Origin: Candidatus Pacearchaeota archaeon CG10_big_fil_rev_8_21_14_0_10_34_76
GTDB lineage: Archaea; Nanobdellota; Nanobdellia; Pacearchaeales; GW2011-AR1
Direction of reading: 5' to 3'
Assembly (NCBI GenBank): GCA_002763075.1
Contig: PFDB01000002.1
Coordinates: forward strand, 126,286 to 189,970
Length of the DNA: 63,685 nt
This document shows positions 1 through 63,685 of the stretch, piece after piece; within the stretch, counting starts at the first letter, position 1; the number at the start of each line of letters is the position of its first letter. The translations under genes and the position numbers were made by a program. The notes beneath the pieces are model-generated. The model saw only the letters and a program-made list of their open reading frames with translations. It was not told the origin of the DNA and ran no database searches.

Positions 1-474
1 TGGTGAAATAAAGTTTCCAAGCCATTTTTTGAATCTTGAAGGGAAGAAAAATAATTGAAGGAGATTTAAAGGGGTATAAGAAGAATCATACTCGAACCCA
101 TATTTTTCAAGAAGGTCTAGCGTGTCTGAATCAATGCTGTGTTGGGGCGCTCTAAAGCCTTTTGGTACCATCTTTAGTTTATTCTTGAATAATTTAAGAA
201 CTGATTTTAATTCATCTTCTTTTTCTGAGAAAGACATTTCATCAAACCGTTTATGTGAAAATCCATGAGATGATATATCCCATCCTTTTTTTTTGAGCTT
301 GGTAAAAATGTCTGGGTGTTCTTGTATGCAGGTCCCAGTTACGAAAAGAGTTGGTTTTATATTGTGTTTGTCGCATAGACCTTCGAATATTGAAAGCCCA
401 ATAGTTATTCCATCAAATTTTCCAGTATGAAGGTCTGGCTCAACGTCTATACTAAAAATTATTTTATTTGACAT
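1..474 (-). CDS. Polysaccharide deacetylase-like protein (partial, C-terminus off window)
   Basis: Reverse-strand reading from ATG at 474: MSNKIIFSIDVEPDLHTGKFDGITIGLSIFEGLCDKHNIKPTLFVTG...GWDISSHGFSHKRFDEMS; NodB-like SxDxE and SHGFSH motifs. Confidence 0.8.
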   Translation of the reverse strand, partial: MSNKIIFSIDVEPDLHTGKFDGITIGLSIFEGLCDKHNIKPTLFVTGTCIQEHPDIFTKLKKKGWDISSHGFSHKRFDEMSFSEKEDELKSVLKLFKNKLKMVPKGFRAPQHSIDSDTLDLLEKYGFEYDSSYTPLNLLQLFFFPSRFKKWLGNFISP

Positions 475-1147
475 TCCCTATCTTTTCGACAACAAAATGG
501 ACAAAGAAGCCAAAATGCTGCTTACTAATTTTATTTAAGTAATTGTCAAGTCTATTAAATATATTTGCTGTTTGAATATGAGGTTCTGTCCAATAAGAAA
601 CTAATCTGAATCCTGATTTATTAACAATTTTTTGAATTTCATTTTTTGTGAAGCTTTTTTCATATCCTAAATCCCAAGTTCCAAGATGCATTTTGATATT
701 CTTTGTTATATGAAAGAAAGAAAATTTATTTGGGACAGTTATATATGCTAGTCCATGGGGCTTCATTATCCTATTCAACTCCCTCATTACAGAAAGAGAC
801 CTTGGCATGTGCTCAAATACGCCTAATGAAAAGACCTTGGTGAAAAAATTATCTGGGAAGGATGTTTTTTCCATATCTGCTACACGAGTTTTCACTCTTT
901 TGTCCTTATTGAGCTTTATAGCTATTGGAGAGATATCTATCTCGTGACAATCTGCGCCTGTTTTGTCAGTTATATCAGAAAGATGTGCTCCAACTGCACA
1001 CCCTATATCGAAAACAACGTCTCCCTTTTTTATTTTCAGAATATTGATTATTTTGTCCGCATTTGAGCCTGTTTTGCCATAGTAAGAACCATCAGTAGAA
1101 ACTCTGTCTTCCCAATATTTTTTCCATTCATTCTGTAACTGTGCCAT
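464..1147 (-). CDS. Class I SAM-dependent methyltransferase
   Basis: VFDIGCAVGAHLSDI motif I and SLGVFEHMPRS. Confidence 0.8.
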   Translation of the reverse strand: MAQLQNEWKKYWEDRVSTDGSYYGKTGSNADKIINILKIKKGDVVFDIGCAVGAHLSDITDKTGADCHEIDISPIAIKLNKDKRVKTRVADMEKTSFPDNFFTKVFSLGVFEHMPRSLSVMRELNRIMKPHGLAYITVPNKFSFFHITKNIKMHLGTWDLGYEKSFTKNEIQKIVNKSGFRLVSYWTEPHIQTANIFNRLDNYLNKISKQHFGFFVHFVVEKIGNVK

Positions 1148-1158
1148 TTTATTATTGA

Positions 1159-2238
1159 TTATGAAAAGAGCTTATAAATTTTGTGAATTCTTTTGGATAT
1201 ACTTGACCAGCTATATTCTTGTGAAATCTTTTTTCCATTAAGTCCTATTTTTTTAGCATTAGATTTTTGATTTATTAACTGAGCGATTTTTTCTGCTAAA
1301 TCGACTGAGCTACCTGGTTTGGCCAAAACAATATTTTCATTGTTTTTGAATACTCTTCTCATTCCTGGCAGATCTGATGCAATCACCGGTCTGCCGGATG
1401 CAAGCCCTTCAAGAAGGGCTGGCCAAGGGAGGGCCTCCCACATAGATGGGAATACAAGCATCTCAGATGAAGAAATTCCGGAAAAGAGAGTTTTTCTATC
1501 AGAGATAAACCCCTTCCATATTAAGCTCTTATTTTTATATCTTGAGGAAAGAGTCTTGTAATAAGAACCCTCATTTTTTCCAAAAATAACTAGTTTGTAT
1601 TCTGGAAATCTTTTTGAAATTTCTTGAAATGCCTCCAGAAGATATTCAAGTCCCTTTTGCTTATGTATTCTACCTACGAAAGAGATTATTTTTTCATTCT
1701 TGGATAGTTTTATCTTTTTATAAATGTCTATATCAACTCCATTTGGAATATATTCTATCTTTGAGGAGAATATTTCTTTTTCTAACAACTCCTTATCTGC
1801 AAGACTAACTGAAATTACCTTATCTGCAGACCTAAGAAAATTTTTGAAAAAAAACCAAAGAAATTTATTTTCATAAAACTTGAATCCTGTGATACCATGC
1901 ACAGTGATTATTATTTTGTATCTAATTTTTAGTATTGGTGCTAGAATATAAAGAAGGTTTTCATGAATATGGATAACATCATATTTTTTTTTAGAAAATA
2001 ATAAAAAAAATGAGTATAATGTAGCTGAAATGAAAAATGACAGGTTCTTTATCAATCCTGGATTTTTCAAGATAGGAAGCCCGATCTTTTTTTTACATTT
2101 TGAATTTTTCTGGGTCAGAACAGTTACATTTTCAATCCGAGAGCTTATTTCATAAATATGTGTTTCGCTCCCTCCTTCTAACGGAGGTGTCAACCCAATC
2201 ATCAATGTTCTTGGCTCACCTTGATTTTGTTTTTTCAT
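1159..2238 (-). CDS. Glycosyltransferase family 4 (GT-B)
   Basis: ISFVGRIHKQKGLEYLLEA; VFPSMWEALPWPALLEGLASGRPVIAS. Confidence 0.9.
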   Translation of the reverse strand: MKKQNQGEPRTLMIGLTPPLEGGSETHIYEISSRIENVTVLTQKNSKCKKKIGLPILKNPGLIKNLSFFISATLYSFFLLFSKKKYDVIHIHENLLYILAPILKIRYKIIITVHGITGFKFYENKFLWFFFKNFLRSADKVISVSLADKELLEKEIFSSKIEYIPNGVDIDIYKKIKLSKNEKIISFVGRIHKQKGLEYLLEAFQEISKRFPEYKLVIFGKNEGSYYKTLSSRYKNKSLIWKGFISDRKTLFSGISSSEMLVFPSMWEALPWPALLEGLASGRPVIASDLPGMRRVFKNNENIVLAKPGSSVDLAEKIAQLINQKSNAKKIGLNGKKISQEYSWSSISKRIHKIYKLFS

Positions 2239-3208
2239 ATATTCTCCTTAATAATTTTGATTTTTTTGATAGATTCCTTAAGGATGCATAAAAAAGACTT
2301 GTAGAAAAAATTAGTTGTGGAGTTATCTTGCCTCCAAATCTTTCCTTAAATTTATTTATATTGTATAACTTATCTCCCTTTCTTGCATCAACATCGTACC
2401 CTCCAAAATCAAAATATTTCATTCCAGAACTCTTGCTATATAATATGAGGTTCCAATAAAGGAATGGCATTGTTTGCAGCTTTAATCCTTTTTCTGTACA
2501 GGACGTCAGATTTAATATAGAATATTCCTTGTTAACATCCAGAAGAATAAGTCCCCCTCCCAAAATTTTGTTCTTCAATTTTATGAGAAATAGCTTTCCT
2601 GTCCCTTCCTCAATTAACTTTTTCAGGAATTCTTTTTTTTCCGGCTGAAATCTTCCTTCTTCTGCCGTTTTTTTATACAGCTCATAAAAACTGTTTATCT
2701 CATTAGGTTCCATTGGCTCTGTAAAAGAAAGTCCATTTCTTTTTGCATAATTCACTCCCCACCTAATTGACTTTTTCTCCATGTTACTGAATAATGCAGA
2801 TTCACTCAGAGATAAATCTAACATTGATGTATGGCTTGTTGTTTTATGAAATCCGCCTTTGATAAATTCATTTTCTTCAGGAGATATAACATTCGCATAA
2901 CATTCTCCATATGCGTAATCTCTTGAGGTTTTTTTGAACATCTTTAAAACCCTGACTGAAACTGATTTATCTAAAACGATTGGACTTCCTTCTGCAAGAA
3001 GTATCTTCTTTTTTCCTAGAAATGGGAAGTTTTTTGTTTTCTCAAATGCTACAATTCCTCCTGAAATGATTCCGTTTTCTTCAATTAATGTGAATATTGG
3101 TTTTTGGCCTGCTGACTCTCTGGATTTTATCCAACCGATGCTTTGATATGTGCTTCCATTGGAAGCCTTCCAGATTTTCTGCCATTGTTTCTCTAATTTT
3201 TTATCCAT
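2216..3208 (-). CDS. FemAB/GNAT-like aminoacyl/acyl transferase
   Basis: WIKSRESAGQKPIF N-terminus and FDFGGYDVDARKGDKLYNINKFKERFGG C-terminus typical of FemAB-like acyltransferases. Confidence 0.7.
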   Translation of the reverse strand: MDKKLEKQWQKIWKASNGSTYQSIGWIKSRESAGQKPIFTLIEENGIISGGIVAFEKTKNFPFLGKKKILLAEGSPIVLDKSVSVRVLKMFKKTSRDYAYGECYANVISPEENEFIKGGFHKTTSHTSMLDLSLSESALFSNMEKKSIRWGVNYAKRNGLSFTEPMEPNEINSFYELYKKTAEEGRFQPEKKEFLKKLIEEGTGKLFLIKLKNKILGGGLILLDVNKEYSILNLTSCTEKGLKLQTMPFLYWNLILYSKSSGMKYFDFGGYDVDARKGDKLYNINKFKERFGGKITPQLIFSTSLFYASLRNLSKKSKLLRRIYEKTKSR

Positions 3209-4361
3209 TTTTTTCTAGCCTTCTAAGTAATTTAAGATATTTGCCATAGATAATATCTTCTGAGAAATCTCTTTCTATTATCTTTCTTGCTAGAATTGAC
3301 CTTTTTTTTCTATATTCTTTGTCATTTATCAGTTTTTTTAACTCGTCTATTGCCTCTGTTTTTTTCATTGTGAAGAAGCCATATTCTTCCTTGCCTTCAT
3401 TCAATGCGACTATTGGAATCCCGCATGCAGCTGCTTCTGTTGTAGAACGAGAGACATTTCTTTGCTGTTCTACTTGCAAGAATATATCCATTTTTTGAAG
3501 AAAAAAAGGAAGATTATTATTATCTATCCTGTTGAGATATTTTGCATTATTTATCATTAAATTAGACTTCAGCCTCTCAAAATAATTTTTCTCGAAAGAG
3601 GGGTCAAGAGGACCTACCCAAAAAAACTCAGTATTCTTATTTCCTCTTGATGCTTTCTGGAAAATTTTGAGAGCTATTTCCGGATGTTTTATTGGGGCTA
3701 ATCTTCCAACATACGCAATAGAAATTTTGTTCTTTTTCTTAGATTTTTTTAAGGGTTTGAATAACTTTGTATCTACGCCATGGGGGATTGTAAATATCTG
3801 AGCACCATTACGTTTTTTGGAATTCATGAATTCATGTTCTGAAGAATTTACTGGAATCATAACGTCTGGCAGTTTCAATGTTAAATTATTATAAATTTTT
3901 ATCAGGAAAATGAAAAACTTGGAGTAAAGATTTCTGCCACGCTCTTTGAAAACCTCCTTGCTCATGGTTTCGTACATAAGAGCTCCCCCTCTACAAATTA
4001 TTTTTGTACCTAAAAATTTAACAAAAATTGTAGAGGCCAGTTCTGTCTCGCCGACAATCAGGGCATTTATTTTTTCTGATTTTGCTAATTTATATAAATA
4101 TTTAGCCGTGACAAAAAGGCGCAAAGAATAAGCTATTGGGTTAAACCTCTTACCCCTTTTCCTAGAAGGAGTGTATCTAACTTTAATAACTCCCCTACCA
4201 AAATGAATGTCTTCATCATCGCATTTTTCATCCTCAAATCTATGTGCTAAAACCACCACATTATGTCCTCTTCTTGCTAACCAGTGAGAAAGAGTTTTGA
4301 CAAATAGATCTGTGCCACCCTTATCATAATGCCATGATCCAACTTGAAACATTATATTCAT
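3201..4361 (-). CDS. Glycosyltransferase family 4
   Basis: GGTDLFVKTLSHWLARRGHNVVVLA; IAYVGRLAPIKHPEIAL; VSRSTTEAAACGIPIVAL. Confidence 0.88.
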   Translation of the reverse strand: MNIMFQVGSWHYDKGGTDLFVKTLSHWLARRGHNVVVLAHRFEDEKCDDEDIHFGRGVIKVRYTPSRKRGKRFNPIAYSLRLFVTAKYLYKLAKSEKINALIVGETELASTIFVKFLGTKIICRGGALMYETMSKEVFKERGRNLYSKFFIFLIKIYNNLTLKLPDVMIPVNSSEHEFMNSKKRNGAQIFTIPHGVDTKLFKPLKKSKKKNKISIAYVGRLAPIKHPEIALKIFQKASRGNKNTEFFWVGPLDPSFEKNYFERLKSNLMINNAKYLNRIDNNNLPFFLQKMDIFLQVEQQRNVSRSTTEAAACGIPIVALNEGKEEYGFFTMKKTEAIDELKKLINDKEYRKKRSILARKIIERDFSEDIIYGKYLKLLRRLEKNG

Positions 4362-4391
4362 AAAATCTGAATGAGATTATAATTTAAAATA

Positions 4392-5054
4392 CTATGGTTT
4401 TCTTGCGATTATTAAGCCTGCTCTCCAGAAAAATGGCTTTGTTTCTAGAATTTTATAGTGATTGTTTCTTAAAACAACTAGAATATCTGCTGTTGAAACC
4501 TTGTGACAAAGATCTTCATCATTTCCAAAGACATTCTTACTTAAATTCGGCCTGGTTATTTCAAACCTTGTTTTTTTGGTAATTAATGTTAAAAGTTGTT
4601 TGAGCTTATTCTGGCGATTTGGATAACGCAAGAAAAGAAGGCCGCGAGGCCTTAGAACTTTATTGATCTCGAACAACATTTTTCTTGGTTCTAGGACGTG
4701 CTCAATTGTCTCAGCACTTATAACTACATCGAAACTATTTTTGGGGAAATCTAAGTGGGTGACATCCATAACTCTAAATTTTGCTTTTTTAGCCTTGTTT
4801 GCTTCCCTTACAAATAATGGGGAAATATCTACTCCAGTTACGACATAACCCTTAGTTGAAAGAAAATTTGCAACTTGCCCTGCTCCAGAACCTAAATCCA
4901 ATATCTTAGCGCCCTTGGGAGCCATTTGGAGTATTTTGTTTAAGTATTTAGAATAAACTGAAATATCATGTTTTTTCAGCTGGGCTAAATAGGGCTTGGA
5001 ACTTGAGTAAAATTCCTTCATTGATTTCTTAATCTTTTTTACGTCCACCTTCAT
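4392..5054 (-). CDS. Class I SAM-dependent methyltransferase
   Basis: ILDLGSGAGQVANFL, DVVISAETIEHVLEP. Confidence 0.85.
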   Translation of the reverse strand: MKVDVKKIKKSMKEFYSSSKPYLAQLKKHDISVYSKYLNKILQMAPKGAKILDLGSGAGQVANFLSTKGYVVTGVDISPLFVREANKAKKAKFRVMDVTHLDFPKNSFDVVISAETIEHVLEPRKMLFEINKVLRPRGLLFLRYPNRQNKLKQLLTLITKKTRFEITRPNLSKNVFGNDEDLCHKVSTADILVVLRNNHYKILETKPFFWRAGLIIARKP

Positions 5055-6678
5055 CGTTAGTTAATTTATTTATTATTTTATAAATCCTTTCAGTCGCCTT
5101 GCCATCCAGATTATAATAATACTTCCTTAGAAACCTTGCCCCGTTGTCTAATAATGGTTTGAGAATATTATTATCCTTCAGGATTTTTTGTATAAACTCT
5201 GTGGCTTGTTTTTTATTATTAAACTCTATGGCTGCATTTTCTTTTGTCCAAGGTAATGTTCCGAGAGAGTTTGGAAAATTAAAAATAAAAACTGGCTTCT
5301 TAAACATCATTGCTTCCAATGCAACAGTAGAACTGAGAGTAATAAAATAGTCACATGAAGTTAATGCTTCAAAGGTATCTAACTTCTTATCCAAAATAAC
5401 TGCATTTATTTTATTCTCTTTTATTCTATGCTTATAGAATGATATGTCTTTTTCAGCAGGGTGTGGTTTTATTATTATTTGTATTTGCTTAAATTTCTTT
5501 AACACATCCATAGTACCATTAAAGTATTTGTCTCTCAAAATGTCTATAAGTGGCTGTGTGGCAATCAAAAATATTTTTTTGTCTTTGTCAATGCCGTATT
5601 TCTCTATAAATTTCTCTCTTAAATCTGGCATTAGATAATTCTTAATCTTATCATATCTGGGCTGTCCAACTACTTCAATCATTTTCTTATTATATTTTAA
5701 CTCTTTAACCAGAATATTTTTCACTTCTGGTCCAAAAACACAAAAAACATCTGGAAATGTTTTGTTTTCCTTATTTTCACCGAGTTGAAAGTAGCCTTCA
5801 TGCAATTTGTAGACGACCCCATGCTGCAACGCAATAGTCTTGATTCCCTTCTCTCTTGCAGCATAAATTAAAATTTGCTCCCATCCTCCCCGTTCATTCT
5901 GCAATAAAATTGCTTCTGGATGGACTTTATTTAAAAAATTCCTGGACATCTCAAGCAATTTCATTTTTCTTGGCAGAACAACTTGAAAATAATAATCAAA
6001 AAAATTCATTAATCTCTCGCCTAAAATATCTCCTTTTTCATAAAGAATCTTATGCAAATCACTACTTCCTTTGATTTTTCTCCAAATCTTTCTAAAATGT
6101 CTTCTTGCTCTAAATTGTTTAATTAATACATTTAAATTCCAGAAAGATTCGATTGAAGCGTAGGGAGAATCAGGTCTTTTTACTCTTCTGTTAAATAAAT
6201 TCAAGAAAGATTCAAGAGAACGTGTCTGCAATATCTGTAATTCCCCAATTGAAAGTGTTGATTTTCCGAATTTTTGGTTTTCTTTAATTAAAGAATCAAA
6301 AAAATCATCAACTTTTTCATAATTTTTTGTTTCTGGATTATATACATCCTTCCAATATCTGTCCATTGTTACAAAAGTTACTGGATCTTTCTTCTTTTTG
6401 TAGCTGGAATAAACTATCATTCCAATAAAACCATTTAAGAAATCAATTAACAATTCAATTTTTGGAAAAATATTCATCCTAAGATTCAATTCTTTTTTAG
6501 GGAGGGGGACTTTCCTTTGATACTGGTTCATCTCCTGACAGACGCCTATGATGCAAAACCACCATAAATTTATTCCATTATATTCAAAGTAATCATATAA
6601 CTTTTTTCCACTTACTTCTTTATCCTTTAACTTGTGTGCCCAAGTAAAAAAACTCTCTTTAATTTCTTTCTCATTCAT
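5029..6678 (-). CDS. Capsule/glycerophosphotransferase or epimerase-like GT-B fold protein
   Basis: TIALQHGVVYK, IIIKPHPAEKD, YFITLSSTVALEAMMFKKPVFIFN. Confidence 0.6.
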   Translation of the reverse strand: MNEKEIKESFFTWAHKLKDKEVSGKKLYDYFEYNGINLWWFCIIGVCQEMNQYQRKVPLPKKELNLRMNIFPKIELLIDFLNGFIGMIVYSSYKKKKDPVTFVTMDRYWKDVYNPETKNYEKVDDFFDSLIKENQKFGKSTLSIGELQILQTRSLESFLNLFNRRVKRPDSPYASIESFWNLNVLIKQFRARRHFRKIWRKIKGSSDLHKILYEKGDILGERLMNFFDYYFQVVLPRKMKLLEMSRNFLNKVHPEAILLQNERGGWEQILIYAAREKGIKTIALQHGVVYKLHEGYFQLGENKENKTFPDVFCVFGPEVKNILVKELKYNKKMIEVVGQPRYDKIKNYLMPDLREKFIEKYGIDKDKKIFLIATQPLIDILRDKYFNGTMDVLKKFKQIQIIIKPHPAEKDISFYKHRIKENKINAVILDKKLDTFEALTSCDYFITLSSTVALEAMMFKKPVFIFNFPNSLGTLPWTKENAAIEFNNKKQATEFIQKILKDNNILKPLLDNGARFLRKYYYNLDGKATERIYKIINKLTNDEGGRKKD

Positions 6679-6794
6679 CCCTGTACCACCCCGGAAAATT
6701 TCCGATAGGATATTTTATTTTAAAGACCTTATGCGAAGACCTTACAAGTTCAACCATCTTTCCAATGAGCCGTGGAATCTTTAATAGTTATGCT

Positions 6795-6839
6795 TTTATT
6801 TATCCCCACCTAATTAATTTGGTATTTAGGATAAATAAA
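6795..6839. promoter_or_regulatory. Inverted repeat between divergent glycan operons
   Basis: TTTATTTATCC (6795-6805) / GGATAAATAAA (6829-6839), perfect 11-bp arms. Confidence 0.4.
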
Positions 6840-6917
6840 CTTAACCTCTGTAGCACATAAGCGCTGTATGCCAAAGGCCATCGTTAAACTTAAATACCTC
6901 CAGCGTTAAAATTTGAC

Positions 6918-7940
6918 ATGGAAGAGATATTCAAGGATAAGACTGTTTTGATTACAGGTGGGACAGGTTTTATAGGTCGCCATCTTATTAAAGATATTTT
7001 AAAGTTTAATCCTAAAAGTATTCGTGTTTTGAGCAGAGATGAACTTAAGCACTATGATTTAAAGCAGGTTTTTACTGATGTTAAAGTTAAAAGTTTTATA
7101 GGAGATGTTAGAGATTATGAAAGATTAAAAAGAGCTATGAATGGGTGCGATATAGTCATCCATGCTGCAGCACTTAAAAGAATTGATCTTATTGAGTACA
7201 ATACTGAAGAATGTATTAAAACAAATATACTGGGCACACTGAATGTTGTTCATGCTTGTCTTGAAACTGGAGTCTCCAAGGCAGTTTATATCTCTACAGA
7301 TAAGGCATGTTTACCAGTAAACACTTATGGTGCTTCAAAATTTTTGGGAGAGAGAATATTCATTGAGAGCAATTATAGCAAAGGAGATCATAAAACTTTA
7401 TTTGTGTGTGTAAGATATGGAAATGTTTTGGAAAGCACTGGATCTCTAATACCCATGATCAGGGAGAAAATTATTAAGAATGAAGATTTAACTATCACTG
7501 ATCATAAAATGACCAGATTCTTTATCACACCGGCCAAGGCAATAGCCCTTATCTTTAATTCTCTAAAATATGGTGTAGGCGGAGAAATATTTATTCCAAA
7601 GCCTGATGGGTTTAAGATTATAGATGTTATACAGGCGATAAAAGATTTATATAAATATGACAAGGAAATTAAAACTGTAGGAATTAGGCCTGGTGAAAAG
7701 ATTCATGAAGTTTTAGTTAATTCACAAGAAGTGCCAAGAACATTAGATATGGGGGAGTTTTTTGTCATAACTTCTCAGATAGAGAGGTACCAAAGTAATA
7801 TTAAGCACTCGTACTTATTGGGCAAACCTTCTGTTAATTATCAAGAATATACTTCAAATGACAATCTTCTTTCTATAGATGCTCTGAAGAACAGATTAGC
7901 TGAAATAGGGGTTGATGCAATCAATACACACAATGATTGA
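6918..7940 (+). CDS. pseB: UDP-GlcNAc 4,6-dehydratase/5-epimerase, PseB-like (SDR)
   Basis: VLITGGTGFIGRHLIKDILKFNPKSIRVLSRDE; YISTDKACLPVNTYGASKFLGE. Confidence 0.85.
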   Translation: MEEIFKDKTVLITGGTGFIGRHLIKDILKFNPKSIRVLSRDELKHYDLKQVFTDVKVKSFIGDVRDYERLKRAMNGCDIVIHAAALKRIDLIEYNTEECIKTNILGTLNVVHACLETGVSKAVYISTDKACLPVNTYGASKFLGERIFIESNYSKGDHKTLFVCVRYGNVLESTGSLIPMIREKIIKNEDLTITDHKMTRFFITPAKAIALIFNSLKYGVGGEIFIPKPDGFKIIDVIQAIKDLYKYDKEIKTVGIRPGEKIHEVLVNSQEVPRTLDMGEFFVITSQIERYQSNIKHSYLLGKPSVNYQEYTSNDNLLSIDALKNRLAEIGVDAINTHND

Positions 7941-8610
7941 AAAAACACCACAAATGGAAAACTGGGCAGGGGAATTTGGTAAGGACTACACAGACAGAAA
8001 TCCCATTACAATTGAACAGCTCAATGCACTTTATGTTCAAAACCTTGGGATCACAAGGGACAAAATCAACGAGCTGTTTTTTAAAGATCTTCAAGTAGGC
8101 TCGGTGTTGGAGGTCGGCTCAAATGTAGGTGTTCAGTTAATTTCCCTTCATGATAAATTGGGACTTAGAAATCTTTATGGAGTTGAGATTCAAAACTATG
8201 CGGTGGATAAGTCCAAAGAGCTAACCAAGGGAAAAGACATTCATAATATAACTGGCTCAGCATTAAATCTTCCATTTAAAGATAAATCCTTTGACTTGGT
8301 AATGACAAATGGAGTTCTAATTCATATTTCTCCAGAAGATATTAATAAAGTAATGGAGGAAATCCATAGATGTGCAAAAAAGTATATTTTTGGTTATGAA
8401 TACTTTGCTGAGGATTACATGGGGGTTGATTACAGAGGTAACAAGAATCTTTTATGGAAAACAAATTTTGCAAAGCTATTTTTAGATAATTTCCCTGACT
8501 TAAGTTTAGTGAAGGAGGATAAATATCCTTATCTATCGGATTCTTCTTTGAAAGATCAAGCATTTTTATTAGTTAAAGATGAAAATACCTTACGGAAAAC
8601 AAACAATTGA
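7912..8610 (+). CDS. Pseudaminic acid biosynthesis-associated methylase
   Basis: WAGEFGKDYTDRNP N-terminus and VLEVGSNVGVQL; position between pseB and pseC. Confidence 0.75.
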   Translation: MMQSIHTMIEKTPQMENWAGEFGKDYTDRNPITIEQLNALYVQNLGITRDKINELFFKDLQVGSVLEVGSNVGVQLISLHDKLGLRNLYGVEIQNYAVDKSKELTKGKDIHNITGSALNLPFKDKSFDLVMTNGVLIHISPEDINKVMEEIHRCAKKYIFGYEYFAEDYMGVDYRGNKNLLWKTNFAKLFLDNFPDLSLVKEDKYPYLSDSSLKDQAFLLVKDENTLRKTNN

Positions 8611-9733
8611 CAAAGAGGATGTTCTGGCAGTTATAGGAGTGTTAGAGAGTGATTTCCTGACGACTGGGCCAAAAGTGAAGGAATTTGAAGAATCCTTTGC
8701 GGCTGCCGTTGGGGCAAAATATGCAGTAGCAGTTTCAAGCGGTACTGCTGCCCTTCATCTGGCATGTATGGCTATTGGTTTAAAAGAATCAGATGAAGTT
8801 ATAACTTCACCAATGACTTTTGTTGCATCTTCAAATTGTGTATTATATTGTAACGCAAAACCTGTTTTTGTAGATATTACTAAAAACGGCTTAATTGACA
8901 ATGAGAAAATAGAAGAAAAAATAACTTCAAAAACAAAAGCAATTATTCCTGTTCATTATTCCGGTTTAATCTGCGATATGAGCGAGATAAACAGAGTTGC
9001 CAAGAAACACAAATTATATGTAATTGAAGATGCCTGTCATGCCCTTGGAGCAAAATACGAGAATTCTAAGGCTGGAGACTGCGAGTATTCTGACTTAGCA
9101 ATATTTAGCTTTCATCCAGTTAAACATATTACAACTGCGGAAGGAGGGATGATAACAACTAATTCTAAGCAGCTGTATGAAAAATTGTTGATGCTTAGAA
9201 CTCATGGGATTACCAGAGACCAAAATAAATTAATAAAAAATAACCCTGAGCCATGGTACTATGAAATGCAGGAGCTTGGGTATAATTACAGGATAACTGA
9301 TGTTCAGTGTGCTTTGGGTGCATCTCAACTAAAAAAACTGCCAAAATTTATAGAATTGAGAAGAGATATTGCTAAAAAATACAACTCTTTTTTTAAAGAC
9401 CTAAAAGATATAACCATATTAAAGGAAAAGGAAAATCAATTTAATTCATATCATTTATATTTAATAAAAGTTAAAAATGAAGAAACGAGACTAAAACTAT
9501 TTAATTACCTACATGAAAAAGGAATTTTTTGTCAGGTGCATTATATTCCAGTTTATTGGCAACCATATTATAAAAAAATAGGATATTCTGTCGGAATTTG
9601 TCCCAATGCTGAAGAATTTTATAAGAGAATTATCAGTCTGCCAATTTATCCAGGATTAACAAGAGAAGAGCAAGAATATGTTATAGATAAAATAAGAGAA
9701 TTTATAATTAAAAGTCAAAAGAATACCATCTAA
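8579..9733 (+). CDS. pseC: DegT/DnrJ/EryC1 aminotransferase, PseC-like
   Basis: IPYGKQTIDKEDVLAV, AVSSGTAALHLA, FSFHPVKHITTAEGGM (PLP lysine). Confidence 0.88.
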   Translation: MKIPYGKQTIDKEDVLAVIGVLESDFLTTGPKVKEFEESFAAAVGAKYAVAVSSGTAALHLACMAIGLKESDEVITSPMTFVASSNCVLYCNAKPVFVDITKNGLIDNEKIEEKITSKTKAIIPVHYSGLICDMSEINRVAKKHKLYVIEDACHALGAKYENSKAGDCEYSDLAIFSFHPVKHITTAEGGMITTNSKQLYEKLLMLRTHGITRDQNKLIKNNPEPWYYEMQELGYNYRITDVQCALGASQLKKLPKFIELRRDIAKKYNSFFKDLKDITILKEKENQFNSYHLYLIKVKNEETRLKLFNYLHEKGIFCQVHYIPVYWQPYYKKIGYSVGICPNAEEFYKRIISLPIYPGLTREEQEYVIDKIREFIIKSQKNTI

Positions 9734-9788
9734 TCCAATGTTTTATTTGATTAGATAAAAATATAAATCTCGCCTTCGGTATAAAACT

Positions 9789-10550
9789 ATGAAACAGAGC
9801 ATTATTATACAAGCAAGAATGAGTTCTACCAGACTTCCAGGTAAAGTTATGCTCAACCTGGCTGGAAAGCCAGTTTTACTCCATGTTTATGAGAGATGTA
9901 AGAATGCGAAGGTAGATGATGTTATTATAGCCACTACAACAAACAAAAGTGATGACATAATAGAAGAGTTTTGTAAAAAAAATAATATTCTCTATTTTAG
10001 GGGTTCGGAAGAGGATGTATTGGACAGGTATTACCAATGTGCAAAAAAATTCAAAGTAGACATAATTGTCAGAGTAACTTCGGACTGTCCTCTGATTTCT
10101 TCGGAGATAATAGATGAGGGGATAGAGAAGTTTAGAGCAGAAAAAGTAGATTATTTAACAAATGTCTCTCTTAGAAGTTTTCCTAGAGGACTGGATTTTG
10201 AAGTATTTAGTTTTGATACCTTGGAGAAAGACTATAATTTAGCGAAGAAGAAACACGAGCGGGAGCACGTAACTCCGTTTATTTATAGTAACCCCAGTTT
10301 GTTTAAAATTGGAATTTTTCTGGCTCATGAAAAGATTAGGCGTCCAGATATGAGACTATGTTTAGACACAAAAGAAGATATGGAATTATTAGAGATAATT
10401 TACAAAGAACTGTATAGTGAAGATACTATTCAGTTGGAAAAGGTTATCCAATTTTTAACTAAAAATCCAGACCTCATAAAACTTAATCAAGATAGCGAAA
10501 AAGAACATTTAGAGAGAAGTAAAGAAGTAAAACAGAGTTTTACAAAATAG
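9789..10550 (+). CDS. Cytidylyltransferase (SpsF/PseF-like)
   Basis: IIIQARMSSTRLPGKVMLNLAGKPVLLHVYER. Confidence 0.85.
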   Translation: MKQSIIIQARMSSTRLPGKVMLNLAGKPVLLHVYERCKNAKVDDVIIATTTNKSDDIIEEFCKKNNILYFRGSEEDVLDRYYQCAKKFKVDIIVRVTSDCPLISSEIIDEGIEKFRAEKVDYLTNVSLRSFPRGLDFEVFSFDTLEKDYNLAKKKHEREHVTPFIYSNPSLFKIGIFLAHEKIRRPDMRLCLDTKEDMELLEIIYKELYSEDTIQLEKVIQFLTKNPDLIKLNQDSEKEHLERSKEVKQSFTK

Positions 10551-10590
10551 CTTTAGAAACATTTTTATAGCAAATGTATATCGTGATTTA

Positions 10591-11649
10591 ATGAACGAAA
10601 TTGTAATCTCCACACCAAAAGGAAAGAGAAGAATTGGCCCTGGAAATTCAACATTTATAGTTGCTGAGATGTCTGGAAATCATAATCAAAGTTTTGATAA
10701 CGCCTTAAAGATTATAGATGCAGCTGCAGAGTCTGGAGTTGATGCAATAAAATTGCAAACTTATACTCCTGAAACTATGACTATTGACTGTAATAACAAA
10801 TATTTTCAAGTAAATGTAAATGAAGCATGGAGGGGGAAAAGTCTGTATAAATTATATCAAGAGGCATATACTCCATGGGAGTGGCAACCAAAGTTAAAAG
10901 ATTATGCAGAATCAAAAGGAATTTTGTTGTTTTCTACACCATTTGACGAGTCCGCAGTAGATTTTTTAGAGAAAATGAATGTTTCATTGTATAAAATAGC
11001 TTCATTTGAATTAGGACATATACCCTTACTGAAAAAGGTAGGATCTACTAATAAACCAGTTATAATCTCGAGAGGGCTTGCCTCGATAGAAGAAATTAAT
11101 CTGGCAGTTAAAACCTTAAGAGAAGAGGGATGTCCTGCGATAATTATTTTACATTGTGTAAGTTCTTACCCAGCCACAACGGAACAGATGAACATTTCAA
11201 CAATTCAGAATATCTCAAAAAGATTTGATGTTGTGTCTGGTCTTTCTGATCATACGTTAGGACTAACTGCATCCATAACTGCAGTTTCTCTTGGAGCATC
11301 AGTTGTTGAAAAACATTTTACTCTTTCAAGGGTTGAAGGTGGACCGGATGCTTCTTTTTCTTTGGAACCATCAGAAATGAAAGAACTTGTAAATAGTATA
11401 CGTGAGGTTGAGAAGGCAATAGGAAAACCAACTTATGATATTGGAGAGAAAGAAAAGGAAAATTTGATTTTTAAAAGATCAATTTTCGCAGTTAAAGATA
11501 TAAAAAATGGTGAAAAATTCACTAATCTTAATATTAAAATTATTAGGCCAGGATATGGGATTGAGCCAAAATACTATGAGCATTTACTTGGAAAAATTTC
11601 AAATAGAGATATTGAAATGGGAACTCCAATAAAAATGGGGGATTTGTAA
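10591..11649 (+). CDS. pseI: Pseudaminic acid synthase-like NeuB family protein with C-terminal SAF domain
   Basis: FIVAEMSGNHNQSFDNALKIIDAAAESGVDAIKLQTYTPETMT; SLGASVVEKHFTLSR; SAF-like SIFAVKDIKNGEKF. Confidence 0.88.
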   Translation: MNEIVISTPKGKRRIGPGNSTFIVAEMSGNHNQSFDNALKIIDAAAESGVDAIKLQTYTPETMTIDCNNKYFQVNVNEAWRGKSLYKLYQEAYTPWEWQPKLKDYAESKGILLFSTPFDESAVDFLEKMNVSLYKIASFELGHIPLLKKVGSTNKPVIISRGLASIEEINLAVKTLREEGCPAIIILHCVSSYPATTEQMNISTIQNISKRFDVVSGLSDHTLGLTASITAVSLGASVVEKHFTLSRVEGGPDASFSLEPSEMKELVNSIREVEKAIGKPTYDIGEKEKENLIFKRSIFAVKDIKNGEKFTNLNIKIIRPGYGIEPKYYEHLLGKISNRDIEMGTPIKMGDL

Positions 11650-11651
11650 AA

Positions 11652-12263
11652 ATGCCTCCAAAATATAAAGTTGTGGGGTTTCTTGCAAGGCAACATGGAT
11701 TGGAAGGACTGAAATCGATAATGAAATCAGAAAAATATGATCCTTTATGTGTTTTTACTCATAGAATGAATCCTACTTCAGAGAATCCGTCAGGAGAGCA
11801 GAGAGATGATTTTAAAGATTTTGAATCTCTTACGCGGAGCCATGGAATACCTCTTTATGCAGTAGATTCAAAGAACGAGAATAGAATAGTTTATGGAATC
11901 TTCCGAGACTATCCAATAGATCTTATTTTATCAATAAGTTGGCGCAGGCTGATACCTCTGCATCAACTTAGAATGGCCAAATATGGGGGTTTGAATATTC
12001 ACAGAGGGAAATTGCCAGAATATGCAGGAGCATTACCAATTCATCGTGCATTGCGGGATTGTCAGAAAAATCTTTATGTAACTGCACATGTGTTATCTGA
12101 AGAGATAGACGGCGGAGAGATTTTAGATACGATTGTTCATCCAGTGAATTATAATCCTGAAAAGTCTTTAGAAGAAAATATAGAAAGATTGAAAAGAGAA
12201 ATTTCTCCCCATATGGGAGAATTATCTATTAGAGGTTTGGATAAACTGCTTTTACGAAAATGA
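11652..12263 (+). CDS. Formyltransferase (Met-tRNA formyltransferase-like fold; probable sugar N-formyltransferase)
   Basis: GLNIHRGKLPEYAGALPIHRAL...VTAHVLSEEIDGGEIL formyltransferase active-site pattern. Confidence 0.75.
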   Translation: MPPKYKVVGFLARQHGLEGLKSIMKSEKYDPLCVFTHRMNPTSENPSGEQRDDFKDFESLTRSHGIPLYAVDSKNENRIVYGIFRDYPIDLILSISWRRLIPLHQLRMAKYGGLNIHRGKLPEYAGALPIHRALRDCQKNLYVTAHVLSEEIDGGEILDTIVHPVNYNPEKSLEENIERLKREISPHMGELSIRGLDKLLLRK

Positions 12264-13576
12264 TAAATAATAAAAAAGTATTTATATTTGATTTGGACGG
12301 AGTGATTATCAACACAGTTGAGTTTTTGTATAATTCATATTTAAAATTTCTTTTAAAATACAAGATAAATGGTAGCAAAGAAGAATTTAATATGCTGAAT
12401 GGCCCGAAAATAGAGGATATTATTATTTATCTTAAAACAAAGTATAAAATAAAAGAATCTGAGTCTCATCTTTTGGAGGAATATAACGGTTTGATAAATT
12501 CTGTTTATAATAAGGCTGAAATGGTCTCGGGAATTGAAAAAATTCTCAAAATATTAAAAACATTTAACTTTGATATCGCTTTGGCTACATCTTCTTCAAA
12601 AAAGAATGTAGACTTTATATTGAAAAAATTTGATTTATCACATTACTTTAATGTAATTGTCTACGGAGATGATCTAAGCGAAGCGAAACCATCTCCATTA
12701 ATTTATAATTTAGTAAGAAACAAAATTCCTGCGAAAACTTATTATGTAATAGAAGATTCTGTTCAAGGGGTAATCGCCGCTAAAGCTGCTGACATGAAAA
12801 TAATCTTTTTTAACAGAGAAAACAAAAAGGCAAACCAGAGTTGGGATTATCAGGCATCACGGACAGAGGAATTAATGAATATAATTGTAAAACTCATTAC
12901 TAATATAGATATTCTAAGCGTGGAACAGGATCTAAAATTAGTGGTTGTTAATCAGCCAATAACCGATTCGCAAGAAAAAAAGGATAAGGTAAACCTGATT
13001 TGGGAGGAGAAAAAGAAAAATAACTCCTCTGTTTATGAAGGGAATATCTTAAGAGGTATAAGTGTTGAAAGGAAAGGAAAGGATGTTATTTTGCTTTGCT
13101 CACAAACTGAATATAAATATTATCTGGCAAAGTTTAGTGATTCTTCATTGGGTTTCAAAATTAATCCGATAGCGATATCCGGTTTGATAACTGATAATGA
13201 AGGGTATACCTTGATAGGAAAAAGGAGGAAGGTTACATCCCATGCAGGACATTATGAATTGGTACCTTCTGGTGGCGTAGATTCTGTAGAATTCAGAAAA
13301 CAGATAATAAAGGAGTTCAAGGAGGAAACCGGGTTTGATGAGGAAATCATAAAAAGAGTTGATATTAGTGGTCTAATTTTTGATAATACTGAATCTTTGT
13401 ACGAAATAATATTCAATATACATATATCTAAAAGTCTGAATCTTCTTTTGCCAAGTTTAAAGATTGGTGAATATGAAGAATTTGAAGTAATAAAACTTAG
13501 TGAGTTCGGCAAGATTATTAGTAATTATGAATTTGTCCCACTCTCAAAATTAATTTATGCCATGATAGATAATTAG
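12260..13576 (+). CDS. Fusion: N-terminal HAD phosphatase + C-terminal NUDIX hydrolase
   Basis: HAD motif FDLDGVIINTV and IEDSVQGVIAA; NUDIX box GGVDSVEFRKQIIKEFKEETGFDEE. Confidence 0.85.
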   Translation: MINNKKVFIFDLDGVIINTVEFLYNSYLKFLLKYKINGSKEEFNMLNGPKIEDIIIYLKTKYKIKESESHLLEEYNGLINSVYNKAEMVSGIEKILKILKTFNFDIALATSSSKKNVDFILKKFDLSHYFNVIVYGDDLSEAKPSPLIYNLVRNKIPAKTYYVIEDSVQGVIAAKAADMKIIFFNRENKKANQSWDYQASRTEELMNIIVKLITNIDILSVEQDLKLVVVNQPITDSQEKKDKVNLIWEEKKKNNSSVYEGNILRGISVERKGKDVILLCSQTEYKYYLAKFSDSSLGFKINPIAISGLITDNEGYTLIGKRRKVTSHAGHYELVPSGGVDSVEFRKQIIKEFKEETGFDEEIIKRVDISGLIFDNTESLYEIIFNIHISKSLNLLLPSLKIGEYEEFEVIKLSEFGKIISNYEFVPLSKLIYAMIDN

Positions 13577-13728
13577 GAAAAATGAGTTTATGTTATTGTT
13601 ACTAAGAAAAAAGTTAGGGCTTAAATTCTCAACCTTTGATAAAATAACTTTGGAAATATTTTTTATTCATTTTTCTATGATTATGGGGCTTGAACGACCA
13701 ATTTAAACTTTTCTAAACTAGAAATAGA

Positions 13729-14223
13729 CTATTTTTTGACCTTTAATTCTATTACCAAATCTACTGCGGGAAAAAGATATGCAAAATGTTTTTCATAAAA
13801 AACGGAGTTTAGTTTTGTTAATCCCCTCATAAAGAATCGTATATGGGGGAATGTGATTATTTGACTTTTTATGCTATAAAAAGAGGACATATTGCTGTTT
13901 TTGAAAGTTTCACTATTGAATCCTCTTTTATGTTGTAAATCTCCCCAAGCGTTGTTACTAGAAAAATGAGGAGTTCTAATTTTTATTATAGCTTCTGGCT
14001 TTGATATTCTATGAATCTCTTTCATAATTTGGTAAGGGTCATTCAGATGTTCCAGAATATTATACATTAAGATTTCATCAAAAGAGTTATCCTTGAAGGG
14101 GTATGGGAGATTGTTTAAATTAATTAATTTGTCTACACCTTTGAATTTTTCAAAGTCTATGTTTAGATAACCTTTTTTGACGTCTTCTCCACAACCAAGA
14201 TTGAGTTTTGATGGATTATTCAT
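13729..14223 (-). CDS. SAM-dependent methyltransferase (small)
   Basis: KLNLGCGEDVKKGYLNID; EILMYNILEHLNDPYQIMKE. Confidence 0.8.
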   Translation of the reverse strand: MNNPSKLNLGCGEDVKKGYLNIDFEKFKGVDKLINLNNLPYPFKDNSFDEILMYNILEHLNDPYQIMKEIHRISKPEAIIKIRTPHFSSNNAWGDLQHKRGFNSETFKNSNMSSFYSIKSQIITFPHIRFFMRGLTKLNSVFYEKHFAYLFPAVDLVIELKVKK

Positions 14224-14253
14224 TAGAAACTATAAATTTGGATATTTAAAAAA

Positions 14254-15801
14254 CTAATTGATTTTCTTTTTGCTAAGAGGATTCCTTAATTTAGAAGCTA
14301 TGAGTAAAAGAATCATCTTGTCTTGTTCATCTAAGGCCTTAGTTTTAAAAATTAAAATTAAATAAATAAGAGAAAAAAGAATTCCTGAAAGGACCAATAG
14401 GGGCAAAGATGGTTTTGACATTGAACTTATTGTGATTAATACTATGAGGGGAATTATAGCTGAAATTAATATGTTCAAAACCTTTCTTCTTATTGGAATT
14501 ATTGAAGTATATTTATGCGCATTGTATGTGTAAATGACTGCTAAACATATGTAAGAAAGAGATGTTGAAAATGCTGCTCCATTTATTCCAAATCTAGGTA
14601 TGAATAGAAAATTGAGTATGGCATTTAGGATACCTGTAAAAATTAAGGTGGTCATTATTACCTTTGATCTACCAGTCATTGAAATCAAATTATTCGATAT
14701 TGATGAAAAAGAGTAAACTAGCATTCCTGCTGAAAGAATTTGTAATGCTAAGGTTCCAGATAAGTAATCGCTTCCGAACAAAAAGTTGATTATCACTCCT
14801 GGGAAAACGAGTGTTAAGAAAAATAATGGGATGTTTATCATCGCTATCCATTTGTTAACTTGTTTACTTAATGCTTTTATTACATCCAGATTTTTCTCAC
14901 CATATTCTCTAGTTATCAAAGGCAAGAAGAGTTGTAAAAACATCTGTGGTGCAAAAGTTAAGAGCATTGCAATGGGTATTGCTGCATTGTAAATTCCCAC
15001 ATCTCCAACAGTTAGAAAAAACCCTATGAAGAACGTGTCTATCCAGAAGAAAACGGATGCAATCATACCTGAAAACATGGCTGGCCATGAATAGGAAAAA
15101 AAATCTATTAGTATCTTCTTTTTGTTTCCAAGTTTTAGCTTGTTAGATAGAATGGGGATTTTTTTTCGGATTATGATAAATGTGAAAATCATGATGCCCA
15201 GAACTGAAACGAGGTAAGATAATGCGACTCCCTTTGAATTAAATCCTAAGAATATGAAAATTAGTAAGGATAAGACCTTAAGAGTATTTTGTAAAATATT
15301 GTTTATGAAAGAAAACCAACCTACTTCTTCAAATGCTTGCAAAACTGAAAGAAAAACATTTGAGATAAGAGATAATGGAAGCATAATGCTGAATATTTTC
15401 AGAAAAATGCTTAATGAAGCATTTTTGAAGAGGTATATTGAAATTGCGTCAGATAACGTGTAGACTATGATTGCTGAAATCAGCCCAGTTAGAAAGACTA
15501 TTCCTAAGGAGATTCTATAAATGAAATTTATTTTTTTGTCTTCTTTTTGTCCCCTGTATAATGGAATGAATCTTAAGAGCCCCTGAGGCAATCCTAATGA
15601 AGAGAAAGCTCCAAACCAGCCAACTACCATAAGAGCTAAGGCGAGCAAACCATAAACTTCTGGCCCAAAATATCTTGCTACTACAATTCTATAAGCATAA
15701 GTTAGGACCTTGGACAAAATTATCCCTATGAAAACGATAAATGAAGATTTGGCTATAAACCTTAGAGCGATATTTGTCTCTCTGTTTTCTTTGCTTTCCA
15801 T
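14254..15801 (-). CDS. Polysaccharide flippase (MATE/Wzx-like, multi-TM)
   Basis: Multi-TM; VVARYFGPEVYGLLALALMVVGWFGAFSSLGLPQGLLRFIP typical of Wzx flippases. Confidence 0.88.
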   Translation of the reverse strand: MESKENRETNIALRFIAKSSFIVFIGIILSKVLTYAYRIVVARYFGPEVYGLLALALMVVGWFGAFSSLGLPQGLLRFIPLYRGQKEDKKINFIYRISLGIVFLTGLISAIIVYTLSDAISIYLFKNASLSIFLKIFSIMLPLSLISNVFLSVLQAFEEVGWFSFINNILQNTLKVLSLLIFIFLGFNSKGVALSYLVSVLGIMIFTFIIIRKKIPILSNKLKLGNKKKILIDFFSYSWPAMFSGMIASVFFWIDTFFIGFFLTVGDVGIYNAAIPIAMLLTFAPQMFLQLFLPLITREYGEKNLDVIKALSKQVNKWIAMINIPLFFLTLVFPGVIINFLFGSDYLSGTLALQILSAGMLVYSFSSISNNLISMTGRSKVIMTTLIFTGILNAILNFLFIPRFGINGAAFSTSLSYICLAVIYTYNAHKYTSIIPIRRKVLNILISAIIPLIVLITISSMSKPSLPLLVLSGILFSLIYLILIFKTKALDEQDKMILLLIASKLRNPLSKKKIN

Positions 15802-15890
15802 TTAAGATTTAAGGAATGGAGTCTTTTTATGATTAACTTTAATTATTTAACGGACCTAAAGATTTAAATTTAGATTGAATCACTAGTTTT

Positions 15891-16415
15891 ATGGCTAAAA
15901 AAATACTGAATGTGGGTTGTGGAGAAAGTACATATGGCACAGACAGAATCGATTTTATCAAAACTCCTACATCTACTAAGATAGTTGATGCAAATAAACC
16001 TCTGCCCTATAATGATAATTATTTTGATGAAATTTATGCTAATTGCGTCCTTGAACATCTAAAGAATTTAGGTATTTTTGCAGATGAATGCTACCGAGTC
16101 TTAAAGCATGGCGGAAAATTATATATTCACACAGATCATGCAGGATATCTTCCGTTTTTTATTTTGAATACTCATGAACATAATAAATTCTTAGACTCTC
16201 AATATAGAGGCGGATTTCAGTATGGGCATGAGAAGGGTGGAGATTGGCATTATCATCTTTTTGTTGCAAGTCACCTACACGGTTTATTCAAAAGATTTAG
16301 GTCCAGAAAAGTAAGTTACACATATGGTGGAAGAAATCAATTATTTAGACTAGTTTTGAGAATCTTGCCAAGAAGACTTGGGGCAATAGGCATTACGTTA
16401 GAGGCCGTGAAGTAA
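15891..16415 (+). CDS. SAM-dependent methyltransferase
   Basis: ILNVGCGESTYGTDRID; EIYANCVLEHLKN. Confidence 0.78.
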   Translation: MAKKILNVGCGESTYGTDRIDFIKTPTSTKIVDANKPLPYNDNYFDEIYANCVLEHLKNLGIFADECYRVLKHGGKLYIHTDHAGYLPFFILNTHEHNKFLDSQYRGGFQYGHEKGGDWHYHLFVASHLHGLFKRFRSRKVSYTYGGRNQLFRLVLRILPRRLGAIGITLEAVK

Positions 16416-17538
16416 TGTTCTTTTCCAACAACCTATCTATTGATGATTTGACCTCTTTAGTTGTGATTGCACCCATGCAAATGTTTTGCTTGTCATGGGA
16501 TGGACCTTTTTGTCTATCCCTGATACACTTATCTTTATGAAAAAGATTTATCTGGATATCTTCATTTCCATATGCTCCAACTTCTTCAGGAAAAGTGGGT
16601 CCGAAAAGCGCAATGACTGGAGTTCCTGTAAATTCAGCTATATGAACTGCGCTTGTATCTACACTGATTAAAATATCTGCCCTTGAGATGACTTCCATTA
16701 GACCTTTTATACTTAGATTTCCGGAAAGATTAGTTATATGTTCTTTATTTGTTACCTCCTCAAGTATTTTATCAGTGATTATCTTCTCATTCTTCTCGCC
16801 CGTTACAAACACATCAATCTTATATTTTTCTATAATATAATCTGCTATATTCGCAAATCTCTCACTTGGCCAGCCCATTGCAGGAATTTTGCCTTGCTTG
16901 ATAATATCAGAAAAATTTCTTCCGCTGGGATGGAGAATGGCATACCTTTCATTATTGGGCTTTTTGTTTTTGAAAGTTGCAAGAGGCATTTTTATCTTTA
17001 ACCCTGCAGCCTGACAAATCCGAATCTCCTGTTCCACTTTGTGCCCATTCCTTATTGAAGGTTTTATTTTTTTATCTATGAAAGATTTATGGTGGGAGAA
17101 TAATGATGAATAGATGCTGGAATATTCATTACCTACTGTGAAACCTCCAATGAGTTTTGAATATTCCTCACTGGATGCGCTGAATAACAAGATTTCATCA
17201 TAATCAATGATATTCAAACTCTTTAGCCCTACAAATCTTAGATTTATTTTTGGTCCAATAAATCTTACTTTTTCCATCTCCGAATCTCCGCAAAGAAAAT
17301 CTATTTTTATTCCTTTATTGTCTCTTATTAATGTTAATGCCACCCTTAATGATGTGAATACGTCTCCAAGTGCTCCGTGGTTCACAATCAAAACCCTTTT
17401 TAATTTGCTTGGGAAAGGCTTGTTTTTTCTAAACATAGAATAGATTCTCCAGAGAAAATATTCGTACCAATAAGTTGAATATCTTGTTAGTCTCACTAGT
17501 TTTGCTTTGAATTGAAGAAATCGATAATAATAGTCCAT
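16393..17538 (-). CDS. Glycosyltransferase family 9 (heptosyltransferase-like)
   Basis: RVLIVNHGALGDVFTSLRVALTLI; ADILISVDTSAVHIAEFTGTPVIALFGPTFPEEVGAYG. Confidence 0.85.
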   Translation of the reverse strand: MDYYYRFLQFKAKLVRLTRYSTYWYEYFLWRIYSMFRKNKPFPSKLKRVLIVNHGALGDVFTSLRVALTLIRDNKGIKIDFLCGDSEMEKVRFIGPKINLRFVGLKSLNIIDYDEILLFSASSEEYSKLIGGFTVGNEYSSIYSSLFSHHKSFIDKKIKPSIRNGHKVEQEIRICQAAGLKIKMPLATFKNKKPNNERYAILHPSGRNFSDIIKQGKIPAMGWPSERFANIADYIIEKYKIDVFVTGEKNEKIITDKILEEVTNKEHITNLSGNLSIKGLMEVISRADILISVDTSAVHIAEFTGTPVIALFGPTFPEEVGAYGNEDIQINLFHKDKCIRDRQKGPSHDKQNICMGAITTKEVKSSIDRLLEKNITSRPLT

Positions 17539-17575
17539 CTTGTGTAGGGGTGAGTAGGATTTATTAAATATCTTT

Positions 17576-18007
17576 CTATTTTATTACCCAATTGAAAAAG
17601 AAAAATTCTCTTCTGTAGAATCTATCGTGGAGAAGAAGCCAGAAAAGGTCGAGTAATGAATGGAAAATCATTCCTATGAAAATATAAAAGAACGGAGTCC
17701 ATAAAAATGCCAATATTGCTATTAAGAGATGGAATTCTATTGTGTGAAAGATATGGAAATCTCCCCTTTTCCTTAAACCTTTTTTGTTTTCAGACTCTTC
17801 TATTTTGCCAAGATGTTTATGATATTCAAGTGCATGCTTCAATCTTACCTTCCTTGTCTTTATTGCTACATTAAGGTAGTGATCAAAGTCTATTAAAAAC
17901 GAGGATAGGAAAATGAGAGCAATATATATGAGGTTAGTTTGAGGTGCAGCAATCCAGATTATTATTGTGAAGATTGCCCCAAAAAAAATATGCCATCTTG
18001 GTAACAT
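17576..18007 (-). CDS. Integral membrane protein of unknown function (start re-assigned to MLPRWHIFF)
   Basis: Hydrophobic segments, FLIDFDHYLNVAIKTRK; upstream in-frame extension is translated 39-bp tandem repeat, so the shorter start is preferred. Confidence 0.6.
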   Translation of the reverse strand: MLPRWHIFFGAIFTIIIWIAAPQTNLIYIALIFLSSFLIDFDHYLNVAIKTRKVRLKHALEYHKHLGKIEESENKKGLRKRGDFHIFHTIEFHLLIAILAFLWTPFFYIFIGMIFHSLLDLFWLLLHDRFYRREFFFFNWVIK

Positions 18008-18014
18008 TCTACAA

Positions 18015-18149
18015 CCCCTCCGCGGTTCTAGGAGTCCGGGTAAGAAGATGACACCCCTCCGCGGTTCTAGGAGTCCGGGTAAGAAGATGACACCCCTCCG
18101 CGGTTCTAGGAGTCCGGGTAAGAAGATGACACCCCTCCGCGGTTCTAGG
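18015..18149. repeat. Tandem 39-bp repeat, 3 full copies + 18 bp
   Basis: cccctccgcggttctaggagtccgggtaagaagatgaca at 18015, 18054, 18093, partial at 18132; degenerate 24-bp relic at 18197-18220. Confidence 0.95.
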
Positions 18150-18241
18150 TATTTGCAGAGCAAGCTCCGCATACATCCAACTCTTACGAGTTATATGAGT
18201 CCTGGTAAACAGATGACGCCAATCAATACAGAATTTTATTA

Positions 18242-19777
18242 TCATTCTTCCATCTTTCTTATCATATCTGCGAAAGCAGGACGTGTTATAAGAACCCCTG
18301 CAGTTATTCCTATGATGGAGGTGATTGCAAATCCCTTGAATAATCCTGCTCCAGCCCAGTAAAGAGGAATTAGAGCAAATAGAGCAGTTAGGTAAGCAGT
18401 CATAACTACAAATAATGCATTCTTCATCCTCTGTTTTATATTTGACTGTTTATTTGTGCGAGCCTCGTCTAAGATAACTATCTGTTGGTCGACTCCTGTA
18501 CCAATTGTTGCAAGTATTCCTGCTATAGATGGTAAATCAAGATTCCATTTGATTAGCGCCGCGAATCCGAGGATAATGATTAGCTCGGAGAAAGAAGTTA
18601 GAAGAAGGGCTGCAGATGCCTTGAATTTTCTATATCTTATTAGGACTATTAATCCTACTGCAACAATAGATGCTGTACCTGCAAGCAATATAAGGAAAAC
18701 AAATTGATCTCCTAATACTGGAGAGATTGTGTCTAACTTAACTATTGTTAGTTTGTAGGGCAAACTTCCAGTGATCAAAACTGTTTGTAAATGGTGCATA
18801 TCACTTCTTGCATTTTCAAATGCTTCTTCCTGTGTTGCTCCTTGCCCTGAACCTTGAATAGATATCTGGGTTGTTGCCTGACCCTTTAAACCTGAACTGA
18901 TTCTTAGCTCATCTACAATTTCTTCATCTAATATCAATGTAAGGTTTTCATTCAGGTATCTTCCTCCTGATTCTGAATCTAACCCAAGGCTTCCAGTTAT
19001 GTTTGCATGTCTTTGTGCCGCCTCTCCGCTAAGGTAAATTGTGAAAGCAAAACTACAAGAGTATCCTCCTTGGAAAGGTGTGCAACTCTGTACTCCAGAA
19101 CATGTGGCGTCATTTCTACAAACAGAGGTAATATCTTCATTTCCTCCAACAAATACAATTTGATCTTTAATGCGGGCTTCAAATTTTCCTTGTTGAGAGA
19201 TTAAATCCTCAAGATCTGTGGGAGTTGCTCCAGCTATTTCAACCAACATAAATTTGTTTCCAGAAAGGTCTGAGACTCCCCTTATTTTAACATCTGAAAT
19301 TCCGAATACATTAAATCTGTTGCTGCTTATATCAATTAAATCCTTAAGTTCTGAGTCAGTTAACTCTTGGTCTGGTTGGACAAGTGCTCTTGCTCCGCCC
19401 CTAATGTCTAATCCTGTTTGAATGTTTGTTTGGGAGATTTTTCCCACCACTATTTTTGGAGTTTCATTTGTTAATATGATATATGTACGTTCTTTTGTGG
19501 TTATATCAATTCTTTTTTCTCCTTCTGTTGAAAAAATTGAATTCATGACCTTAGCATAATCTTCTAATGATGAAATTTTTTCTCCATTTACTCCCTTGAT
19601 GATTTCTCCCTGTCTAATACCTTCTTCTGCAATTTTCGAATCTCTATCTACAGATTTTATAAGAACTCCTGATTCAAATGATGGACGTATTGCTATCAGA
19701 CTTAGCACCAATACTATTATTAAAATCCAAATACGAAATGTTATTTTCATCCTAGGTTTTTTGCCTCCGCATACCAT
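18242..19777 (-). CDS. secD: Protein-export membrane protein SecD
   Basis: QTGLDIRGGARALVQPD; SecD TM block FAALIKWNLDLPSIAGILATIGTGVDQQIVILDE. Confidence 0.92.
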   Translation of the reverse strand: MVCGGKKPRMKITFRIWILIIVLVLSLIAIRPSFESGVLIKSVDRDSKIAEEGIRQGEIIKGVNGEKISSLEDYAKVMNSIFSTEGEKRIDITTKERTYIILTNETPKIVVGKISQTNIQTGLDIRGGARALVQPDQELTDSELKDLIDISSNRFNVFGISDVKIRGVSDLSGNKFMLVEIAGATPTDLEDLISQQGKFEARIKDQIVFVGGNEDITSVCRNDATCSGVQSCTPFQGGYSCSFAFTIYLSGEAAQRHANITGSLGLDSESGGRYLNENLTLILDEEIVDELRISSGLKGQATTQISIQGSGQGATQEEAFENARSDMHHLQTVLITGSLPYKLTIVKLDTISPVLGDQFVFLILLAGTASIVAVGLIVLIRYRKFKASAALLLTSFSELIIILGFAALIKWNLDLPSIAGILATIGTGVDQQIVILDEARTNKQSNIKQRMKNALFVVMTAYLTALFALIPLYWAGAGLFKGFAITSIIGITAGVLITRPAFADMIRKMEE

Positions 19778-20634
19778 TTAAGTATTGATGCATTTGCTAC
19801 CCATGTGTTTAATATGTCAAATCCAAGACCGATTAAGAGTATTGTGAACATCTGTCTTAGTGTTTCTGAAAAATTGAAAATTATTGCTAATGATATTGCT
19901 ATTGCAACTATTGATGTGAGGGTCATTGTTAATCCTGTTTTTAATGCGCCAGCCATTCTTTTATTTAGGGAGACATCTTTTTTTCTTAATATTCTGGAAG
20001 TTAGCATGATGTCTGTGTCTACCGAATACCCTATAAGCATGAGCAATGCAACTATGCCTCCAATAGAAAGATTGAAATTCAGAAGATCTAATAGAACAAT
20101 TGTGAAAACGATATCCATAAATGCTGAAAGTATAACTGCGAAACTAGGCACGAATGTCCTAAATATTACAAAGACTACTATTGCCATTAGGATAAATGCA
20201 ATGATTACTGCCAATCTGAGTTGTTGATAAAAGCTCGAAGATAACGCATTTCCTGTAAATTCTGTTGAAGAATTCTCTGTAGTCAGTTCATAACCTAAAT
20301 AACTTTCTAAGAACGGCCTTATCTCTTCCGGGGTGGCTTTCGTCTCAACAAAAAATCCTTGTTGTTCTCCAGTTCTAATATTAGAAATTCCACGGATTAC
20401 TGAATCTGGAAATTCTAAAGAGAGCCCTTGCTTTAGGTCGTTTATATCTGTTTTTGCATCAAAGACTGATATTGTTGTTCCTCCAGTGATAGATACATCT
20501 GTTAATATCAAGTCTCCATTTTTTGCATTGAACTGGAATAGAAAGATTAAAGAGAATACTAACAAAATTGCCGGAATGAACAACAACTTCTTGTAATGCT
20601 TGTCGTACCAACCTTTTTTTGTGGTTTCTGTCAT
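19747..20634 (-). CDS. secF: Protein-export membrane protein SecF
   Basis: DVSITGGTTISVF; GGIVALLMLIGYSVDTDIMLTSRILRK. Confidence 0.92.
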   Translation of the reverse strand: MTETTKKGWYDKHYKKLLFIPAILLVFSLIFLFQFNAKNGDLILTDVSITGGTTISVFDAKTDINDLKQGLSLEFPDSVIRGISNIRTGEQQGFFVETKATPEEIRPFLESYLGYELTTENSSTEFTGNALSSSFYQQLRLAVIIAFILMAIVVFVIFRTFVPSFAVILSAFMDIVFTIVLLDLLNFNLSIGGIVALLMLIGYSVDTDIMLTSRILRKKDVSLNKRMAGALKTGLTMTLTSIVAIAISLAIIFNFSETLRQMFTILLIGLGFDILNTWVANASILKWYAEAKNLG

Positions 20635-20684
20635 TGAATTTTAAAAGAATGTGGGGTTTTTAAAGCTGTTTAGAAAGAATGTGA

Positions 20685-20756
20685 TGCGCGGGCCGGGATT
20701 CGAACCCGGGTCATCGACTTGGAAGGCCGAGATTCTGACCACTGAACTACCCACGC
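20685..20756 (-). tRNA. tRNA-Gly(TCC)
   Basis: GCGTGGG acceptor pairing with CCCGCGC; anticodon loop CTTCCAA; GGTTCGAATCC T-loop. Confidence 0.93.
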
Positions 20757-20812
20757 CTATAATCTTTAGAAAAAAGCGGGTTTTAAACCTTATTATTCTA
20801 TATCGAATCTAA

Positions 20813-20939
20813 CGTCCCCGACAGGATTTGAACCTGCGACCTATGCCTATCTCAATTGCTTTCGCAATCATAAACCTCTTCAGGATTTATTCCTTCAGGT
20901 TAGGAGGGCATCGCTCTATCCAGGCTGAGCTACAGGGAC
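20813..20939 (-). tRNA. tRNA-Arg(CCT) with 52-nt intron (20849-20900)
   Basis: GTCCCTG/CGGGGAC acceptor; anticodon stem ATGCC/GGCAT interrupted after position 37 of loop CTCCTA^A; T-arm GCAGGTTCAAATCCTGT. Confidence 0.9.
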
Positions 20940-20940
20940 A

Positions 20941-21024
20941 TGCGGGGAGAAGGATTCGAACCTTCGTAAGCACTAAGCTAACGGATCTTGAGTCCGTCCC
21001 GTTTGACCACTCCGGCATCCCCGC
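20941..21024 (-). tRNA. tRNA-Leu(CAA)
   Basis: GCGGGGA/TCCCCGC acceptor, long variable arm, anticodon stem ACGGA-CTCAAGA-TCCGT. Confidence 0.92.
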
Positions 21025-21077
21025 ATGAAAATAAGGGACAATCTTGTATTTTAAAAGTTGCTATTTATACATAGAAA

Positions 21078-22268
21078 TCATTTTTTGAATTTTTTATAAA
21101 AAGAAAGAATTTTCTCAGCTATTTCTTCAGGGGTGAAATTAGAAGTGTCTATAATCAAGTCTGCAAGTGATTCTTGCTCCCTATAATCAAACCCGTATAT
21201 ATTTTTCCATCCCTCTGCCTCACTATTTTCTCTAGAGAGAATGATTTCTGAGACATTGGCATCTGGCAGGTTATCTCTATTAGATGTTCTAGTCATTCTT
21301 TTATTTATAGAGGCAATTAACCAAACTCTTAAATCAGCCCAGTTTATCATGTGTAATGATAGTTTTCCATCAATAACTATCCCTCCTTTATTTGCCAATG
21401 CTATCTGGAGTTCATCAATTATATTGTGAAACTCTTTACTTTTTCCAAAATCTGTGTTCCATAAATTCTGAACTCCTAGAGAATCATTTTGTGATTTGAA
21501 TTCTGGAATTTTAAGGTTATTTCTGTTGCATAACTCTCTAAATAGCGAATAGTAATGCTGTTGAGAAACTCTGCCTGTGGAGATATCCTTAAAAAGCTGT
21601 CCTGGAGAGAAATAATTTAAATTTAACTTGTTAGCAATAATTTTTCCTGCTGTTGTGCTACCTGCACCCGGAAGACCTGATATCGCAATTACATTTCCCT
21701 TATTCAGTTCAGTTAGAATAGATTTTACCTCTTCTTTGATAGTCATCTTTGAAGAATCTATCACAAGACGATATTGTTCTGTATCTCTATAATCAAATTT
21801 TCCGCCAAATAATGCTCCATATGTCTGTTGTCCCCATTCTGCTTCTTTATTTTCTCGGAATTCCAAGGCATTTTTTACTTCTTCTAGATTTTTGCTATAT
21901 CCATTTCCTCCAATTGCCCGCATTGCCCTGATTTCTAGGGGTGCTGTAACAAAAACAGAAAGAACTGAGTTAAGCCCTTCGCAATTTACCCTTGGAAACC
22001 TTGAATCCAGGATAACCTTTCCTTTTTCCAATCTTTTTTTTGCTTCTATATTTGCATCTATGATATCTTTCTCTGTTATAACCTCTGCATAAAACTCCTC
22101 AAAAGTTAGATCGTTGGAATGACTTTTTGACTTCCATTCTTCGTATTTTTTTCTAAATATTCCCCCTATATGCAAAACTTCCCATCCTAATTCTTTTTGA
22201 AGCATTTCTATCAGGGCTGTTTTTCCTGCCTTTGGAAGGCCCGCTATTGCAATGCTCTTGTAGCTCAT
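21078..22268 (-). CDS. Tandem P-loop nucleotide kinase-like protein (two adenylate/cytidylate kinase-like domains)
   Basis: Two Walker A-like segments: IAGLPKAGKTALIE and ISGLPGAGSTTAGKIIANKLNLNYFSPGQLFKD; both halves repeat RENxEAE...YG...FDYR and (L/V)IDxS. Confidence 0.75.
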   Translation of the reverse strand: MSYKSIAIAGLPKAGKTALIEMLQKELGWEVLHIGGIFRKKYEEWKSKSHSNDLTFEEFYAEVITEKDIIDANIEAKKRLEKGKVILDSRFPRVNCEGLNSVLSVFVTAPLEIRAMRAIGGNGYSKNLEEVKNALEFRENKEAEWGQQTYGALFGGKFDYRDTEQYRLVIDSSKMTIKEEVKSILTELNKGNVIAISGLPGAGSTTAGKIIANKLNLNYFSPGQLFKDISTGRVSQQHYYSLFRELCNRNNLKIPEFKSQNDSLGVQNLWNTDFGKSKEFHNIIDELQIALANKGGIVIDGKLSLHMINWADLRVWLIASINKRMTRTSNRDNLPDANVSEIILSRENSEAEGWKNIYGFDYREQESLADLIIDTSNFTPEEIAEKILSFYKKFKK

Positions 22269-22355
22269 GGCATGAAAAAATGCAAGATATATTTAAGTTT
22301 GATGCAATTTCTAGGAGATAGGAAGATTTTTATACTCTAAATCAAAGATATTTTT

Positions 22356-22469
22356 GAAGACGGCCATAGTGATTGGGAAACACCTGTTCTCATTCCGAAC
22401 ACAGAAGTTAAGGCTTTCACGTCTTGTGCGTTAGTCTCCGACAAGAGGCGAAACACGGATGCTGTCTTC
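22356..22469 (+). rRNA. rrf: 5S ribosomal RNA
   Basis: gaagacggccatagtgattgggaaacacctgttctcattccgaacacagaagttaag...gctgtcttc; terminal helix GAAGACGGC/GCTGTCTTC. Confidence 0.93.
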
Positions 22470-22478
22470 TTTATTTTT

Positions 22479-22700
22479 CTATTGCAAGTTTAATCTATAT
22501 CCCGGAACAGTTAAACATAACTGAGCATCTATAACTCTTGAAGGAATTAGTCTTGAGTAATCGTAATAAATTGCTAACCCCTCTCTCGTGTCTTTTTCAT
22601 AGGATCTTAGAATTTTTCTTGCTTCAGATTTCTCGCCCAACCTTTGGCGTTCTTGCTTAATTCTTTCTACTAAATTGCCATTGATTATTCTGAACATCAA
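22479..22700 (-). CDS. Hypothetical protein
   Basis: 73-aa ORF in intergenic space with start near an AT-rich promoter. Confidence 0.5.
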   Translation of the reverse strand: MMFRIINGNLVERIKQERQRLGEKSEARKILRSYEKDTREGLAIYYDYSRLIPSRVIDAQLCLTVPGYRLNLQ

Positions 22701-22748
22701 TTAATATACAAAGAAGAGTTATTTAAATATAATTAGGTTAAATCAGTT

Positions 22749-23012
22749 ATGAAAAAGAAAATAACTAAGAAGGAAGCTCAAGATAGGATCATTGAATTCT
22801 TTAGACAAGCCGAAGAAATTGAACCAAAAAATTTCAGAAAAATAAAGAGGTTAGCTATGTCTTACAATATCAAATTAGGGAATTATAGAAAGATATTCTG
22901 TAAGGAATGTTATTCAGACATTAGATATCATAAAGGAAAGGTGAGAATAAAAAATATGCATAAAATTGTAGAATGTTCTAAATGTGGATTTTTGAACAAG
23001 TGGAAAATCTAG
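22749..23012 (+). CDS. rnp4: Ribonuclease P protein component 4 (Rpr2/Rpp21 zinc-ribbon)
   Basis: RKIFCKECYSDIRYHKGKVRIKNMHKIVECSKCGFLNKW. Confidence 0.85.
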   Translation: MKKKITKKEAQDRIIEFFRQAEEIEPKNFRKIKRLAMSYNIKLGNYRKIFCKECYSDIRYHKGKVRIKNMHKIVECSKCGFLNKWKI

Positions 23013-23014
23013 TT

Positions 23015-23242
23015 TTATTCTCGAAAAGCTCTCGCTTTTTTTCCAGCAGCTACTGTTGTAGTAATCCGGAATAATTCTGCATAAACTTCACTTCCTACAG
23101 AAAGATTGTGTTCTAATCTGAAATCATCTAGAAAACGTGTTGCACGTTCAATATATGTTGTTTTAGGTTCGGAATGAAGCCCAGATAACTTTTCCTTATA
23201 AGTTTCAATTAGCTCACGGGGAAGGAGTTTTTCAGAGCTCAT
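23015..23242 (-). CDS. Hypothetical protein (start set to MSSEKLLP)
   Basis: Overlaps rpoN end by a few nt; coding-like sequence. Confidence 0.6.
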
Positions 23243-23436
23243 GATTTCTTGAATTTGCTGATTTCTGGCAACATATCTGCATGGCCAAGCATACAAGCTC
23301 TGCAGCAATATCTTTCAAGTCCTAAATCATCAAGGATTTTTCCTGTATCTTCACCTTCCTCACTTCGCTTTTTGAACTCTTCCCAGAATTGGCCAATAGG
23401 TTTTCCACAGCTAAAACATCTTACAGGTATAATCAT
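23239..23436 (-). CDS. rpoN: DNA-directed RNA polymerase subunit N (Rpb10)
   Basis: [21 protein letters not shown]...[15 protein letters not shown]. Confidence 0.95.
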
Positions 23437-23484
23437 ACTACAGAAGGATAAAATAAGGTTTTTAAACTTTCCCCTGGTTAGTCT

Positions 23485-24210
23485 ATGATGGGTGAATTAA
23501 TATCTTTAAAGAATGTTTGGAAAATATATAGAGAGGGGGAAGAAAATGCAGTCTTTGCCTTGAGAGATATTAGTCTTATTATCAAAAAAGGAGAATTTGT
23601 AGCTATAATGGGTCCTTCAGGCTCTGGGAAATCTACTGCAATGAACTTGATAGGGAGTTTAGATGTTCCATCCAAAGGAGACATTTTTTTAGATGGACAT
23701 AACATTTCACACTTGAGTGAATCTGATTTAGCCCAGATAAGAGGGAAAAAGATAGGATTCATATTTCAGCAGTTTAACCTCATTCCAAATTTAACTGCAA
23801 GAGAAAATGTCATGCTTCCAATGATATTTCAAGGGTCTGATGAGTTTGAGAGAGAGAAAAGGGCAGGAGAACTTCTAAAACTTGTTGAGCTAGAAGATAG
23901 AGTAGATCATCTCCCTTCTGAACTTTCGGGAGGGCAACAACAAAGAGTTGCTATTGCTCGTGCATTGGCTAACGATCCTGAAGTCATTCTTGCGGATGAA
24001 CCTACTGGGAATTTAGACACTAAGACTGGAGAGAAAGTTATGGATTTTCTTAACAAGCTACATAACCAGGGCAAAACCATAATCATTGTCACTCATGATC
24101 CTAACCTTGCTATTGAAAATGCTTCTACAACTTATTGGTTAAAAGATGGTAAAATTGATAAAATAACCAAAAAGAAAGGGAAAAACAAAATTGTTGGAAA
24201 TGAAAAATGA
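23485..24210 (+). CDS. ABC transporter ATP-binding protein (LolD/MacB-like)
   Basis: [50 protein letters not shown]. Confidence 0.95.
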
Positions 24211-25424
24211 AACAATATCTGGTCCTGGCTGTGAAAAATCTGAGAAAAAGAGGACTCCGTAGTTGGCTGACTCTTTTAGGAATATGTATAGGTATAGCTG
24301 CAGTTGTATCTTTGATCTCTCTGGGAGATGCATTAAAAGATACAGTCAATTCTCAGTTTAATATTGCCTCTGTTGAAGTGATATCTGTCCAGGCAGGAGG
24401 CATCACTGGATTTGGGCCTCCGGGTTCAGGGGTTTCAAAACATTTGACAAAACAGGATTCTGATGCTATAGAAAGATTGAGCTCTGTGGAATTTGCAATT
24501 CCGAGAAATCTTAAAACCGTTAGTGTGGAATATAATGACAAGGTTGAGTTTGTGATGGTAAGCTCTGTTCCAAATGATGACAAGATTGATGATATGTACA
24601 CTCTGCTTGATATTGGAGTCTCGTCTGGAAGATTAATGGAAAGAGGAGAAAAAAATTTGATAATGATCGGGGACAGCCTTGCGGATGGAGAAAAAAATTC
24701 TTTTGAAAGGGATATAGGGGTTGGGAATAAATTAAAGCTAAATGGGGAGGAATTTAGGATTGTGGGCGTTCTTGAAAAGAAGGGAAGTTTTATCATAGAT
24801 GGTACAATTCTTATCAATAGTGAGGGGCTCAAAGAGATTTCAGATATAGGGGATAATGTTGATTTAATTGTTGTTAGGGCAAAGGACAAGGATTCTATAG
24901 ATGATGCAAAGAGAGATATTGAAGATTTGCTTAGAGAAAGAAGGGATGTGAAGATTGGGGAGGAGGACTTTGAAGTTTCTACACCGGAAGCACAGCTTGA
25001 ATCCATTAATGAAATTCTTACTGGAATACAGGTGTTTATCGTGATAATTGCGTCGATATCCATATTTATTGGGGCTGTGGGAATTGCAAATACAATGACT
25101 ACCTCTGTTATTGAGAGAAGGAAGGAAATTGGCATAATGAAAGCCATAGGTGCTAGAAACAAAAATATTTTTTATCAATTTTTTGTAGAAGCTGGACTCC
25201 TTGGACTGATTGGAGGACTTATTGGGGCTGCGCTTGGAATTGGAATAGGTTATCTTGGAACTACTGGACTTAATATATTTCTAGGAACATCTACTAAGCC
25301 AAATATAAATTTCATTTTAATTATCTCATCGCTATTGGGGAGCTTTATTGTTGGTTCTATATCTGGAGTGGTTCCTGCAATGAATGCTGCAAAACAAAAT
25401 CCTGTGGAGGCAATAAGGGGATGA
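24207..25424 (+). CDS. ABC transporter permease (MacB/FtsX-like)
   Basis: LAVKNLRKRGLRSWLTLLGICIGIAAVVSLISLGDAL; ERRKEIGIMKAIGARN. Confidence 0.92.
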   Translation: MKQYLVLAVKNLRKRGLRSWLTLLGICIGIAAVVSLISLGDALKDTVNSQFNIASVEVISVQAGGITGFGPPGSGVSKHLTKQDSDAIERLSSVEFAIPRNLKTVSVEYNDKVEFVMVSSVPNDDKIDDMYTLLDIGVSSGRLMERGEKNLIMIGDSLADGEKNSFERDIGVGNKLKLNGEEFRIVGVLEKKGSFIIDGTILINSEGLKEISDIGDNVDLIVVRAKDKDSIDDAKRDIEDLLRERRDVKIGEEDFEVSTPEAQLESINEILTGIQVFIVIIASISIFIGAVGIANTMTTSVIERRKEIGIMKAIGARNKNIFYQFFVEAGLLGLIGGLIGAALGIGIGYLGTTGLNIFLGTSTKPNINFILIISSLLGSFIVGSISGVVPAMNAAKQNPVEAIRG

Positions 25425-26629
25425 TAAGTAAAGAGATAATAAAATATTCTATAGATAATCTTAGGAAGAGAAAGACACGGAGTTTTCTAACAATTTTTTC
25501 AATTCTGATTGGGATAACTACAATTTTTATTTTTATTAGTTTTGGGATGGGGCTATACACCTATGTAAATAGTTTTGTTTCAGAATCTTCTGCAGATAAA
25601 GTCCTTATTCAGCCAAAGGGGGTTGGTGTTCCTGGAATAGACAAGACATTTTTCTTTGATGAAGAAGATTTAGATGCGGTTAAGAAAACTTCTGGAGTTT
25701 ATGAAGCAGAGGGGGTTCAAATCCTTGTTGTAGAGGCAGAACAAAATAACATAAAAAAATTTGTCTTCATGACTGCTTATGATCCTGAAAGACCATTGAT
25801 GTTAGAAATTTCCAACCTTGAAATATATGAGGGAAGGAGCTTGACTAGTTCGGATAGGGGGAAGGTTGTTCTTGGATATAATTACTTGATTGAAGATAAG
25901 ATATTTCCGCGAAAATTGGAAGTTAATAGTAGGATTGATGTGGATGGTAAAAGTCTTACAGTGGTTGGGTTTTATGATTCTGTTGGGAATCCCCAAGACG
26001 ATTCTAATATATACATAACTAATGATTATTTTGAAGACATTTACCCTGAAAATTCAGATAAATATGACATGATCACAGCAAGAGTAGATACCAGCGATAT
26101 AGATAGAGTTATAACAAACTTGGAAAAAGAACTTAGAAAATCAAGGGGGTTGGAAGAGGGAAAAGAAGATTTTTTTGTTTCTTCATTTGGAGATCTTTTT
26201 GAAAGTTATTCTACTTCGTTAAACATTATAATTGGGTTTATAGTATTGATTGCATTGATATCCGTTATTGTCTCTGCCATAAACACTGCCAACACAATGA
26301 TAACTTCTGTTCTAGAAAGGATAAAAGAAATAGGGGTGATGAAATCAATAGGTGCAAGAAATTCTGAAATATTCAATCTTTATCTATTTGAATCAAGCTT
26401 CCTTGGATTTATTGCTGGAGTTTTAGGGGTCTTCTTTGGATGGATATTTAGTCTTGTAGCGGGAAATATTCTAGAAGGGTTGGGTTGGAGCTTTCTAAGT
26501 CCATATTATTCTGTTGAATTATTTATTGGATGCATATTATTTGCAACAATTACTGGAGGGATTTCGGGAGTGATTCCTGCAATAAGTGCTTCTAGAGTAA
26601 ATCCTGTAGATGCATTAAGATATGAATAG
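25421..26629 (+). CDS. ABC transporter permease (MacB/FtsX-like)
   Basis: SIDNLRKRKTRSFLTIFSILIGITTIF; ERIKEIGVMKSIGARNSEIF. Confidence 0.92.
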   Translation: MISKEIIKYSIDNLRKRKTRSFLTIFSILIGITTIFIFISFGMGLYTYVNSFVSESSADKVLIQPKGVGVPGIDKTFFFDEEDLDAVKKTSGVYEAEGVQILVVEAEQNNIKKFVFMTAYDPERPLMLEISNLEIYEGRSLTSSDRGKVVLGYNYLIEDKIFPRKLEVNSRIDVDGKSLTVVGFYDSVGNPQDDSNIYITNDYFEDIYPENSDKYDMITARVDTSDIDRVITNLEKELRKSRGLEEGKEDFFVSSFGDLFESYSTSLNIIIGFIVLIALISVIVSAINTANTMITSVLERIKEIGVMKSIGARNSEIFNLYLFESSFLGFIAGVLGVFFGWIFSLVAGNILEGLGWSFLSPYYSVELFIGCILFATITGGISGVIPAISASRVNPVDALRYE

Positions 26630-26634
26630 AGAAT

Positions 26635-27495
26635 TCAGATTTTTTTTCTTTTCTTATTCTTGTATTTTCTATAAAAGAAATAAATAACTATGACAAGAAT
26701 TAATAAACCGACTATGTACGTTATGACTGGGGTTGACTGCTGTTCTTTTTCTCTATCTATGAATGGCTGAGGGTTAAAGTATATAGATTTTGGAAGACTC
26801 CTACGCACTTTTACCTCGTCAATATAATAGATAGTCATTTCTATATCTCCTTCTTTTACAATTGCCTCGAAGTCTGCTGTTGTGAAATCTTTTGAATCGA
26901 GGGAGCCTATGATATTTGCTCCTGGGCCTCTTAAATTAAAGTTTTCCTGAGAATTTATTTCTAAGGTTAGTGCTTCAACATCGCTTTTTCCAGTGTTAAG
27001 GATTTCAAAAGTTATTTTTCTAGTTGAGGGGTTATAATTTTTAACGAACACCTCAAAGTCCGACCTAACATCTTTCACGCTGATATTAAAATTATAAATT
27101 CTATTTGAAATATTAAGGTTTGAAGTTCCTACCCTTGTTTCTATTTGAGCATCTCCGTCAAGAGCACTTGCATCAAGTCTCACCTTATAAGGCACAAGAA
27201 GACTAGATGTGAAGTCCTGCGAAGTGTATGTTCCTCCCTTGACCTGAATTTTAGAGGCAGTATTTGGATCAAGCTGGAGGGGGTATTTTTCCACTAATTC
27301 AAAATTTACATTTATACACTGAGGATTTTCAATTCCTGTAACTTGAAAAACTAATTTGACATAATCTCCTGGAACTGCAGGATAAGGATCTTGATTTATC
27401 AAGGATACTTTCATATCACACTCGGCGCTAGTTGCAAGATTAGCTGAAAAAATAAATAATGAGAGTGCTATCGTCATTAATATTAATCTATTCAT
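26635..27495 (-). CDS. Secreted/membrane-anchored S-layer-domain-like (COG1361/NEW3-like) protein
   Basis: N-terminal signal peptide, beta-rich segments (PAVPGDYVKLVFQVTGIEN; KITFEILNTGKSDVEALTLEI), C-terminal TM and basic tail. Confidence 0.65.
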   Translation of the reverse strand: MNRLILMTIALSLFIFSANLATSAECDMKVSLINQDPYPAVPGDYVKLVFQVTGIENPQCINVNFELVEKYPLQLDPNTASKIQVKGGTYTSQDFTSSLLVPYKVRLDASALDGDAQIETRVGTSNLNISNRIYNFNISVKDVRSDFEVFVKNYNPSTRKITFEILNTGKSDVEALTLEINSQENFNLRGPGANIIGSLDSKDFTTADFEAIVKEGDIEMTIYYIDEVKVRRSLPKSIYFNPQPFIDREKEQQSTPVITYIVGLLILVIVIYFFYRKYKNKKRKKI

Positions 27496-27633
27496 GTGCT
27501 TATTTGGTATGGAACTCTTTTAAATTTTGCGTTTATTGAAAAGGTCTAAATTCAGATTTTATATTGAAATGCTCCTAAAAATTTATAAACTATTCAGCCA
27601 TACAAAACTATTCAAAATTGAAAAGAGGGAAAA

Positions 27634-27813
27634 ATGAAAAAATGTATATATTGCTCAAGTGAGATTTCTCTAGAGAGTGTTGTGGATGTATGTGAAAGAT
27701 GTGGACATGGAGTTTGGGGAGAGAAGATGTTTTCTGCCATAAAACAAAACATGGAAAACGCCAGAGATAATGGAGATTTGAATCAAGGCAGTGTTGGGAT
27801 GACTAGTTCTTGA
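27634..27813 (+). CDS. Small zinc-ribbon protein (59 aa; not in supplied ORF list)
   Basis: [59 protein letters not shown]; CxxC...CxxC. Confidence 0.75.
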
Positions 27814-27877
27814 GTAGAAAAGGTTTTTAAAGTGTTATTATGAGGTATTATTGGGTTTTTACCTAAAGGAAACAAAA

Positions 27878-28135
27878 ATGCTGAAAAGAAAAAGGATTAG
27901 ACAACGAGGAAAATTTTCGTTCTCGAATTTTTTCCAAAAATTTGATAGTGGAGACTCTGTTGCAATGGTTAGGGAACTTGGCCAGCAAGGACCAGGATTT
28001 CCTAAGAGGATGCAGGGACGTACAGGAAAAGTAATTGTTAAGAGGGGATCTGCTTATGTCATAGAAGTCAAAGATCAGAATATGAAGAAACAATATATGG
28101 TAAAGCCAATTCACTTAAGGAGGATAAAAGACTAA
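27878..28135 (+). CDS. rpl21e: 50S ribosomal protein L21e
   Basis: Start at MLKRKRIRQRGKFSFSNFFQKF; FPKRMQGRTGKVIVKRGSAYVIEV. Confidence 0.9.
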   Translation: MLKRKRIRQRGKFSFSNFFQKFDSGDSVAMVRELGQQGPGFPKRMQGRTGKVIVKRGSAYVIEVKDQNMKKQYMVKPIHLRRIKD

Positions 28136-28434
28136 TGATATTAGACATGAAACCTGTCTCACTTGCTGAAGTTAAGGAGATAATCAAAAATATGGATGAA
28201 AAAAAGAGTCTGGAAGATTATCTAAAAAAATTCAATAAATTGAGTAATGAAAAAGCTGATAAGCTAAAAGAAAGTGTCAAGGGACTTGATAATCCGAAAA
28301 TTAGAGAAGACGACTTTATTAAACTGGCAGATTTTGTCCCAAAAACCAGTGAAGATATTAACAAGATATTCAACGATGTATCGCTGAATGAGGAGGAGAT
28401 CAATGCTTTACTGGAGATCCTTAAGGAATATTAA
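28135..28434 (+). CDS. rpoF: DNA-directed RNA polymerase subunit F (Rpb4-like)
   Basis: VSLAEVKEIIKNMDEKKSLEDYLKKFNKLSNEKADKLKESVKGLDN, position after L21e. Confidence 0.85.
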   Translation: MILDMKPVSLAEVKEIIKNMDEKKSLEDYLKKFNKLSNEKADKLKESVKGLDNPKIREDDFIKLADFVPKTSEDINKIFNDVSLNEEEINALLEILKEY

Positions 28435-28436
28435 AA

Positions 28437-28976
28437 ATGAGAGAGAAAGACGAATATGCTTTAGTTCTAGATTATCTTCCATATGGATATCCCTTGGAAG
28501 GAAAGATGAATCCTATAGTGCAAGCTATTGGTGAAAAATATTTTTCCTTACTTGAACTTGTACCTAGTAGAGGAATGACATTTAATCTGCAGGAAAAGGT
28601 TTATATAGGCCCAAATAAACGTGATAAGATATACTTCATTCGGGGCAGACTTGCTACGAATAAGTTGACAGAGACTGCAAAGATCCAACTACAGGAATTC
28701 GTCAAAAAAGTGGTTGCGGAGCAGGAGAAGAAATATTTAGATTTCTTTAACACTGCACAAGCAATTAATACGAGACTTCACCGAATTGAACTTCTTCCTG
28801 GATTTGGAAAAAAGCATACCAATGAAATTATCAAGATACGAGAAGAAAAACCCTTCGAGTCATTTGATGACATACGAGAAAGGGCTCCTGGATTACCAGA
28901 TCCGCAAAGGGCTATAGAGAAAAGGATAATTGAAGAAATATTGGAAAGTCCTAGACAGAGATTGTTCGTGATTTAA
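28437..28976 (+). CDS. DUF655 family protein (HhH-like)
   Basis: EYALVLDYLPYGYPLEG; LLPGFGKKHTNEIIKIREEKPFESFDDIRER. Confidence 0.88.
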   Translation: MREKDEYALVLDYLPYGYPLEGKMNPIVQAIGEKYFSLLELVPSRGMTFNLQEKVYIGPNKRDKIYFIRGRLATNKLTETAKIQLQEFVKKVVAEQEKKYLDFFNTAQAINTRLHRIELLPGFGKKHTNEIIKIREEKPFESFDDIRERAPGLPDPQRAIEKRIIEEILESPRQRLFVI

Positions 28977-28977
28977 A

Positions 28978-29457
28978 ATGACTGAAGAAAAAAAAGTAAA
29001 ACAACAAGAGAATGTGGGAGTTCTAGTCAGAATTATGGGAAAGGACATTTCTGGAGAAAAGAAAATTTATACTGGCTTGACAAAGATAAAGGGTATCTCT
29101 TGGGCAATCTCAAGCGCTATTTGTTATAAGCTTAATTTAGATAAAAATGAGAATATTTTGAGTTTGAGCAAGGATGATTTAATCAGGATTGAAGAGCTAT
29201 TGAAAGGTGATGCTATTCCCAAACATTTGAAGAATAGGAGAAATGATTTGGAAGATGGGCAAGACAAGCATATTACTGGAGTCAATCTTGATATGAAAAA
29301 AGAATTTGATATTAAGAGGCTTAGAAAAATTAAGAGTTATCGTGGAAATAGACATTCTCTTAAGCTTCCCGTGAGAGGTCAAAGAACAAGAAGTCATTTC
29401 AGAGGAAAGGGAAGAGCAGTTGGAGTTAAAAAACCTAAGGTAGGGAAGAAGAGTTAA
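28978..29457 (+). CDS. rps13: 30S ribosomal protein S13
   Basis: GLTKIKGISWAISSAICYKL; SYRGNRHSLKLPVRGQRTRSHFRGKGRAVGVKKPK. Confidence 0.95.
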   Translation: MTEEKKVKQQENVGVLVRIMGKDISGEKKIYTGLTKIKGISWAISSAICYKLNLDKNENILSLSKDDLIRIEELLKGDAIPKHLKNRRNDLEDGQDKHITGVNLDMKKEFDIKRLRKIKSYRGNRHSLKLPVRGQRTRSHFRGKGRAVGVKKPKVGKKS

Positions 29458-29984
29458 TGATTCGCAAAAAGAAAAAATTCATGTGGCCGAGGAAGCTTTA
29501 CGATAAACCTAGGATATTAGACGAAAATAAACTTGTCAAAAAATATGGATTGAAGAATAAAAGGGAAATCTGGAAGACTGAAGCTAAGGTTAATTATTTT
29601 AGGACCAGAGCGAAGGCACTTATCAATGAAAGTCAAGAAGAACAAAAAACATTTTTCAATAAACTTAATCAAATTGGTCTAAAGGTAAATTCTATTGCAG
29701 ATGTCCTTTCATTAGGCATGGTCGATCTCTTGGAAAGAAGATTATCTACTGTCGTATATTCTAAAGGACTTGCATCTACTCCAAGACAAGCAAGACAAAT
29801 GATAGTACATAAAAAAATATTAATGGGTGATAAAATGGTAAGCTCTCCAAGTTATCTTGTTAAAATAGATGAAGAGAAGAAAATAAAAATAAAGAAAAAA
29901 GCAGTTACACCAAGAGCTGTTGAGGAAAACAACACGCAAGAATCAAATGAACTTAATGTTGAAGTGGAGGCAAGCAATGACTAA
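29457..29984 (+). CDS. rps4: 30S ribosomal protein S4
   Basis: RKLYDKPRI; DLLERRLSTVVYSKGLASTPRQARQMIVHKKILMGDK. Confidence 0.95.
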   Translation: MIRKKKKFMWPRKLYDKPRILDENKLVKKYGLKNKREIWKTEAKVNYFRTRAKALINESQEEQKTFFNKLNQIGLKVNSIADVLSLGMVDLLERRLSTVVYSKGLASTPRQARQMIVHKKILMGDKMVSSPSYLVKIDEEKKIKIKKKAVTPRAVEENNTQESNELNVEVEASND

Positions 29985-30462
29985 AAAAGAAGAGTTAACT
30001 GGAGACACAACTGAAGGAATAGAGAAGATTCAAGATGTTGAGGAAAATCCAGAACAGCCTGTTAGGGAGAAAAAGTCTTCTTCTAAGGCGGAGAGAGAAG
30101 GCATAGCTTATATATTTAGTTCATACAATAACACAATCCTCCATATCACAGACCTTGCAGGCAACACCATTGCAAGAGTTAGCGGTGGGATGGTCACTAA
30201 ACATGACAGATTAAAAGCAAATCCTACTACTGCAATGTTTGTTGCAAAAAATGCTGCTGGAAGGGCAAAGGATATTGGAATAACAAGCCTATATGTGAGA
30301 TTGAAGGCAAAAACAAGAAGTCCTGGAATTGGGCCAGGAGCTCATGCTATTGTAAAGACTCTTGGAAAAGAAGGATTCAAAATTGTTAGTGTTGTTGATG
30401 TCACAAGATCACCAAGAGGCGGACCTAAGAAGAAGGGAGGTAAGAGAGGAAGGAGAGTTTAA
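29978..30462 (+). CDS. rps11: 30S ribosomal protein S11 (start re-assigned to MTKKEELTG)
   Basis: AYIFSSYNNTILHITDLAGNTIARVSGGM...SPRGGPKKKGGKRGRRV. Confidence 0.95.
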
Positions 30463-30499
30463 CCTTAACATTTAAAAGAGCTCACTTCATAAATTTAAA

Positions 30500-31195
30500 A
30501 TGAATCTCATAATAGACCTACCAGAAAAGATGATATTAAGAGCATCTCTCAGCGAGAGTCTTGCTAACGCTTTCCGAAGAAGCATTGAGGAAGTACCAAC
30601 CTTAGCAGTTGATGAGGTAGAAATTTACAAGAATGATTCTGCATTGTATGATGAGTTTTTAGCACATAGAATTGGACTTATCCCTCTTAAGACAGATAAA
30701 AAAATGAATTCTAAGACTGAGATAAATCTGACCTTGAAAAAATCTGGGCCAGGAATTGTATATTCTGGAGATTTCAAGGGTTCCTCTGAAGTGATTTATC
30801 CCAATATTCCATTAACGCTACTTGAAAAAGGTCAAGAGGTTGAATTGATAGCTACTGCGAGATTGGGAAGAGCTATTGAACATGCCAAGTACATTCCAGG
30901 ATTAGCACATTATAGAAATTTATTTGAGGTCAAGATAGGAAATAAGAAAATAGATGAGATAATCAGCAATTCAAAGGGTTTTGTAAAAGAGAAAAAAGGC
31001 AATATGTGGATAGTCGACCTTAATGAATCAGAAGAAGAAGAGATTTCTAAAGCTGATAAAGACTCCATCAAGGAAAGTGAAGAGATGATATTTATAGTTG
31101 AGTCATTCGGACAATGGAAGGCAAAGGACATATTAATACATGCAATTGATGCTCTTAAAAATAATTTAGGCGAAGTGGACAAATCGCTTAAGTAG
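30500..31195 (+). CDS. rpoD: DNA-directed RNA polymerase subunit D (Rpb3/Rpb11-like)
   Basis: SLANAFRRSIEEVPTLAVDEVEIYKNDSALYDEFLAHRIGLIPL. Confidence 0.95.
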   Translation: MNLIIDLPEKMILRASLSESLANAFRRSIEEVPTLAVDEVEIYKNDSALYDEFLAHRIGLIPLKTDKKMNSKTEINLTLKKSGPGIVYSGDFKGSSEVIYPNIPLTLLEKGQEVELIATARLGRAIEHAKYIPGLAHYRNLFEVKIGNKKIDEIISNSKGFVKEKKGNMWIVDLNESEEEEISKADKDSIKESEEMIFIVESFGQWKAKDILIHAIDALKNNLGEVDKSLK

Positions 31196-31213
31196 GGAGA
31201 GACAGAGCACCGC

Positions 31214-31297
31214 GCGGGGATGCCGGAGCGGTCAAACGGGACACGTTAAGGCCGTGTTGGCTTAGTGCCTGCGAAGGTTCGAATCCTTCTCCCCGCA
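31214..31297 (+). tRNA. tRNA-Leu, anticodon reads AAG by stem alignment (loop TTAAGGC)
   Basis: GCGGGGA/TCCCCGC acceptor, T-arm identical to tRNA-Leu(CAA) at 20941; anticodon stem ACACG/CGTGT with 7-nt loop TTAAGGC. Confidence 0.85.
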
Positions 31298-31306
31298 TTG
31301 AAGAAA

Positions 31307-31675
31307 ATGATAAGCAAAACAAAATTAAGTAGGAGAATAGGAAACAAAACAAATCCTGAAGTAGTTGAGACTCTTATGCTTATCAAAAAGAATGACGTGT
31401 GGAACAATATATCAAGATATGTTTCTGGGCCAAGAAGAAAATACTCTTCGGTCAGCTTGAAAAAGATAGAAGAACAAAGTTCAGAGGGAGATACCATAAT
31501 AATAATTGGGAAGGTTTTGGGCAATGGCGCTCTCACAAAAAAAATAAGAATATGTGCAATGGGATTTTCAGAGTCTGCTAGAGAGAAGATAAAATTGTCC
31601 AAATCTGAGGCAGTGAGCCTATCTGAAGAGCTAAAAAAGAACAAGAAAGCAGAGGGAGTGAAGATAATAAGATGA
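31307..31675 (+). CDS. rpl18e: 50S ribosomal protein L18e (start MISKTKLSRR)
   Basis: WNNISRYVSGPRRKYSSVSLKKIE; VLGNGALTKKIRICAMGFSESAREKI. Confidence 0.9.
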   Translation: MISKTKLSRRIGNKTNPEVVETLMLIKKNDVWNNISRYVSGPRRKYSSVSLKKIEEQSSEGDTIIIIGKVLGNGALTKKIRICAMGFSESAREKIKLSKSEAVSLSEELKKNKKAEGVKIIR

Positions 31676-32073
31676 AACTAATAGTAATTGATGCTAAAGA
31701 TGCTGTGCTTGGTCGTTTGGCTAGTTTTGCAGCAAAGCAATCTCTTCTTGGTTACAATATAGTAATAGTTAATTGCGATGATGCAATAATCACTGGTAGA
31801 CCGAGCTCTGTTATTGGAGAGTATAAATTTAGTTTTACAAAGGGGGGAGCAAACCTTCAAGGACCTTATTTCCCAAGGCATCCTGAAAGAATAGTAAAAA
31901 GAACCATAAGAGGAATGTTGGCACATAGACAAGGAAGAGGGAGTGATGCTCTTAAAAGGATAATGTGTTATAATGGAACGCCAGAAGAGTTTAAAGAATC
32001 TAAAAAGATTCTTGCAGGCAAAGAAAAAAGAAGCAAAACAATTAAACTACGCGAATTGACGAGAGAACTATGA
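31672..32073 (+). CDS. rpl13: 50S ribosomal protein L13
   Basis: DAKDAVLGRLASFAAKQSLLGYNIVIVNCDDAIITGRPSSV; PERIVKRTIRGMLAHRQGRG. Confidence 0.95.
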   Translation: MKLIVIDAKDAVLGRLASFAAKQSLLGYNIVIVNCDDAIITGRPSSVIGEYKFSFTKGGANLQGPYFPRHPERIVKRTIRGMLAHRQGRGSDALKRIMCYNGTPEEFKESKKILAGKEKRSKTIKLRELTREL

Positions 32074-32477
32074 ACAAAAAGATGATGGTTGTTTCAGGAC
32101 AGAGAAAAAATGCCGTTGCTAAAGTAAGGATTCAAGATGGAACTGGAAAGATATTCTATAACATTCTTCCATATGAACAACTTGGAATGTTTCACAAATT
32201 GGCCTTAGATGAGCCGATTAAAATATGTGAGCAAACCCTTGGAAAATTTCCATTTGATATTGCAATAAAAACCTCTGGGGGTGGCAAGGAATCACAAGTA
32301 GAGGCTGCAAGACTTGGTATTGCTAAGGCTCTCGTGCAGTTTACTGGATCTATTGAACTCAAAAAAGCATTTTTATTATATGATAGAAATCTTCTTGTGG
32401 CAGATACTAGAAGAAAAGAGGCCTATAAGCCCGGAGATTCCAAAGCAAGGTCTAAGAGACAGACTTCTTATCGTTAG
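32070..32477 (+). CDS. rps9: 30S ribosomal protein S9
   Basis: VSGQRKNAVAKVRIQDGTGKI; SGGGKESQVEAARLGIAKALVQF; KPGDSKARSKRQTSYR. Confidence 0.95.
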   Translation: MNKKMMVVSGQRKNAVAKVRIQDGTGKIFYNILPYEQLGMFHKLALDEPIKICEQTLGKFPFDIAIKTSGGGKESQVEAARLGIAKALVQFTGSIELKKAFLLYDRNLLVADTRRKEAYKPGDSKARSKRQTSYR

Positions 32478-32536
32478 CTTAATTGTAGAACTGATAGTAA
32501 AGATACAATTATAAATTTAGGATTGATTTAATTCTA

Positions 32537-32866
32537 ATGAACAGCACAGGAAATTTACTGAGTGAAGTACTCAAAATTGATCCTTCTAATTACACTAGAT
32601 GTGTGGCTTATTATAATGGCAGAATAGGTGAAGGAACTGCATGGGAATATGAGGGAGGCGGAGAGAAATTTAGAATTGAGCTCACTCCTGAACAAGCTGT
32701 TTTTCTTGCAAGACTAACAGAAGAGACTTACGGAAATAATGACCTGAGTAGACATCCAGATCAATGGATGATAAATTCTCTTCCAGAACCTTTTGTTTTG
32801 AGGCAAGAACAAGAAATCAGGTTAACCTCTGCCTGCCAAGTTGCTCTTTATGATTTTATTGATTGA
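32537..32866 (+). CDS. Hypothetical protein
   Basis: 109-aa ORF, no family recognised. Confidence 0.55.
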   Translation: MNSTGNLLSEVLKIDPSNYTRCVAYYNGRIGEGTAWEYEGGGEKFRIELTPEQAVFLARLTEETYGNNDLSRHPDQWMINSLPEPFVLRQEQEIRLTSACQVALYDFID

Positions 32867-32876
32867 AAAACAAAAA

Positions 32877-33680
32877 CTATAAACTATCAAACGGATTTTG
32901 CACCTTCTTTATTTGATCTGAGGAAATATGGGTATAAATCTGCGTCGTGTTGAGTGATGAATGCCCTAATAATGCTTGAATCATTCTTATGTCTGTTCCT
33001 GCTTCCAATAGGTGTGTTGCAAAGCTGTGCCTTAGTGTATGGGGAGTTACCTTTTTACTTATCTCGCCCCTTTGGCTTGCTTTCTTCACAATTTTCTGGA
33101 TGTTTCTTGTAGTAAGCGGTTTTTCCTTTGAAAATACATAAAGGTTATTTCTTTTTTTAAGATAGTCTTGTATATCTTTGGCGAGATTTTCAGATATTAT
33201 AAATGCCCTGTCTTTAGAACCTTTTCCTTTTCTTACCCACCCTATTTTTTCATCTATATTTAAATCAGAAGTTTTTAGGTTGACAATTTCAGAAACCCTC
33301 AGACCAGATGAATAAAGCAATGAGAGTATGAGGCGGGATTTTTTTGTTTCTGTGGCCTCGATTATTCTTTTTACTTCTTCTTTTGTAAGAACTTCTGGAA
33401 GAGTCTTTGATTTTTTTGGGACTCTCACTGTGCTGAATTCCATTTTAAGAACTTCCATATAGAAAAATTTTAGGGCGGCTGCTGCAAGCATTATTGTATT
33501 TTTTGATTTGGTTTCAAAGAGTGTTGAGAGGTATTCTTTTGCATCTTCTTGTGTCAGTTGATCTTCAGATTTTTTTGAATGTATTAAGAACTTTTGAACG
33601 AAAAAAGAATAGTTCCTTACAGTCATCGGAGAAAATCCCCTCAGTTTTAACTCCATCTTTAGTTTTTCTACATATTCCAT
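32877..33680 (-). CDS. xerA: Tyrosine recombinase (XerA-like)
   Basis: LLYSSGLRVSEIVNLKTSDL; TPHTLRHSFATHLLEAGTDIRMIQALLGHSSLNTTQIYTHIS (R..HxxR..H..Y). Confidence 0.93.
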   Translation of the reverse strand: MEYVEKLKMELKLRGFSPMTVRNYSFFVQKFLIHSKKSEDQLTQEDAKEYLSTLFETKSKNTIMLAAAALKFFYMEVLKMEFSTVRVPKKSKTLPEVLTKEEVKRIIEATETKKSRLILSLLYSSGLRVSEIVNLKTSDLNIDEKIGWVRKGKGSKDRAFIISENLAKDIQDYLKKRNNLYVFSKEKPLTTRNIQKIVKKASQRGEISKKVTPHTLRHSFATHLLEAGTDIRMIQALLGHSSLNTTQIYTHISSDQIKKVQNPFDSL

Positions 33681-33737
33681 CTTTTTATTAAAACTGGAAG
33701 TTATTTAATCTTTTAAAGATTTGTGAGCTTACATTAT

Positions 33738-34190
33738 TTAGCAAGGTAGAATCTTTTTGGATTCTATTGCACACCCTCTAAGACTAATTATGACCTCCTG
33801 GGGATTTTCAATAGTTGTATAGGGTATTAGGTATGTTTTTGTCTCTCCTGGAGAGAGGATTAAGCATTCTTCAGAACAGCTCAGGTCACAAGTCCAAGAC
33901 TCTGAGAATTTTTCAAATACTATATTAACATCAAAATTTCTTAAAATATTGTTATCAGTAAGGTCTCTTGTAAGGGATAATTGTATTATATTGTTCTCTG
34001 GATCTAGACATGCGTTATTTATAGATAATTTTGGATTGATTGTGATTGATGTACAAAGGGCAGGAGATAGGGAGGCGTCTGTAAAACCAATTATTGCATT
34101 TCCAATTATTGCCAGAGATGCAAGAGAAGCTAGAATGAAGAAAATAACAGATACGATGCCTGAAACTCCCTTTTTATTTATTTTTTGCAT
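33738..34190 (-). CDS. Type IV pilin/archaellin-like secreted protein
   Basis: N-terminal KINKKGVSGIVSVIFFILASLASLAIIGNAI class III signal-like segment; cysteine-rich C-terminal part. Confidence 0.55.
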   Translation of the reverse strand: MQKINKKGVSGIVSVIFFILASLASLAIIGNAIIGFTDASLSPALCTSITINPKLSINNACLDPENNIIQLSLTRDLTDNNILRNFDVNIVFEKFSESWTCDLSCSEECLILSPGETKTYLIPYTTIENPQEVIISLRGCAIESKKILPC

Positions 34191-35302
34191 AGAGTTGTGC
34201 CCTCCGATTTATCAAGAATTAACTCTCCAATATTATTTCCTTCCTGATCTTTAAGAACAATTTCTTCTGAATTTGAAGGTATTGTAAATCTGAATACATC
34301 CAAGTCTAAAACTTCTCCAGATATAATATCTTCTCCATCATATTGAACATCTGTAAAAATAAAATCATTTATTGAATTGGTGTTTGTGTAACCCTCTTGA
34401 GAATTGACTTCTAATGTAAGTTCCTTATCAGTAGAAATATCTGTCTGAGAGCATCCTGTAATCAATGTAGGCTCTAGAATTAAATTTCCCTCAGGGTTTA
34501 ATTGACCTGTAACTAAAAAATATTTTTCTTCCTGACAAGGATTTTCATCTTCTACTACAAATCCAGTTAATGGGGATTTCTTTGATAGCTTTTTTGATAA
34601 TGAGTTTGATATTGCAGAAGTGCTAACCTTGTTGTAATCGTTTGTAGAAAGAGTGCGCATTACGCTATTTTCAGAGGGTCTAAGAAGATTTGAGAGAGAG
34701 CACCCTGCGAAGTCACATGAATCTTCGAGCCCATTAAAATCTGCACAGGTCGTTGCACAATTAACTGAGTTTTTAGGTGGCTTTTGATTGTTTAGGTATT
34801 CCTCAGCAAGATTTGATATTGCATGCCCTAATTCATGAGTTTGAACAGTCATAGAGTGCCTTGTATTGATGCTTATAAGAGAGTTATATGCTGAACTTCT
34901 AATTGTGTTGTCTTCTAAATTCTTTAAAGCGATTATTACATCATTTGGACAAGATCCTGCTGTAGAAAAAGTGGTTGCATCATCACATAAAACCGCTACA
35001 CCCTTGTAAATTCTGCATTCGGGGTCTGAGTCCACATAATAAATATTAAAATCTTTTTTTCTTTCATTAAATGGAGGAGTTTCTAGAAAAAATTCTGAAT
35101 ATTTAATCACGCTATCCTTGTTTCCAATATATACTATATTCACCTTCTCTGGGCCATTGTAAATCAAGGTATTGCATTTCTTTAATTGAGTGTTCAAATC
35201 CGGAGAAAGACCTGAGTCCTGAGGAATTGTAAGATATAATGAGAAAATTATTGATAATCCAAGAATGGCTGTTCCAGATATAAATAATAATCTTGATTTC
35301 AT
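34178..35302 (-). CDS. Membrane-anchored zinc metallopeptidase (M64-like)
   Basis: QTHELGHAISNLAEEYLN (HExxH followed by LA-E-EY as in IgA peptidase M64); start at MKSRLLFISG. Confidence 0.65.
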   Translation of the reverse strand: MKSRLLFISGTAILGLSIIFSLYLTIPQDSGLSPDLNTQLKKCNTLIYNGPEKVNIVYIGNKDSVIKYSEFFLETPPFNERKKDFNIYYVDSDPECRIYKGVAVLCDDATTFSTAGSCPNDVIIALKNLEDNTIRSSAYNSLISINTRHSMTVQTHELGHAISNLAEEYLNNQKPPKNSVNCATTCADFNGLEDSCDFAGCSLSNLLRPSENSVMRTLSTNDYNKVSTSAISNSLSKKLSKKSPLTGFVVEDENPCQEEKYFLVTGQLNPEGNLILEPTLITGCSQTDISTDKELTLEVNSQEGYTNTNSINDFIFTDVQYDGEDIISGEVLDLDVFRFTIPSNSEEIVLKDQEGNNIGELILDKSEGTTLCKK

Positions 35303-35464
35303 ATACTGATAAATATTAGATAACTTAAATACATTCTGATAATTCATAATATGCACGTATGTGTGGCCAGATGATTGCACAAATGGTCATATGCAAACAC
35401 TTAAATAAGATAGTTTTTTGATTTTTTTTAGTTAGAATGGGTACTACTTATTCTTTCAGATGAA

Positions 35465-35905
35465 ATGAGTATTAAGAAAAACGATAAAATAAAGGTAGAA
35501 TATGAAGGCAGACTAGAAGATGGAACTGTTTTTGATAGTTCTGAAAAGCATAATGGTCAACTTTTAGAGTTTACTGCTGGTGTTGGGGAAGTCATCAAGG
35601 GGTTTGATGATGCTGTTATTGGAATGGAAATAGATGAAGAAAAAGAGTTTACATTGAAACCTGAAGAGGCATATGGAGAAGCAAACGAAGAATTGAAGCA
35701 AGATATTCCTAAAGACATATTTAAGGGGCAAGAACCAAAACCTGGGATGGTAATTGTTCTTTCTAGCCCAGATGGAAAACAATTTCCAGTTAATATATTG
35801 AGTGTTAATGAAGAATCTATAACTGTTGATTTGAATCATCCTCTTGCAGGCAAAACTCTAATATTTAAGATAAAAATAAAGGAAATTCAGCAAAGTTCTG
35901 AATAG
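35465..35905 (+). CDS. FKBP-type peptidyl-prolyl isomerase (SlyD-like)
   Basis: YEGRLEDGTVFDSSEKH; GEVIKGFDDAVIGMEIDEEKEFTLKPEEAYG. Confidence 0.92.
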   Translation: MSIKKNDKIKVEYEGRLEDGTVFDSSEKHNGQLLEFTAGVGEVIKGFDDAVIGMEIDEEKEFTLKPEEAYGEANEELKQDIPKDIFKGQEPKPGMVIVLSSPDGKQFPVNILSVNEESITVDLNHPLAGKTLIFKIKIKEIQQSSE

Positions 35906-35973
35906 AGTGAACAACCTTATAACAAGGAATAGACATTACAAAGGTTTTTAATCGCTCACTAATTTAATTTAAA

Positions 35974-37575
35974 ATGAATAAAAATAAGAAAAATCAAAAC
36001 TTTTCATCTAAAAATAGACACGAAGTTAAATCGTGTACTCTGGATCAAATAGATAGAAATTCTATTGGAAACTTTTTAGAGGTCGAGTGTATAACAGATA
36101 GTGTTGGACAGACTTCTGGACCTACATTATTTTCAGTTAGTGATGGAACTGGGAGTTTTATGTTAAAGGGTTTTGCTAGTAAACCTGGAGAGAGGGCACA
36201 CGTAGAAATTAATGCAGAAGATTATATTTCAGCTAAAATAAAAATTAATGAATATAATAATTCATTAGAAGGAGAGATTATTTCTATTAAAAAGTTAAAT
36301 GATTCTGAAAAAAATATTCTCATCAAAAGGATGCAAGATCTTCTTAGAGAAAGATCTAAAGCAAGAGATGTTCAATTTATGATTAATAGTCCAATACTTG
36401 ACAAATTAAGAGAGAGTATGATGAAAGCTGCGACTGAGATTAAACTTGCAGTCATGCAAAACAGACCAATAATTGTTAGACATCATAATGATGCAGACGG
36501 ATATTCCGCAGGGTACTCCTTAGAAAAGGCCATAATTCCTTTGATTGAACAACAACATGGAGGAGGAAAGAGTGCATGGGAATTTTATACTCGGGCTCCT
36601 TGTGCAGCGCCGTTTTATGAAATAGATGATTCTATAAGAGACACTGCAAATTCTCTGAGAAATGTTGCAAAGTTTTCAAACAAAATGCCTCTTGTTGTAA
36701 TTGCAGATAATGGTTCAAGTTCAGAGGATTTGATGGGAATAAAACAAGGAAAAATTCATGGAATGGATTTCATTGTTATTGATCATCATTATTTTGATAA
36801 AGACGTTATATCTCAAGAAGTGTTAGTCCATATTAATCCTTTTCTCGTCGGTGAAGATGGACAAAAGTTTTCTGCTGGGATGTTGTGTGCAGAACTTGCA
36901 AGGATGATTTATCAAGTTGAAAACATTGAACAGATTGCTGCAATGGCAGGACTTGCAGATAGGATCGATTTATCTAATGAGGATGCTGTAAATCAATATG
37001 TAAAACTTGCAGAAGGCCAAGGATATTCCAAAAAACTTTTAAGTGAAATAGCGACGGTAATTGATTTTGTTTCTGCAAAATTGAGATTTATGGAGGCACG
37101 AGAGTATATCGAAACAGTTTTTGGAGAACCAAGAGAGCAGCAGAAGAAACTTGTTGGATTAATGGCTCCATATATTGGTGAACTTGATAGGAAAGGACTT
37201 GAGATGGCTAAATCTGGAGCAACTCTTGAAAAGCTTGGAAGAGTTACATTACAATTAGTTGAAGTAGATAAAACATTCCCTGGATTTGGATTCTTTCCTA
37301 AACCTGGGAGAGCTGTTGGGCTTGTACATGATTTTGTTCAGAAAGATAAAAATCTCGACGCTGTCGTAACTGTTGGGGTGATGAACACTGCAATAACTAT
37401 TAGAGCAACTGACAAGGCAGACTTTTCAGTTCATGAACTTATTAAGGAGATTAATAAAAAAGTAAAAGATGTTTTTGCTGAAGGTGGCGGACATAAGAAT
37501 GCTGGAAGCATTACATTCTTGCCGTCGAAGAAAGAAGAAGTTCTTAAGGTGTTGAGAGATTTTGTCAGGAAATAA
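35974..37575 (+). CDS. DHH-family phosphoesterase/RecJ-like nuclease with N-terminal OB-like domain
   Basis: IIVRHHNDADGYSAGYSLEKAI; VVIADNGSSSED; FIVIDHHYFDKD; EGGGHKNAGSITF. Confidence 0.88.
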   Translation: MNKNKKNQNFSSKNRHEVKSCTLDQIDRNSIGNFLEVECITDSVGQTSGPTLFSVSDGTGSFMLKGFASKPGERAHVEINAEDYISAKIKINEYNNSLEGEIISIKKLNDSEKNILIKRMQDLLRERSKARDVQFMINSPILDKLRESMMKAATEIKLAVMQNRPIIVRHHNDADGYSAGYSLEKAIIPLIEQQHGGGKSAWEFYTRAPCAAPFYEIDDSIRDTANSLRNVAKFSNKMPLVVIADNGSSSEDLMGIKQGKIHGMDFIVIDHHYFDKDVISQEVLVHINPFLVGEDGQKFSAGMLCAELARMIYQVENIEQIAAMAGLADRIDLSNEDAVNQYVKLAEGQGYSKKLLSEIATVIDFVSAKLRFMEAREYIETVFGEPREQQKKLVGLMAPYIGELDRKGLEMAKSGATLEKLGRVTLQLVEVDKTFPGFGFFPKPGRAVGLVHDFVQKDKNLDAVVTVGVMNTAITIRATDKADFSVHELIKEINKKVKDVFAEGGGHKNAGSITFLPSKKEEVLKVLRDFVRK

Positions 37576-37592
37576 ATTTGTAAGAGAACTGT

Positions 37593-37841
37593 TTATTCTT
37601 GAGTGTTGATGCTTTCTTCAAGAGCCCTTCCAATGATTCTGATTTCTTCAGGATCAAGAACCCCATTGTTATTTTGATCATAATATAACATGACTCTTTG
37701 ACCTTCTGGACCAAGTGCGTTGTTATACCTTGCCATATGCTCATGAATCCCATAAATAGAAATTCCTGTAGCAATTCCTGTAGCCCCAAGTACAATCAGC
37801 TTCCCACATAAACTTCCTCGAGGGGTTGGGTCTTTTCCCAT
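37593..37841 (-). CDS. Small protein with one TM segment and EF-hand-like loop
   Basis: MLYYDQNNNGVLDPEEIRIIGRAL (DxNxNGxLDxxE). Confidence 0.6.
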   Translation of the reverse strand: MGKDPTPRGSLCGKLIVLGATGIATGISIYGIHEHMARYNNALGPEGQRVMLYYDQNNNGVLDPEEIRIIGRALEESINTQE

Positions 37842-37926
37842 AATAAAATTGGGAAAAAAGATTATTTAAAGATTTATATAATCTTATTTTTGGATGGCTC
37901 TTAGAAGTAAGTTTACAGAAATTATG

Positions 37927-38286
37927 TTAGCGATTTAAAATATTTGAACCCGTATATCCTAAAGCATAACCCAATCCTAAAAAAATTGATGAGCCGACAA
38001 AACCAAGTCCTGCGCCAACTGCTCTTTCTCCGGTAATAAGGGCGTATTCCATTCCCGTTGGTCTTTGATGATACTTTTCCATTTCGCGTTCTGTATCAGA
38101 GGGGGTTGGGAATGTTATTCCTCCTGTAATTGCGCCTATAAATGGAAACCCGGTCATTAGTGCGTCGTCTAAATAAGTGTCAGTTATTGGAAGTCCTATT
38201 TCTGTGCTTATTCCCTTTGCAAATCCAAATGCAAGTGATACAGTATATGCTGTTCCTAGTCCAATTATTTTTTTTAAATTTCTCAT
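37927..38286 (-). CDS. Hypothetical membrane protein
   Basis: Gly-rich TM segments. Confidence 0.55.
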   Translation of the reverse strand: MRNLKKIIGLGTAYTVSLAFGFAKGISTEIGLPITDTYLDDALMTGFPFIGAITGGITFPTPSDTEREMEKYHQRPTGMEYALITGERAVGAGLGFVGSSIFLGLGYALGYTGSNILNR

Positions 38287-38519
38287 TTTCTTGTAACTAG
38301 ATAAAGTGCTCCTAATAAACTTGAGGTATATAATGCGCCTGCGAGAAGTTCTCTTGAATCAAGATTTTCTTTTTTGAAGGATGGTTCTTCTCCTCTGATA
38401 ATTGCGGTCGTTTCTTGGTATGCTTTGTGAAGTTCTGGTTTGAAATTATCTAGTTGGGAAACTCCTAAGGCAATTATGGATATTGCTAAAAGATTTCTTA
38501 TTGGTTTTCTTCTTGTCAT
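38283..38519 (-). CDS. Hypothetical membrane protein
   Basis: Overlaps start of downstream ORF (ATGA-type coupling), terminal TM segments. Confidence 0.5.
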   Translation of the reverse strand: MTRRKPIRNLLAISIIALGVSQLDNFKPELHKAYQETTAIIRGEEPSFKKENLDSRELLAGALYTSSLLGALYLVTRK

Positions 38520-38528
38520 GTTAGATGG

Positions 38529-38921
38529 TTAAGAATTTAAAGTGCTCGGATCTGAAGGGGAATATTCCGGAAAAATTATTTTCTTTAGGTATTCGGGAAG
38601 CCCTGACCCTTCTAGTATGTCTCTTATGTCTGGATTAGTCACCGGGTTTTTGGATTCCCAAGAATGTCCCTTTTGATGAAATTCATACCTTCCAACTAGT
38701 TCCCATTTTTCTCCCCTATCGTCTACGTCGTGTCTGATAACGTTTAATTCTTCCTCTGGACCGATGTAACAATTTCCCCTTGGTAAGTTCTTTAAGTCTC
38801 TTTTTTCATGACTGATGGTAAGAAAACAATTTGAAAACCCGTCCTCTCTTCTTTGAATAACAGTATACACTTTTCCTTCACTTGTGATTTCTCCAACGAA
38901 TTTTGTTTCAAGAGTTCCCAT
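38529..38921 (-). CDS. Hypothetical protein
   Basis: 130-aa ORF following a conserved promoter-like repeat (38943). Confidence 0.55.
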   Translation of the reverse strand: MGTLETKFVGEITSEGKVYTVIQRREDGFSNCFLTISHEKRDLKNLPRGNCYIGPEEELNVIRHDVDDRGEKWELVGRYEFHQKGHSWESKNPVTNPDIRDILEGSGLPEYLKKIIFPEYSPSDPSTLNS

Positions 38922-38942
38922 GAAAATTCTTAATTTTTGAAG

Positions 38943-38971
38943 TTTTTAAATTTATCTTAAAGCGAACTTAT
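38943..38971. repeat. Partial copy of the 71-bp dispersed repeat
   Basis: tttttaaatttatcttaaagcgaacttat; compare 40036 and 40820. Confidence 0.7.
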
Positions 38972-39007
38972 AGAAAGAGTTAAAAAGAGAAGAAAATAAG
39001 GATTTTT

Positions 39008-39358
39008 ATGACTGATACGAGATATACACCAGAGGGCTTGCCTAGAGTTACAAGAGCAACAATCGAAGAGTACATGAGAAACTATAAAAGAATACACGAT
39101 AGTCTCCAAGTTCCTTATAATGAAATTGCTATGGAAATGAGAAGTGAAATTGCTATGGAAATGAGAAGAGAAAATCCCGAAATAGCCGACTGGTTCGCAA
39201 AGTCTCTGAAAAAAACACCAGCAATGTCAAGAGAGGTATCAATGTCTATGGTTATAGGGGCTAGTATGTTATATGGTTTGCTAAAGGAACAAGCAGAGAA
39301 AAATCGTGATGAGGATGAAAAAGCGAGAGTATCTTTTGAAGGATATCAATTAGAGTAA
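39008..39358 (+). CDS. Hypothetical protein with 8-aa tandem duplication
   Basis: SEIAMEMR/NEIAMEMR repeat from a 24-bp tandem duplication. Confidence 0.55.
   Translation: MTDTRYTPEGLPRVTRATIEEYMRNYKRIHDSLQVPYNEIAMEMRSEIAMEMRRENPEIADWFAKSLKKTPAMSREVSMSMVIGASMLYGLLKEQAEKNRDEDEKARVSFEGYQLE
39122..39169 (+). repeat. 24-bp tandem duplication inside CDS
   Basis: gaaattgctatggaaatgagaagt / gaaattgctatggaaatgagaaga. Confidence 0.95.
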
Positions 39359-39406
39359 ATTCTTAGGTCTCTAAAACTTTAAATAGATTTGATTATTAAT
39401 TTTGAT

Positions 39407-39568
39407 ATGAAGATCATAAAAGAGAGGTCAAGAACCTATAAGGAACAGGCATATTACAAGTATAAAATAAATATCCCTGAGATGAAATTAGATGATGCAG
39501 GGTTTAAAGAAGGTGATGAATTAGAGTGTGTTGCTGAGAAAGGGAAAATTGTTTTGAAGAGGGCCTAA
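39407..39568 (+). CDS. AbrB/SpoVT-like swapped-hairpin small DNA-binding protein (53 aa; not in ORF list)
   Basis: MKIIKERSRTYKEQAYYKYKINIPEMKLDDAGFKEGDELECVAEKGKIVLKRA*. Confidence 0.65.
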   Translation: MKIIKERSRTYKEQAYYKYKINIPEMKLDDAGFKEGDELECVAEKGKIVLKRA

Positions 39569-40014
39569 ACAAGTGATCTTAAATCTCTTGGAACGGAGGA
39601 GGGCACTTTTTCTTCGTATTCCGGCTTGCGATAGAGGCCTCTAGGAATACGTAAGCTTTCGAGAACGCGATGATCTCCTGGGAATTCTATCGGCCAAAAA
39701 TCCAAATATCCGAGACAAGATAGTTCGCCTTCTGAAATTCTGAAAGTTTTTTCAGCAAAATCTGAAATAATCTTGGCTTCTTCTGTCGATTTGTGTATTC
39801 CTGGAGTAGAGTAGAAATCATTTAAATGCCTATAAACTCTAGAGAGTATTCGCATTCCAATTAATTCATCGCGTGAAAAAGATTCATTGAATTTTTCAAT
39901 TTTCTTTCTTTCATCTCTATTGCACTCAATCCATCCTTGTTCCCAAGGTTTTTGTGGATTACTCACAAGTCTATGAAAGACAGGTTTTTTGAATGGTTTT
40001 TGATAGGGTATCAT
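39565..40014 (-). CDS. Hypothetical protein
   Basis: 149-aa ORF. Confidence 0.5.
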   Translation of the reverse strand: MIPYQKPFKKPVFHRLVSNPQKPWEQGWIECNRDERKKIEKFNESFSRDELIGMRILSRVYRHLNDFYSTPGIHKSTEEAKIISDFAEKTFRISEGELSCLGYLDFWPIEFPGDHRVLESLRIPRGLYRKPEYEEKVPSSVPRDLRSLV

Positions 40015-40035
40015 AATTGGTGATAGAGGGGGACA

Positions 40036-40106
40036 TTTTTAAATTTATCTTAATCCGAACTTATCCTTTATGTTGGAAGTTATTGGCGAAAGCTAAAGGT
40101 TTTAGC
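40036..40106 (+). repeat. 71-bp dispersed repeat, copy 1
   Basis: 66/71 identical to 40820-40890; ends in hairpin GCTAAA-GGT-TTTAGC. Confidence 0.92.
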
Positions 40107-40158
40107 ATGTGAATTCTAGGATAGGAATGGTTAAAAAGAGCGGAAAAGTAAGTTTTTT

Positions 40159-40485
40159 ATGGAATCATTAGATATTGAGATTGGAAAAGTACTTGACAAA
40201 GATTTAGAAAAATCTAGAAAACGAGTTGGGCTTGCTTTAAATTCTAGGATTTGGAAATATTTAAATGCTGTTGTAAGCAATCATGCAAGAAAGATAGAGG
40301 GTCGTGTTAAAGCAAGGTCGGGGATAGAATGTTCTGAATTACGAAGCTATAATGATGCGGTTGATGCATTGGCTCAGTTTGAAAATCTTTTGCAAAGAGA
40401 ATTTCACCTCAGTGTTGGTAGAGTTAATTATGCAATGACCGAAGTCTACAGACAATCTTATTCTGAAAAAAGAGTTCCTGCTTAA
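40159..40485 (+). CDS. Hypothetical protein
   Basis: 108-aa ORF preceded by TTAAAAAG promoter-like sequence. Confidence 0.5.
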   Translation: MESLDIEIGKVLDKDLEKSRKRVGLALNSRIWKYLNAVVSNHARKIEGRVKARSGIECSELRSYNDAVDALAQFENLLQREFHLSVGRVNYAMTEVYRQSYSEKRVPA

Positions 40486-40543
40486 CCCGAATCTTTCCAG
40501 AGTTCAGTTAATGTATCTTGTGCGAAGTTTTTACGTGTAAAAC

Positions 40544-40798
40544 TTATTTTTGTCTGTAAAATTGAATAGGGTATACTTCTGAAGGAGTTCCCGTGACATC
40601 TTTGCTAATTTTGTATCCTATTACATATGCAACTGCTTCTTGGGGCACGTTTCTTTTTCCTTCAACCGAAAGTTCCCTTCCATCGATTCCTCCATCAATT
40701 TCAATTGCCCAAGTTGGTTTTCCCAAGGCTATTAAATCTGGCCTTTTTGGTATGTCTTCGTCCACTAATCCTTCAAGATTATTAGTCCATTTACTCAT
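40544..40798 (-). CDS. Hypothetical protein
   Basis: 84-aa ORF preceded by repeat copy 2. Confidence 0.5.
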   Translation of the reverse strand: MSKWTNNLEGLVDEDIPKRPDLIALGKPTWAIEIDGGIDGRELSVEGKRNVPQEAVAYVIGYKISKDVTGTPSEVYPIQFYRQK

Positions 40799-40819
40799 TT
40801 TATTATCTTGGTTTTGAAG

Positions 40820-40890
40820 TTTTTAAATTTATCTTAATCCGAACTTATCTGTTATGTTGGAAGTTTTAGGCGTAAGCTAAAGGTTTTAGC
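40820..40890 (+). repeat. 71-bp dispersed repeat, copy 2
   Basis: 66/71 identical to 40036-40106. Confidence 0.92.
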
Positions 40891-40894
40891 TAGA

Positions 40895-41056
40895 CTAGAT
40901 TGGTGAGAAATCAACATAAGTTCCTAGGAGTTGTAGAATTCCGAAAATTACTAGGTATAGTCCTACTGCCCATCTTAAGAGCTTTGGAAATATGAGAATT
41001 ACTATTCCAAGGATTATTGCTAGAATTGCTGAGATTGTTAATGAGATTGTAGCCAT
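40895..41056 (-). CDS. Small two-TM protein, DUF3096-like (53 aa; not in ORF list)
   Basis: MATISLTISAILAIILGIVILIFPKLLRWAVGLYLVIFGILQLLGTYVDFSPI*. Confidence 0.7.
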   Translation of the reverse strand: MATISLTISAILAIILGIVILIFPKLLRWAVGLYLVIFGILQLLGTYVDFSPI

Positions 41057-41114
41057 GTTTTATTTAGGTGTTTGAAGTTAATAAATCTTGTTAGTGTAAG
41101 TGAAGATGCTATGA

Positions 41115-41405
41115 CTAATGAGAATTAGATCTGTCTGTGAGGAAGTAAGAGGCTATTAGCATTAAAAGAAGGCTAAAAATTGTTATGAAAAATGAGGTGA
41201 GGAAACTTAATGTTGCGGTACCTTGAACATTTATGAATCTTATTACAAAAGACTCTACAACGTCAAAGATAGTTTGTCTCCATGTGAATGCGATTGTGAA
41301 TCCAAGAGCCACTATGATTAATAGACGCAACTGCCTACGGAATTCTTTCTTGAAGTTTTCTCCTCCAATGAAGAATGATTTTGCTTTCTTTTTTATTATT
41401 TTCAT
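41115..41405 (-). CDS. DUF5654-like small membrane protein
   Basis: FKKEFRRQLRLLIIVALGFTIAFTWRQTIFDVVESF; two TM. Confidence 0.6.
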   Translation of the reverse strand: MKIIKKKAKSFFIGGENFKKEFRRQLRLLIIVALGFTIAFTWRQTIFDVVESFVIRFINVQGTATLSFLTSFFITIFSLLLMLIASYFLTDRSNSH

Positions 41406-41776
41406 TTTTTCCCTGGTTTATCTGGTGTTTTTGCCCATTTAGAAATAAACATGATACCTATGACGGATATTGCTGTGACTATTATTGCTGTATAAAGATC
41501 TGCAAGATAAGGATATTTTTCTAAAAGCTCACTTGTTTTATGGAAATTTTTGGCTAATTTTGTTATGAGATCTTTCCAAGAAAGCGCTATTATGAAACCA
41601 AACCCTGCCATTATTGCTGTTGATGTGTGCTTTTTGAATTCGGATCCAAATGCAGATCCTCCTTGGAGAACTCTTTTTCTGAGTTTAATTTTTTCTTTTT
41701 GAACTTGTTGTTCAACCTGCTTTTCTACCTCTTTTTTTAGCTCGTCCTGCTGTTTTTTTGTTAAATCTGATGACAT
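41402..41776 (-). CDS. DUF5654-like small membrane protein (paralog)
   Basis: FGSEFKKHTSTAIMAGFGFIIALSWKDLITKLAKNF; same layout as 41115 ORF plus coiled-coil N-terminus. Confidence 0.6.
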   Translation of the reverse strand: MSSDLTKKQQDELKKEVEKQVEQQVQKEKIKLRKRVLQGGSAFGSEFKKHTSTAIMAGFGFIIALSWKDLITKLAKNFHKTSELLEKYPYLADLYTAIIVTAISVIGIMFISKWAKTPDKPGKK

Positions 41777-41899
41777 TAGTGTTAAGAGATATGAACATTT
41801 TTAATGCTTTCGTAAATATCTTGTGTTTTTTTGATGTTGTGTTGCGTACCGAGAGAAAATTGAATTAAATAAAAAAAATAAAGTTTGTTTTTGTTGGAA

Positions 41900-42046
41900 T
41901 TATTTACCAGTGAAAGCTCCAATTCCGCCTATGAAAGCTAGAATTCCGCCAATTGCTGGAAGAAAGTAGTCGAATCCCCAGAATTGTCCGATGAAAGCTA
42001 CAACTCCACCGATCAGAGCCAACCAGCTTTGCCAATTACCTGCCAT
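41900..42046 (-). CDS. 48-aa Gly-rich membrane protein with strong Shine-Dalgarno (not in ORF list)
   Basis: MAGNWQSWLALIGGVVAFIGQFWGFDYFLPAIGGILAFIGGIGAFTGK*; AAGGAGGTGTATAAATG. Confidence 0.75.
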   Translation of the reverse strand: MAGNWQSWLALIGGVVAFIGQFWGFDYFLPAIGGILAFIGGIGAFTGK

Positions 42047-42185
42047 TTATACACCTCCTTTCAAATGGGTTGAATTATCCATTTTATAGAAATTGATGGG
42101 AAAAGTTGTTTAAATATGTTTCTTTTTTCTTGACGATTTTGAGAAACTGCTATTTCTTTTAATCCTTAAAAAAGAAAGAATTAAT

Positions 42186-42251
42186 GAAAAAAATTAGGTT
42201 TTTCGGGCGCAATCGGCGCTTCGCGCCTCAATTTATTGAGGTAATTTTTTC
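42186..42251 (+). other. Nested hairpin structure
   Basis: Outer GAAAAAAATTA/TAATTTTTTC; inner GGCGC-TTC-GCGCC and CCTCAA-TTTA-TTGAGG. Confidence 0.65.
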
Positions 42252-42295
42252 TTGATAGGGGGGGACTTATTTTTAAGTATCTGGAGAGTTTTCAA

Positions 42296-42340
42296 GGGTG
42301 TTTTTGGGTGTTTAAGTGGTGTTTAAGTGGTGTTTAAGTG
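42296..42340 (+). repeat. 11-bp direct repeat array 1 (GTGTTTAAGTG x3)
   Basis: GTGTTTAAGTG at 42308, 42319, 42330; shares exact 34-bp block with 42402-42435. Confidence 0.95.
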
Positions 42341-42373
42341 TGTTTTTTTAATTACCCTCGCTGTTTAGGGGTG

Positions 42374-42391
42374 TTTAAACAGCTGTTTAAA
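42374..42391. promoter_or_regulatory. Perfect 18-bp palindrome TTTAAACAGCTGTTTAAA
   Basis: Self-complementary; core AAACAGCTGT(TT) recurs inside the downstream gene. Confidence 0.9.
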
Positions 42392-42401
42392 ATAAATCCT
42401 A

Positions 42402-42435
42402 GGGTGTTTTTGGGTGTTTAAGTGGTGTTTAAGTG
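42402..42435 (+). repeat. 11-bp direct repeat array 2 (GTGTTTAAGTG x2)
   Basis: GTGTTTAAGTG at 42414 and 42425. Confidence 0.95.
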
Positions 42436-42470
42436 TGTTTTTTACTACTTTTTTAGGTAAAATTACGAAA

Positions 42471-42489
42471 GATTTATATACGATAAATC
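42471..42489. promoter_or_regulatory. Inverted repeat overlapping TATA-like box upstream of 42502
   Basis: GATTTAT-atacg-ATAAATC. Confidence 0.5.
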
Positions 42490-42501
42490 ATAGAAATCTA
42501 T

Positions 42502-43140
42502 ATGTTTTGGATATTTAATGGTAAAAAAAGAGTAGAAAATCTTGAAGAAAATACTAAGAGGGGTTTTGAAGAAGTAAAAAAAGATTTTGAAGGTGTTGGT
42601 AAATGGATTAAACACCTAGACAACAGAGATAAACAGCTGTTTGATATTATTCGAGAGATAAAATCAGAATTGTCCTCGATTAATGATGAGGTTGATGGTT
42701 TGAGAGAAGCTCTTTCTTTAATGAATTTTGCCTCTGAGGGCAAACAGCTGTCCAAAAAACAAACAGGTGTTGGTAAACAGATGCCTGTTTATAGTGTTCA
42801 AGAACCTGTCCAAACACCTGTCCAAACAGGCAATTTTCACCAAATTTTGCAGAATTTGAGTGCGAACGAAAGATTGATAGTTCTTACACTTTTGAATGCG
42901 GAAGGAGATATGAAGTTAAGTTATGAGGATATTGCTAAGCTACTCGGAAAAGAGAGATCTACGATTAGAGGGCAAATAAACTCAATAAAACAGAAAAGTG
43001 AGAGTTTAGTATATGAATTAACCGAACCTAATGGGAAGAAAAGAGTGTATATCCCTGAAGAAATTAAAGAAAAACTGCTGAAATACGCGAAAGTGAGAGT
43101 TGGCAATGATAAAAAATCTGAAAAAAAGAGGAAAAAGTGA
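42502..43140 (+). CDS. Coiled-coil + C-terminal winged-helix DNA-binding protein
   Basis: ENLEENTKRGFEEVKKDFEGVGKWIKHLDNRDKQLFDIIREIKSEL; wHTH NERLIVLTLLNAEGDMKLSYEDIAKLLGKERSTIRGQINSIKQK. Confidence 0.75.
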   Translation: MFWIFNGKKRVENLEENTKRGFEEVKKDFEGVGKWIKHLDNRDKQLFDIIREIKSELSSINDEVDGLREALSLMNFASEGKQLSKKQTGVGKQMPVYSVQEPVQTPVQTGNFHQILQNLSANERLIVLTLLNAEGDMKLSYEDIAKLLGKERSTIRGQINSIKQKSESLVYELTEPNGKKRVYIPEEIKEKLLKYAKVRVGNDKKSEKKRKK

Positions 43141-43296
43141 GAGAAAAATGAGAATTTATGGAAAATCTGTAAAAGTGAGTGCTTGGAAGTATGAAAAATT
43201 AGAATTTTTTGATGGAAAAGTGAGTGATATTTTTTATTTTTTGGAAGGAATTGAAAAGTGAGCATAATCATTGTGCAAAAAAATTAAAAAAGTGAG
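42994..43296 (+). repeat. Seven spaced direct repeats (A/G)AAAGTGAG
   Basis: At 42994, 43089 (GAAAGTGAG), 43133, 43171, 43216, 43254, 43288; the last five spaced 34-45 bp. Confidence 0.85.
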
Positions 43297-43434
43297 GAAA
43301 AATTGCCTGTTTGGCGTGCAATTTTTCTGATTAGGTGGGCTGAAATAGCCAAAACCGAGCCCTTTGGGGCTTGAGGGGGCTAAATTTGGATTTAGTGTGA
43401 ACCTTATAATTTATTCGGTATAGCGGATAGTCCA

Positions 43435-44181
43435 TTAGAGTGTTCTGAGTTGGTGGATTGTTTCAAGGGTGACTATTTTTCTGAGATCTTTTGAAATTGA
43501 AAGGGTTATCCTTTTGTTGTTTTCCTTAAGTTTATCGACGGGAATGCCTTTTTTAATGAGTCTTAGAACATAATCTCTGATAGAACTTTCTGTTAATTTG
43601 AGTTTTTCTGAGAGAATTGAATAATCGACGATGAATCCTTGTTCTTCTAGTTCGTATATTGTGCTAAATACTTGCATTTCTTGCGAGGTTAATCTTTTGA
43701 ATTTAAAACGAACTTCTTTCTTTAATTCGTCGAGGGATCCTAGAAGTTCTGATGCTCTGTGTATTTGGGTTAAAATGTGGGGTTTTTCTATGTTTTTTGA
43801 GGTTTTTAATGTATTCTCTTGTATTTCTGGCAGTTTTATGTGTAGTTCTGATGTGTTCAATGGTAGATTTTGAGGATTTTTCTCTGTTTTCCAGTGGAAA
43901 TAGGGGGGTTGTCTGTCTGTCTGTTGGTCTGTCTGTCTGTCTGTCGAAACCCCTTCATTTCCAGTGGAGATTGTTGAAATTTGGCTTTTTACGGCTTCTA
44001 GAGACAAATTATGTGTTGGAGTGTCTGTCTTATGTCTGTTGTCTGTCTGTTTCTTTAGTATTTCTGTCTGAATTTCATTTAATTCTTGTATAGTTCGTTT
44101 TAATTCTTGAAGTTCATAGTATAAGAAATCTATATCTTGTCTTGCATTAGCGAAGGCTTCCTTTATTTTGTCTTCCTGCAT
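43435..44181 (-). CDS. Coiled-coil + winged-helix DNA-binding protein with TDRQ-repeat linker
   Basis: N-term QDIDFLYYELQELKRTIQELNEIQTEILKKQ; linker STDRQTDQQTDRQ; wHTH LTSQEMQVFSTIYELEEQGFIVDYSILSEKLKLTESSIRDYVLRLIKKG. Confidence 0.75.
   Translation of the reverse strand: MQEDKIKEAFANARQDIDFLYYELQELKRTIQELNEIQTEILKKQTDNRHKTDTPTHNLSLEAVKSQISTISTGNEGVSTDRQTDQQTDRQPPYFHWKTEKNPQNLPLNTSELHIKLPEIQENTLKTSKNIEKPHILTQIHRASELLGSLDELKKEVRFKFKRLTSQEMQVFSTIYELEEQGFIVDYSILSEKLKLTESSIRDYVLRLIKKGIPVDKLKENNKRITLSISKDLRKIVTLETIHQLRTL
43887..43910 (+). promoter_or_regulatory. ORB-like element A (Orc1/Cdc6 binding), intragenic
   Basis: ttttccagtggaaataggggggtt: dyad TTCCAGTGGAAA plus G-string, archaeal ORB pattern. 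Confidence 0.6.
43911..43945. repeat. Interrupted (CTGT)n tetranucleotide microsatellite
   Basis: gtctgtctgtctgttggtctgtctgtctgtctgtc in the coding sequence of 43435..44181. Confidence 0.95.
43947..43971 (-). promoter_or_regulatory. ORB-like element B, inverted relative to A
   Basis: Reverse strand tctccactggaaatgaaggggtttc; dyad plus GGGG. Confidence 0.5.
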
Positions 44182-44264
44182 GGTTTTTTTACTCTTGGAG
44201 AGAATTTAAGGATTTGTGTTCAGAAGAAGTTTATATATATTAAAGATTTTTATATTGCAGAGAA

Positions 44265-44702
44265 ATGGTGACTTTTCGGGGTGTTGAAGCCTTAGATCCT
44301 GATTGTGGTAATGTCTTTATTTATAGGTTTAATGGACATCCCAATTTAAACATGGCTACATCATACAAGGGGTTACTAATTGAATCTTCTGTTTCTCCTA
44401 AAGATATAGCTGTGAATCTAATTCGGTTAGACTGTTGTTTTCCTAATGGGTTTAAGTCTCCTATGGACCGACTTGTCAATGGACCTCCAGATGGGTTAAG
44501 AGCTGATTCTTTTGATGAAATTTTTGATGAGATTGATAGAGATTCAGAATTTTATACGCCTGTCGGTAGGCATTCATTTACACCTATTCCAAAAGAAGAC
44601 TGGGAGACTCTCATCGAAAGGGTTGAATCTGAAAGATATAAAGAGTGGCTTATTAAAAAATTGGGCCCTAGGGGATTTTATTGTGAATTTTCGTTAGGAT
44701 GA
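44265..44702 (+). CDS. Hypothetical protein
   Basis: 145-aa ORF with TATA-like box tttatatatatt upstream. Confidence 0.55.
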   Translation: MVTFRGVEALDPDCGNVFIYRFNGHPNLNMATSYKGLLIESSVSPKDIAVNLIRLDCCFPNGFKSPMDRLVNGPPDGLRADSFDEIFDEIDRDSEFYTPVGRHSFTPIPKEDWETLIERVESERYKEWLIKKLGPRGFYCEFSLG

Positions 44703-44965
44703 TATTTTTTGAAGACGTCGTAGGCCTCATTTGAAAGTCTCCAGCGTTCTCTTCTAATATAATCTAATCCAGAAGAAGACTTCTTTATTTTAACTATAAG
44801 CTTGTTTTTTTCTAAGTCTTTGAGAAGGGCCTTTGTGAATTCTTCATCGCGAATGATTTGTTCTGCGATTTTTGAGGTGAAGTTAGATTCTGGAGATATG
44901 GAAAATAGGTAGTGTAGGATTTGTTCTGAGATTTTGTCTCTTTTAATTTTAGATATTGGAGGCAT
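44678..44965 (-). CDS. Winged-helix DNA-binding protein
   Basis: KISEQILHYLFSISPESNFTSKIAEQIIRDEEFTKALLKDLEKNKLIVKIKK...RRERWRLS. Confidence 0.6.
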   Translation of the reverse strand: MPPISKIKRDKISEQILHYLFSISPESNFTSKIAEQIIRDEEFTKALLKDLEKNKLIVKIKKSSSGLDYIRRERWRLSNEAYDVFKKYHPNENSQ

Positions 44966-45003
44966 TAAAATAATTGTACTGAGAAGTATTAAAGTTATTC
45001 GGT

Positions 45004-45294
45004 TTAGTAGTTAGGGTTGTGGGTGCCTGGGCCTACGTAAACTGCTAGATCTGCTGCAGTTATTGTGCATGCTCTTTCAATAGCTTCGAAGGTTGGGCGG
45101 GCTGCACGGTCAAGGTCTGTTTCTCTTTCCATTTCTTTTCTGTATTCCTGTGCTTCTGGGCTGTTTGGATTTTCTCTTATATATTTAGATTTTGCAAGTG
45201 CTTTACTAACTAACTGTGCGAGATTGGAGTCATAGCTTCTTTTACGATTTGGATCTCTTTTGTGTGTGGGTGGTAACATTGGATTATAATTCAT
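45004..45294 (-). CDS. Hypothetical protein
   Basis: 96-aa ORF. Confidence 0.5.
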   Translation of the reverse strand: MNYNPMLPPTHKRDPNRKRSYDSNLAQLVSKALAKSKYIRENPNSPEAQEYRKEMERETDLDRAARPTFEAIERACTITAADLAVYVGPGTHNPNY

Positions 45295-45347
45295 TAGTTA
45301 AAAAATAATCTGGAAGTTAATATAATTATCGATAGATATAAATAAAT

Positions 45348-45644
45348 TTGATTATGAAAACATATATGGAAACATCTTTTGGAAGTTTAGAGCCCCTGCT
45401 TGAGCACGAAGGAAAGCTTGTTGCTGAACTGGCTACTTTTCATAAAGAAGGAAGAAGCCATACTCATGATGATTGGGAAATTTGTTATGTTATCAAGGGG
45501 GAAGGAATAATTATTTCTGGAGAAAATAAACATGGAGTGAAGGAAGGAAGTGTTGTACTTATTCCGCCTAAAACTGGACATTGGATGATCCAATCTGGAG
45601 ATAAAGAACTTAAGATTTTGTTGGTTTATTCTAAAAATAGATGA
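45348..45644 (+). CDS. Cupin-domain protein
   Basis: GRSHTHDDWEICYVIKGEGIIISGENKHGVKEGSVVLIPPKTGHWM. Confidence 0.85.
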   Translation: MIMKTYMETSFGSLEPLLEHEGKLVAELATFHKEGRSHTHDDWEICYVIKGEGIIISGENKHGVKEGSVVLIPPKTGHWMIQSGDKELKILLVYSKNR

Positions 45645-45678
45645 GCGGAAGCTTTAAATGTTTAATTTTTCTTAAATT

Positions 45679-45960
45679 TTGATGGATCCTCTTAAAAGAA
45701 CCTTTGGATATGAAGCATCTAATGAGCTTTATTTTGTGAAAGAAAGAGTTGATTTAGATAGACAGCGGAAAAGATTGTCTAAGAATATGGGAGTTGCTGC
45801 TGGAGTTTTAGTTGGGGGGCTTGTTTTAGGCCGAGTGATGGGAGTATATGATATTTACATTTCTGGAGAGTTTCCTAATGGAGGCATTGTCATAGAATGG
45901 GATCAGGATGGAAAAAGAGATTTTTTAGATAAATTAGATAAAAAACCATTTGAACGATAA
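45679..45960 (+). CDS. Hypothetical protein with one TM segment
   Basis: NMGVAAGVLVGGLVLGRVMGVYDIYI; acidic EWDQDGKRDFLDKLD loop. Confidence 0.5.
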   Translation: MMDPLKRTFGYEASNELYFVKERVDLDRQRKRLSKNMGVAAGVLVGGLVLGRVMGVYDIYISGEFPNGGIVIEWDQDGKRDFLDKLDKKPFER

Positions 45961-45988
45961 TTCTTTAAACTCGTAATTCTGAGAAATA

Positions 45989-48604
45989 ATGCTCAATATG
46001 GCTCGGGAAATAACCTTTATGGAAGAGCCTCATGCTGCTGCTGAAGTTAGAAAGATATTACATCCGCTTGTTGCTGAATGGTTTTTTAGGAAATTTGACG
46101 ACTTTTCGCTGACACAGTTGTATGGGGTGAAGACAATATCTGACAGGAAAAATATACTGATAAGTGCGCCTACTGGAGGGACTAAGACACTTACTGCCTT
46201 TCTTGGAATAATAAATTATGTTGTTGGGTTGGCCTTGAAGAATGAACTTGAAGAAAAAATTTATGCAGTTTATGTTTCACCTTTAAAGGCATTGAGCAAT
46301 GATATTTTTGTGAATTTGGAAGCTCCCCTTAGTGAAATTTACGATCTTGCAAAGGAAAGGGGGCTTGAAATGCAGAATATTAGGGTAGGTGTTAGGACTG
46401 GGGACACTACGGTTTCTGAAAGGGCGAAACATGCTAGAAAAGTTCCCCATATTTATGTCACGACCCCTGAAAGTCTTGCTATAGTACTTACTACAACTAA
46501 ATTTGTAGAGAATCTTTCTGCTTTAGAATTCATTATAGTAGATGAGATTCATGCCATGGCAAATAAAAGGGGCGTATATATGAGCTTAACATTGGAAAGA
46601 CTTTGTGAATTAAGTTTGATTGAACCAGTTCGTATTGGACTTAGTGCGACTATTGCTCCTCTTGAAGATATTGCAAGATTTTTAGTTGGAGAAGGAAGAG
46701 ATTGTCTTATAGCAAGGGTAAAATTAATGAAAAAAATTGATATTGGGTTAATATCTCCTGCAAAAGATTTGATTGAAGCAGATAGCATTCAAAGTCAAAA
46801 GGAATTGTATAAGATTTTAGATGGATTAATACAAGACCATAAAACAACTTTAATTTTCACAAATACGCGGGCTGCAACTGAAAAAATAATACATTATCTT
46901 GATTTGCATTTTCCTGGAAAATATAACGAGTTAATTGGAGCACATCATAGTTCTATGAGCAAAGAAAATAGATTTGAGATAGAAAATAAGCTTAGAAAGG
47001 GGGAATTGAAGGTTGTTGTGACCTCTACTTCGTTAGAGCTTGGCATTGATATTGGAAACGTTGATTTGGTTATATTACTGAGATCTCCGAAAGGAGTTGC
47101 TCGAGCATTACAAAGAATTGGAAGGGCAGGACATAAATTACACAGCAATCCTAAGGGAAGATTTATTGTGACTGACCGAGATGATCTTATTGAATGTGGT
47201 GTGATGATGAAAGGCATGATTGAAAATAAGATAGATAGAGTTGATATTCCTAAAAATGCCTTAGATGTCCTTGCGCAGCAGATATATGGTATGGCAATTT
47301 CTAAAATATGGAGGGCTGAGGATATGCTTAAGATGATACGAAAAAGTTATTGTTATGCTGATTTAAGTGAAGAAGATTTTTTTGCTGTTGTTTCTTATTT
47401 GGCAGGGGATTACGCCTTGGAACACAGACACGTTTATGCAAAAATCTGGTATGATGCAACTAGTGGAGAGATTGGAAAGAGAGGAAAGACTGCTAGGATA
47501 ATTTATATGACTAATATTGGGACTATACCTGAAGAGGGTTTTATTTCTGTGGTTATAAGTGCTCCAGTGGAAAAGAGGGGGCAGATTATTGGCAAGATTG
47601 ATGAAGCCTTCTTGGAGAAGATGAAAAGAGGAGATGTGTTTGTTTTAGGAGGACATAAATATCAATTTATTAGAAGTCAGGGCATGAAGGCTTATGTTAT
47701 TGCAGATGTTTCTAAAAGCCCCACCATACCTTCTTGGTTTAGTGAAATGCTTCCATTAAGTTATGATGTTGCTATTGAAATCGCTAAATTTAGAAGACTT
47801 GTTAAGGAGAAGATAGAAAATAAGAAGAAAACTTTAGATTTTATCAAGGAATATTTGTATTGTGGAGATATTGAAGCAGACCAAATGTATGATTATTTAT
47901 CTGAGCAAGCGAAATTTAGTGAAATCCCTACAGATAAAGAATTGATAGTTGAAAAATTCAAAAGTGATAAAGAATATTTGTTGTTTCATAGTATGTATGG
48001 GAGAAGAGTAAATGATGCTCTTTCTAGGGCGTATGGGTTTGCTGCTGCAAGATTGAAACATAGAGACATTGAAGTAGGAATAAATGATAACGGATTTTAT
48101 CTTGCTGGGGAGAAGCTTGATGAAAATAAAATTTTAGATTGGGTGAAGGCAAAAGACCTTGAATTAATATTAAAAGAGGCTATAGAAACAACTGATGTTT
48201 TAAGAAGAAGATTTAGGCATTGTGCTTCAAGAAGCTTGATGATATTAAGAACCTATAAAGGAAGAAGCAAGACTGTTGGAAAACAACAAATGCATTCTCA
48301 TTTCTTGTTGGCTGCTGTTAGAAAAATAAGTAATGAGTTTCCGATCTTACAAGAAGCAAGGAGAGAGGTATTTGAAGACGTGATGGATATACATCGGGCT
48401 AAGGGAATTTTGAAAGATATAGAGAATGGAAAGATAAAAGTAAAAAAAGTTAGGACGCCATTGGTTTCGCCGTTTGGATTGAATTTAATATTACAAAGTC
48501 ATGCTGATTTAATAAGAATGGAAGAAAAACTGCAATTTTTAAGGAGAATGCATAAACTTCAAATGGGCATTATTGAAAGCAAAGAAGGAAATGGGAAGGA
48601 ATAA
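45989..48604 (+). CDS. lhr: Lhr-like DEAD/DEAH-box helicase
   Basis: ISAPTGGTKTLTAFL; VDEIHAMANKRG; LSATIAP; TSTSLELGIDIGNVDLVILLRSPKGVARALQRIGRAGH. Confidence 0.92.
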   Translation: MLNMAREITFMEEPHAAAEVRKILHPLVAEWFFRKFDDFSLTQLYGVKTISDRKNILISAPTGGTKTLTAFLGIINYVVGLALKNELEEKIYAVYVSPLKALSNDIFVNLEAPLSEIYDLAKERGLEMQNIRVGVRTGDTTVSERAKHARKVPHIYVTTPESLAIVLTTTKFVENLSALEFIIVDEIHAMANKRGVYMSLTLERLCELSLIEPVRIGLSATIAPLEDIARFLVGEGRDCLIARVKLMKKIDIGLISPAKDLIEADSIQSQKELYKILDGLIQDHKTTLIFTNTRAATEKIIHYLDLHFPGKYNELIGAHHSSMSKENRFEIENKLRKGELKVVVTSTSLELGIDIGNVDLVILLRSPKGVARALQRIGRAGHKLHSNPKGRFIVTDRDDLIECGVMMKGMIENKIDRVDIPKNALDVLAQQIYGMAISKIWRAEDMLKMIRKSYCYADLSEEDFFAVVSYLAGDYALEHRHVYAKIWYDATSGEIGKRGKTARIIYMTNIGTIPEEGFISVVISAPVEKRGQIIGKIDEAFLEKMKRGDVFVLGGHKYQFIRSQGMKAYVIADVSKSPTIPSWFSEMLPLSYDVAIEIAKFRRLVKEKIENKKKTLDFIKEYLYCGDIEADQMYDYLSEQAKFSEIPTDKELIVEKFKSDKEYLLFHSMYGRRVNDALSRAYGFAAARLKHRDIEVGINDNGFYLAGEKLDENKILDWVKAKDLELILKEAIETTDVLRRRFRHCASRSLMILRTYKGRSKTVGKQQMHSHFLLAAVRKISNEFPILQEARREVFEDVMDIHRAKGILKDIENGKIKVKKVRTPLVSPFGLNLILQSHADLIRMEEKLQFLRRMHKLQMGIIESKEGNGKE
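47561..47581 (+). promoter_or_regulatory. ORB-like sequence inside lhr (weak candidate)
   Basis: gctccagtggaaaagaggggg. Confidence 0.3.
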
Positions 48605-48628
48605 AAAGCTTGAAAAATACCTTGATAT

Positions 48629-49045
48629 ATGGGAAAAGTGCTTGGTGGGTTGTTTTTTTTATTTTTTGGAGTCTTTTATTTTATTTTACATGGTGGAATA
48701 ATTTTACTTCATTCGCATTTTAAGGGTGAATTTTCAATTTTTTTTATTTTTAAAATTATAACAATTTCGTTGGGCTTTTTTGTTTTAGGTGGCATCTTGC
48801 TTTTTAAAAAGAAAGAAAATGGGTTTTTCAAGTGGGGTTTTAGAGGAATTGTTATAGTGGCTATATTGGAAATTCTGGTTGATATTTTTAGTTCGTTGGG
48901 GGGGGTTCCTTTATCACTTTCGGCCTCTTATTGGATTCCTGATTTTGTTTATATGGTTGGAGCGGTTGCAATTATAATTGGTTTATTTAAAAAAGATGAG
49001 TTACTTGACCCTAGAATTAATTTGCAAGGTTATCAAAAACCTTAA
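48629..49045 (+). CDS. Multi-TM hypothetical membrane protein
   Basis: Four hydrophobic segments. Confidence 0.65.
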   Translation: MGKVLGGLFFLFFGVFYFILHGGIILLHSHFKGEFSIFFIFKIITISLGFFVLGGILLFKKKENGFFKWGFRGIVIVAILEILVDIFSSLGGVPLSLSASYWIPDFVYMVGAVAIIIGLFKKDELLDPRINLQGYQKP

Positions 49046-49057
49046 TTAGTCTTTTTC

Positions 49058-49819
49058 TTGCGAGTTTCTATGGAGATTAAATATATCGGTAAAACTTTAC
49101 TTATTGAAGATTCTGGAGAAAGGGTTCTTGTTATTGGAGATCTTCATTTAGGATATGAAGAAGCAATGAGGACTAACGGAATACTTGTGCCCTCTGGAAT
49201 ATATGAAGAGATTGTGAGAGAGATAGAATTAGTTTTTGATTATTTGGAAAAAAAGAGAAAGAAAGTTGATAAGGTTGTTTTATTAGGGGATGTCAGACAT
49301 GAATTTGGAAGAATATTGAAGAGTGAATGGAAAGAAGTTTTGGATTTTTTGGATTATTTAAAAGAAAAAATCGGGAAGAAAGGAGAAATAGTTGTTGTTA
49401 AAGGAAATCACGATACCATGACTGTTAATATTGTGAAAAAGAAAAATATTGAAATTGTTGACTATTATATTTGGGGGGGCCTTGCTTTTTTACATGGAGA
49501 TAAAGATTTTGATGTAGTTTATGATAAAGATATAAAATATTGGGTTATGGGACATGCTCACCCTGCTGTTGTTTTGCAAGACAAAAAAAGTGTAAAAAAA
49601 GAAAAATATAAATGCTTTTTAGTTGGTAAGTTTAAGAGAAAGGAAATAATCGTTGTTCCAAGTTTTTTTCCTATTGTTGAGGGAAGTGATGTGACGGGTT
49701 TAAATGGGAATGAGTTAGGACTTGCTTGGGATTTTAAACTTGGGAGTTTTGAAGTGAAGATTGTTGAAGGAGAGGAAAGCTTGGAAACCTTGGATTTTGG
49801 AAGACTTAATAAATTTTAA
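49058..49819 (+). CDS. Calcineurin-like metallophosphoesterase (Lhr-associated type)
   Basis: VLVIGDLHLGYEEAM; LLGDVRHEFG; VVKGNHDTM; VMGHAHPAV. Confidence 0.9.
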   Translation: MRVSMEIKYIGKTLLIEDSGERVLVIGDLHLGYEEAMRTNGILVPSGIYEEIVREIELVFDYLEKKRKKVDKVVLLGDVRHEFGRILKSEWKEVLDFLDYLKEKIGKKGEIVVVKGNHDTMTVNIVKKKNIEIVDYYIWGGLAFLHGDKDFDVVYDKDIKYWVMGHAHPAVVLQDKKSVKKEKYKCFLVGKFKRKEIIVVPSFFPIVEGSDVTGLNGNELGLAWDFKLGSFEVKIVEGEESLETLDFGRLNKF

Positions 49820-49824
49820 GTAAA

Positions 49825-50232
49825 TTATTTTGCTGGCTTTTGAATTTTAGGTAAACTAATATGAAGGGGGAGTCCTAAATCTTCTTCCATTTGGAGGGCC
49901 TTAAGAGAACATTTATTTAAGATTATATTAAAAACGGGCACCTTTAGTTCGTCATTCATTTTTTTCTTTTTCCAGTCTTTTATTGTTTTGTCTAAAATGT
50001 CTTCCGTTGTGCTTAGTAATAAAATTCCTTCAAAGGTTAGTTCTGCTTGCTTTGTTTCATATTCAATAGAAAATTTGAAAGATATTTTTAATATTTTAGA
50101 ATCCTTCATTATTTCAATGTTGTCTTTTTCTATATTTGTAAATTCAATATTTGTGGAAATTTTTTCTATTTTTTCTAACTTAATATTTCTTTTTGCAGAG
50201 ACATTTGTGAAATTAATACCTAAAAGTTTCAT
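49825..50232 (-). CDS. Hypothetical protein
   Basis: 135-aa ORF. Confidence 0.6.
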   Translation of the reverse strand: MKLLGINFTNVSAKRNIKLEKIEKISTNIEFTNIEKDNIEIMKDSKILKISFKFSIEYETKQAELTFEGILLLSTTEDILDKTIKDWKKKKMNDELKVPVFNIILNKCSLKALQMEEDLGLPLHISLPKIQKPAK

Positions 50233-50285
50233 GTTTAAGGGGATTTTAAATTCTTTTTAAAGTTTTGTATTATTTAGTTGGAAAG

Positions 50286-50546
50286 TTATAAAAGATCTTC
50301 TTCAGAAACAACTACGAAATCGCCAATAGCTATAATTGAATTATATGGGACTATTGGTTCTTTTTGAGAAGAAATTTCTAAGTTTAAATTTCTCGTGTAT
50401 GGGGTCGCTTCCTTTAATATAATCTGAATTAGTTCTCCTGTTCTTGTTTCAAAAGAAATATCCTTTACTATTCCTAGTCTTTTTCCTTCTTTTGTTACAA
50501 CAAGCCTGCCAACAATGTCTTTTAAGAGCTTTTTATCTAGTGCCAT
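50286..50546 (-). CDS. PRC-barrel domain protein
   Basis: DIVGRLVVTKEGKRLGIVKDISFETRTGELIQIILKEA. Confidence 0.8.
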   Translation of the reverse strand: MALDKKLLKDIVGRLVVTKEGKRLGIVKDISFETRTGELIQIILKEATPYTRNLNLEISSQKEPIVPYNSIIAIGDFVVVSEEDLL

Positions 50547-50708
50547 TGTGGAGATAACTTTGAGAAGTATATAAAGTTTTTCGTGGTCTGTTGTGCTATT
50601 TTAAAGGATTTAATGACAAAGATTTCTTAAATAAATAAGGGATGCAAGTGGAACTTCTTAGGGCAATACATTAAGGTATATGAAAATTAATTGAATTGAA
50701 TTGTTGGC

Positions 50709-51108
50709 ACCCTCACCCTATCATTTCCACTGGAAAAATCATAAAGGTTTAAATATAGAGGAGGAAATTCATTTCTTCTTCTTTTCTTTTATAAATATAT
50801 ATATATTATATTATATATATTATATTATTAATATTTAAATAGTATATATTAAAACAAAGCATATCAAAGTATTATATATTAAAATGACCAATATTAAAAT
50901 CCTATGACTTTTGATATTAATAGTTCTTTAATCTCTTATTTTAAAATTTTAAATATTAAACTTTTATAGCATTTCATTAAATGATTTATTTACTCTATTT
51001 AACATTTTTATTAAGATTTTAGTGTGGTTGTTCGTTAATGTTCGTTTAACGCAACAATAATATATTTAATTAAACAGAGACTCCAGTGGAAACGGGGGTG
51101 TGTGTGTT
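50709..51108. other. Predicted chromosomal replication origin (oriC): inverted ORBs around AT-rich duplex-unwinding region
   Basis: Left ORB (reverse strand) gatttttccagtggaaatgatagggtgagggtg; right ORB ctccagtggaaacgggggtgtgtg; AT tracts 50789-50900; directly upstream of orc1/cdc6. Confidence 0.85.
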
Positions 51109-51231
51109 TTTAATAAAATATGACTTTTTTTATAATTTTTCCTCCTGATTTAAATATTTCCATTTGAAATAAAGGTTAAATTATAGATAAATTTATAACG
51201 GGAATTGTTTTTGTTTGGCTAGGAAAAAGAG

Positions 51232-52440
51232 ATGACGGTCAAATTAAATAAAATATTCGATTCTATAGCTGGAAATATAATTTTTCGTGATAAAAGTGTT
51301 TTGCAAATAAACCATACGCCTGGATCGATACCACATAGAGATGAACAAATCGAAGCAGTTGCGTCTATATTGGCGCCTTCGCTAAGGGGAGATAGAGTAA
51401 GTAATTTATTTGTTTATGGAAAGACTGGAACTGGAAAGACACTATGTGTGCAATATGTAACAAATGAAATAAGCAAAAGGGTAAAGGAAACCGGAGAGGA
51501 CGTCTTAAAGGTAATATATGTTAATTGTAAGTTGAAAAAGGTAGCTGATACAGAATATAGGATATTAGCTGAAATAATAAATCGACTAGGGGGAAGTGTC
51601 CCAGCGACAGGCCTTCCCACAGATAGCGTTTATAATAAGTTTATTGAATTAATTGATGGGAAGAAACAAGTAATATTAATTGTTTTGGATGAAATAGACC
51701 AGGCTGTAAAGAAAATATCTGATAGTTTTCTCTATACCCTAACAAGATTGAATTCGGAGCTGAAAAATGCACAAATAAGTATTGTCGGAATAAGTAACAG
51801 CTTAACATTTATGGATGAACTAGATCCAAGAGTTAGAAGTTCGCTTGGAGAGGAAGAACTTGTATTTCCTCCATATAATGCATTACAATTGCAAGAAATA
51901 TTAAAGAAAAGAGCAAGTGAGGCCTTTAATGAAGGCATTTTAAGTGAGGGGGTTATAGCAAAGTGTGCTGCCTTTGCAGCAAGAGAACATGGGGATGCAA
52001 GAAGAGCTCTTGATTTGTTGAGGGTTGCTGGAGAATTAGCAGAAAGGTCGGGAATAAAAAAATTGGATGTTGTTAGAATCGACGAAGCAAATAGTAAAAT
52101 AGAAAAAGATAAAATGCTAGATATTATAGAAAGTGAGCCTAAACAGTTTCAACTTGTACTCTTTGCTATTATGAGTCTGAGCCAAGATGAAAAAATGAAT
52201 AAGATCTTTACTGGAGATATTTATAATAAATATGAAGAAATATGCAGAAAGACAAAGAACGAGGCACTTACACAAAGGAGAGTGTCAGATATCGTTGCTG
52301 AGTTTGATATGTTAGGATTAATAAATGCTAAGGTGGTTAGCAAGGGAAGACAAGGACGAACGAGAGAAATAAAATTGATGCTTCCTGAAAATGTTCGCAA
52401 TAAGGCAAGAGAAATATTGATAGAATCATTGAATTTATGA
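51232..52440 (+). CDS. cdc6: Orc1/Cdc6 replication initiator (AAA+ with C-terminal wHTH)
   Basis: FVYGKTGTGKTLCVQYV; VLDEIDQAV; AAREHGDARRALDLLRVAGELAE. Confidence 0.95.
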   Translation: MTVKLNKIFDSIAGNIIFRDKSVLQINHTPGSIPHRDEQIEAVASILAPSLRGDRVSNLFVYGKTGTGKTLCVQYVTNEISKRVKETGEDVLKVIYVNCKLKKVADTEYRILAEIINRLGGSVPATGLPTDSVYNKFIELIDGKKQVILIVLDEIDQAVKKISDSFLYTLTRLNSELKNAQISIVGISNSLTFMDELDPRVRSSLGEEELVFPPYNALQLQEILKKRASEAFNEGILSEGVIAKCAAFAAREHGDARRALDLLRVAGELAERSGIKKLDVVRIDEANSKIEKDKMLDIIESEPKQFQLVLFAIMSLSQDEKMNKIFTGDIYNKYEEICRKTKNEALTQRRVSDIVAEFDMLGLINAKVVSKGRQGRTREIKLMLPENVRNKAREILIESLNL

Positions 52441-54008
52441 ATCCAAAAATATTAAGTTTAATAAGAGAAAAAGGAATCTTACTAGAGAAGGATCTTTTTG
52501 AGTTGTTAAAGGAATTTGATGATGTAAAACTCGCAGGAGATTTTTTAGAGGGGCTTGAAAGTGTTTCGGGACAAAAAATTATTACTACTTCAAGTCTGAA
52601 TAAGAATTTAAACTATGTTCAAGAAATTGTAAAAGAACTTCCTGGAGAAATGAAGGGGCTTGTTGAAAGGACATTTTTTAAATTGGGACTTAGCCTAGAG
52701 ATAAAAAAAGAGATTGAAATAAAGTCTGGTGAAAATGTTGAGAAAAAAAACAATAATTATCAAATATTCTACGCAGATACAAAGAATGAAAAGAAAATTA
52801 ATGTTCAAGATTTTGTAGGACATTTTAGAGCGAGATACCACCAACTTCAAGGAATCTTAATGGATAGACCAGAGTTGCAAAATTTAATTTCTATAAATAA
52901 AATATCAAGGGAAAGAAATAGTTTTAATATTATAGGAATTGTTTCGGAAAAGCGCAAAACTAAGAATGGAAATCTCATAGTCAAATTTGAGGATATGACT
53001 GGGTCTATAAGTGCCCTCTTTAAAAAAGATGGAGATTGTTTTGTGACGGCAGAAGAACTACAAATGGATGATGTGGTGGCTGTCAAGGCATCTGGAAACA
53101 ATGAAATGATATTCGGACACGAAATAATTTTTCCTGATGTTTTTAAGGATAAAGTAAAATTTGATGAAGAGGTGTGTATTGGATTTATATCTGATGTACA
53201 TACTGGAAGCGCCAAGCACTTGGGTGAGGAATTCAAGAGGTTTTTAGAATGGATAAAAAGCGATGATGAGTTGGCTAAAAAAATAAAATATCTTTTTTTT
53301 GTAGGAGATAATGTGGATGGGGTTGGTGTTTTTCCAGGCCAAGAATCTCTTTTAAAACTTACAAGTCTAAAAGAACAATATAATCTTCTTGCCTCATACC
53401 TTAAAGAAATCCCTTCGGATATTACAATGTTCATGTGTCCTGGACAACACGACTCTGTAAGGGTTCCAGAACCCCAACCAGTCATAGACAACTATTATGG
53501 GGAAGCACTATATGAAATTCCTAATCTTGTTTTGGTCTCAAATCCTTCTACCATAAAGATTTTAGAGAAAGATAAGGTGTTTAAGGTATTGATGTACCAT
53601 GGGGCGAGTATTCACACATTTATTAATGAGATAACTGAATTGAGGATGTTAAAAGCACACAAATGCCCTGCAAAGGCCGTTAAACATATGCTGAAGAGGA
53701 GGCATCTGGCTCCAATGCATGGAGTTTCCACATCTATTGTTTATGTTCCAAACGCAAAGAAAGACCCATTGGTAATAAGTGAAGCCCCAGATGTTCTTTG
53801 TACTGGAGAGGTGCATAGATTAGACATAGAAAATTATCATGGTGTTTTAATAATCACAGGAAGCTGTTGGCAGGCACAAACAGATTTTGAAGAGAAGGTT
53901 GGGAATATTCCAGACCCTTGCAAGGTGCCAGTGTTAAACCTGAAAACTAGGGAATTGAAAATATTAGACTTTACAGGAAATAGTGAGGAAAATAAAAATG
54001 GACATTGA
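52437..54008 (+). CDS. polB: DNA polymerase D small subunit DP1
   Basis: IGFISDVHTGS; FVGDNVDGVGVFPGQE; CPGQHDSVRVPEPQP; MYHGASIHTFI. Confidence 0.95.
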   Translation: MNPKILSLIREKGILLEKDLFELLKEFDDVKLAGDFLEGLESVSGQKIITTSSLNKNLNYVQEIVKELPGEMKGLVERTFFKLGLSLEIKKEIEIKSGENVEKKNNNYQIFYADTKNEKKINVQDFVGHFRARYHQLQGILMDRPELQNLISINKISRERNSFNIIGIVSEKRKTKNGNLIVKFEDMTGSISALFKKDGDCFVTAEELQMDDVVAVKASGNNEMIFGHEIIFPDVFKDKVKFDEEVCIGFISDVHTGSAKHLGEEFKRFLEWIKSDDELAKKIKYLFFVGDNVDGVGVFPGQESLLKLTSLKEQYNLLASYLKEIPSDITMFMCPGQHDSVRVPEPQPVIDNYYGEALYEIPNLVLVSNPSTIKILEKDKVFKVLMYHGASIHTFINEITELRMLKAHKCPAKAVKHMLKRRHLAPMHGVSTSIVYVPNAKKDPLVISEAPDVLCTGEVHRLDIENYHGVLIITGSCWQAQTDFEEKVGNIPDPCKVPVLNLKTRELKILDFTGNSEENKNGH

Positions 54009-57000
54009 AGGTCATTTTAATGAGATAGACAAGAAAGTAAAATTGGCATATGTTATTGCAGAAAATGCTCGGAAGAAGGGGCTTGATCCTGTAACTAAGG
54101 TAGAGACCCCATTAGCGATCTCATTGGCTGAAAAAACTGTCGGGTTAATTTCGGTAGTATATCCGCAGATAGCTGATCAAAAAATTGTAGATAGGATACT
54201 TCAACTTGAAGAACAACATGGACAATTAAATACTGCGGTTGCGTTTAAAATTGCAGAAGAGGTTGCTAGAGAGAAATATTGTAAGTTTTCTAGCATGCTA
54301 GAAGCCATGGAAGCAGGAATAAGGGTCGGATTTTCTTATATCACCTTGGGTGTTGTATCTTCTCCCATTGAGGGATTCACAGGACTTAAGGTCGGAAAAA
54401 CAAAAAAGGGAGAAGATTATTTAATTGCTTATTTTTCAGGACCTATAAGAAGTGCAGGAACTACTGCTTCGTGTGTTGTTTTAATGCTTATTGATTATTT
54501 GAGGGAAAATTTTGGATTTGCTAAGTACGATCCCGATGAGAGCGAGGTTAAGAGATATGTAACTGAAAATTATGATTATCATGAAAGAGTTACAAACCTT
54601 CAGTATCTTCCTAGTGAAAAAGAAATAACCTATCTTGCCGAAAATTTACCTATTCAAATAGCCGGAGAACCAACAGAAGACAAAGAAGTTTCAAATTATA
54701 AAGATCTTGCAAGAGTAGAAAGTAATTTTATAAGGGGAGGGATGTGTTTAATATTTTCTGAAGGATTGGCTCAAAAGGCTCAGAAAGGATTGAGGCTTCT
54801 AAAGGGAGTTCAAGAAAAAGGATTTGTAACCAGCGGGTGGGATTATTTAGAAGGATATGTTGAATTAAAAAATAAAAAGGAAAAGGGAGCAAGCGATAGT
54901 TCTCCTACATACATTAAGGATCTTGTAGCCGGGAGACCAGTTTTTGGCCATCCTGCAGCATCTGGTTCATTCAGATTTAGATATGGAAGATCAAGAACTT
55001 GTGGATTTTCAGCAATGTCTGTTCATCCAGCCACCATGGGTATAACAAATTCTTTTATTTCTACTGGAACACAACTTAAGATAGAAAAGCCAACCAAGGG
55101 GTGTGCCATTTCCGTTTCTGATGGTATTGATGGTCCGATAGTGAAAATGAAGGATGGAAGTGTTTTAAGGCCAAAGACATTTGATGAAGCATTAGAAGTG
55201 TATCCTAAAGTTGAAGAGATATTATATTTAGGAGATATATTAGTTCCATTTGGAGATGTTGCAAATAGAAATTATGAACTTATTAAACCAGGGTATGTTG
55301 AAGAATGGTGGAATCTAGAATTACAGAAGGCAAATAGTAAGGAAGATGTAGATTACCTTAATGTTGGTTTTGAAAAATCAATTGAATTATCAAAAAAGTA
55401 TTCTTTGCCATTATATCCTGCGTACATATATTTTTGGAGCCAAATTAAATATGAACAGTTTCTTTCATTGATTGATTGGATTGCACACGGACACTTAAAT
55501 GAGGGAGGGAGCCTTGTATTGCCTTTCAACCATAGTGAGAAAGAAAGGTTTTCTAAGGGAAAGAGGGCCTTGGAATTAATAGGATGTGAACATAACGTAA
55601 CGATAGAAAATGTTGTGATAAACCCAAGAGAAAGTAAGGCACTATTGTTTAATATTGGAGTTGACATTGAAAAGAGCTGGGAGAATCAGATTGAGTTGAT
55701 TTTGAAGAGAATTCCTAAGAGTGGAGATGTAATTGAAATTATAAATAAGTTATGTAGCGTAGTAATAAAAGATAAGGCCGGAAGTTTTATAGGGGCGAGG
55801 ATGGGAAGACCCGAGAAGGCCAAGCTTAGGAAACTTACTGGAAGTCCACATGTTATTTTTCCGGTGGGTGCAGAGGGAGGAAGATTAAGGAGTTTTCAAG
55901 CTGCGCTTGATGTAGGGTTTGTGCAGTCGGATTTTCCATTATTTTATTGTAGTAATTGTAAGGAAGAGGTGGTTTTTCCTAAGTGCGAATGGTGTGGGGC
56001 AGATAGTAAAAAGATGAATTATTGTCCCAGGTGTGATAGAAATTATGAAGGTAATTGTCCAGAACACGAATTTGTTTTACCATATAAAAACAGAAAAATA
56101 GATATTCGAAAATATTTTGAAGGTGCGAAAAAGAGTGTTGGGTTAAGGATTGAGGAGTTACCTGCAGCAGTTAAGGGGGTCAGAGGAACTTCAAGTGAAG
56201 AACATAGGTGTGAATATTTAGCAAAGGGTCTACTAAGGGCAAAATATAATCTCCATGTGAACAAGGATGGGACCATAAGATATGATATGACTGAAATGCC
56301 ACTAACGCATTTTAAGCCAAGGGAAATTGGGACAAGTATAAAAATTTTGAAAAAACTTGGATATGAGAAAGATATATTTGGAAATGAGATTGAGGATGTA
56401 GAACAAACTATAGAAATATTTCCTCATGATATCATACTTCCCTCTTGTCCGTATTCTGGGGATGATAGGGCAGATGAGACATTTGTAAAAGTTAGTCAAT
56501 TCGTGGATGATGAACTAGAGAAGGTATACGGGTTGGAGAGACATTTTAATGCAAATACAAAAGAAGAGATTATTGGAGAGTTGTTTGCATGTATTGCACC
56601 GCATATTTGCACCGCAGTCGTGGGAAGACTAATAGGATTCTCTAAAACTCAAACATTTTTTGCATCACCATATATTCATGCTGCCATGAGAAGAGATTGT
56701 GATGGTGATGAGGCTGCGGTAATGCTTCTTATGGATATGCTTTTGAATTTCTCAAGAAAATTTCTTCCTGCACATAGGGGTGGAACTCAAGATGCTCCTC
56801 TTGTCCTTAATTCAAGAATAAATGCTGGAGAAGTTGATGACCAAATTCTGGATTTTGAAGCAGGAGCATATCCCCTCGAACTTTATGAACTTGCAGAGCA
56901 AAAAAAGCATTCTTCTGAAGTGAAGATTGAAAATATAAAAATGAGACTTAAGGGAGGAAATAACCCATTTATAAATCTTGTATTTACACATAATACTTCA

Positions 57001-57444
57001 GATATTAACGGGGGGGCTTTGAATTCTTCTTATAAATCTCTTCCTACAATGGGAGATAAGGTTGAGAAAATGATGGAGCTTTGTAAAAAGATAAGGGCAG
57101 TGGATACTACAGATGTGGCTAGATTAGTTATAGAAAGACATTTTATTAGAGATATCAGGGGTAATTTTAGAAAGTTTTCAATGCAGGTTTTTAGGTGTGT
57201 GGGATGTAATGAAAAATATAGAAGGCCCCCATTGGTCGGAAAGTGTACTAAATGCGGAGGAAAGTTGATATTTACAATATCTGAGGGAAGTATTTTGAAA
57301 TATATGCAGGGGGCTTTGAATTTAGCTAATACATTTGGGGTTAGTTCTTATTTAATTGAATGTCTGGATCTTGTTAATAGAGATATTGAGGGGATGTTTG
57401 GAAGGGATGCCGAGAAACAAGAGGCACTTAGTAAATGGTTCTGA
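53998..57444 (+). CDS. polC: DNA polymerase D large subunit DP2 (no intein apparent)
   Basis: [52 protein letters not shown]; C-terminal zinc-ribbon [24 protein letters not shown]; start at [11 protein letters not shown]. Confidence 0.96.
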   Translation: [1148 protein letters not shown]

Positions 57445-57525
57445 ATCTGTTTCTTGGACACAATCAGCAGGTCATTGTGAACATGATTGATTGAAAAGAA
57501 AATCAAGAAGTTTTAGGCAAGTGGT

Positions 57526-58734
57526 TTAAAAGTAGCTTGTAATATAAAATATTATTGTGGGGATGAGAAGAACGCCCATAAGGTTTATTCTTCTTATTGC
57601 TGATTTAATTGCAAAAATCCCAAGTGCCGTGGAAGCTATTAAGATTAATAATCCTATAATCCCTGTGAAAAAAATTGTTAAGATTGTTAAAAACCCAATT
57701 ATTGTAATTGAAAGAAACCTGTAATTAATTTTATTTATATTACTTGAAAAAAACTTGGATATGAAAAGTGCTATGAAGAATGCTATTAATCCTGAAATGA
57801 AAGAGAAAATTAGAAGGGTTATTAGATCTGTTTGTGTGAGTGAAGGCATTAATTTATTTATTGCAACTGCTGAGCCTGTACGTGTTTTGTTTATTATAAA
57901 TAGGGTGACAAAGCTTAATGTGATCACTATTGTATTTATTGCACCAAGGAGCATCATAAAACTTTTTTTTGATTGTTCTACAAGTTCTGAACCTATTACT
58001 GCTGCGTGTCCAGATCCTATACCTGGAAGAAATGAGCAGAGTGGTGCCGAGATGGATGCGCCAAAAATGGATTTGAAAAAATCTTTTTTTGTTGGTATAA
58101 CTTCTTTTAATTTACATATATTTTGAGGAGGGATAGATGGTTTGTCCTTTAGACTGATTATCAATGCAGATGTCCCGAATAATCCTGTAAGAAGAGGGAT
58201 AAGTGGCTGGTTTATTGGTATGTTCAAAGAAGAGAATCCTAAGAAGCCAGAAAGAAGGAAGACTATCAGACTGGTAAGAATATATTTTTCTCTAAGAATT
58301 AAATACGATGAAATAAATATAAGCAAAATGGGAAGAGCTAAGTGAATAGTTGGGTATATGATTGGAATGAAAATTATAAATATTGGGGTGAAGAATAGAA
58401 TAACCAAGAATGCAAAAAGAGAGCCATATAATGTTAAAATTATTGCTTCATGGGCTTTTCCTTCTTTTAACATTTCATGTCCAGGTAAGATGGATAAAAA
58501 AGTGTCTTCTTCTGGAGCACCAAGAAAAACAGAGGGAATGAAATCAATAAATGTATGGGTTGTAGCCATTGAGACTATAAATATTGCTAGAACTGTGGGT
58601 TGAAAACTAGTGAGATTTGATAAATTGGCAAGTAAAATGACAGCAATGAGATTAATATGGATGCCTGGAATCAAGCCTGTGATTGTTCCGGCAGTTATTC
58701 CGAGCAACAATGCGAAAGTAATTTCCAAAATCAA
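57526..58734 (-). CDS. TctA-like/DUF112-type multi-TM permease
   Basis: LGITAGTITGLIPGIHINLIAVIL; CSFLPGIGSGHAAVIGSELV inverted PGxG motifs. Confidence 0.75.
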   Translation of the reverse strand: MILEITFALLLGITAGTITGLIPGIHINLIAVILLANLSNLTSFQPTVLAIFIVSMATTHTFIDFIPSVFLGAPEEDTFLSILPGHEMLKEGKAHEAIILTLYGSLFAFLVILFFTPIFIIFIPIIYPTIHLALPILLIFISSYLILREKYILTSLIVFLLSGFLGFSSLNIPINQPLIPLLTGLFGTSALIISLKDKPSIPPQNICKLKEVIPTKKDFFKSIFGASISAPLCSFLPGIGSGHAAVIGSELVEQSKKSFMMLLGAINTIVITLSFVTLFIINKTRTGSAVAINKLMPSLTQTDLITLLIFSFISGLIAFFIALFISKFFSSNINKINYRFLSITIIGFLTILTIFFTGIIGLLILIASTALGIFAIKSAIRRINLMGVLLIPTIIFYITSYF

Positions 58735-59093
58735 ATTATTTCTCTGAATGGATTTCTCCGAGTTAAGGTGACTTCTTCGAAATCAATTTTTCTTCCAATT
58801 CTAAAGTCTCCTAGGTAAATCCTATTTCTGCTTTGCATAACTCTTCTTGTTGAAGGATCTACAAATACGTCCCATTTTATTCCTAAATCTTTTACTGACC
58901 TATAGTCTGGATTGTTCATCAGGGATCTTGATTTAGTTTCACCCCCTAAAAAATCTAAACAACTATAGGAATAAAGTTCGCCGGTTTCAAAATCTTTAAT
59001 TATAAAATCAATGTAAAATGAGATGTCTTCCCCTATTTCTTTAGGATCTTTTGCTATAACGCCCACAAGAGCAAATTTGTTAAGTGCTACCAC
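58731..59093 (-). CDS. Hypothetical protein
   Basis: 120-aa ORF, overlaps downstream permease start by 4 nt. Confidence 0.5.
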   Translation of the reverse strand: MVALNKFALVGVIAKDPKEIGEDISFYIDFIIKDFETGELYSYSCLDFLGGETKSRSLMNNPDYRSVKDLGIKWDVFVDPSTRRVMQSRNRIYLGDFRIGRKIDFEEVTLTRRNPFREII

Positions 59094-59135
59094 TTTTTAT
59101 AACGAAGAAGAGATATTTATTCTTTTTGTTGGGCA

Positions 59136-60341
59136 TTATTGGGGAACAATGGCTGCTGTAGAATATTCTCTTATTAGTGATTTTGCTAGGGCTTTTACTT
59201 GTTCTAATGAAACGGATCTTATTTTTTTCTCGTGATTGTAATAATCTTCTTCTATATCTCCTGTTGCAAGATATGCAAAAAGGAGTTCATTCATGACTTT
59301 TGAGCTTTCTTCAGAGGTAACTTTTTTCAACCCAATTATTCTTTCCTTCGCCTCTTCTAGATTTTTTTCAGTCATATTATCTATGTTATTGAACTCTTGT
59401 AGTATGAGTGATTTTACTTCTGGGATTGCTTCTTTAGTTGTACCTGCATATATTGAATAATATGAATAAGAAGTTTCTGAATTAATTGAAGAGTTTACAG
59501 AATAAGCGAGACCTCTTTTTTCTCTTATTTCAAGGAAAAGGCGCGAGGACATTCCATTTGCAAGGTATGCGTCTAAAACTTCTAATACCTGATATTCAGG
59601 AGATGTTTGTAGGGGAGCATGGACTCCTAATAGGAAATGTGCTTGATCTAATCCAGGACGTTCTTCTATAGATTCTGCATTTTTCTTTATCACCTCTAAT
59701 GGGCTAGATGAGGGTTTATTCTCTGTTTGGAATGCAGTTTCTAAGTATTCTGAGAGTTTTTCAAAATCTGCTTTTCCTACTATTGTAACTATGTAATTTT
59801 CTGGGGAGTATTTTTTTGTGAAGAAGTTTGCAACGAAATCTCTCGAAAGAGCGGAGACTGTTTCCTTTGTTCCTATTATACCCCTACCAAATGGTTTTTC
59901 AAAAAGATTTTCCTGAATTTTCTCATATATATGGTATTGGGGAGTGTCATGGTAGAGTTTTATCTCTTCAAGAATTACCTTTTTTTCCTTTTCGAATTTT
60001 TCTTCATTAAATGAAGGATTTTTTAACATGTCTATGAGTATATCAAGGCCTTTGAAAAGATGTTCGCTAGGGAGTTTGAACCAGTAACTTGTGACATCTT
60101 CTGCTGTGAATGCATTCAATATTCCTCCGCGTTTTTCAATCTCTCTTGAGATATCCTCATGGCTTCTCGTGAGAGTTCCAGTGAATAATAAGTGCTCTAT
60201 AAAATGGGCAATACCTTTGATGTCCGAAGACTCGTGGGATGCTGCGAATGGATTTGATATGCTTAGAGATACAACTGGAAGGTCTCTTTCTTCGTGTAAG
60301 AGAGTCATACCATTTTTTAGAATACGTTTTTGGAACTTCAT
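59136..60341 (-). CDS. M16 family zinc peptidase
   Basis: GIAHFIEHLLFTGTLTRSHEDISREIEKRGGILNAFTAEDVTSYW (HxxEH). Confidence 0.93.
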   Translation of the reverse strand: MKFQKRILKNGMTLLHEERDLPVVSLSISNPFAASHESSDIKGIAHFIEHLLFTGTLTRSHEDISREIEKRGGILNAFTAEDVTSYWFKLPSEHLFKGLDILIDMLKNPSFNEEKFEKEKKVILEEIKLYHDTPQYHIYEKIQENLFEKPFGRGIIGTKETVSALSRDFVANFFTKKYSPENYIVTIVGKADFEKLSEYLETAFQTENKPSSSPLEVIKKNAESIEERPGLDQAHFLLGVHAPLQTSPEYQVLEVLDAYLANGMSSRLFLEIREKRGLAYSVNSSINSETSYSYYSIYAGTTKEAIPEVKSLILQEFNNIDNMTEKNLEEAKERIIGLKKVTSEESSKVMNELLFAYLATGDIEEDYYNHEKKIRSVSLEQVKALAKSLIREYSTAAIVPQ

Positions 60342-60373
60342 TACTCGGAAGGAAAAAGGAAGATTAATAAAGT

Positions 60374-60700
60374 TTGCGGAGATTTATGAATATGGTTGAG
60401 GGAAGAGCATTGGACGTTTATGCAAAAAACAGGGGGATTTCGATGGATGAACTTCTAGGATATAAAAAAGATCCTGAAGTTGAAAGAAGAGAAAGAGTTA
60501 TGAAGCTAGGGGCGGAAATGAGGTATTCTGATATGAGTCTTTTTGAGATCCAAGAGTATTTTGTTGAGAGATCTGAAGTGGTTAGTCACAGAGTCAATGT
60601 ACAAAAAAAGATGGATGAATCTGGGTTGACGAGGGCAAATGAAATAACTGCGCGAGCTGGAAGGTTGATAGAAAATGATTTTGATTTTATCATTTATTAA
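60374..60700 (+). CDS. Hypothetical protein
   Basis: 108-aa ORF. Confidence 0.5.
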   Translation: MRRFMNMVEGRALDVYAKNRGISMDELLGYKKDPEVERRERVMKLGAEMRYSDMSLFEIQEYFVERSEVVSHRVNVQKKMDESGLTRANEITARAGRLIENDFDFIIY

Positions 60701-60803
60701 TCAGTTAGGTATATCTTGATAATAAACTTCTATAAAATCCATTTATTTGGCTCTCTGGATTCATAGGTAATATTTTAAATCCTATTTTTCTTGGAAGATT
60801 AAG

Positions 60804-61712
60804 ATGCCAGTAAATGCAGGTTATGAATATTTTGAAGCTGAGAAGAAGTATTTGAATGCTCAGGGTTTAGATGAAAAAATTAAATGCTTGGAAGAGATGA
60901 TAAAGGTTGCCCCTAAACATAAAAGTTCGGAAAATCTTCTTGCAGAGCTAAAGACAAGACTAAAGAAATTTAGAGAGAAACAGGAAAAGGGAAAGAAGGT
61001 TGGAAAGGGGAAGAAAGGAATCAGAAAAGAGGGATTTCAGGTTGCACTAGTGGGCAAGGTAAATTCTGGAAAATCTGCATTGCTTGGAGCATTGACAAAT
61101 GCAAGGTCTTTTGTTTCTGATGTTGATTTCACTACATTCCAACCTGAAATTGGGGCGATGCAGTATGAAGGGGTGAAGGCGCAGATAGTGGATCTTCCAT
61201 CTATAGGGCATAAGGAATTTGATTATGGAGTCATAAATAATGCTGATTTAATATTAATGGTGGTTGAAAAAATTGATGATATTGCAGAAGTTGAAATTGT
61301 TCTGGAAAGGGCGGTTGGGAAGAGAATTCCAGTAATAAACAAGATTGACTTGCTTGATGAAAATGGAAAAAGAAAACTTGAACAGCAAGTAAGGGCTAAA
61401 AGAATAAAGGATTATGTTTTGATTTCTGCATTGTTAGGGGAAGGAATCTTGGAACTGAAGAAAAAAATATTTGAAAGTATGAATGTGATTAGGGTATTTA
61501 CTAAGGAGCCAGGGAAGCAATCTAATAATGACCCCATAGTTTTACCTACTGGGAGCAATGTTGAAGACGTGGCTGAGAGCATATACAAAGGATTTTCAAG
61601 ACAGGTTAAGGAATCCAGAGTAACTGGACCAAGTGGAAAGTTTTCAAATCAAAAGGTTGGACTGAAGCATATACTGAAGGACAGAGATGTTGTAGAGTTT
61701 CATACAAGGTAA
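60804..61712 (+). CDS. Obg/DRG-like GTPase with C-terminal TGS domain
   Basis: VALVGKVNSGKSALLGALTNARSFVSDVDFTTFQPEIGAMQYEGVKAQIVDLPSI; NKID; VGLKHILKDRDVVEFHTR. Confidence 0.92.
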   Translation: MPVNAGYEYFEAEKKYLNAQGLDEKIKCLEEMIKVAPKHKSSENLLAELKTRLKKFREKQEKGKKVGKGKKGIRKEGFQVALVGKVNSGKSALLGALTNARSFVSDVDFTTFQPEIGAMQYEGVKAQIVDLPSIGHKEFDYGVINNADLILMVVEKIDDIAEVEIVLERAVGKRIPVINKIDLLDENGKRKLEQQVRAKRIKDYVLISALLGEGILELKKKIFESMNVIRVFTKEPGKQSNNDPIVLPTGSNVEDVAESIYKGFSRQVKESRVTGPSGKFSNQKVGLKHILKDRDVVEFHTR

Positions 61713-61716
61713 TCAT

Positions 61717-61974
61717 TTATTTGTAAATATTGTTTATCCACCATTTTTTTAGTATTGGGATAGAAAGAGTAGATAAGAAAAATGCAAGTGAAGGGATTAT
61801 TGCATTAAGAAAAGGTTTCGGGAGATTGAGAATATAAAATGTTATTACTATAACGATGTACGTGAGGAGGATTATGCTTATTTTTCTTGATCGGCTAGTT
61901 TCCCAAGCTTTATCTGCCTCAACACGCTTGTTTCTAATCTTTAAATCGTTGATTTGTTTTTGAAAATCATTCAT
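61717..61974 (-). CDS. Small membrane protein
   Basis: Two hydrophobic segments, basic N-terminus. Confidence 0.55.
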   Translation of the reverse strand: MNDFQKQINDLKIRNKRVEADKAWETSRSRKISIILLTYIVIVITFYILNLPKPFLNAIIPSLAFFLSTLSIPILKKWWINNIYK

Positions 61975-62977
61975 ATGCGTCTTTGTATAACTTGTAAAGG
62001 GATTTATTTTTTTGGATTTTTTCCAAAATCGAGTTTATTTCATTGGCCACGAAAAGCTTTATATCTAAGGGGTGAAGTTTTTTGGCTTTTACATCTTTTT
62101 CTATTTGAGAGAAATCAGAATATTCTAAATTTCCTCCGAACTTTTCAGGTCTTTTTATTATTAATTTTTGTTGGGTGTCTTGTTTTAATGGAAAAAGGAC
62201 ATATCTTATGAATTGCATTATTCCATTTTCAGAATCTCCTTCTGAAAATTCAGCATTTTTTATTTTTTTTGTGACCTCATCTGAGCTATCTAAAATATCT
62301 ATCTTGCTTCCTGGAATGCTTGCGCTCATTTTTTTCCCTATTAATCCTGGAATCATTGGGTTCATTAATTCAATGCGGGGGCTGTATCCTATTTTTGGAA
62401 GGTTTTCTCTAGCGAATACCATTATTTTTCTTTGATCTACTCCTCCAAATTGCATATCTACCTTAAGATATTCTTCATCTAGAGCTTGCATCATTGAGTA
62501 AATTAGTCCTGAGATGTTTGGATTTTCATTTTGCTTTACAACTTCCGAGGAAGCCTTGCTTGCATCTTTTTGAGAAACAAAGGTTGAAAGTTTAAGGAGA
62601 TCGTGAAAATAATTTGGGTTGAGTTGAAGTTTACTTCCCTTTACAAATTCTAATTTTTTAGAGTCTACGCCAAGAGCCTTAAGAATTTCTGGAAAAAGGG
62701 ATTCATAATATTTTTGCCTTTTATCTAAAATTTCCCAGGATACTCCGTCAAGAGCTGCATGCAAGTCCGCTATGAGAATTTTAACTTTTAACCCTGCTTT
62801 TAGGAAGTCTGCTATCTTGAGCATTGGAAGGAAATATGCAACGTGGGGGCTTCCAGTAGGCATCGTCCCCCAGTATATTGAAAGAGATTTTTTTTTAAGT
62901 GATTGTTTTAATTCCTCAATACTTATGACCTCTTGGAGATTTCTTGTAATTAATTCAAAACGTTGTTTATCATTCAT
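61967..62977 (-). CDS. tyrS: Tyrosyl-tRNA synthetase
   Basis: IYWGTMPTGSPHVAYFLPMLKIADFLKAGLKVKILIADLHAALD; GLIGKKMSAS (KMSAS). Confidence 0.93.
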   Translation of the reverse strand: MNDKQRFELITRNLQEVISIEELKQSLKKKSLSIYWGTMPTGSPHVAYFLPMLKIADFLKAGLKVKILIADLHAALDGVSWEILDKRQKYYESLFPEILKALGVDSKKLEFVKGSKLQLNPNYFHDLLKLSTFVSQKDASKASSEVVKQNENPNISGLIYSMMQALDEEYLKVDMQFGGVDQRKIMVFARENLPKIGYSPRIELMNPMIPGLIGKKMSASIPGSKIDILDSSDEVTKKIKNAEFSEGDSENGIMQFIRYVLFPLKQDTQQKLIIKRPEKFGGNLEYSDFSQIEKDVKAKKLHPLDIKLFVANEINSILEKIQKNKSLYKLYKDAYE

Positions 62978-63026
62978 TTTTAATGTAAGGGAAAAGTTAA
63001 TTTAAACCTTATGTTTATAATGAGGC

Positions 63027-63347
63027 ATGAGGAGAATTGCATTTATAATAGCTATATTCTGCATAGCATTAATTATCATTTTAATGCATAGTCTTCCGAT
63101 TGTGTCCATAAGTTCTGTAGATGAATTGGATGAACTTGAGCTGAAAACTCGAGTGTTTATTTCAGGAGTTGTGGATGGGGAAAGAGAATTTGGAGAGTTT
63201 AGAATATTGGAAGTGAATGGTGTAACTTTGACGTGTGAATGTCCTGGAAAGTATCTTGGCAAGGATATAAATGTTATGGGGATTGTTGGAGAGTTCAATG
63301 GAAAAAAACAGGTCAATGTTTTAAGGATGAACTATCAAAACATATAA
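63027..63347 (+). CDS. Membrane-anchored OB-fold (tRNA_anti-like) protein
   Basis: LKTRVFISGVVDGEREFGEFRILEVNGVTLTCECPGKYLGKDINVMGIVGEFNGKKQVNVLRM. Confidence 0.65.
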   Translation: MRRIAFIIAIFCIALIIILMHSLPIVSISSVDELDELELKTRVFISGVVDGEREFGEFRILEVNGVTLTCECPGKYLGKDINVMGIVGEFNGKKQVNVLRMNYQNI

Positions 63348-63390
63348 ATAGCGAGCACGATTATTTTAAAGTATAATAAATGTATAACTT

Positions 63391-63408
63391 AATACTTAAT
63401 TAAGTATT
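63391..63408. promoter_or_regulatory. Perfect 18-bp palindrome upstream of AbrB gene
   Basis: AATACTTAATTAAGTATT, 15 bp upstream of ATG at 63423. Confidence 0.7.
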
Positions 63409-63422
63409 TAATAAGTATCTAG

Positions 63423-63608
63423 ATGGCAAAAGAAAGGGGTGTGAAGGGAAAGGAGATTCTTTTTAAAAAAGGAATAAAAATCCAAGGTCTTAATAGGGTT
63501 GCCTTGCCAAAAGAGCTATTAGAAAATCTTGATTTAAGAGAAGGAGATAAAATTGTCTTATACTTTGATCCAAATAGCGGATCTATAATAATAAGGAGAG
63601 AGAAATGA
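63423..63608 (+). CDS. AbrB/SpoVT-like DNA-binding protein
   Basis: IKIQGLNRVALPKELLENLDLREGDKIVLYFDPNSGSIIIRR. Confidence 0.85.
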   Translation: MAKERGVKGKEILFKKGIKIQGLNRVALPKELLENLDLREGDKIVLYFDPNSGSIIIRREK

Positions 63609-63685
63609 ATAAAAAAGGGGTTATTAAAATTGGATTGGTTGGAGTGTTATTGGGAGTAGTTCTTTTTCTTGCAGTCTTTTTGGAG
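63605..63685 (+). CDS. Membrane protein, partial (N-terminus)
   Basis: MNKKGVIKIGLVGVLLGVVLFLAVFLE; ATGA overlap with upstream CDS. Confidence 0.5.
   Translation, partial: MNKKGVIKIGLVGVLLGVVLFLAVFLE

Follow-up and report, generated by a model that had tools for sequence, protein, structure and literature searches.

How could an archaeon complete a pseudaminic acid-type pathway, for a sialic-acid-like sugar of the cell surface, when neither PseG nor PseH, the enzymes for freeing the sugar from UDP and for acetylating it, can be recognised? The question is raised by a locus of Candidatus Pacearchaeota archaeon CG10_big_fil_rev_8_21_14_0_10_34_76 (assembly GCA_002763075.1, contig PFDB01000002.1, positions 126,286 to 189,970). 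The window, that is, the whole stretch of DNA analysed, comprises 63,685 nt of the forward strand, and coordinates refer to it unless another contig is named. The genome searched amounts to 914 kb with a completeness of 88.11%.

The operon and its two missing enzymes

Seven genes, all on the forward strand, occupy positions 6918–13576 in the order PseB-like, Pse methylase, PseC, CTP-transferase, PseI, formyltransferase and HAD-Nudix fusion (Table 1). Where neighbouring genes do not overlap, the gap is 55 nt or less (intergenic spacing, in gene order, of −29, −32, 55, 40, 2 and −4 nt), and the contig carries the operon with its flanks in full. Genes, families, catalytic motifs, spacing and the lack of a recognisable PseG are direct readings. 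The methylase is listed with a TTG start, which is putative, the true start being uncertain. A promoter/terminator scan returned 42 promoter-like sites against 31.8 expected and is uninformative for an archaeon.

Table 1. Genes and domains of the operon, with window coordinates and the main family or structure matches
Feature	Position	Strand	Evidence
PseB-like UDP-GlcNAc 4,6-dehydratase (5-inverting)	6918–7940	+	PF02719, E 3e-90; TIGR03589 (best NCBIfam match), 340 bits, below the 407.75 cut-off
Pseudaminic-acid-associated methylase	7912–8610	+	TIGR03587, 185.6 bits, above the 112.05 cut-off
PseC aminotransferase	8579–9733	+	TIGR03588, 517.8 bits, above the 423.5 cut-off
CTP-transferase, presumed CMP-nonulosonate maker	9789–10550	+	PF02348, E 9.9e-40
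PseI pseudaminic acid synthase	10591–11649	+	TIGR03586, 472.7 bits, above the 340.25 cut-off
Formyltransferase, catalytic domain only (203 aa), candidate PseH substitute	11652–12263	+	PF00551, E 1e-14
HAD phosphatase half of the fusion	12260–12901	+	HAD_2, E 1.4e-31; 3kbb, E 7.4e-18
Pre-Nudix region and Nudix half of the fusion	12902–13576	+	NUDIX, 18.2 bits alone; family profile, E 8.3e-9

The original prediction had named five Pse genes here. Family models bear this out for the PseB-like protein, the methylase, PseC and PseI; the cytidylyltransferase is matched by PF02348 only. It scores 27.5 bits with the PseF model TIGR03584, against a cut-off of 205.7, and is therefore not PseF by the curated test.

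The search for PseG gave no match in the genome, while the same search yields matches in 5 of 14 controls. For PseH, no protein of the genome exceeds the 93.1-bit cut-off; three weak GNAT matches (38.3, 25 and 23 bits) lie outside the Pse locus and away from sugar genes, in what were judged by eye to be RNA-exosome, copper-ATPase and MetRS neighbourhoods. DUF218 is likewise not found in a genome-wide search. The claim that PseG and PseH are unrecognisable was thus borne out, and the genome-wide search, set beforehand as the refuting test, left the reading unrefuted. Since the genome is 88% complete, the absence of PseG and PseH from this archaeon is likely, short of proven.

The formyltransferase and the HAD-Nudix fusion

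A Formyl_trans_N domain with an Asn-His-Asp triad is the signature of sugar N-formyltransferases. The triad is kept in the operon's formyltransferase (N115 and H117 of the N-x-H motif at 115–117, and D153; aligned with other loci), and the protein matches the ArnA formyltransferase structure 8gjh with an E-value of 3.3e-10. A triad-bearing formyltransferase is present within 6 kb of PseI in 7 of the 80 other Pse loci, and any formyltransferase-fold gene in 15 of the 80. An archaeal precedent is the 5-N-formyl-legionaminic acid pathway of Halorubrum sp. PV6, where a nonulosonate cluster is reported to include a predicted formyltransferase gene; that organism differs in using the Leg route, not Pse, in which LegG, a hydrolysing 2-epimerase, releases the sugar (PMC6137143). 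The type III flagellin glycosylation islands of Geobacillus, as reported, also combine Pse genes with a formyltransferase (fmt2) and are devoid of PseH; they differ in that PseG is present (PMC5109656). These precedents and the seven loci favour the formyltransferase as the acyl supplier, as had been suggested, but the association of triad-bearing formyltransferases with missing PseH is not significant: across the 80 loci, PseH is near in 2 of 7 that have such an enzyme, compared with 36 of 65 that have no formyltransferase (p 0.24).

The HAD-Nudix fusion is one open reading frame (12260–13576) encoding one polypeptide; the boundary at residue 214 is our own cut. Phosphatases of HAD subfamily IA have four motifs, and all four are kept (DLDG at about residues 10–11, TSSS at about 109–110, K143, and ED at about 164–166). 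The nearest solved relatives of this half are a sugar phosphatase and a beta-phosphoglucomutase, the closest structure being the TM_1254 sugar phosphatase (3kbb). Two other activities were considered and dropped. Beta-phosphoglucomutase chemistry requires a 6-OH that a 6-deoxy sugar does not offer, and a phosphatase of the sialate-9-phosphate type would have no substrate because PseB yields 6-deoxy sugars and the resulting nonulosonate, being 9-deoxy, lacks a 9-OH. HAD proteins beside or near PseI in five other loci (L132, L137, L162, L179 and L201) were also set aside as direct support, as they turned out to be distant relatives only; BLAST at E 1e-3 recovers one of them, with 23% identity.

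The Pfam NUDIX model stays below its cut-off of 21.1 bits, with 16.4 bits in the full fusion and a slightly higher score for the C-terminal part alone, while a profile of the fusion and 11 archaeal relatives matches Nudix structures. The Nudix box follows the pattern G-x5-E-x7-R-E-U-x-E-E-x-G-U. In the fusion it spans residues 338–359, in register with viral Nudix proteins; it is nearly intact, with all acidic residues present, a length one residue below the pattern and Lys in place of Arg. The pre-Nudix region of the archaeal family matches human NUDT22 weakly (E 0.13 and 0.33, not significant), and NUDT22 is outside the best 60 matches of the 12-sequence Nudix-family profile. To our knowledge, NUDT22 has no HAD domain. 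It converts UDP-glucose to UMP and glucose 1-phosphate (PMC10101856), the kind of reaction proposed below as the first half-step. Structure models were too poor for use, both for the fusion as a single sequence (mean pLDDT 34.1) and for its C-terminal part with two viral relatives (34.6). A literature search, with most subscription journals outside its coverage, found nothing joining nonulosonic acid with Nudix or pseudaminic acid with DUF218; the available text of PMC8987622 covers Nudix dehydratases, unrelated to the present case, and that of PMC13317340 holds nothing on a PseG substitute.

A NUDIX and HAD pair had been suggested as a possible means of releasing the sugar from UDP. Both domains are there, with the HAD motifs, the sugar-phosphatase relatives and the absence of DUF218 in favour, but they form a single polypeptide rather than a pair. 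The idea of cleavage in two steps is chemically sound, and judged by its domains the fusion is a plausible PseG substitute. Taken together, the formyltransferase and the fusion probably do the jobs of the missing PseH and PseG.

What we infer are all substrates and products, the placing of formylation ahead of hydrolysis and the part played by the fusion. PseB and PseC would yield UDP-4-amino-4,6-dideoxy-L-AltNAc, and the formyltransferase would place a formyl group on N4, the position where PseH would add acetyl. The Nudix half would then cleave the diphosphate of UDP, releasing UMP and leaving the sugar as its 1-phosphate, from which the HAD half would strip the phosphate. The free sugar would be condensed with pyruvate by PseI, and the CTP-transferase would activate the product as a CMP-nonulosonate. 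By this route the operon would make a surface sugar resembling pseudaminic acid, CMP-activated, N-formylated and possibly methylated; this is a tentative proposal, which we place just short of an even call.

Related loci and rival explanations

The fusion was found in none of 179 other genomes of the order (full-length query, 180 genomes; HAD-only or Nudix-only matches) and in none of 370 other genomes of the phylum (Nudix-half query, 371 genomes; matching open frames elsewhere than in the window no longer than 282 aa). A scan of genome contigs gave no copy, and viral scans gave plain Nudix proteins only or no match. Among the 80 named Pse loci, a Nudix domain within 6 kb is absent except in L186, which has PseG. 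Since the fusion is seen in no other genome, its role is unreplicated and no conserved neighbourhood supports it; the neighbourhood analysis that had been suggested thus failed to help, and the PseG-less relatives carry other candidates. None of the five genomes of the archaeon's own family with PseI above the cut-off has a PseG that can be recognised, and each contains a single candidate instead: DUF218 in three, a PseH-fused TIM barrel in one and the HAD-Nudix fusion in one. With other loci counted in, 11 of 38 cases lacking PseG have DUF218 or the TIM barrel, against 0 of 59 cases with PseG. PseG seems to have been replaced repeatedly.

One could suppose that PseG and PseH lie within the 12% of the genome that the assembly lacks, the fusion and the formyltransferase merely decorating the sugar further. 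The completeness value allows for this, and of the 23 loci with no PseG close by, 8 belong to genomes that have an above-cut-off PseG elsewhere. However, the operon is intact with its flanks, while PseG sits inside the locus in 57 of 80 cases, and the four other own-family PseI genomes (73, 84, 84 and 71% complete) lack PseG too; we consider this explanation unlikely. It is to a similar degree doubtful that the fusion serves salvage or housekeeping by acting on unrelated nucleotides, or that its HAD half acts on a different sugar phosphate, its place in the operon being incidental. A paralogue of the pre-Nudix and Nudix family does lie in the same genome (C3:6570–7496) among what by eye are housekeeping genes, and the 3.3 kb listed around the L037 relative are free of Pse genes. 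Yet the fusion is the last gene of a pathway operon, overlapping the formyltransferase by 4 nt, and without it the release of the sugar from UDP would be left with no recognised enzyme.

Less probable still is a so far unrecognised hydrolase elsewhere in the genome that cleaves the UDP-sugar; we know of no gene for it. In its favour are the Micrarchaeal and Thorarchaeal Pse loci L131, L141 and L149, which have neither PseG nor any candidate in their stretch and whose genomes lack DUF218; against it, the fusion of the present operon is suitable in both its domains and its position.

Relation to known pathways and implications

With the CMP-pseudaminic acid pathway of Helicobacter and Campylobacter (PseB-C-H-G-I-F) the operon shares a PseB-like enzyme, PseC and PseI. 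In contrast to it, PseG and PseH are absent, the CTP-transferase is not PseF by model, and a formyltransferase, a methylase and the HAD-Nudix fusion are added. Loci of DPANN-like archaea and Patescibacteria that likewise have PseI without recognisable PseG carry DUF218 or the endonuclease-IV/CbiR-like TIM barrel instead of HAD-Nudix. It is conceivable, though we lean against it, that the UDP-sugar hydrolase step has been replaced repeatedly in these groups by at least three unrelated proteins: DUF218, the TIM barrel (in one case as a fusion with PseH) and, in two half-steps, HAD-Nudix.

If this is right, candidate enzymes are now named for the missing hydrolase step, and DUF218 proteins would gain a concrete candidate reaction and substrate class. 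In one archaeon, surface sugars would be formylated instead of acetylated. Pathway searches that require PseG would then misclassify these archaea and candidate-phylum bacteria as non-producers of pseudaminic-type sugars.

The operon and its formyltransferase

Curated models confirmed the gene content that the original prediction gave for the operon at 6918-13576 of the window, a run of seven genes with intergenic spacings of, in order, -29, -32, 55, 40, 2, and -4 nt (Table). The HAD and NUDIX domains proposed there are both present, but in a single polypeptide and not as a pair. Weak relatives of the window's glycosyltransferase-like gene recur near synthase genes in three other loci (L081, L087, and L091).

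The best solved-structure match of the formyltransferase is the ArnA formyltransferase domain (E 3.3e-10), and its Asn, His, and Asp positions are retained. Genes of this fold, of several kinds, lie within 6 kb of PseI, the synthase gene, in 15 of 80 other Pse loci. Seven of them carry an INLH motif (L135, L139, L148, L152, L160, L165, and L170); the other eight lack the Asn and may not function as formyltransferases. The N-acetyltransferase PseH is found within 6 kb in 2/7 INLH loci vs. 36/65 loci lacking a gene of this fold altogether (p 0.24), so its replacement by the formyltransferase, as originally proposed, is statistically unproven. Two published systems resemble the window operon. The Halorubrum cluster for 5-N-formyl-legionaminic acid includes a predicted formyltransferase gene, according to PMC6137143, and the type III islands of Geobacillus contain Pse genes and fmt2 without PseH (PMC5109656). 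The operon product is predicted to be an N-formylated Pse-like sugar, which by analogy with legionaminic acid belongs to a kind known from archaea.

Features of the window and of the nonulosonate loci compared with it (L-numbers denote loci)
Feature	Position	Strand	Remarks
PseB-like	window, first gene of run	+	curated model 340 bits, below cut-off
Pse-associated methylase	window, run	+	curated model, above cut-off
PseC	window, run	+	curated model, above cut-off
CTP-transferase	window, run	+	Pfam PF02348; not PseF by NCBI's model
PseI	window, run	+	curated model, above cut-off
Formyltransferase, 203 aa	window, run	+	catalytic domain only
HAD-Nudix, 438 aa	window 12260-13576, last of run	+	HAD phosphatase domain, then Nudix domain, single chain
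Glycosyltransferase-like gene	window 5029-6678		surface-carbohydrate type; candidate nonulosonate transferase
39-nt perfect tandem repeat, 3.5 copies	window 18014-18149		within ORF 17576-18172
Nudix-family paralogue	L265 6570-7496 (G000:C3)		window's own genome
DUF218	L081 12754-13374		PseG-less locus
DUF218	L082 10656-11309		PseG-less locus
DUF218	L125 9417-10013		PseG-less locus
DUF218	L160 8588-9175		PseG-less locus
DUF218	L224 6709-7329		PseG-less locus
DUF218	L226 10242-10862		PseG-less locus
DUF218	L231 2853-3437		PseG-less locus
DUF218	L266 5474-6079		PseG-less locus
TIM barrel, endonuclease-IV/CbiR-like	L083 2536-3801		fused to PseH; PseG-less Pse locus
TIM barrel, endonuclease-IV/CbiR-like	L166 11537-12292		adjoins PseH; PseG-less Pse locus
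TIM barrel, endonuclease-IV/CbiR-like	L201 2705-3466		adjoins CTP-transferase; PseG-less Pse locus
TIM barrel, endonuclease-IV/CbiR-like	L225 14333-15082		five genes downstream of PseI; PseG-less Pse locus
PLP enzyme (PF00155)	L081 11023-12297		8-amino-7-oxononanoate-synthase kind by eye; between CTP-transferase-PseI fusion and PseH

The HAD-Nudix protein as a candidate substitute for PseG

A search for the UDP-sugar hydrolase PseG (TIGR03590) gave zero matches in the window's genome (914 kb, 88% complete), the same search having detected PseG in 5 of 14 control genomes. The PseH model (TIGR03585) found just three GNATs in this genome, with 38, 25, and 23 bits vs. a cut-off of 93; their neighbours, read by eye, are exosome, copper-ATPase, and MetRS genes. 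The SecD/SecF and exosome genes, likewise judged by eye, point to an archaeal organism. DUF218, a substitute candidate that emerged later, was not found in the genome either. The reading that substitute enzymes stand in for PseG and PseH is plausible, and the pseG/pseH search that the original prediction had named did not refute it.

The closest solved structures of the HAD half are the sugar phosphatase TM_1254 and beta-phosphoglucomutase, and all four HAD motifs are retained. The Nudix half scores weakly in Pfam (16.4 bits in the full protein and 18.2 alone vs. a cut-off of 21.1); a profile of this half with 11 archaeal relatives matches Nudix structures with E 8.3e-9. The region preceding the Nudix domain is common to relatives in other archaea (L037, L047, L238, L245, and others), and the window's own genome encodes, at a distance from sugar genes, a paralogue that possesses both parts and has no Pfam match at E 0.001. 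The likeness of the pre-Nudix region to human NUDT22 is suggestive but not significant (E 0.13 with a three-sequence profile, E 0.33 with L037 alone), and NUDT22 is not among the best 60 matches of the larger profile of the window and 11 relatives. Two attempts at structure prediction of the fusion or its C-terminal part gave no usable model.

According to PMC10101856, NUDT22 converts UDP-glucose to UMP and glucose 1-phosphate. Given this reaction, the Nudix half would cut the UDP-sugar first and the HAD half would act second, which would amount to the single step of PseG performed in two. A role of the HAD half as a later-acting phosphatase on nonulosonate 9-phosphate is ruled out by chemistry, since the sugar is 6-deoxy. 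That HAD-Nudix stands in place of PseG is the new claim, made plausible by domain chemistry, operon position, and the lack of alternatives. A conserved neighbourhood, which the original prediction proposed as a check, was not found: searches of 180 genomes of the order and, by its Nudix half, of 371 genomes of the phylum found the fusion in the window's genome only. Of the 80 named Pse loci, L186 alone has a Nudix gene within 6 kb, and this locus has PseG.

The HAD profile does not set PseG-less loci apart, matching in 2/57 loci with PseG vs. 3/23 without it (p 0.14). An ATP-grasp gene adjoins the HAD gene in L179 and L224 (Pfam) and in L132 and L162 (by eye), so the HADs of these loci may have a different function. 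In L233 a HAD phosphatase is fused to an ATP-grasp enzyme (by eye). In all five loci the genes are next to or near a PseI-type synthase, and the grouping suggests another modified nonulosonate module.

Nonulosonate loci without PseG

PseG lies inside the examined stretch in 57 of the 80 named Pse loci and is absent from it in 23. The genomes of the latter have PseG above the cut-off elsewhere (8), a full-length sub-cut-off match (1, G514), weak matches only (5), or none (9). In the window's family, PseI is above the cut-off in 5 of 181 genomes, with no PseG match over 22 bits in any of the five. DUF218 is near PseI in G095 and G139, being the sole DUF218 found in each genome, and in G487 it is on a short contig together with part of a cytidylyltransferase gene. 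G480, in which DUF218 was not found, has a PF01261 TIM barrel fused to PseH, and the fifth genome, that of the window, has HAD-Nudix. Among the relatives of the TIM barrel are endonuclease IV and CbiR, a phosphodiesterase, each with a score far under its cut-off.

A second sample comprised 361 genomes of Patescibacteria, the phylum of L125 (a Yanofskybacteria). PseI was found at E 1e-110 or better in 12, including L125's own; the 11 new ones have PseG above the cut-off (2), weak partial matches (4), or none (5). DUF218, always above the Pfam cut-off, is in 3/9 of these loci without PseG (L224, L226, and L231) and 0/2 with it; in L231 it adjoins a second, lower-scoring synthase and not the best one. 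The L225 TIM barrel scores 31.0 bits vs. a cut-off of 31.1, and a TIM barrel fragment at the edge of L232 was left out of the count.

The pooled count covers 38 PseG-less loci (23 of the 80, L080-L083, nine from Patescibacteria, and G271 with G470) and 59 PseG-bearing ones (57 plus 2); the window and the sub-cut-off PseI loci L084-L093 were excluded, DUF218 occurring also in L086 and L088 among the latter. DUF218 is in 7/38 vs. 0/59 (p 0.001), the TIM barrel in 4/38 vs. 0/59 (p 0.02), and either of them in 11/38 vs. 0/59 (p 1.2e-5, or 8e-5 minus two seed loci). These values come from families chosen after inspection and from related loci, of which those without PseG are in many cases shorter; for 8 or 9 of the 38, the genome carries PseG at another site. 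The repeated loss of PseG with unrelated neighbour genes is the wider pattern and the most interesting result, and it is open to simple biochemical tests.

Follow-up and report, generated by a model that had tools for sequence, protein, structure and literature searches.

In Candidatus Pacearchaeota the genes P1 and P2 form a convergent, single-copy pair which, on balance, probably constitutes an accessory element of the chromosomal replication origin together with two dedicated, predicted origin-binding proteins, acting in initiation or in its control. The locus points to a component, so far unrecognised, of the apparatus by which chromosome copying is started or managed and, besides boxes (ORBs) for the initiator Orc1, it carries a second set of sites that are most likely bound by P1 and P2 themselves. 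Experimentally studied archaeal origins come from few culturable groups, and our search of the literature returned no paper describing an origin from Pacearchaeota. The question of whether more divergent archaea possess accessory origin proteins of their own was posed as an open one in 2025, and the present finding bears upon it (PMC12141716). A class-wide, origin-linked gene pair with initiator sites in coding DNA would, if true, represent a new origin architecture, and such origins would become findable: a published origin-prediction tool scans intergenic DNA only (PMC4164010), and scanning of this kind misses the best ORB of the locus. Furthermore, the linkers of P2 and P1 are a clear case of coding sequence that is kept for a function at the level of the DNA while the encoded peptide drifts.

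The window, by which we mean the whole stretch of 63,685 nucleotides analysed, is part of a contig of 190 kb, from an archaeal genome of 914 kb that encodes orc1/cdc6 and both subunits of DNA polymerase D. The three genes of principal concern are:

42502..43140, plus strand: P1 gene, 212 aa (AlphaFold model; present in 46/55 relatives)
43435..44181, minus strand: P2 gene, 248 aa (AlphaFold model; present in 46/55 relatives; class-wide)
51232..52440, plus strand: orc1/cdc6 initiator gene (Pfam Cdc6_C, 1.8e-26)

In the relatives that carry them, P1 and P2 are nearly always present in one copy and adjacent to one another, and the relatives without them include incomplete assemblies; the genomes compared are mostly metagenome bins, and most of the named relatives carry the label Candidatus Pacearchaeota or Nanoarchaeota. 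P2 lies beside P1 in 74 of the 80 named loci, and in all 38 of the 38 loci with orc1 in reach this gene shares the strand of P1 and lies downstream. The commonest compact order reads P1 > < P2, some 1.3-2 kb, orc1 >. Across the class P2 and orc1 are divergent in 42/46 placed pairs (median gap 6.9 kb), a count which leaves out genomes with the two genes on different contigs; the distance between them is usually 1.5-15 kb, with a range of 1.3-16 kb and two outliers at approximately 32 kb, and in many genomes unrelated genes lie in between. Because the pair persists in other orders of the class, mostly still near orc1, it is vertically inherited and not a captured plasmid. Four genomes of one family (f43) are without P2 and the canonical Orc1 and have kept P1, their sole Orc-like protein being 30% identical to canonical Orc1; this joint loss of P2 and canonical orc1, which was seen in one clade, fits a link to the origin and is no more than suggestive of it. 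In this family (L264, L270-L272) P1 keeps dense TTCATGAACGTTCAA iterons though P2, the ORBs and canonical orc1 are absent. Two neighbouring DUF5654 proteins are encoded upstream of P1 on the opposite strand (window 41115-41776).

In the AlphaFold models each protein has a helix at its N-terminus and a winged helix towards its C-terminus, joined by a linker modelled at low confidence, in support of the order of coiled coil, linker and C-terminal winged helix-turn-helix that had been put forward in an earlier note on this DNA, made from the sequence alone. P1 consists of a coiled coil (5-77), a disordered linker (78-110), a winged helix (112-183) and a basic C-terminal helix, and P2 of a coiled coil (2-47), a long disordered linker and a winged helix (135-236). 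The nearest solved folds returned by Foldseek are generic MarR-like winged helices, a likeness of structure only, with query-normalised TM scores of about 0.25-0.4. No Pfam or NCBIfam family, MarR-type included, was matched above its curated cut-off, and hence no characterised transcription-factor family of the kind that the earlier note had weighed against its own proposal; searches with P1 and P2 of PHROGs and of PDB sequences gave no convincing and no significant match, respectively. No known protein family appears to fit P1 or P2. Their profiles do match each other's families weakly (~1e-4 to 1e-7) and, given this cross-recognition, the two proteins are probably paralogs.

The repeats upstream of P1, within it and between it and the wing-coding part of P2 are as follows:

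42298..42348, plus strand: upstream array 1, 11-bp direct repeats GGTGTTTAAGT (repeat search; repeats within 42307-42345)
42374..42391, unstranded: perfect 18-bp palindrome TTTAAACAGCTGTTTAAA, a P1-type iteron, motif A (sequence)
42401..42443, plus strand: upstream array 2, 11-bp repeats (repeat search; repeats within 42401-42440)
42631..42642, plus strand: motif A copy in the coil-coding part of P1 (exact)
42733..42831, plus strand: P1 linker-coding DNA with motif A variants at 42742, 42761 and 42812, in units of ~12 bp
42994..43296, plus strand: motif C repeats AAAAGTGAG, from the 3' half of P1 through the intergenic gap (conserved in relatives)
43411..43419, plus strand: motif D TTATTCGGT, at the P2 end of the intergenic gap (sequence)
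43531..43544, plus strand: motif E TTTATCGACGGGAA, in the wing-coding part of P2 (sequence)

The 11-bp direct repeats, the perfect palindrome and the motif copies in the first gene, all of which the earlier note had listed, are thus present in the sequence, the last as one exact copy (at 42631) and the three variants. Its seven repeats after the first gene are a fair count, made up of six exact copies of AAAAGTGAG (1.23 expected) and a near copy at 43089, though the first three copies lie in or overlap P1. GTGTTTAAG occurs six times in the window, where 0.73 copies are expected, and five of these are at the P1-P2 locus. The relatives, in which the earlier note had proposed to look for the repeats, conserve them: there are 76 copies of GGTGTTTAA upstream of P1 (0.24 expected), 114 of AAACAGCTG likewise upstream of P1 (1.5 expected) and 28 of ACCGAATAA in intergenic DNA (0.13 expected), and the k-mer enrichments at the locus hold over the 80 named relatives. 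A CGTCG/CGACG element is embedded in both the P1 and P2 genes. Motif A as a genome-wide motif was rejected, since exact AAACAGCTGTTT is confined to this locus; the pattern also permits one AAACACGTGTTT elsewhere. At a loose threshold of two mismatches the window count (16 against 13.2 expected) is not above chance, and the support for the motif lies in its exact copies, their clustering and the relatives, not in this loose count.

The sites within P1 change with lineage. In the P1 linkers of relatives the same DNA word, AAACAGSTGTTT, is read in two frames, encoding Q-T-x-V in one and K-Q-[LV]-F in the other, and the P1 linkers of other families hold arrays of CGTTCA/TGAACG, 6-12 per linker where at most 0.07 are expected; the palindromic iterons in P1 are lineage-specific. 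A cluster of hairpins that had been pointed out earlier is visible in the window at ~42208-42245 (GGCGCTTCGCGCC, CCTCAATTTATTGAGG), but it could not be made out in the upstream DNA inspected from relatives. In several relatives, among them L006, L007, L013, L015, L021 and L028, a CACTTAGGTTAGCTTAGTT-type element recurs a few hundred bases ahead of P1; it was not noticed in the window. The window also holds a perfect, GC-rich tandem repeat of 39 bp x 3.5 (ACCCCTCCGCGGTTCTAGGAGTCCGGGTAAGAAGATGAC) at 18014-18149, unlike its AT-rich surroundings.

In P2, the linker-coding DNA (~43780-44040) holds an inverted pair of ORBs and a short tandem array:

43890..43908, plus strand: ORB copy 1 TCCAGTGGAAATAGGGGGG (exact; second copy, not general in relatives)
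43909..43949, minus strand: tetranucleotide (CAGA/TGTC) array between the two P2 ORBs
43950..43968, minus strand: ORB copy 2 TCCACTGGAAATGAAGGGG (exact; the copy conserved across the class)

Both copies of this pair, which the earlier note had described as ORB-like, are exact, and its further statement that repeat DNA falls in the linker-coding segment of both genes also holds, with additional P1-type sites upstream of P1 and in its coil-coding part. A common archaeal ORB consensus has been published and copy 2 matches it exactly (PMC4164010). Five ORB matches were found in the window, where 0.15 are expected, and in the whole 914-kb genome the same five are the only matches, all between P2 and orc1, with a control returning 0. 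An ORB of the TCCACTGGAAATGAAGGGGT type lies inside P2 in 69/74 loci, and a scan of the loci placed 71 ORBs in P2, one between P2 and orc1 and four in 1.0 Mb of other DNA. A further exact match, at window 47563-47581, is inside a Lhr-type helicase gene between P2 and orc1.

Directly after the P2 ORB most lineages carry a 4-bp tandem array, (CANN)n, seen as a period of four immediately following the box (lag-4 match 0.70 vs 0.31); in the 914-kb genome of the window such an array is found at no other place. The unit differs by lineage, being CAGA, CACT (L267, L268, L275, L276), CACG (L266) or CAAT (L273, L281, L263), and in the other orders the ORB is kept while the unit (CACT, CACG, CAAT) and with it the peptide (LTHS, THAR, NQSI) are replaced. 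The array was not seen in several distant loci (L265, L269, L277-L279) and so it is common, not universal.

Among 54 P2 sequences, at most 60% identical to one another, Ser72 is TCC in 54/54 (background 7%), Gly77, the second glycine, is GGG in 53/54 (background 21%) and Asp81 is GAC in 48/49 (background 22%); at the motif E site V215 is GTC in 23/24 (background 11%). Control columns in the winged helix are mostly ordinary mixtures of codons and a few are biased, for example the final serine of the P1 stretch, an AGT codon overlapped by motif C. When the same 36 loci are compared, 10% of P2 columns are biased at 1e-10 vs 0.6% of orc1 columns, the orc1 control having been run on matched loci since the 60%-identity filter had left one orc1 sequence. 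The p-values ignore phylogeny, an effect which is kept in check by the restriction to sequences of at most 60% identity and by control columns that drift. Conservation of the linker at the level of the peptide was rejected in view of this codon invariance and of the unrelated peptides encoded by the same DNA layout. The linker-coding DNA of both P1 and P2 is under selection independently of the peptide.

Upstream of orc1 there is a second, intergenic arrangement of ORBs:

50716..50734, minus strand: orc1-adjacent ORB, distal arm of the conventional origin (counterparts in relatives)
50790..50851, unstranded: AT-rich island, putative unwinding element (between the orc1-adjacent ORBs)
51082..51100, plus strand: orc1-adjacent ORB, proximal arm

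An inverted ORB pair is found upstream of orc1 in 22/36 relatives, and the DNA upstream of orc1 in relatives gave 90 weaker ORB matches above 8 bits in 57 kb vs 5 in 227 kb. These orc1-adjacent ORBs are without tetrads (lag-4 0.35), and the ORB/AT-island/ORB arrangement appears to be the conventional unwinding site. The idea that the P2 ORB is the sole ORB was dropped when a position-weight scan found the weaker inverted pairs upstream of orc1; given this pair and the AT-rich island, the P2 ORB would be an additional, accessory site. The position-weight matrix was built from P2 sites, so that the higher score of P2 is partly circular, whereas its exact match to the published ORB consensus does not rest on the P2-trained matrix. 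Since a conventional origin lies by orc1 and P2 is 1.3-16 kb away, in many genomes with genes intervening, the P2 site need not keep a fixed spacing for unwinding.

The GC skew at fourfold sites switches at the locus in two relatives, a signal that the earlier note had suggested looking for. In G002 the switch falls at 311 kb, with P1 at 312 kb, and in G181, for which 400 of 535 kb were used, at 300-302 kb, with P1 at 299 kb and orc1 at 302 kb; in both, the opposite switch is approximately half a chromosome away. The resolution of 15-44 kb (305-320 kb; 280-324 kb) is too coarse to tell P2 and orc1 apart. The switch at the origin locus is of opposite sign in these two genomes (L283-L302 of G181, L157-L182 of G002), which belong to the same family. 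Skew in G011 and G044 was uninformative and the window itself shows no switch. That the locus lies at the chromosomal origin is supported, but that it is a fully separate second one is not, as the ORB pair beside orc1 is found in this region too; the reading of the locus as an origin is, at the level of sequence, largely supported.

The place of the pair, its linkage to orc1, the selection acting on its DNA and the change of its sites from lineage to lineage can be read directly from the genomes, and we propose the following on that footing. P1 and P2 would be paralogous origin-binding proteins whose own genes double as part of the origin. Orc1 would bind the P2 ORB, and P1 and P2, as coiled-coil dimers, would bind the iterons and perhaps the tetrads, respectively, each also repressing its own gene. 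The resulting nucleoprotein complex, beside the unwinding region, may help to recruit, position or limit Orc1 and so control initiation. Placing the sites in DNA that encodes disordered linkers would cost the proteins little and would keep each protein tied to its own sites.

The main rival, which we judge rather unlikely, is a centromere-like locus for segregation or chromosome organisation, where P1 and P2 would bind the near-origin arrays as adaptors in the manner of AspA, SegB or ParB; the complex would be moved or tethered after replication and the ORB would couple segregation to Orc1. AspA indeed shows the pattern of a winged-helix dimer that binds a palindrome ahead of its gene (PMC5120986), a distance from the origin that varies on the kilobase scale is more fitting for a centromere than for an unwinding site, and the sites at the P1-P2 locus are local and not genome-wide. 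Such a role is, however, harder to reconcile with an Orc1 box as the most conserved element and with the joint absence of P2 and canonical orc1 in f43, and no ATPase of the ParA/SegA type is among the 15 window proteins scanned, a scan outside which the small ORFs fell.

It is unlikely that the ORB and (CANN)n of P2 do in archaea what the box and trios of the unwinding system do in bacteria, in which case Orc1 (or P2) would dock at the box, assemble along the tetrads and open or mark the DNA, the repeat unit staying inside the coding sequence and co-evolving with the protein of the lineage concerned; the AT-rich site is not here but upstream of orc1. Titration of Orc1, which is a sub-case of the accessory-origin explanation and in itself quite unlikely, would have the strong P2 ORB soak up Orc1 and delay re-initiation, with P1 and P2 as modulators. 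Titration has been proposed for haloarchaeal ORB clusters, which provides a precedent (PMC4010727), and also for datA of E. coli; that the distal P2 ORB resembles the published consensus more closely than do the two ORBs beside orc1 would suit a sink, but one ORB per locus, as in most genomes, makes a weak one and leaves the tetrads and the P1 iterons unexplained. We are very doubtful of simple autoregulation, by which P1 and P2 would be ordinary transcription regulators, the repeats their operators and the linkage to orc1 mere neighbourhood: iterons upstream of P1 and MarR-like winged helices are what it would predict, yet P2 holds its ORB and tetrads hundreds of bases within the gene, one and the same DNA layout is retained by lineages that differ in peptide and the orientation relative to orc1 is class-wide. 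Capture of a plasmid or virus initiator or partition system, which the earlier note had entertained and which the iterons and initiator-like layout, reminiscent of plasmids and phage lambda, would recall, is highly improbable for an orc1-linked pair that is single copy, occupies the same place in most of the order, is present across the class and has viral fold matches that are generic only.

The accessory origin element that we favour can be set beside several known systems. It shares with the Orc1-type origin (oriC1 with ORBs; Sulfolobus, Pyrococcus) the adjacency to orc1, the ORB consensus (PMC4164010) and the two inverted ORBs that flank an AT-rich island upstream of orc1, and differs from it in the extra, best-consensus ORB inside a coding gene, followed by a tetranucleotide array. 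UBP and the ucm motif of the Sulfolobales likewise combine a lineage-specific accessory protein, its own motif and an Orc1 origin, but UBP is a protein of 111 aa with more than 300 chromosomal sites (PMC12141716), whereas P1 and P2 are coiled-coil winged-helix proteins with local repeats inside their own genes. WhiP at oriC3 of Sulfolobus is also a winged-helix protein encoded beside an origin, though that origin has no ORBs and needs WhiP, not Orc1 (PMC4010727); P1 and P2 gave no WhiP match in the libraries searched by sequence (Pfam, NCBIfam, PHROGs, PDB). The AspA-ParB-ParA system of pNOB8 and SegAB also pair a DNA-binding protein, a winged helix for AspA, with palindromes upstream of its gene (PMC5120986); the present locus is chromosomal, has sites in coding DNA too and has no ParA-type partner seen nearby. 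In the bacterial basal unwinding system of DnaA boxes and DnaA-trios an initiator box is, as here, directly followed by short tandem repeats (PMC8287927), but here Orc1 and the ORB take the place of DnaA and its box, the repeats are of 4 bp and not 3 bp (GAT) and the unit varies between lineages. Finally, phage lambda O and ori-lambda, to which the earlier note had likened the layout, are a fair precedent for a protein whose own gene contains the inverted-repeat iterons to which it binds (PMC5043065), binding being predicted for P1 and P2; the present system differs in being cellular, in single copy on the chromosome instead of on a separate mobile replicon, and in joining two paralogous proteins to a box for a third, Orc1.
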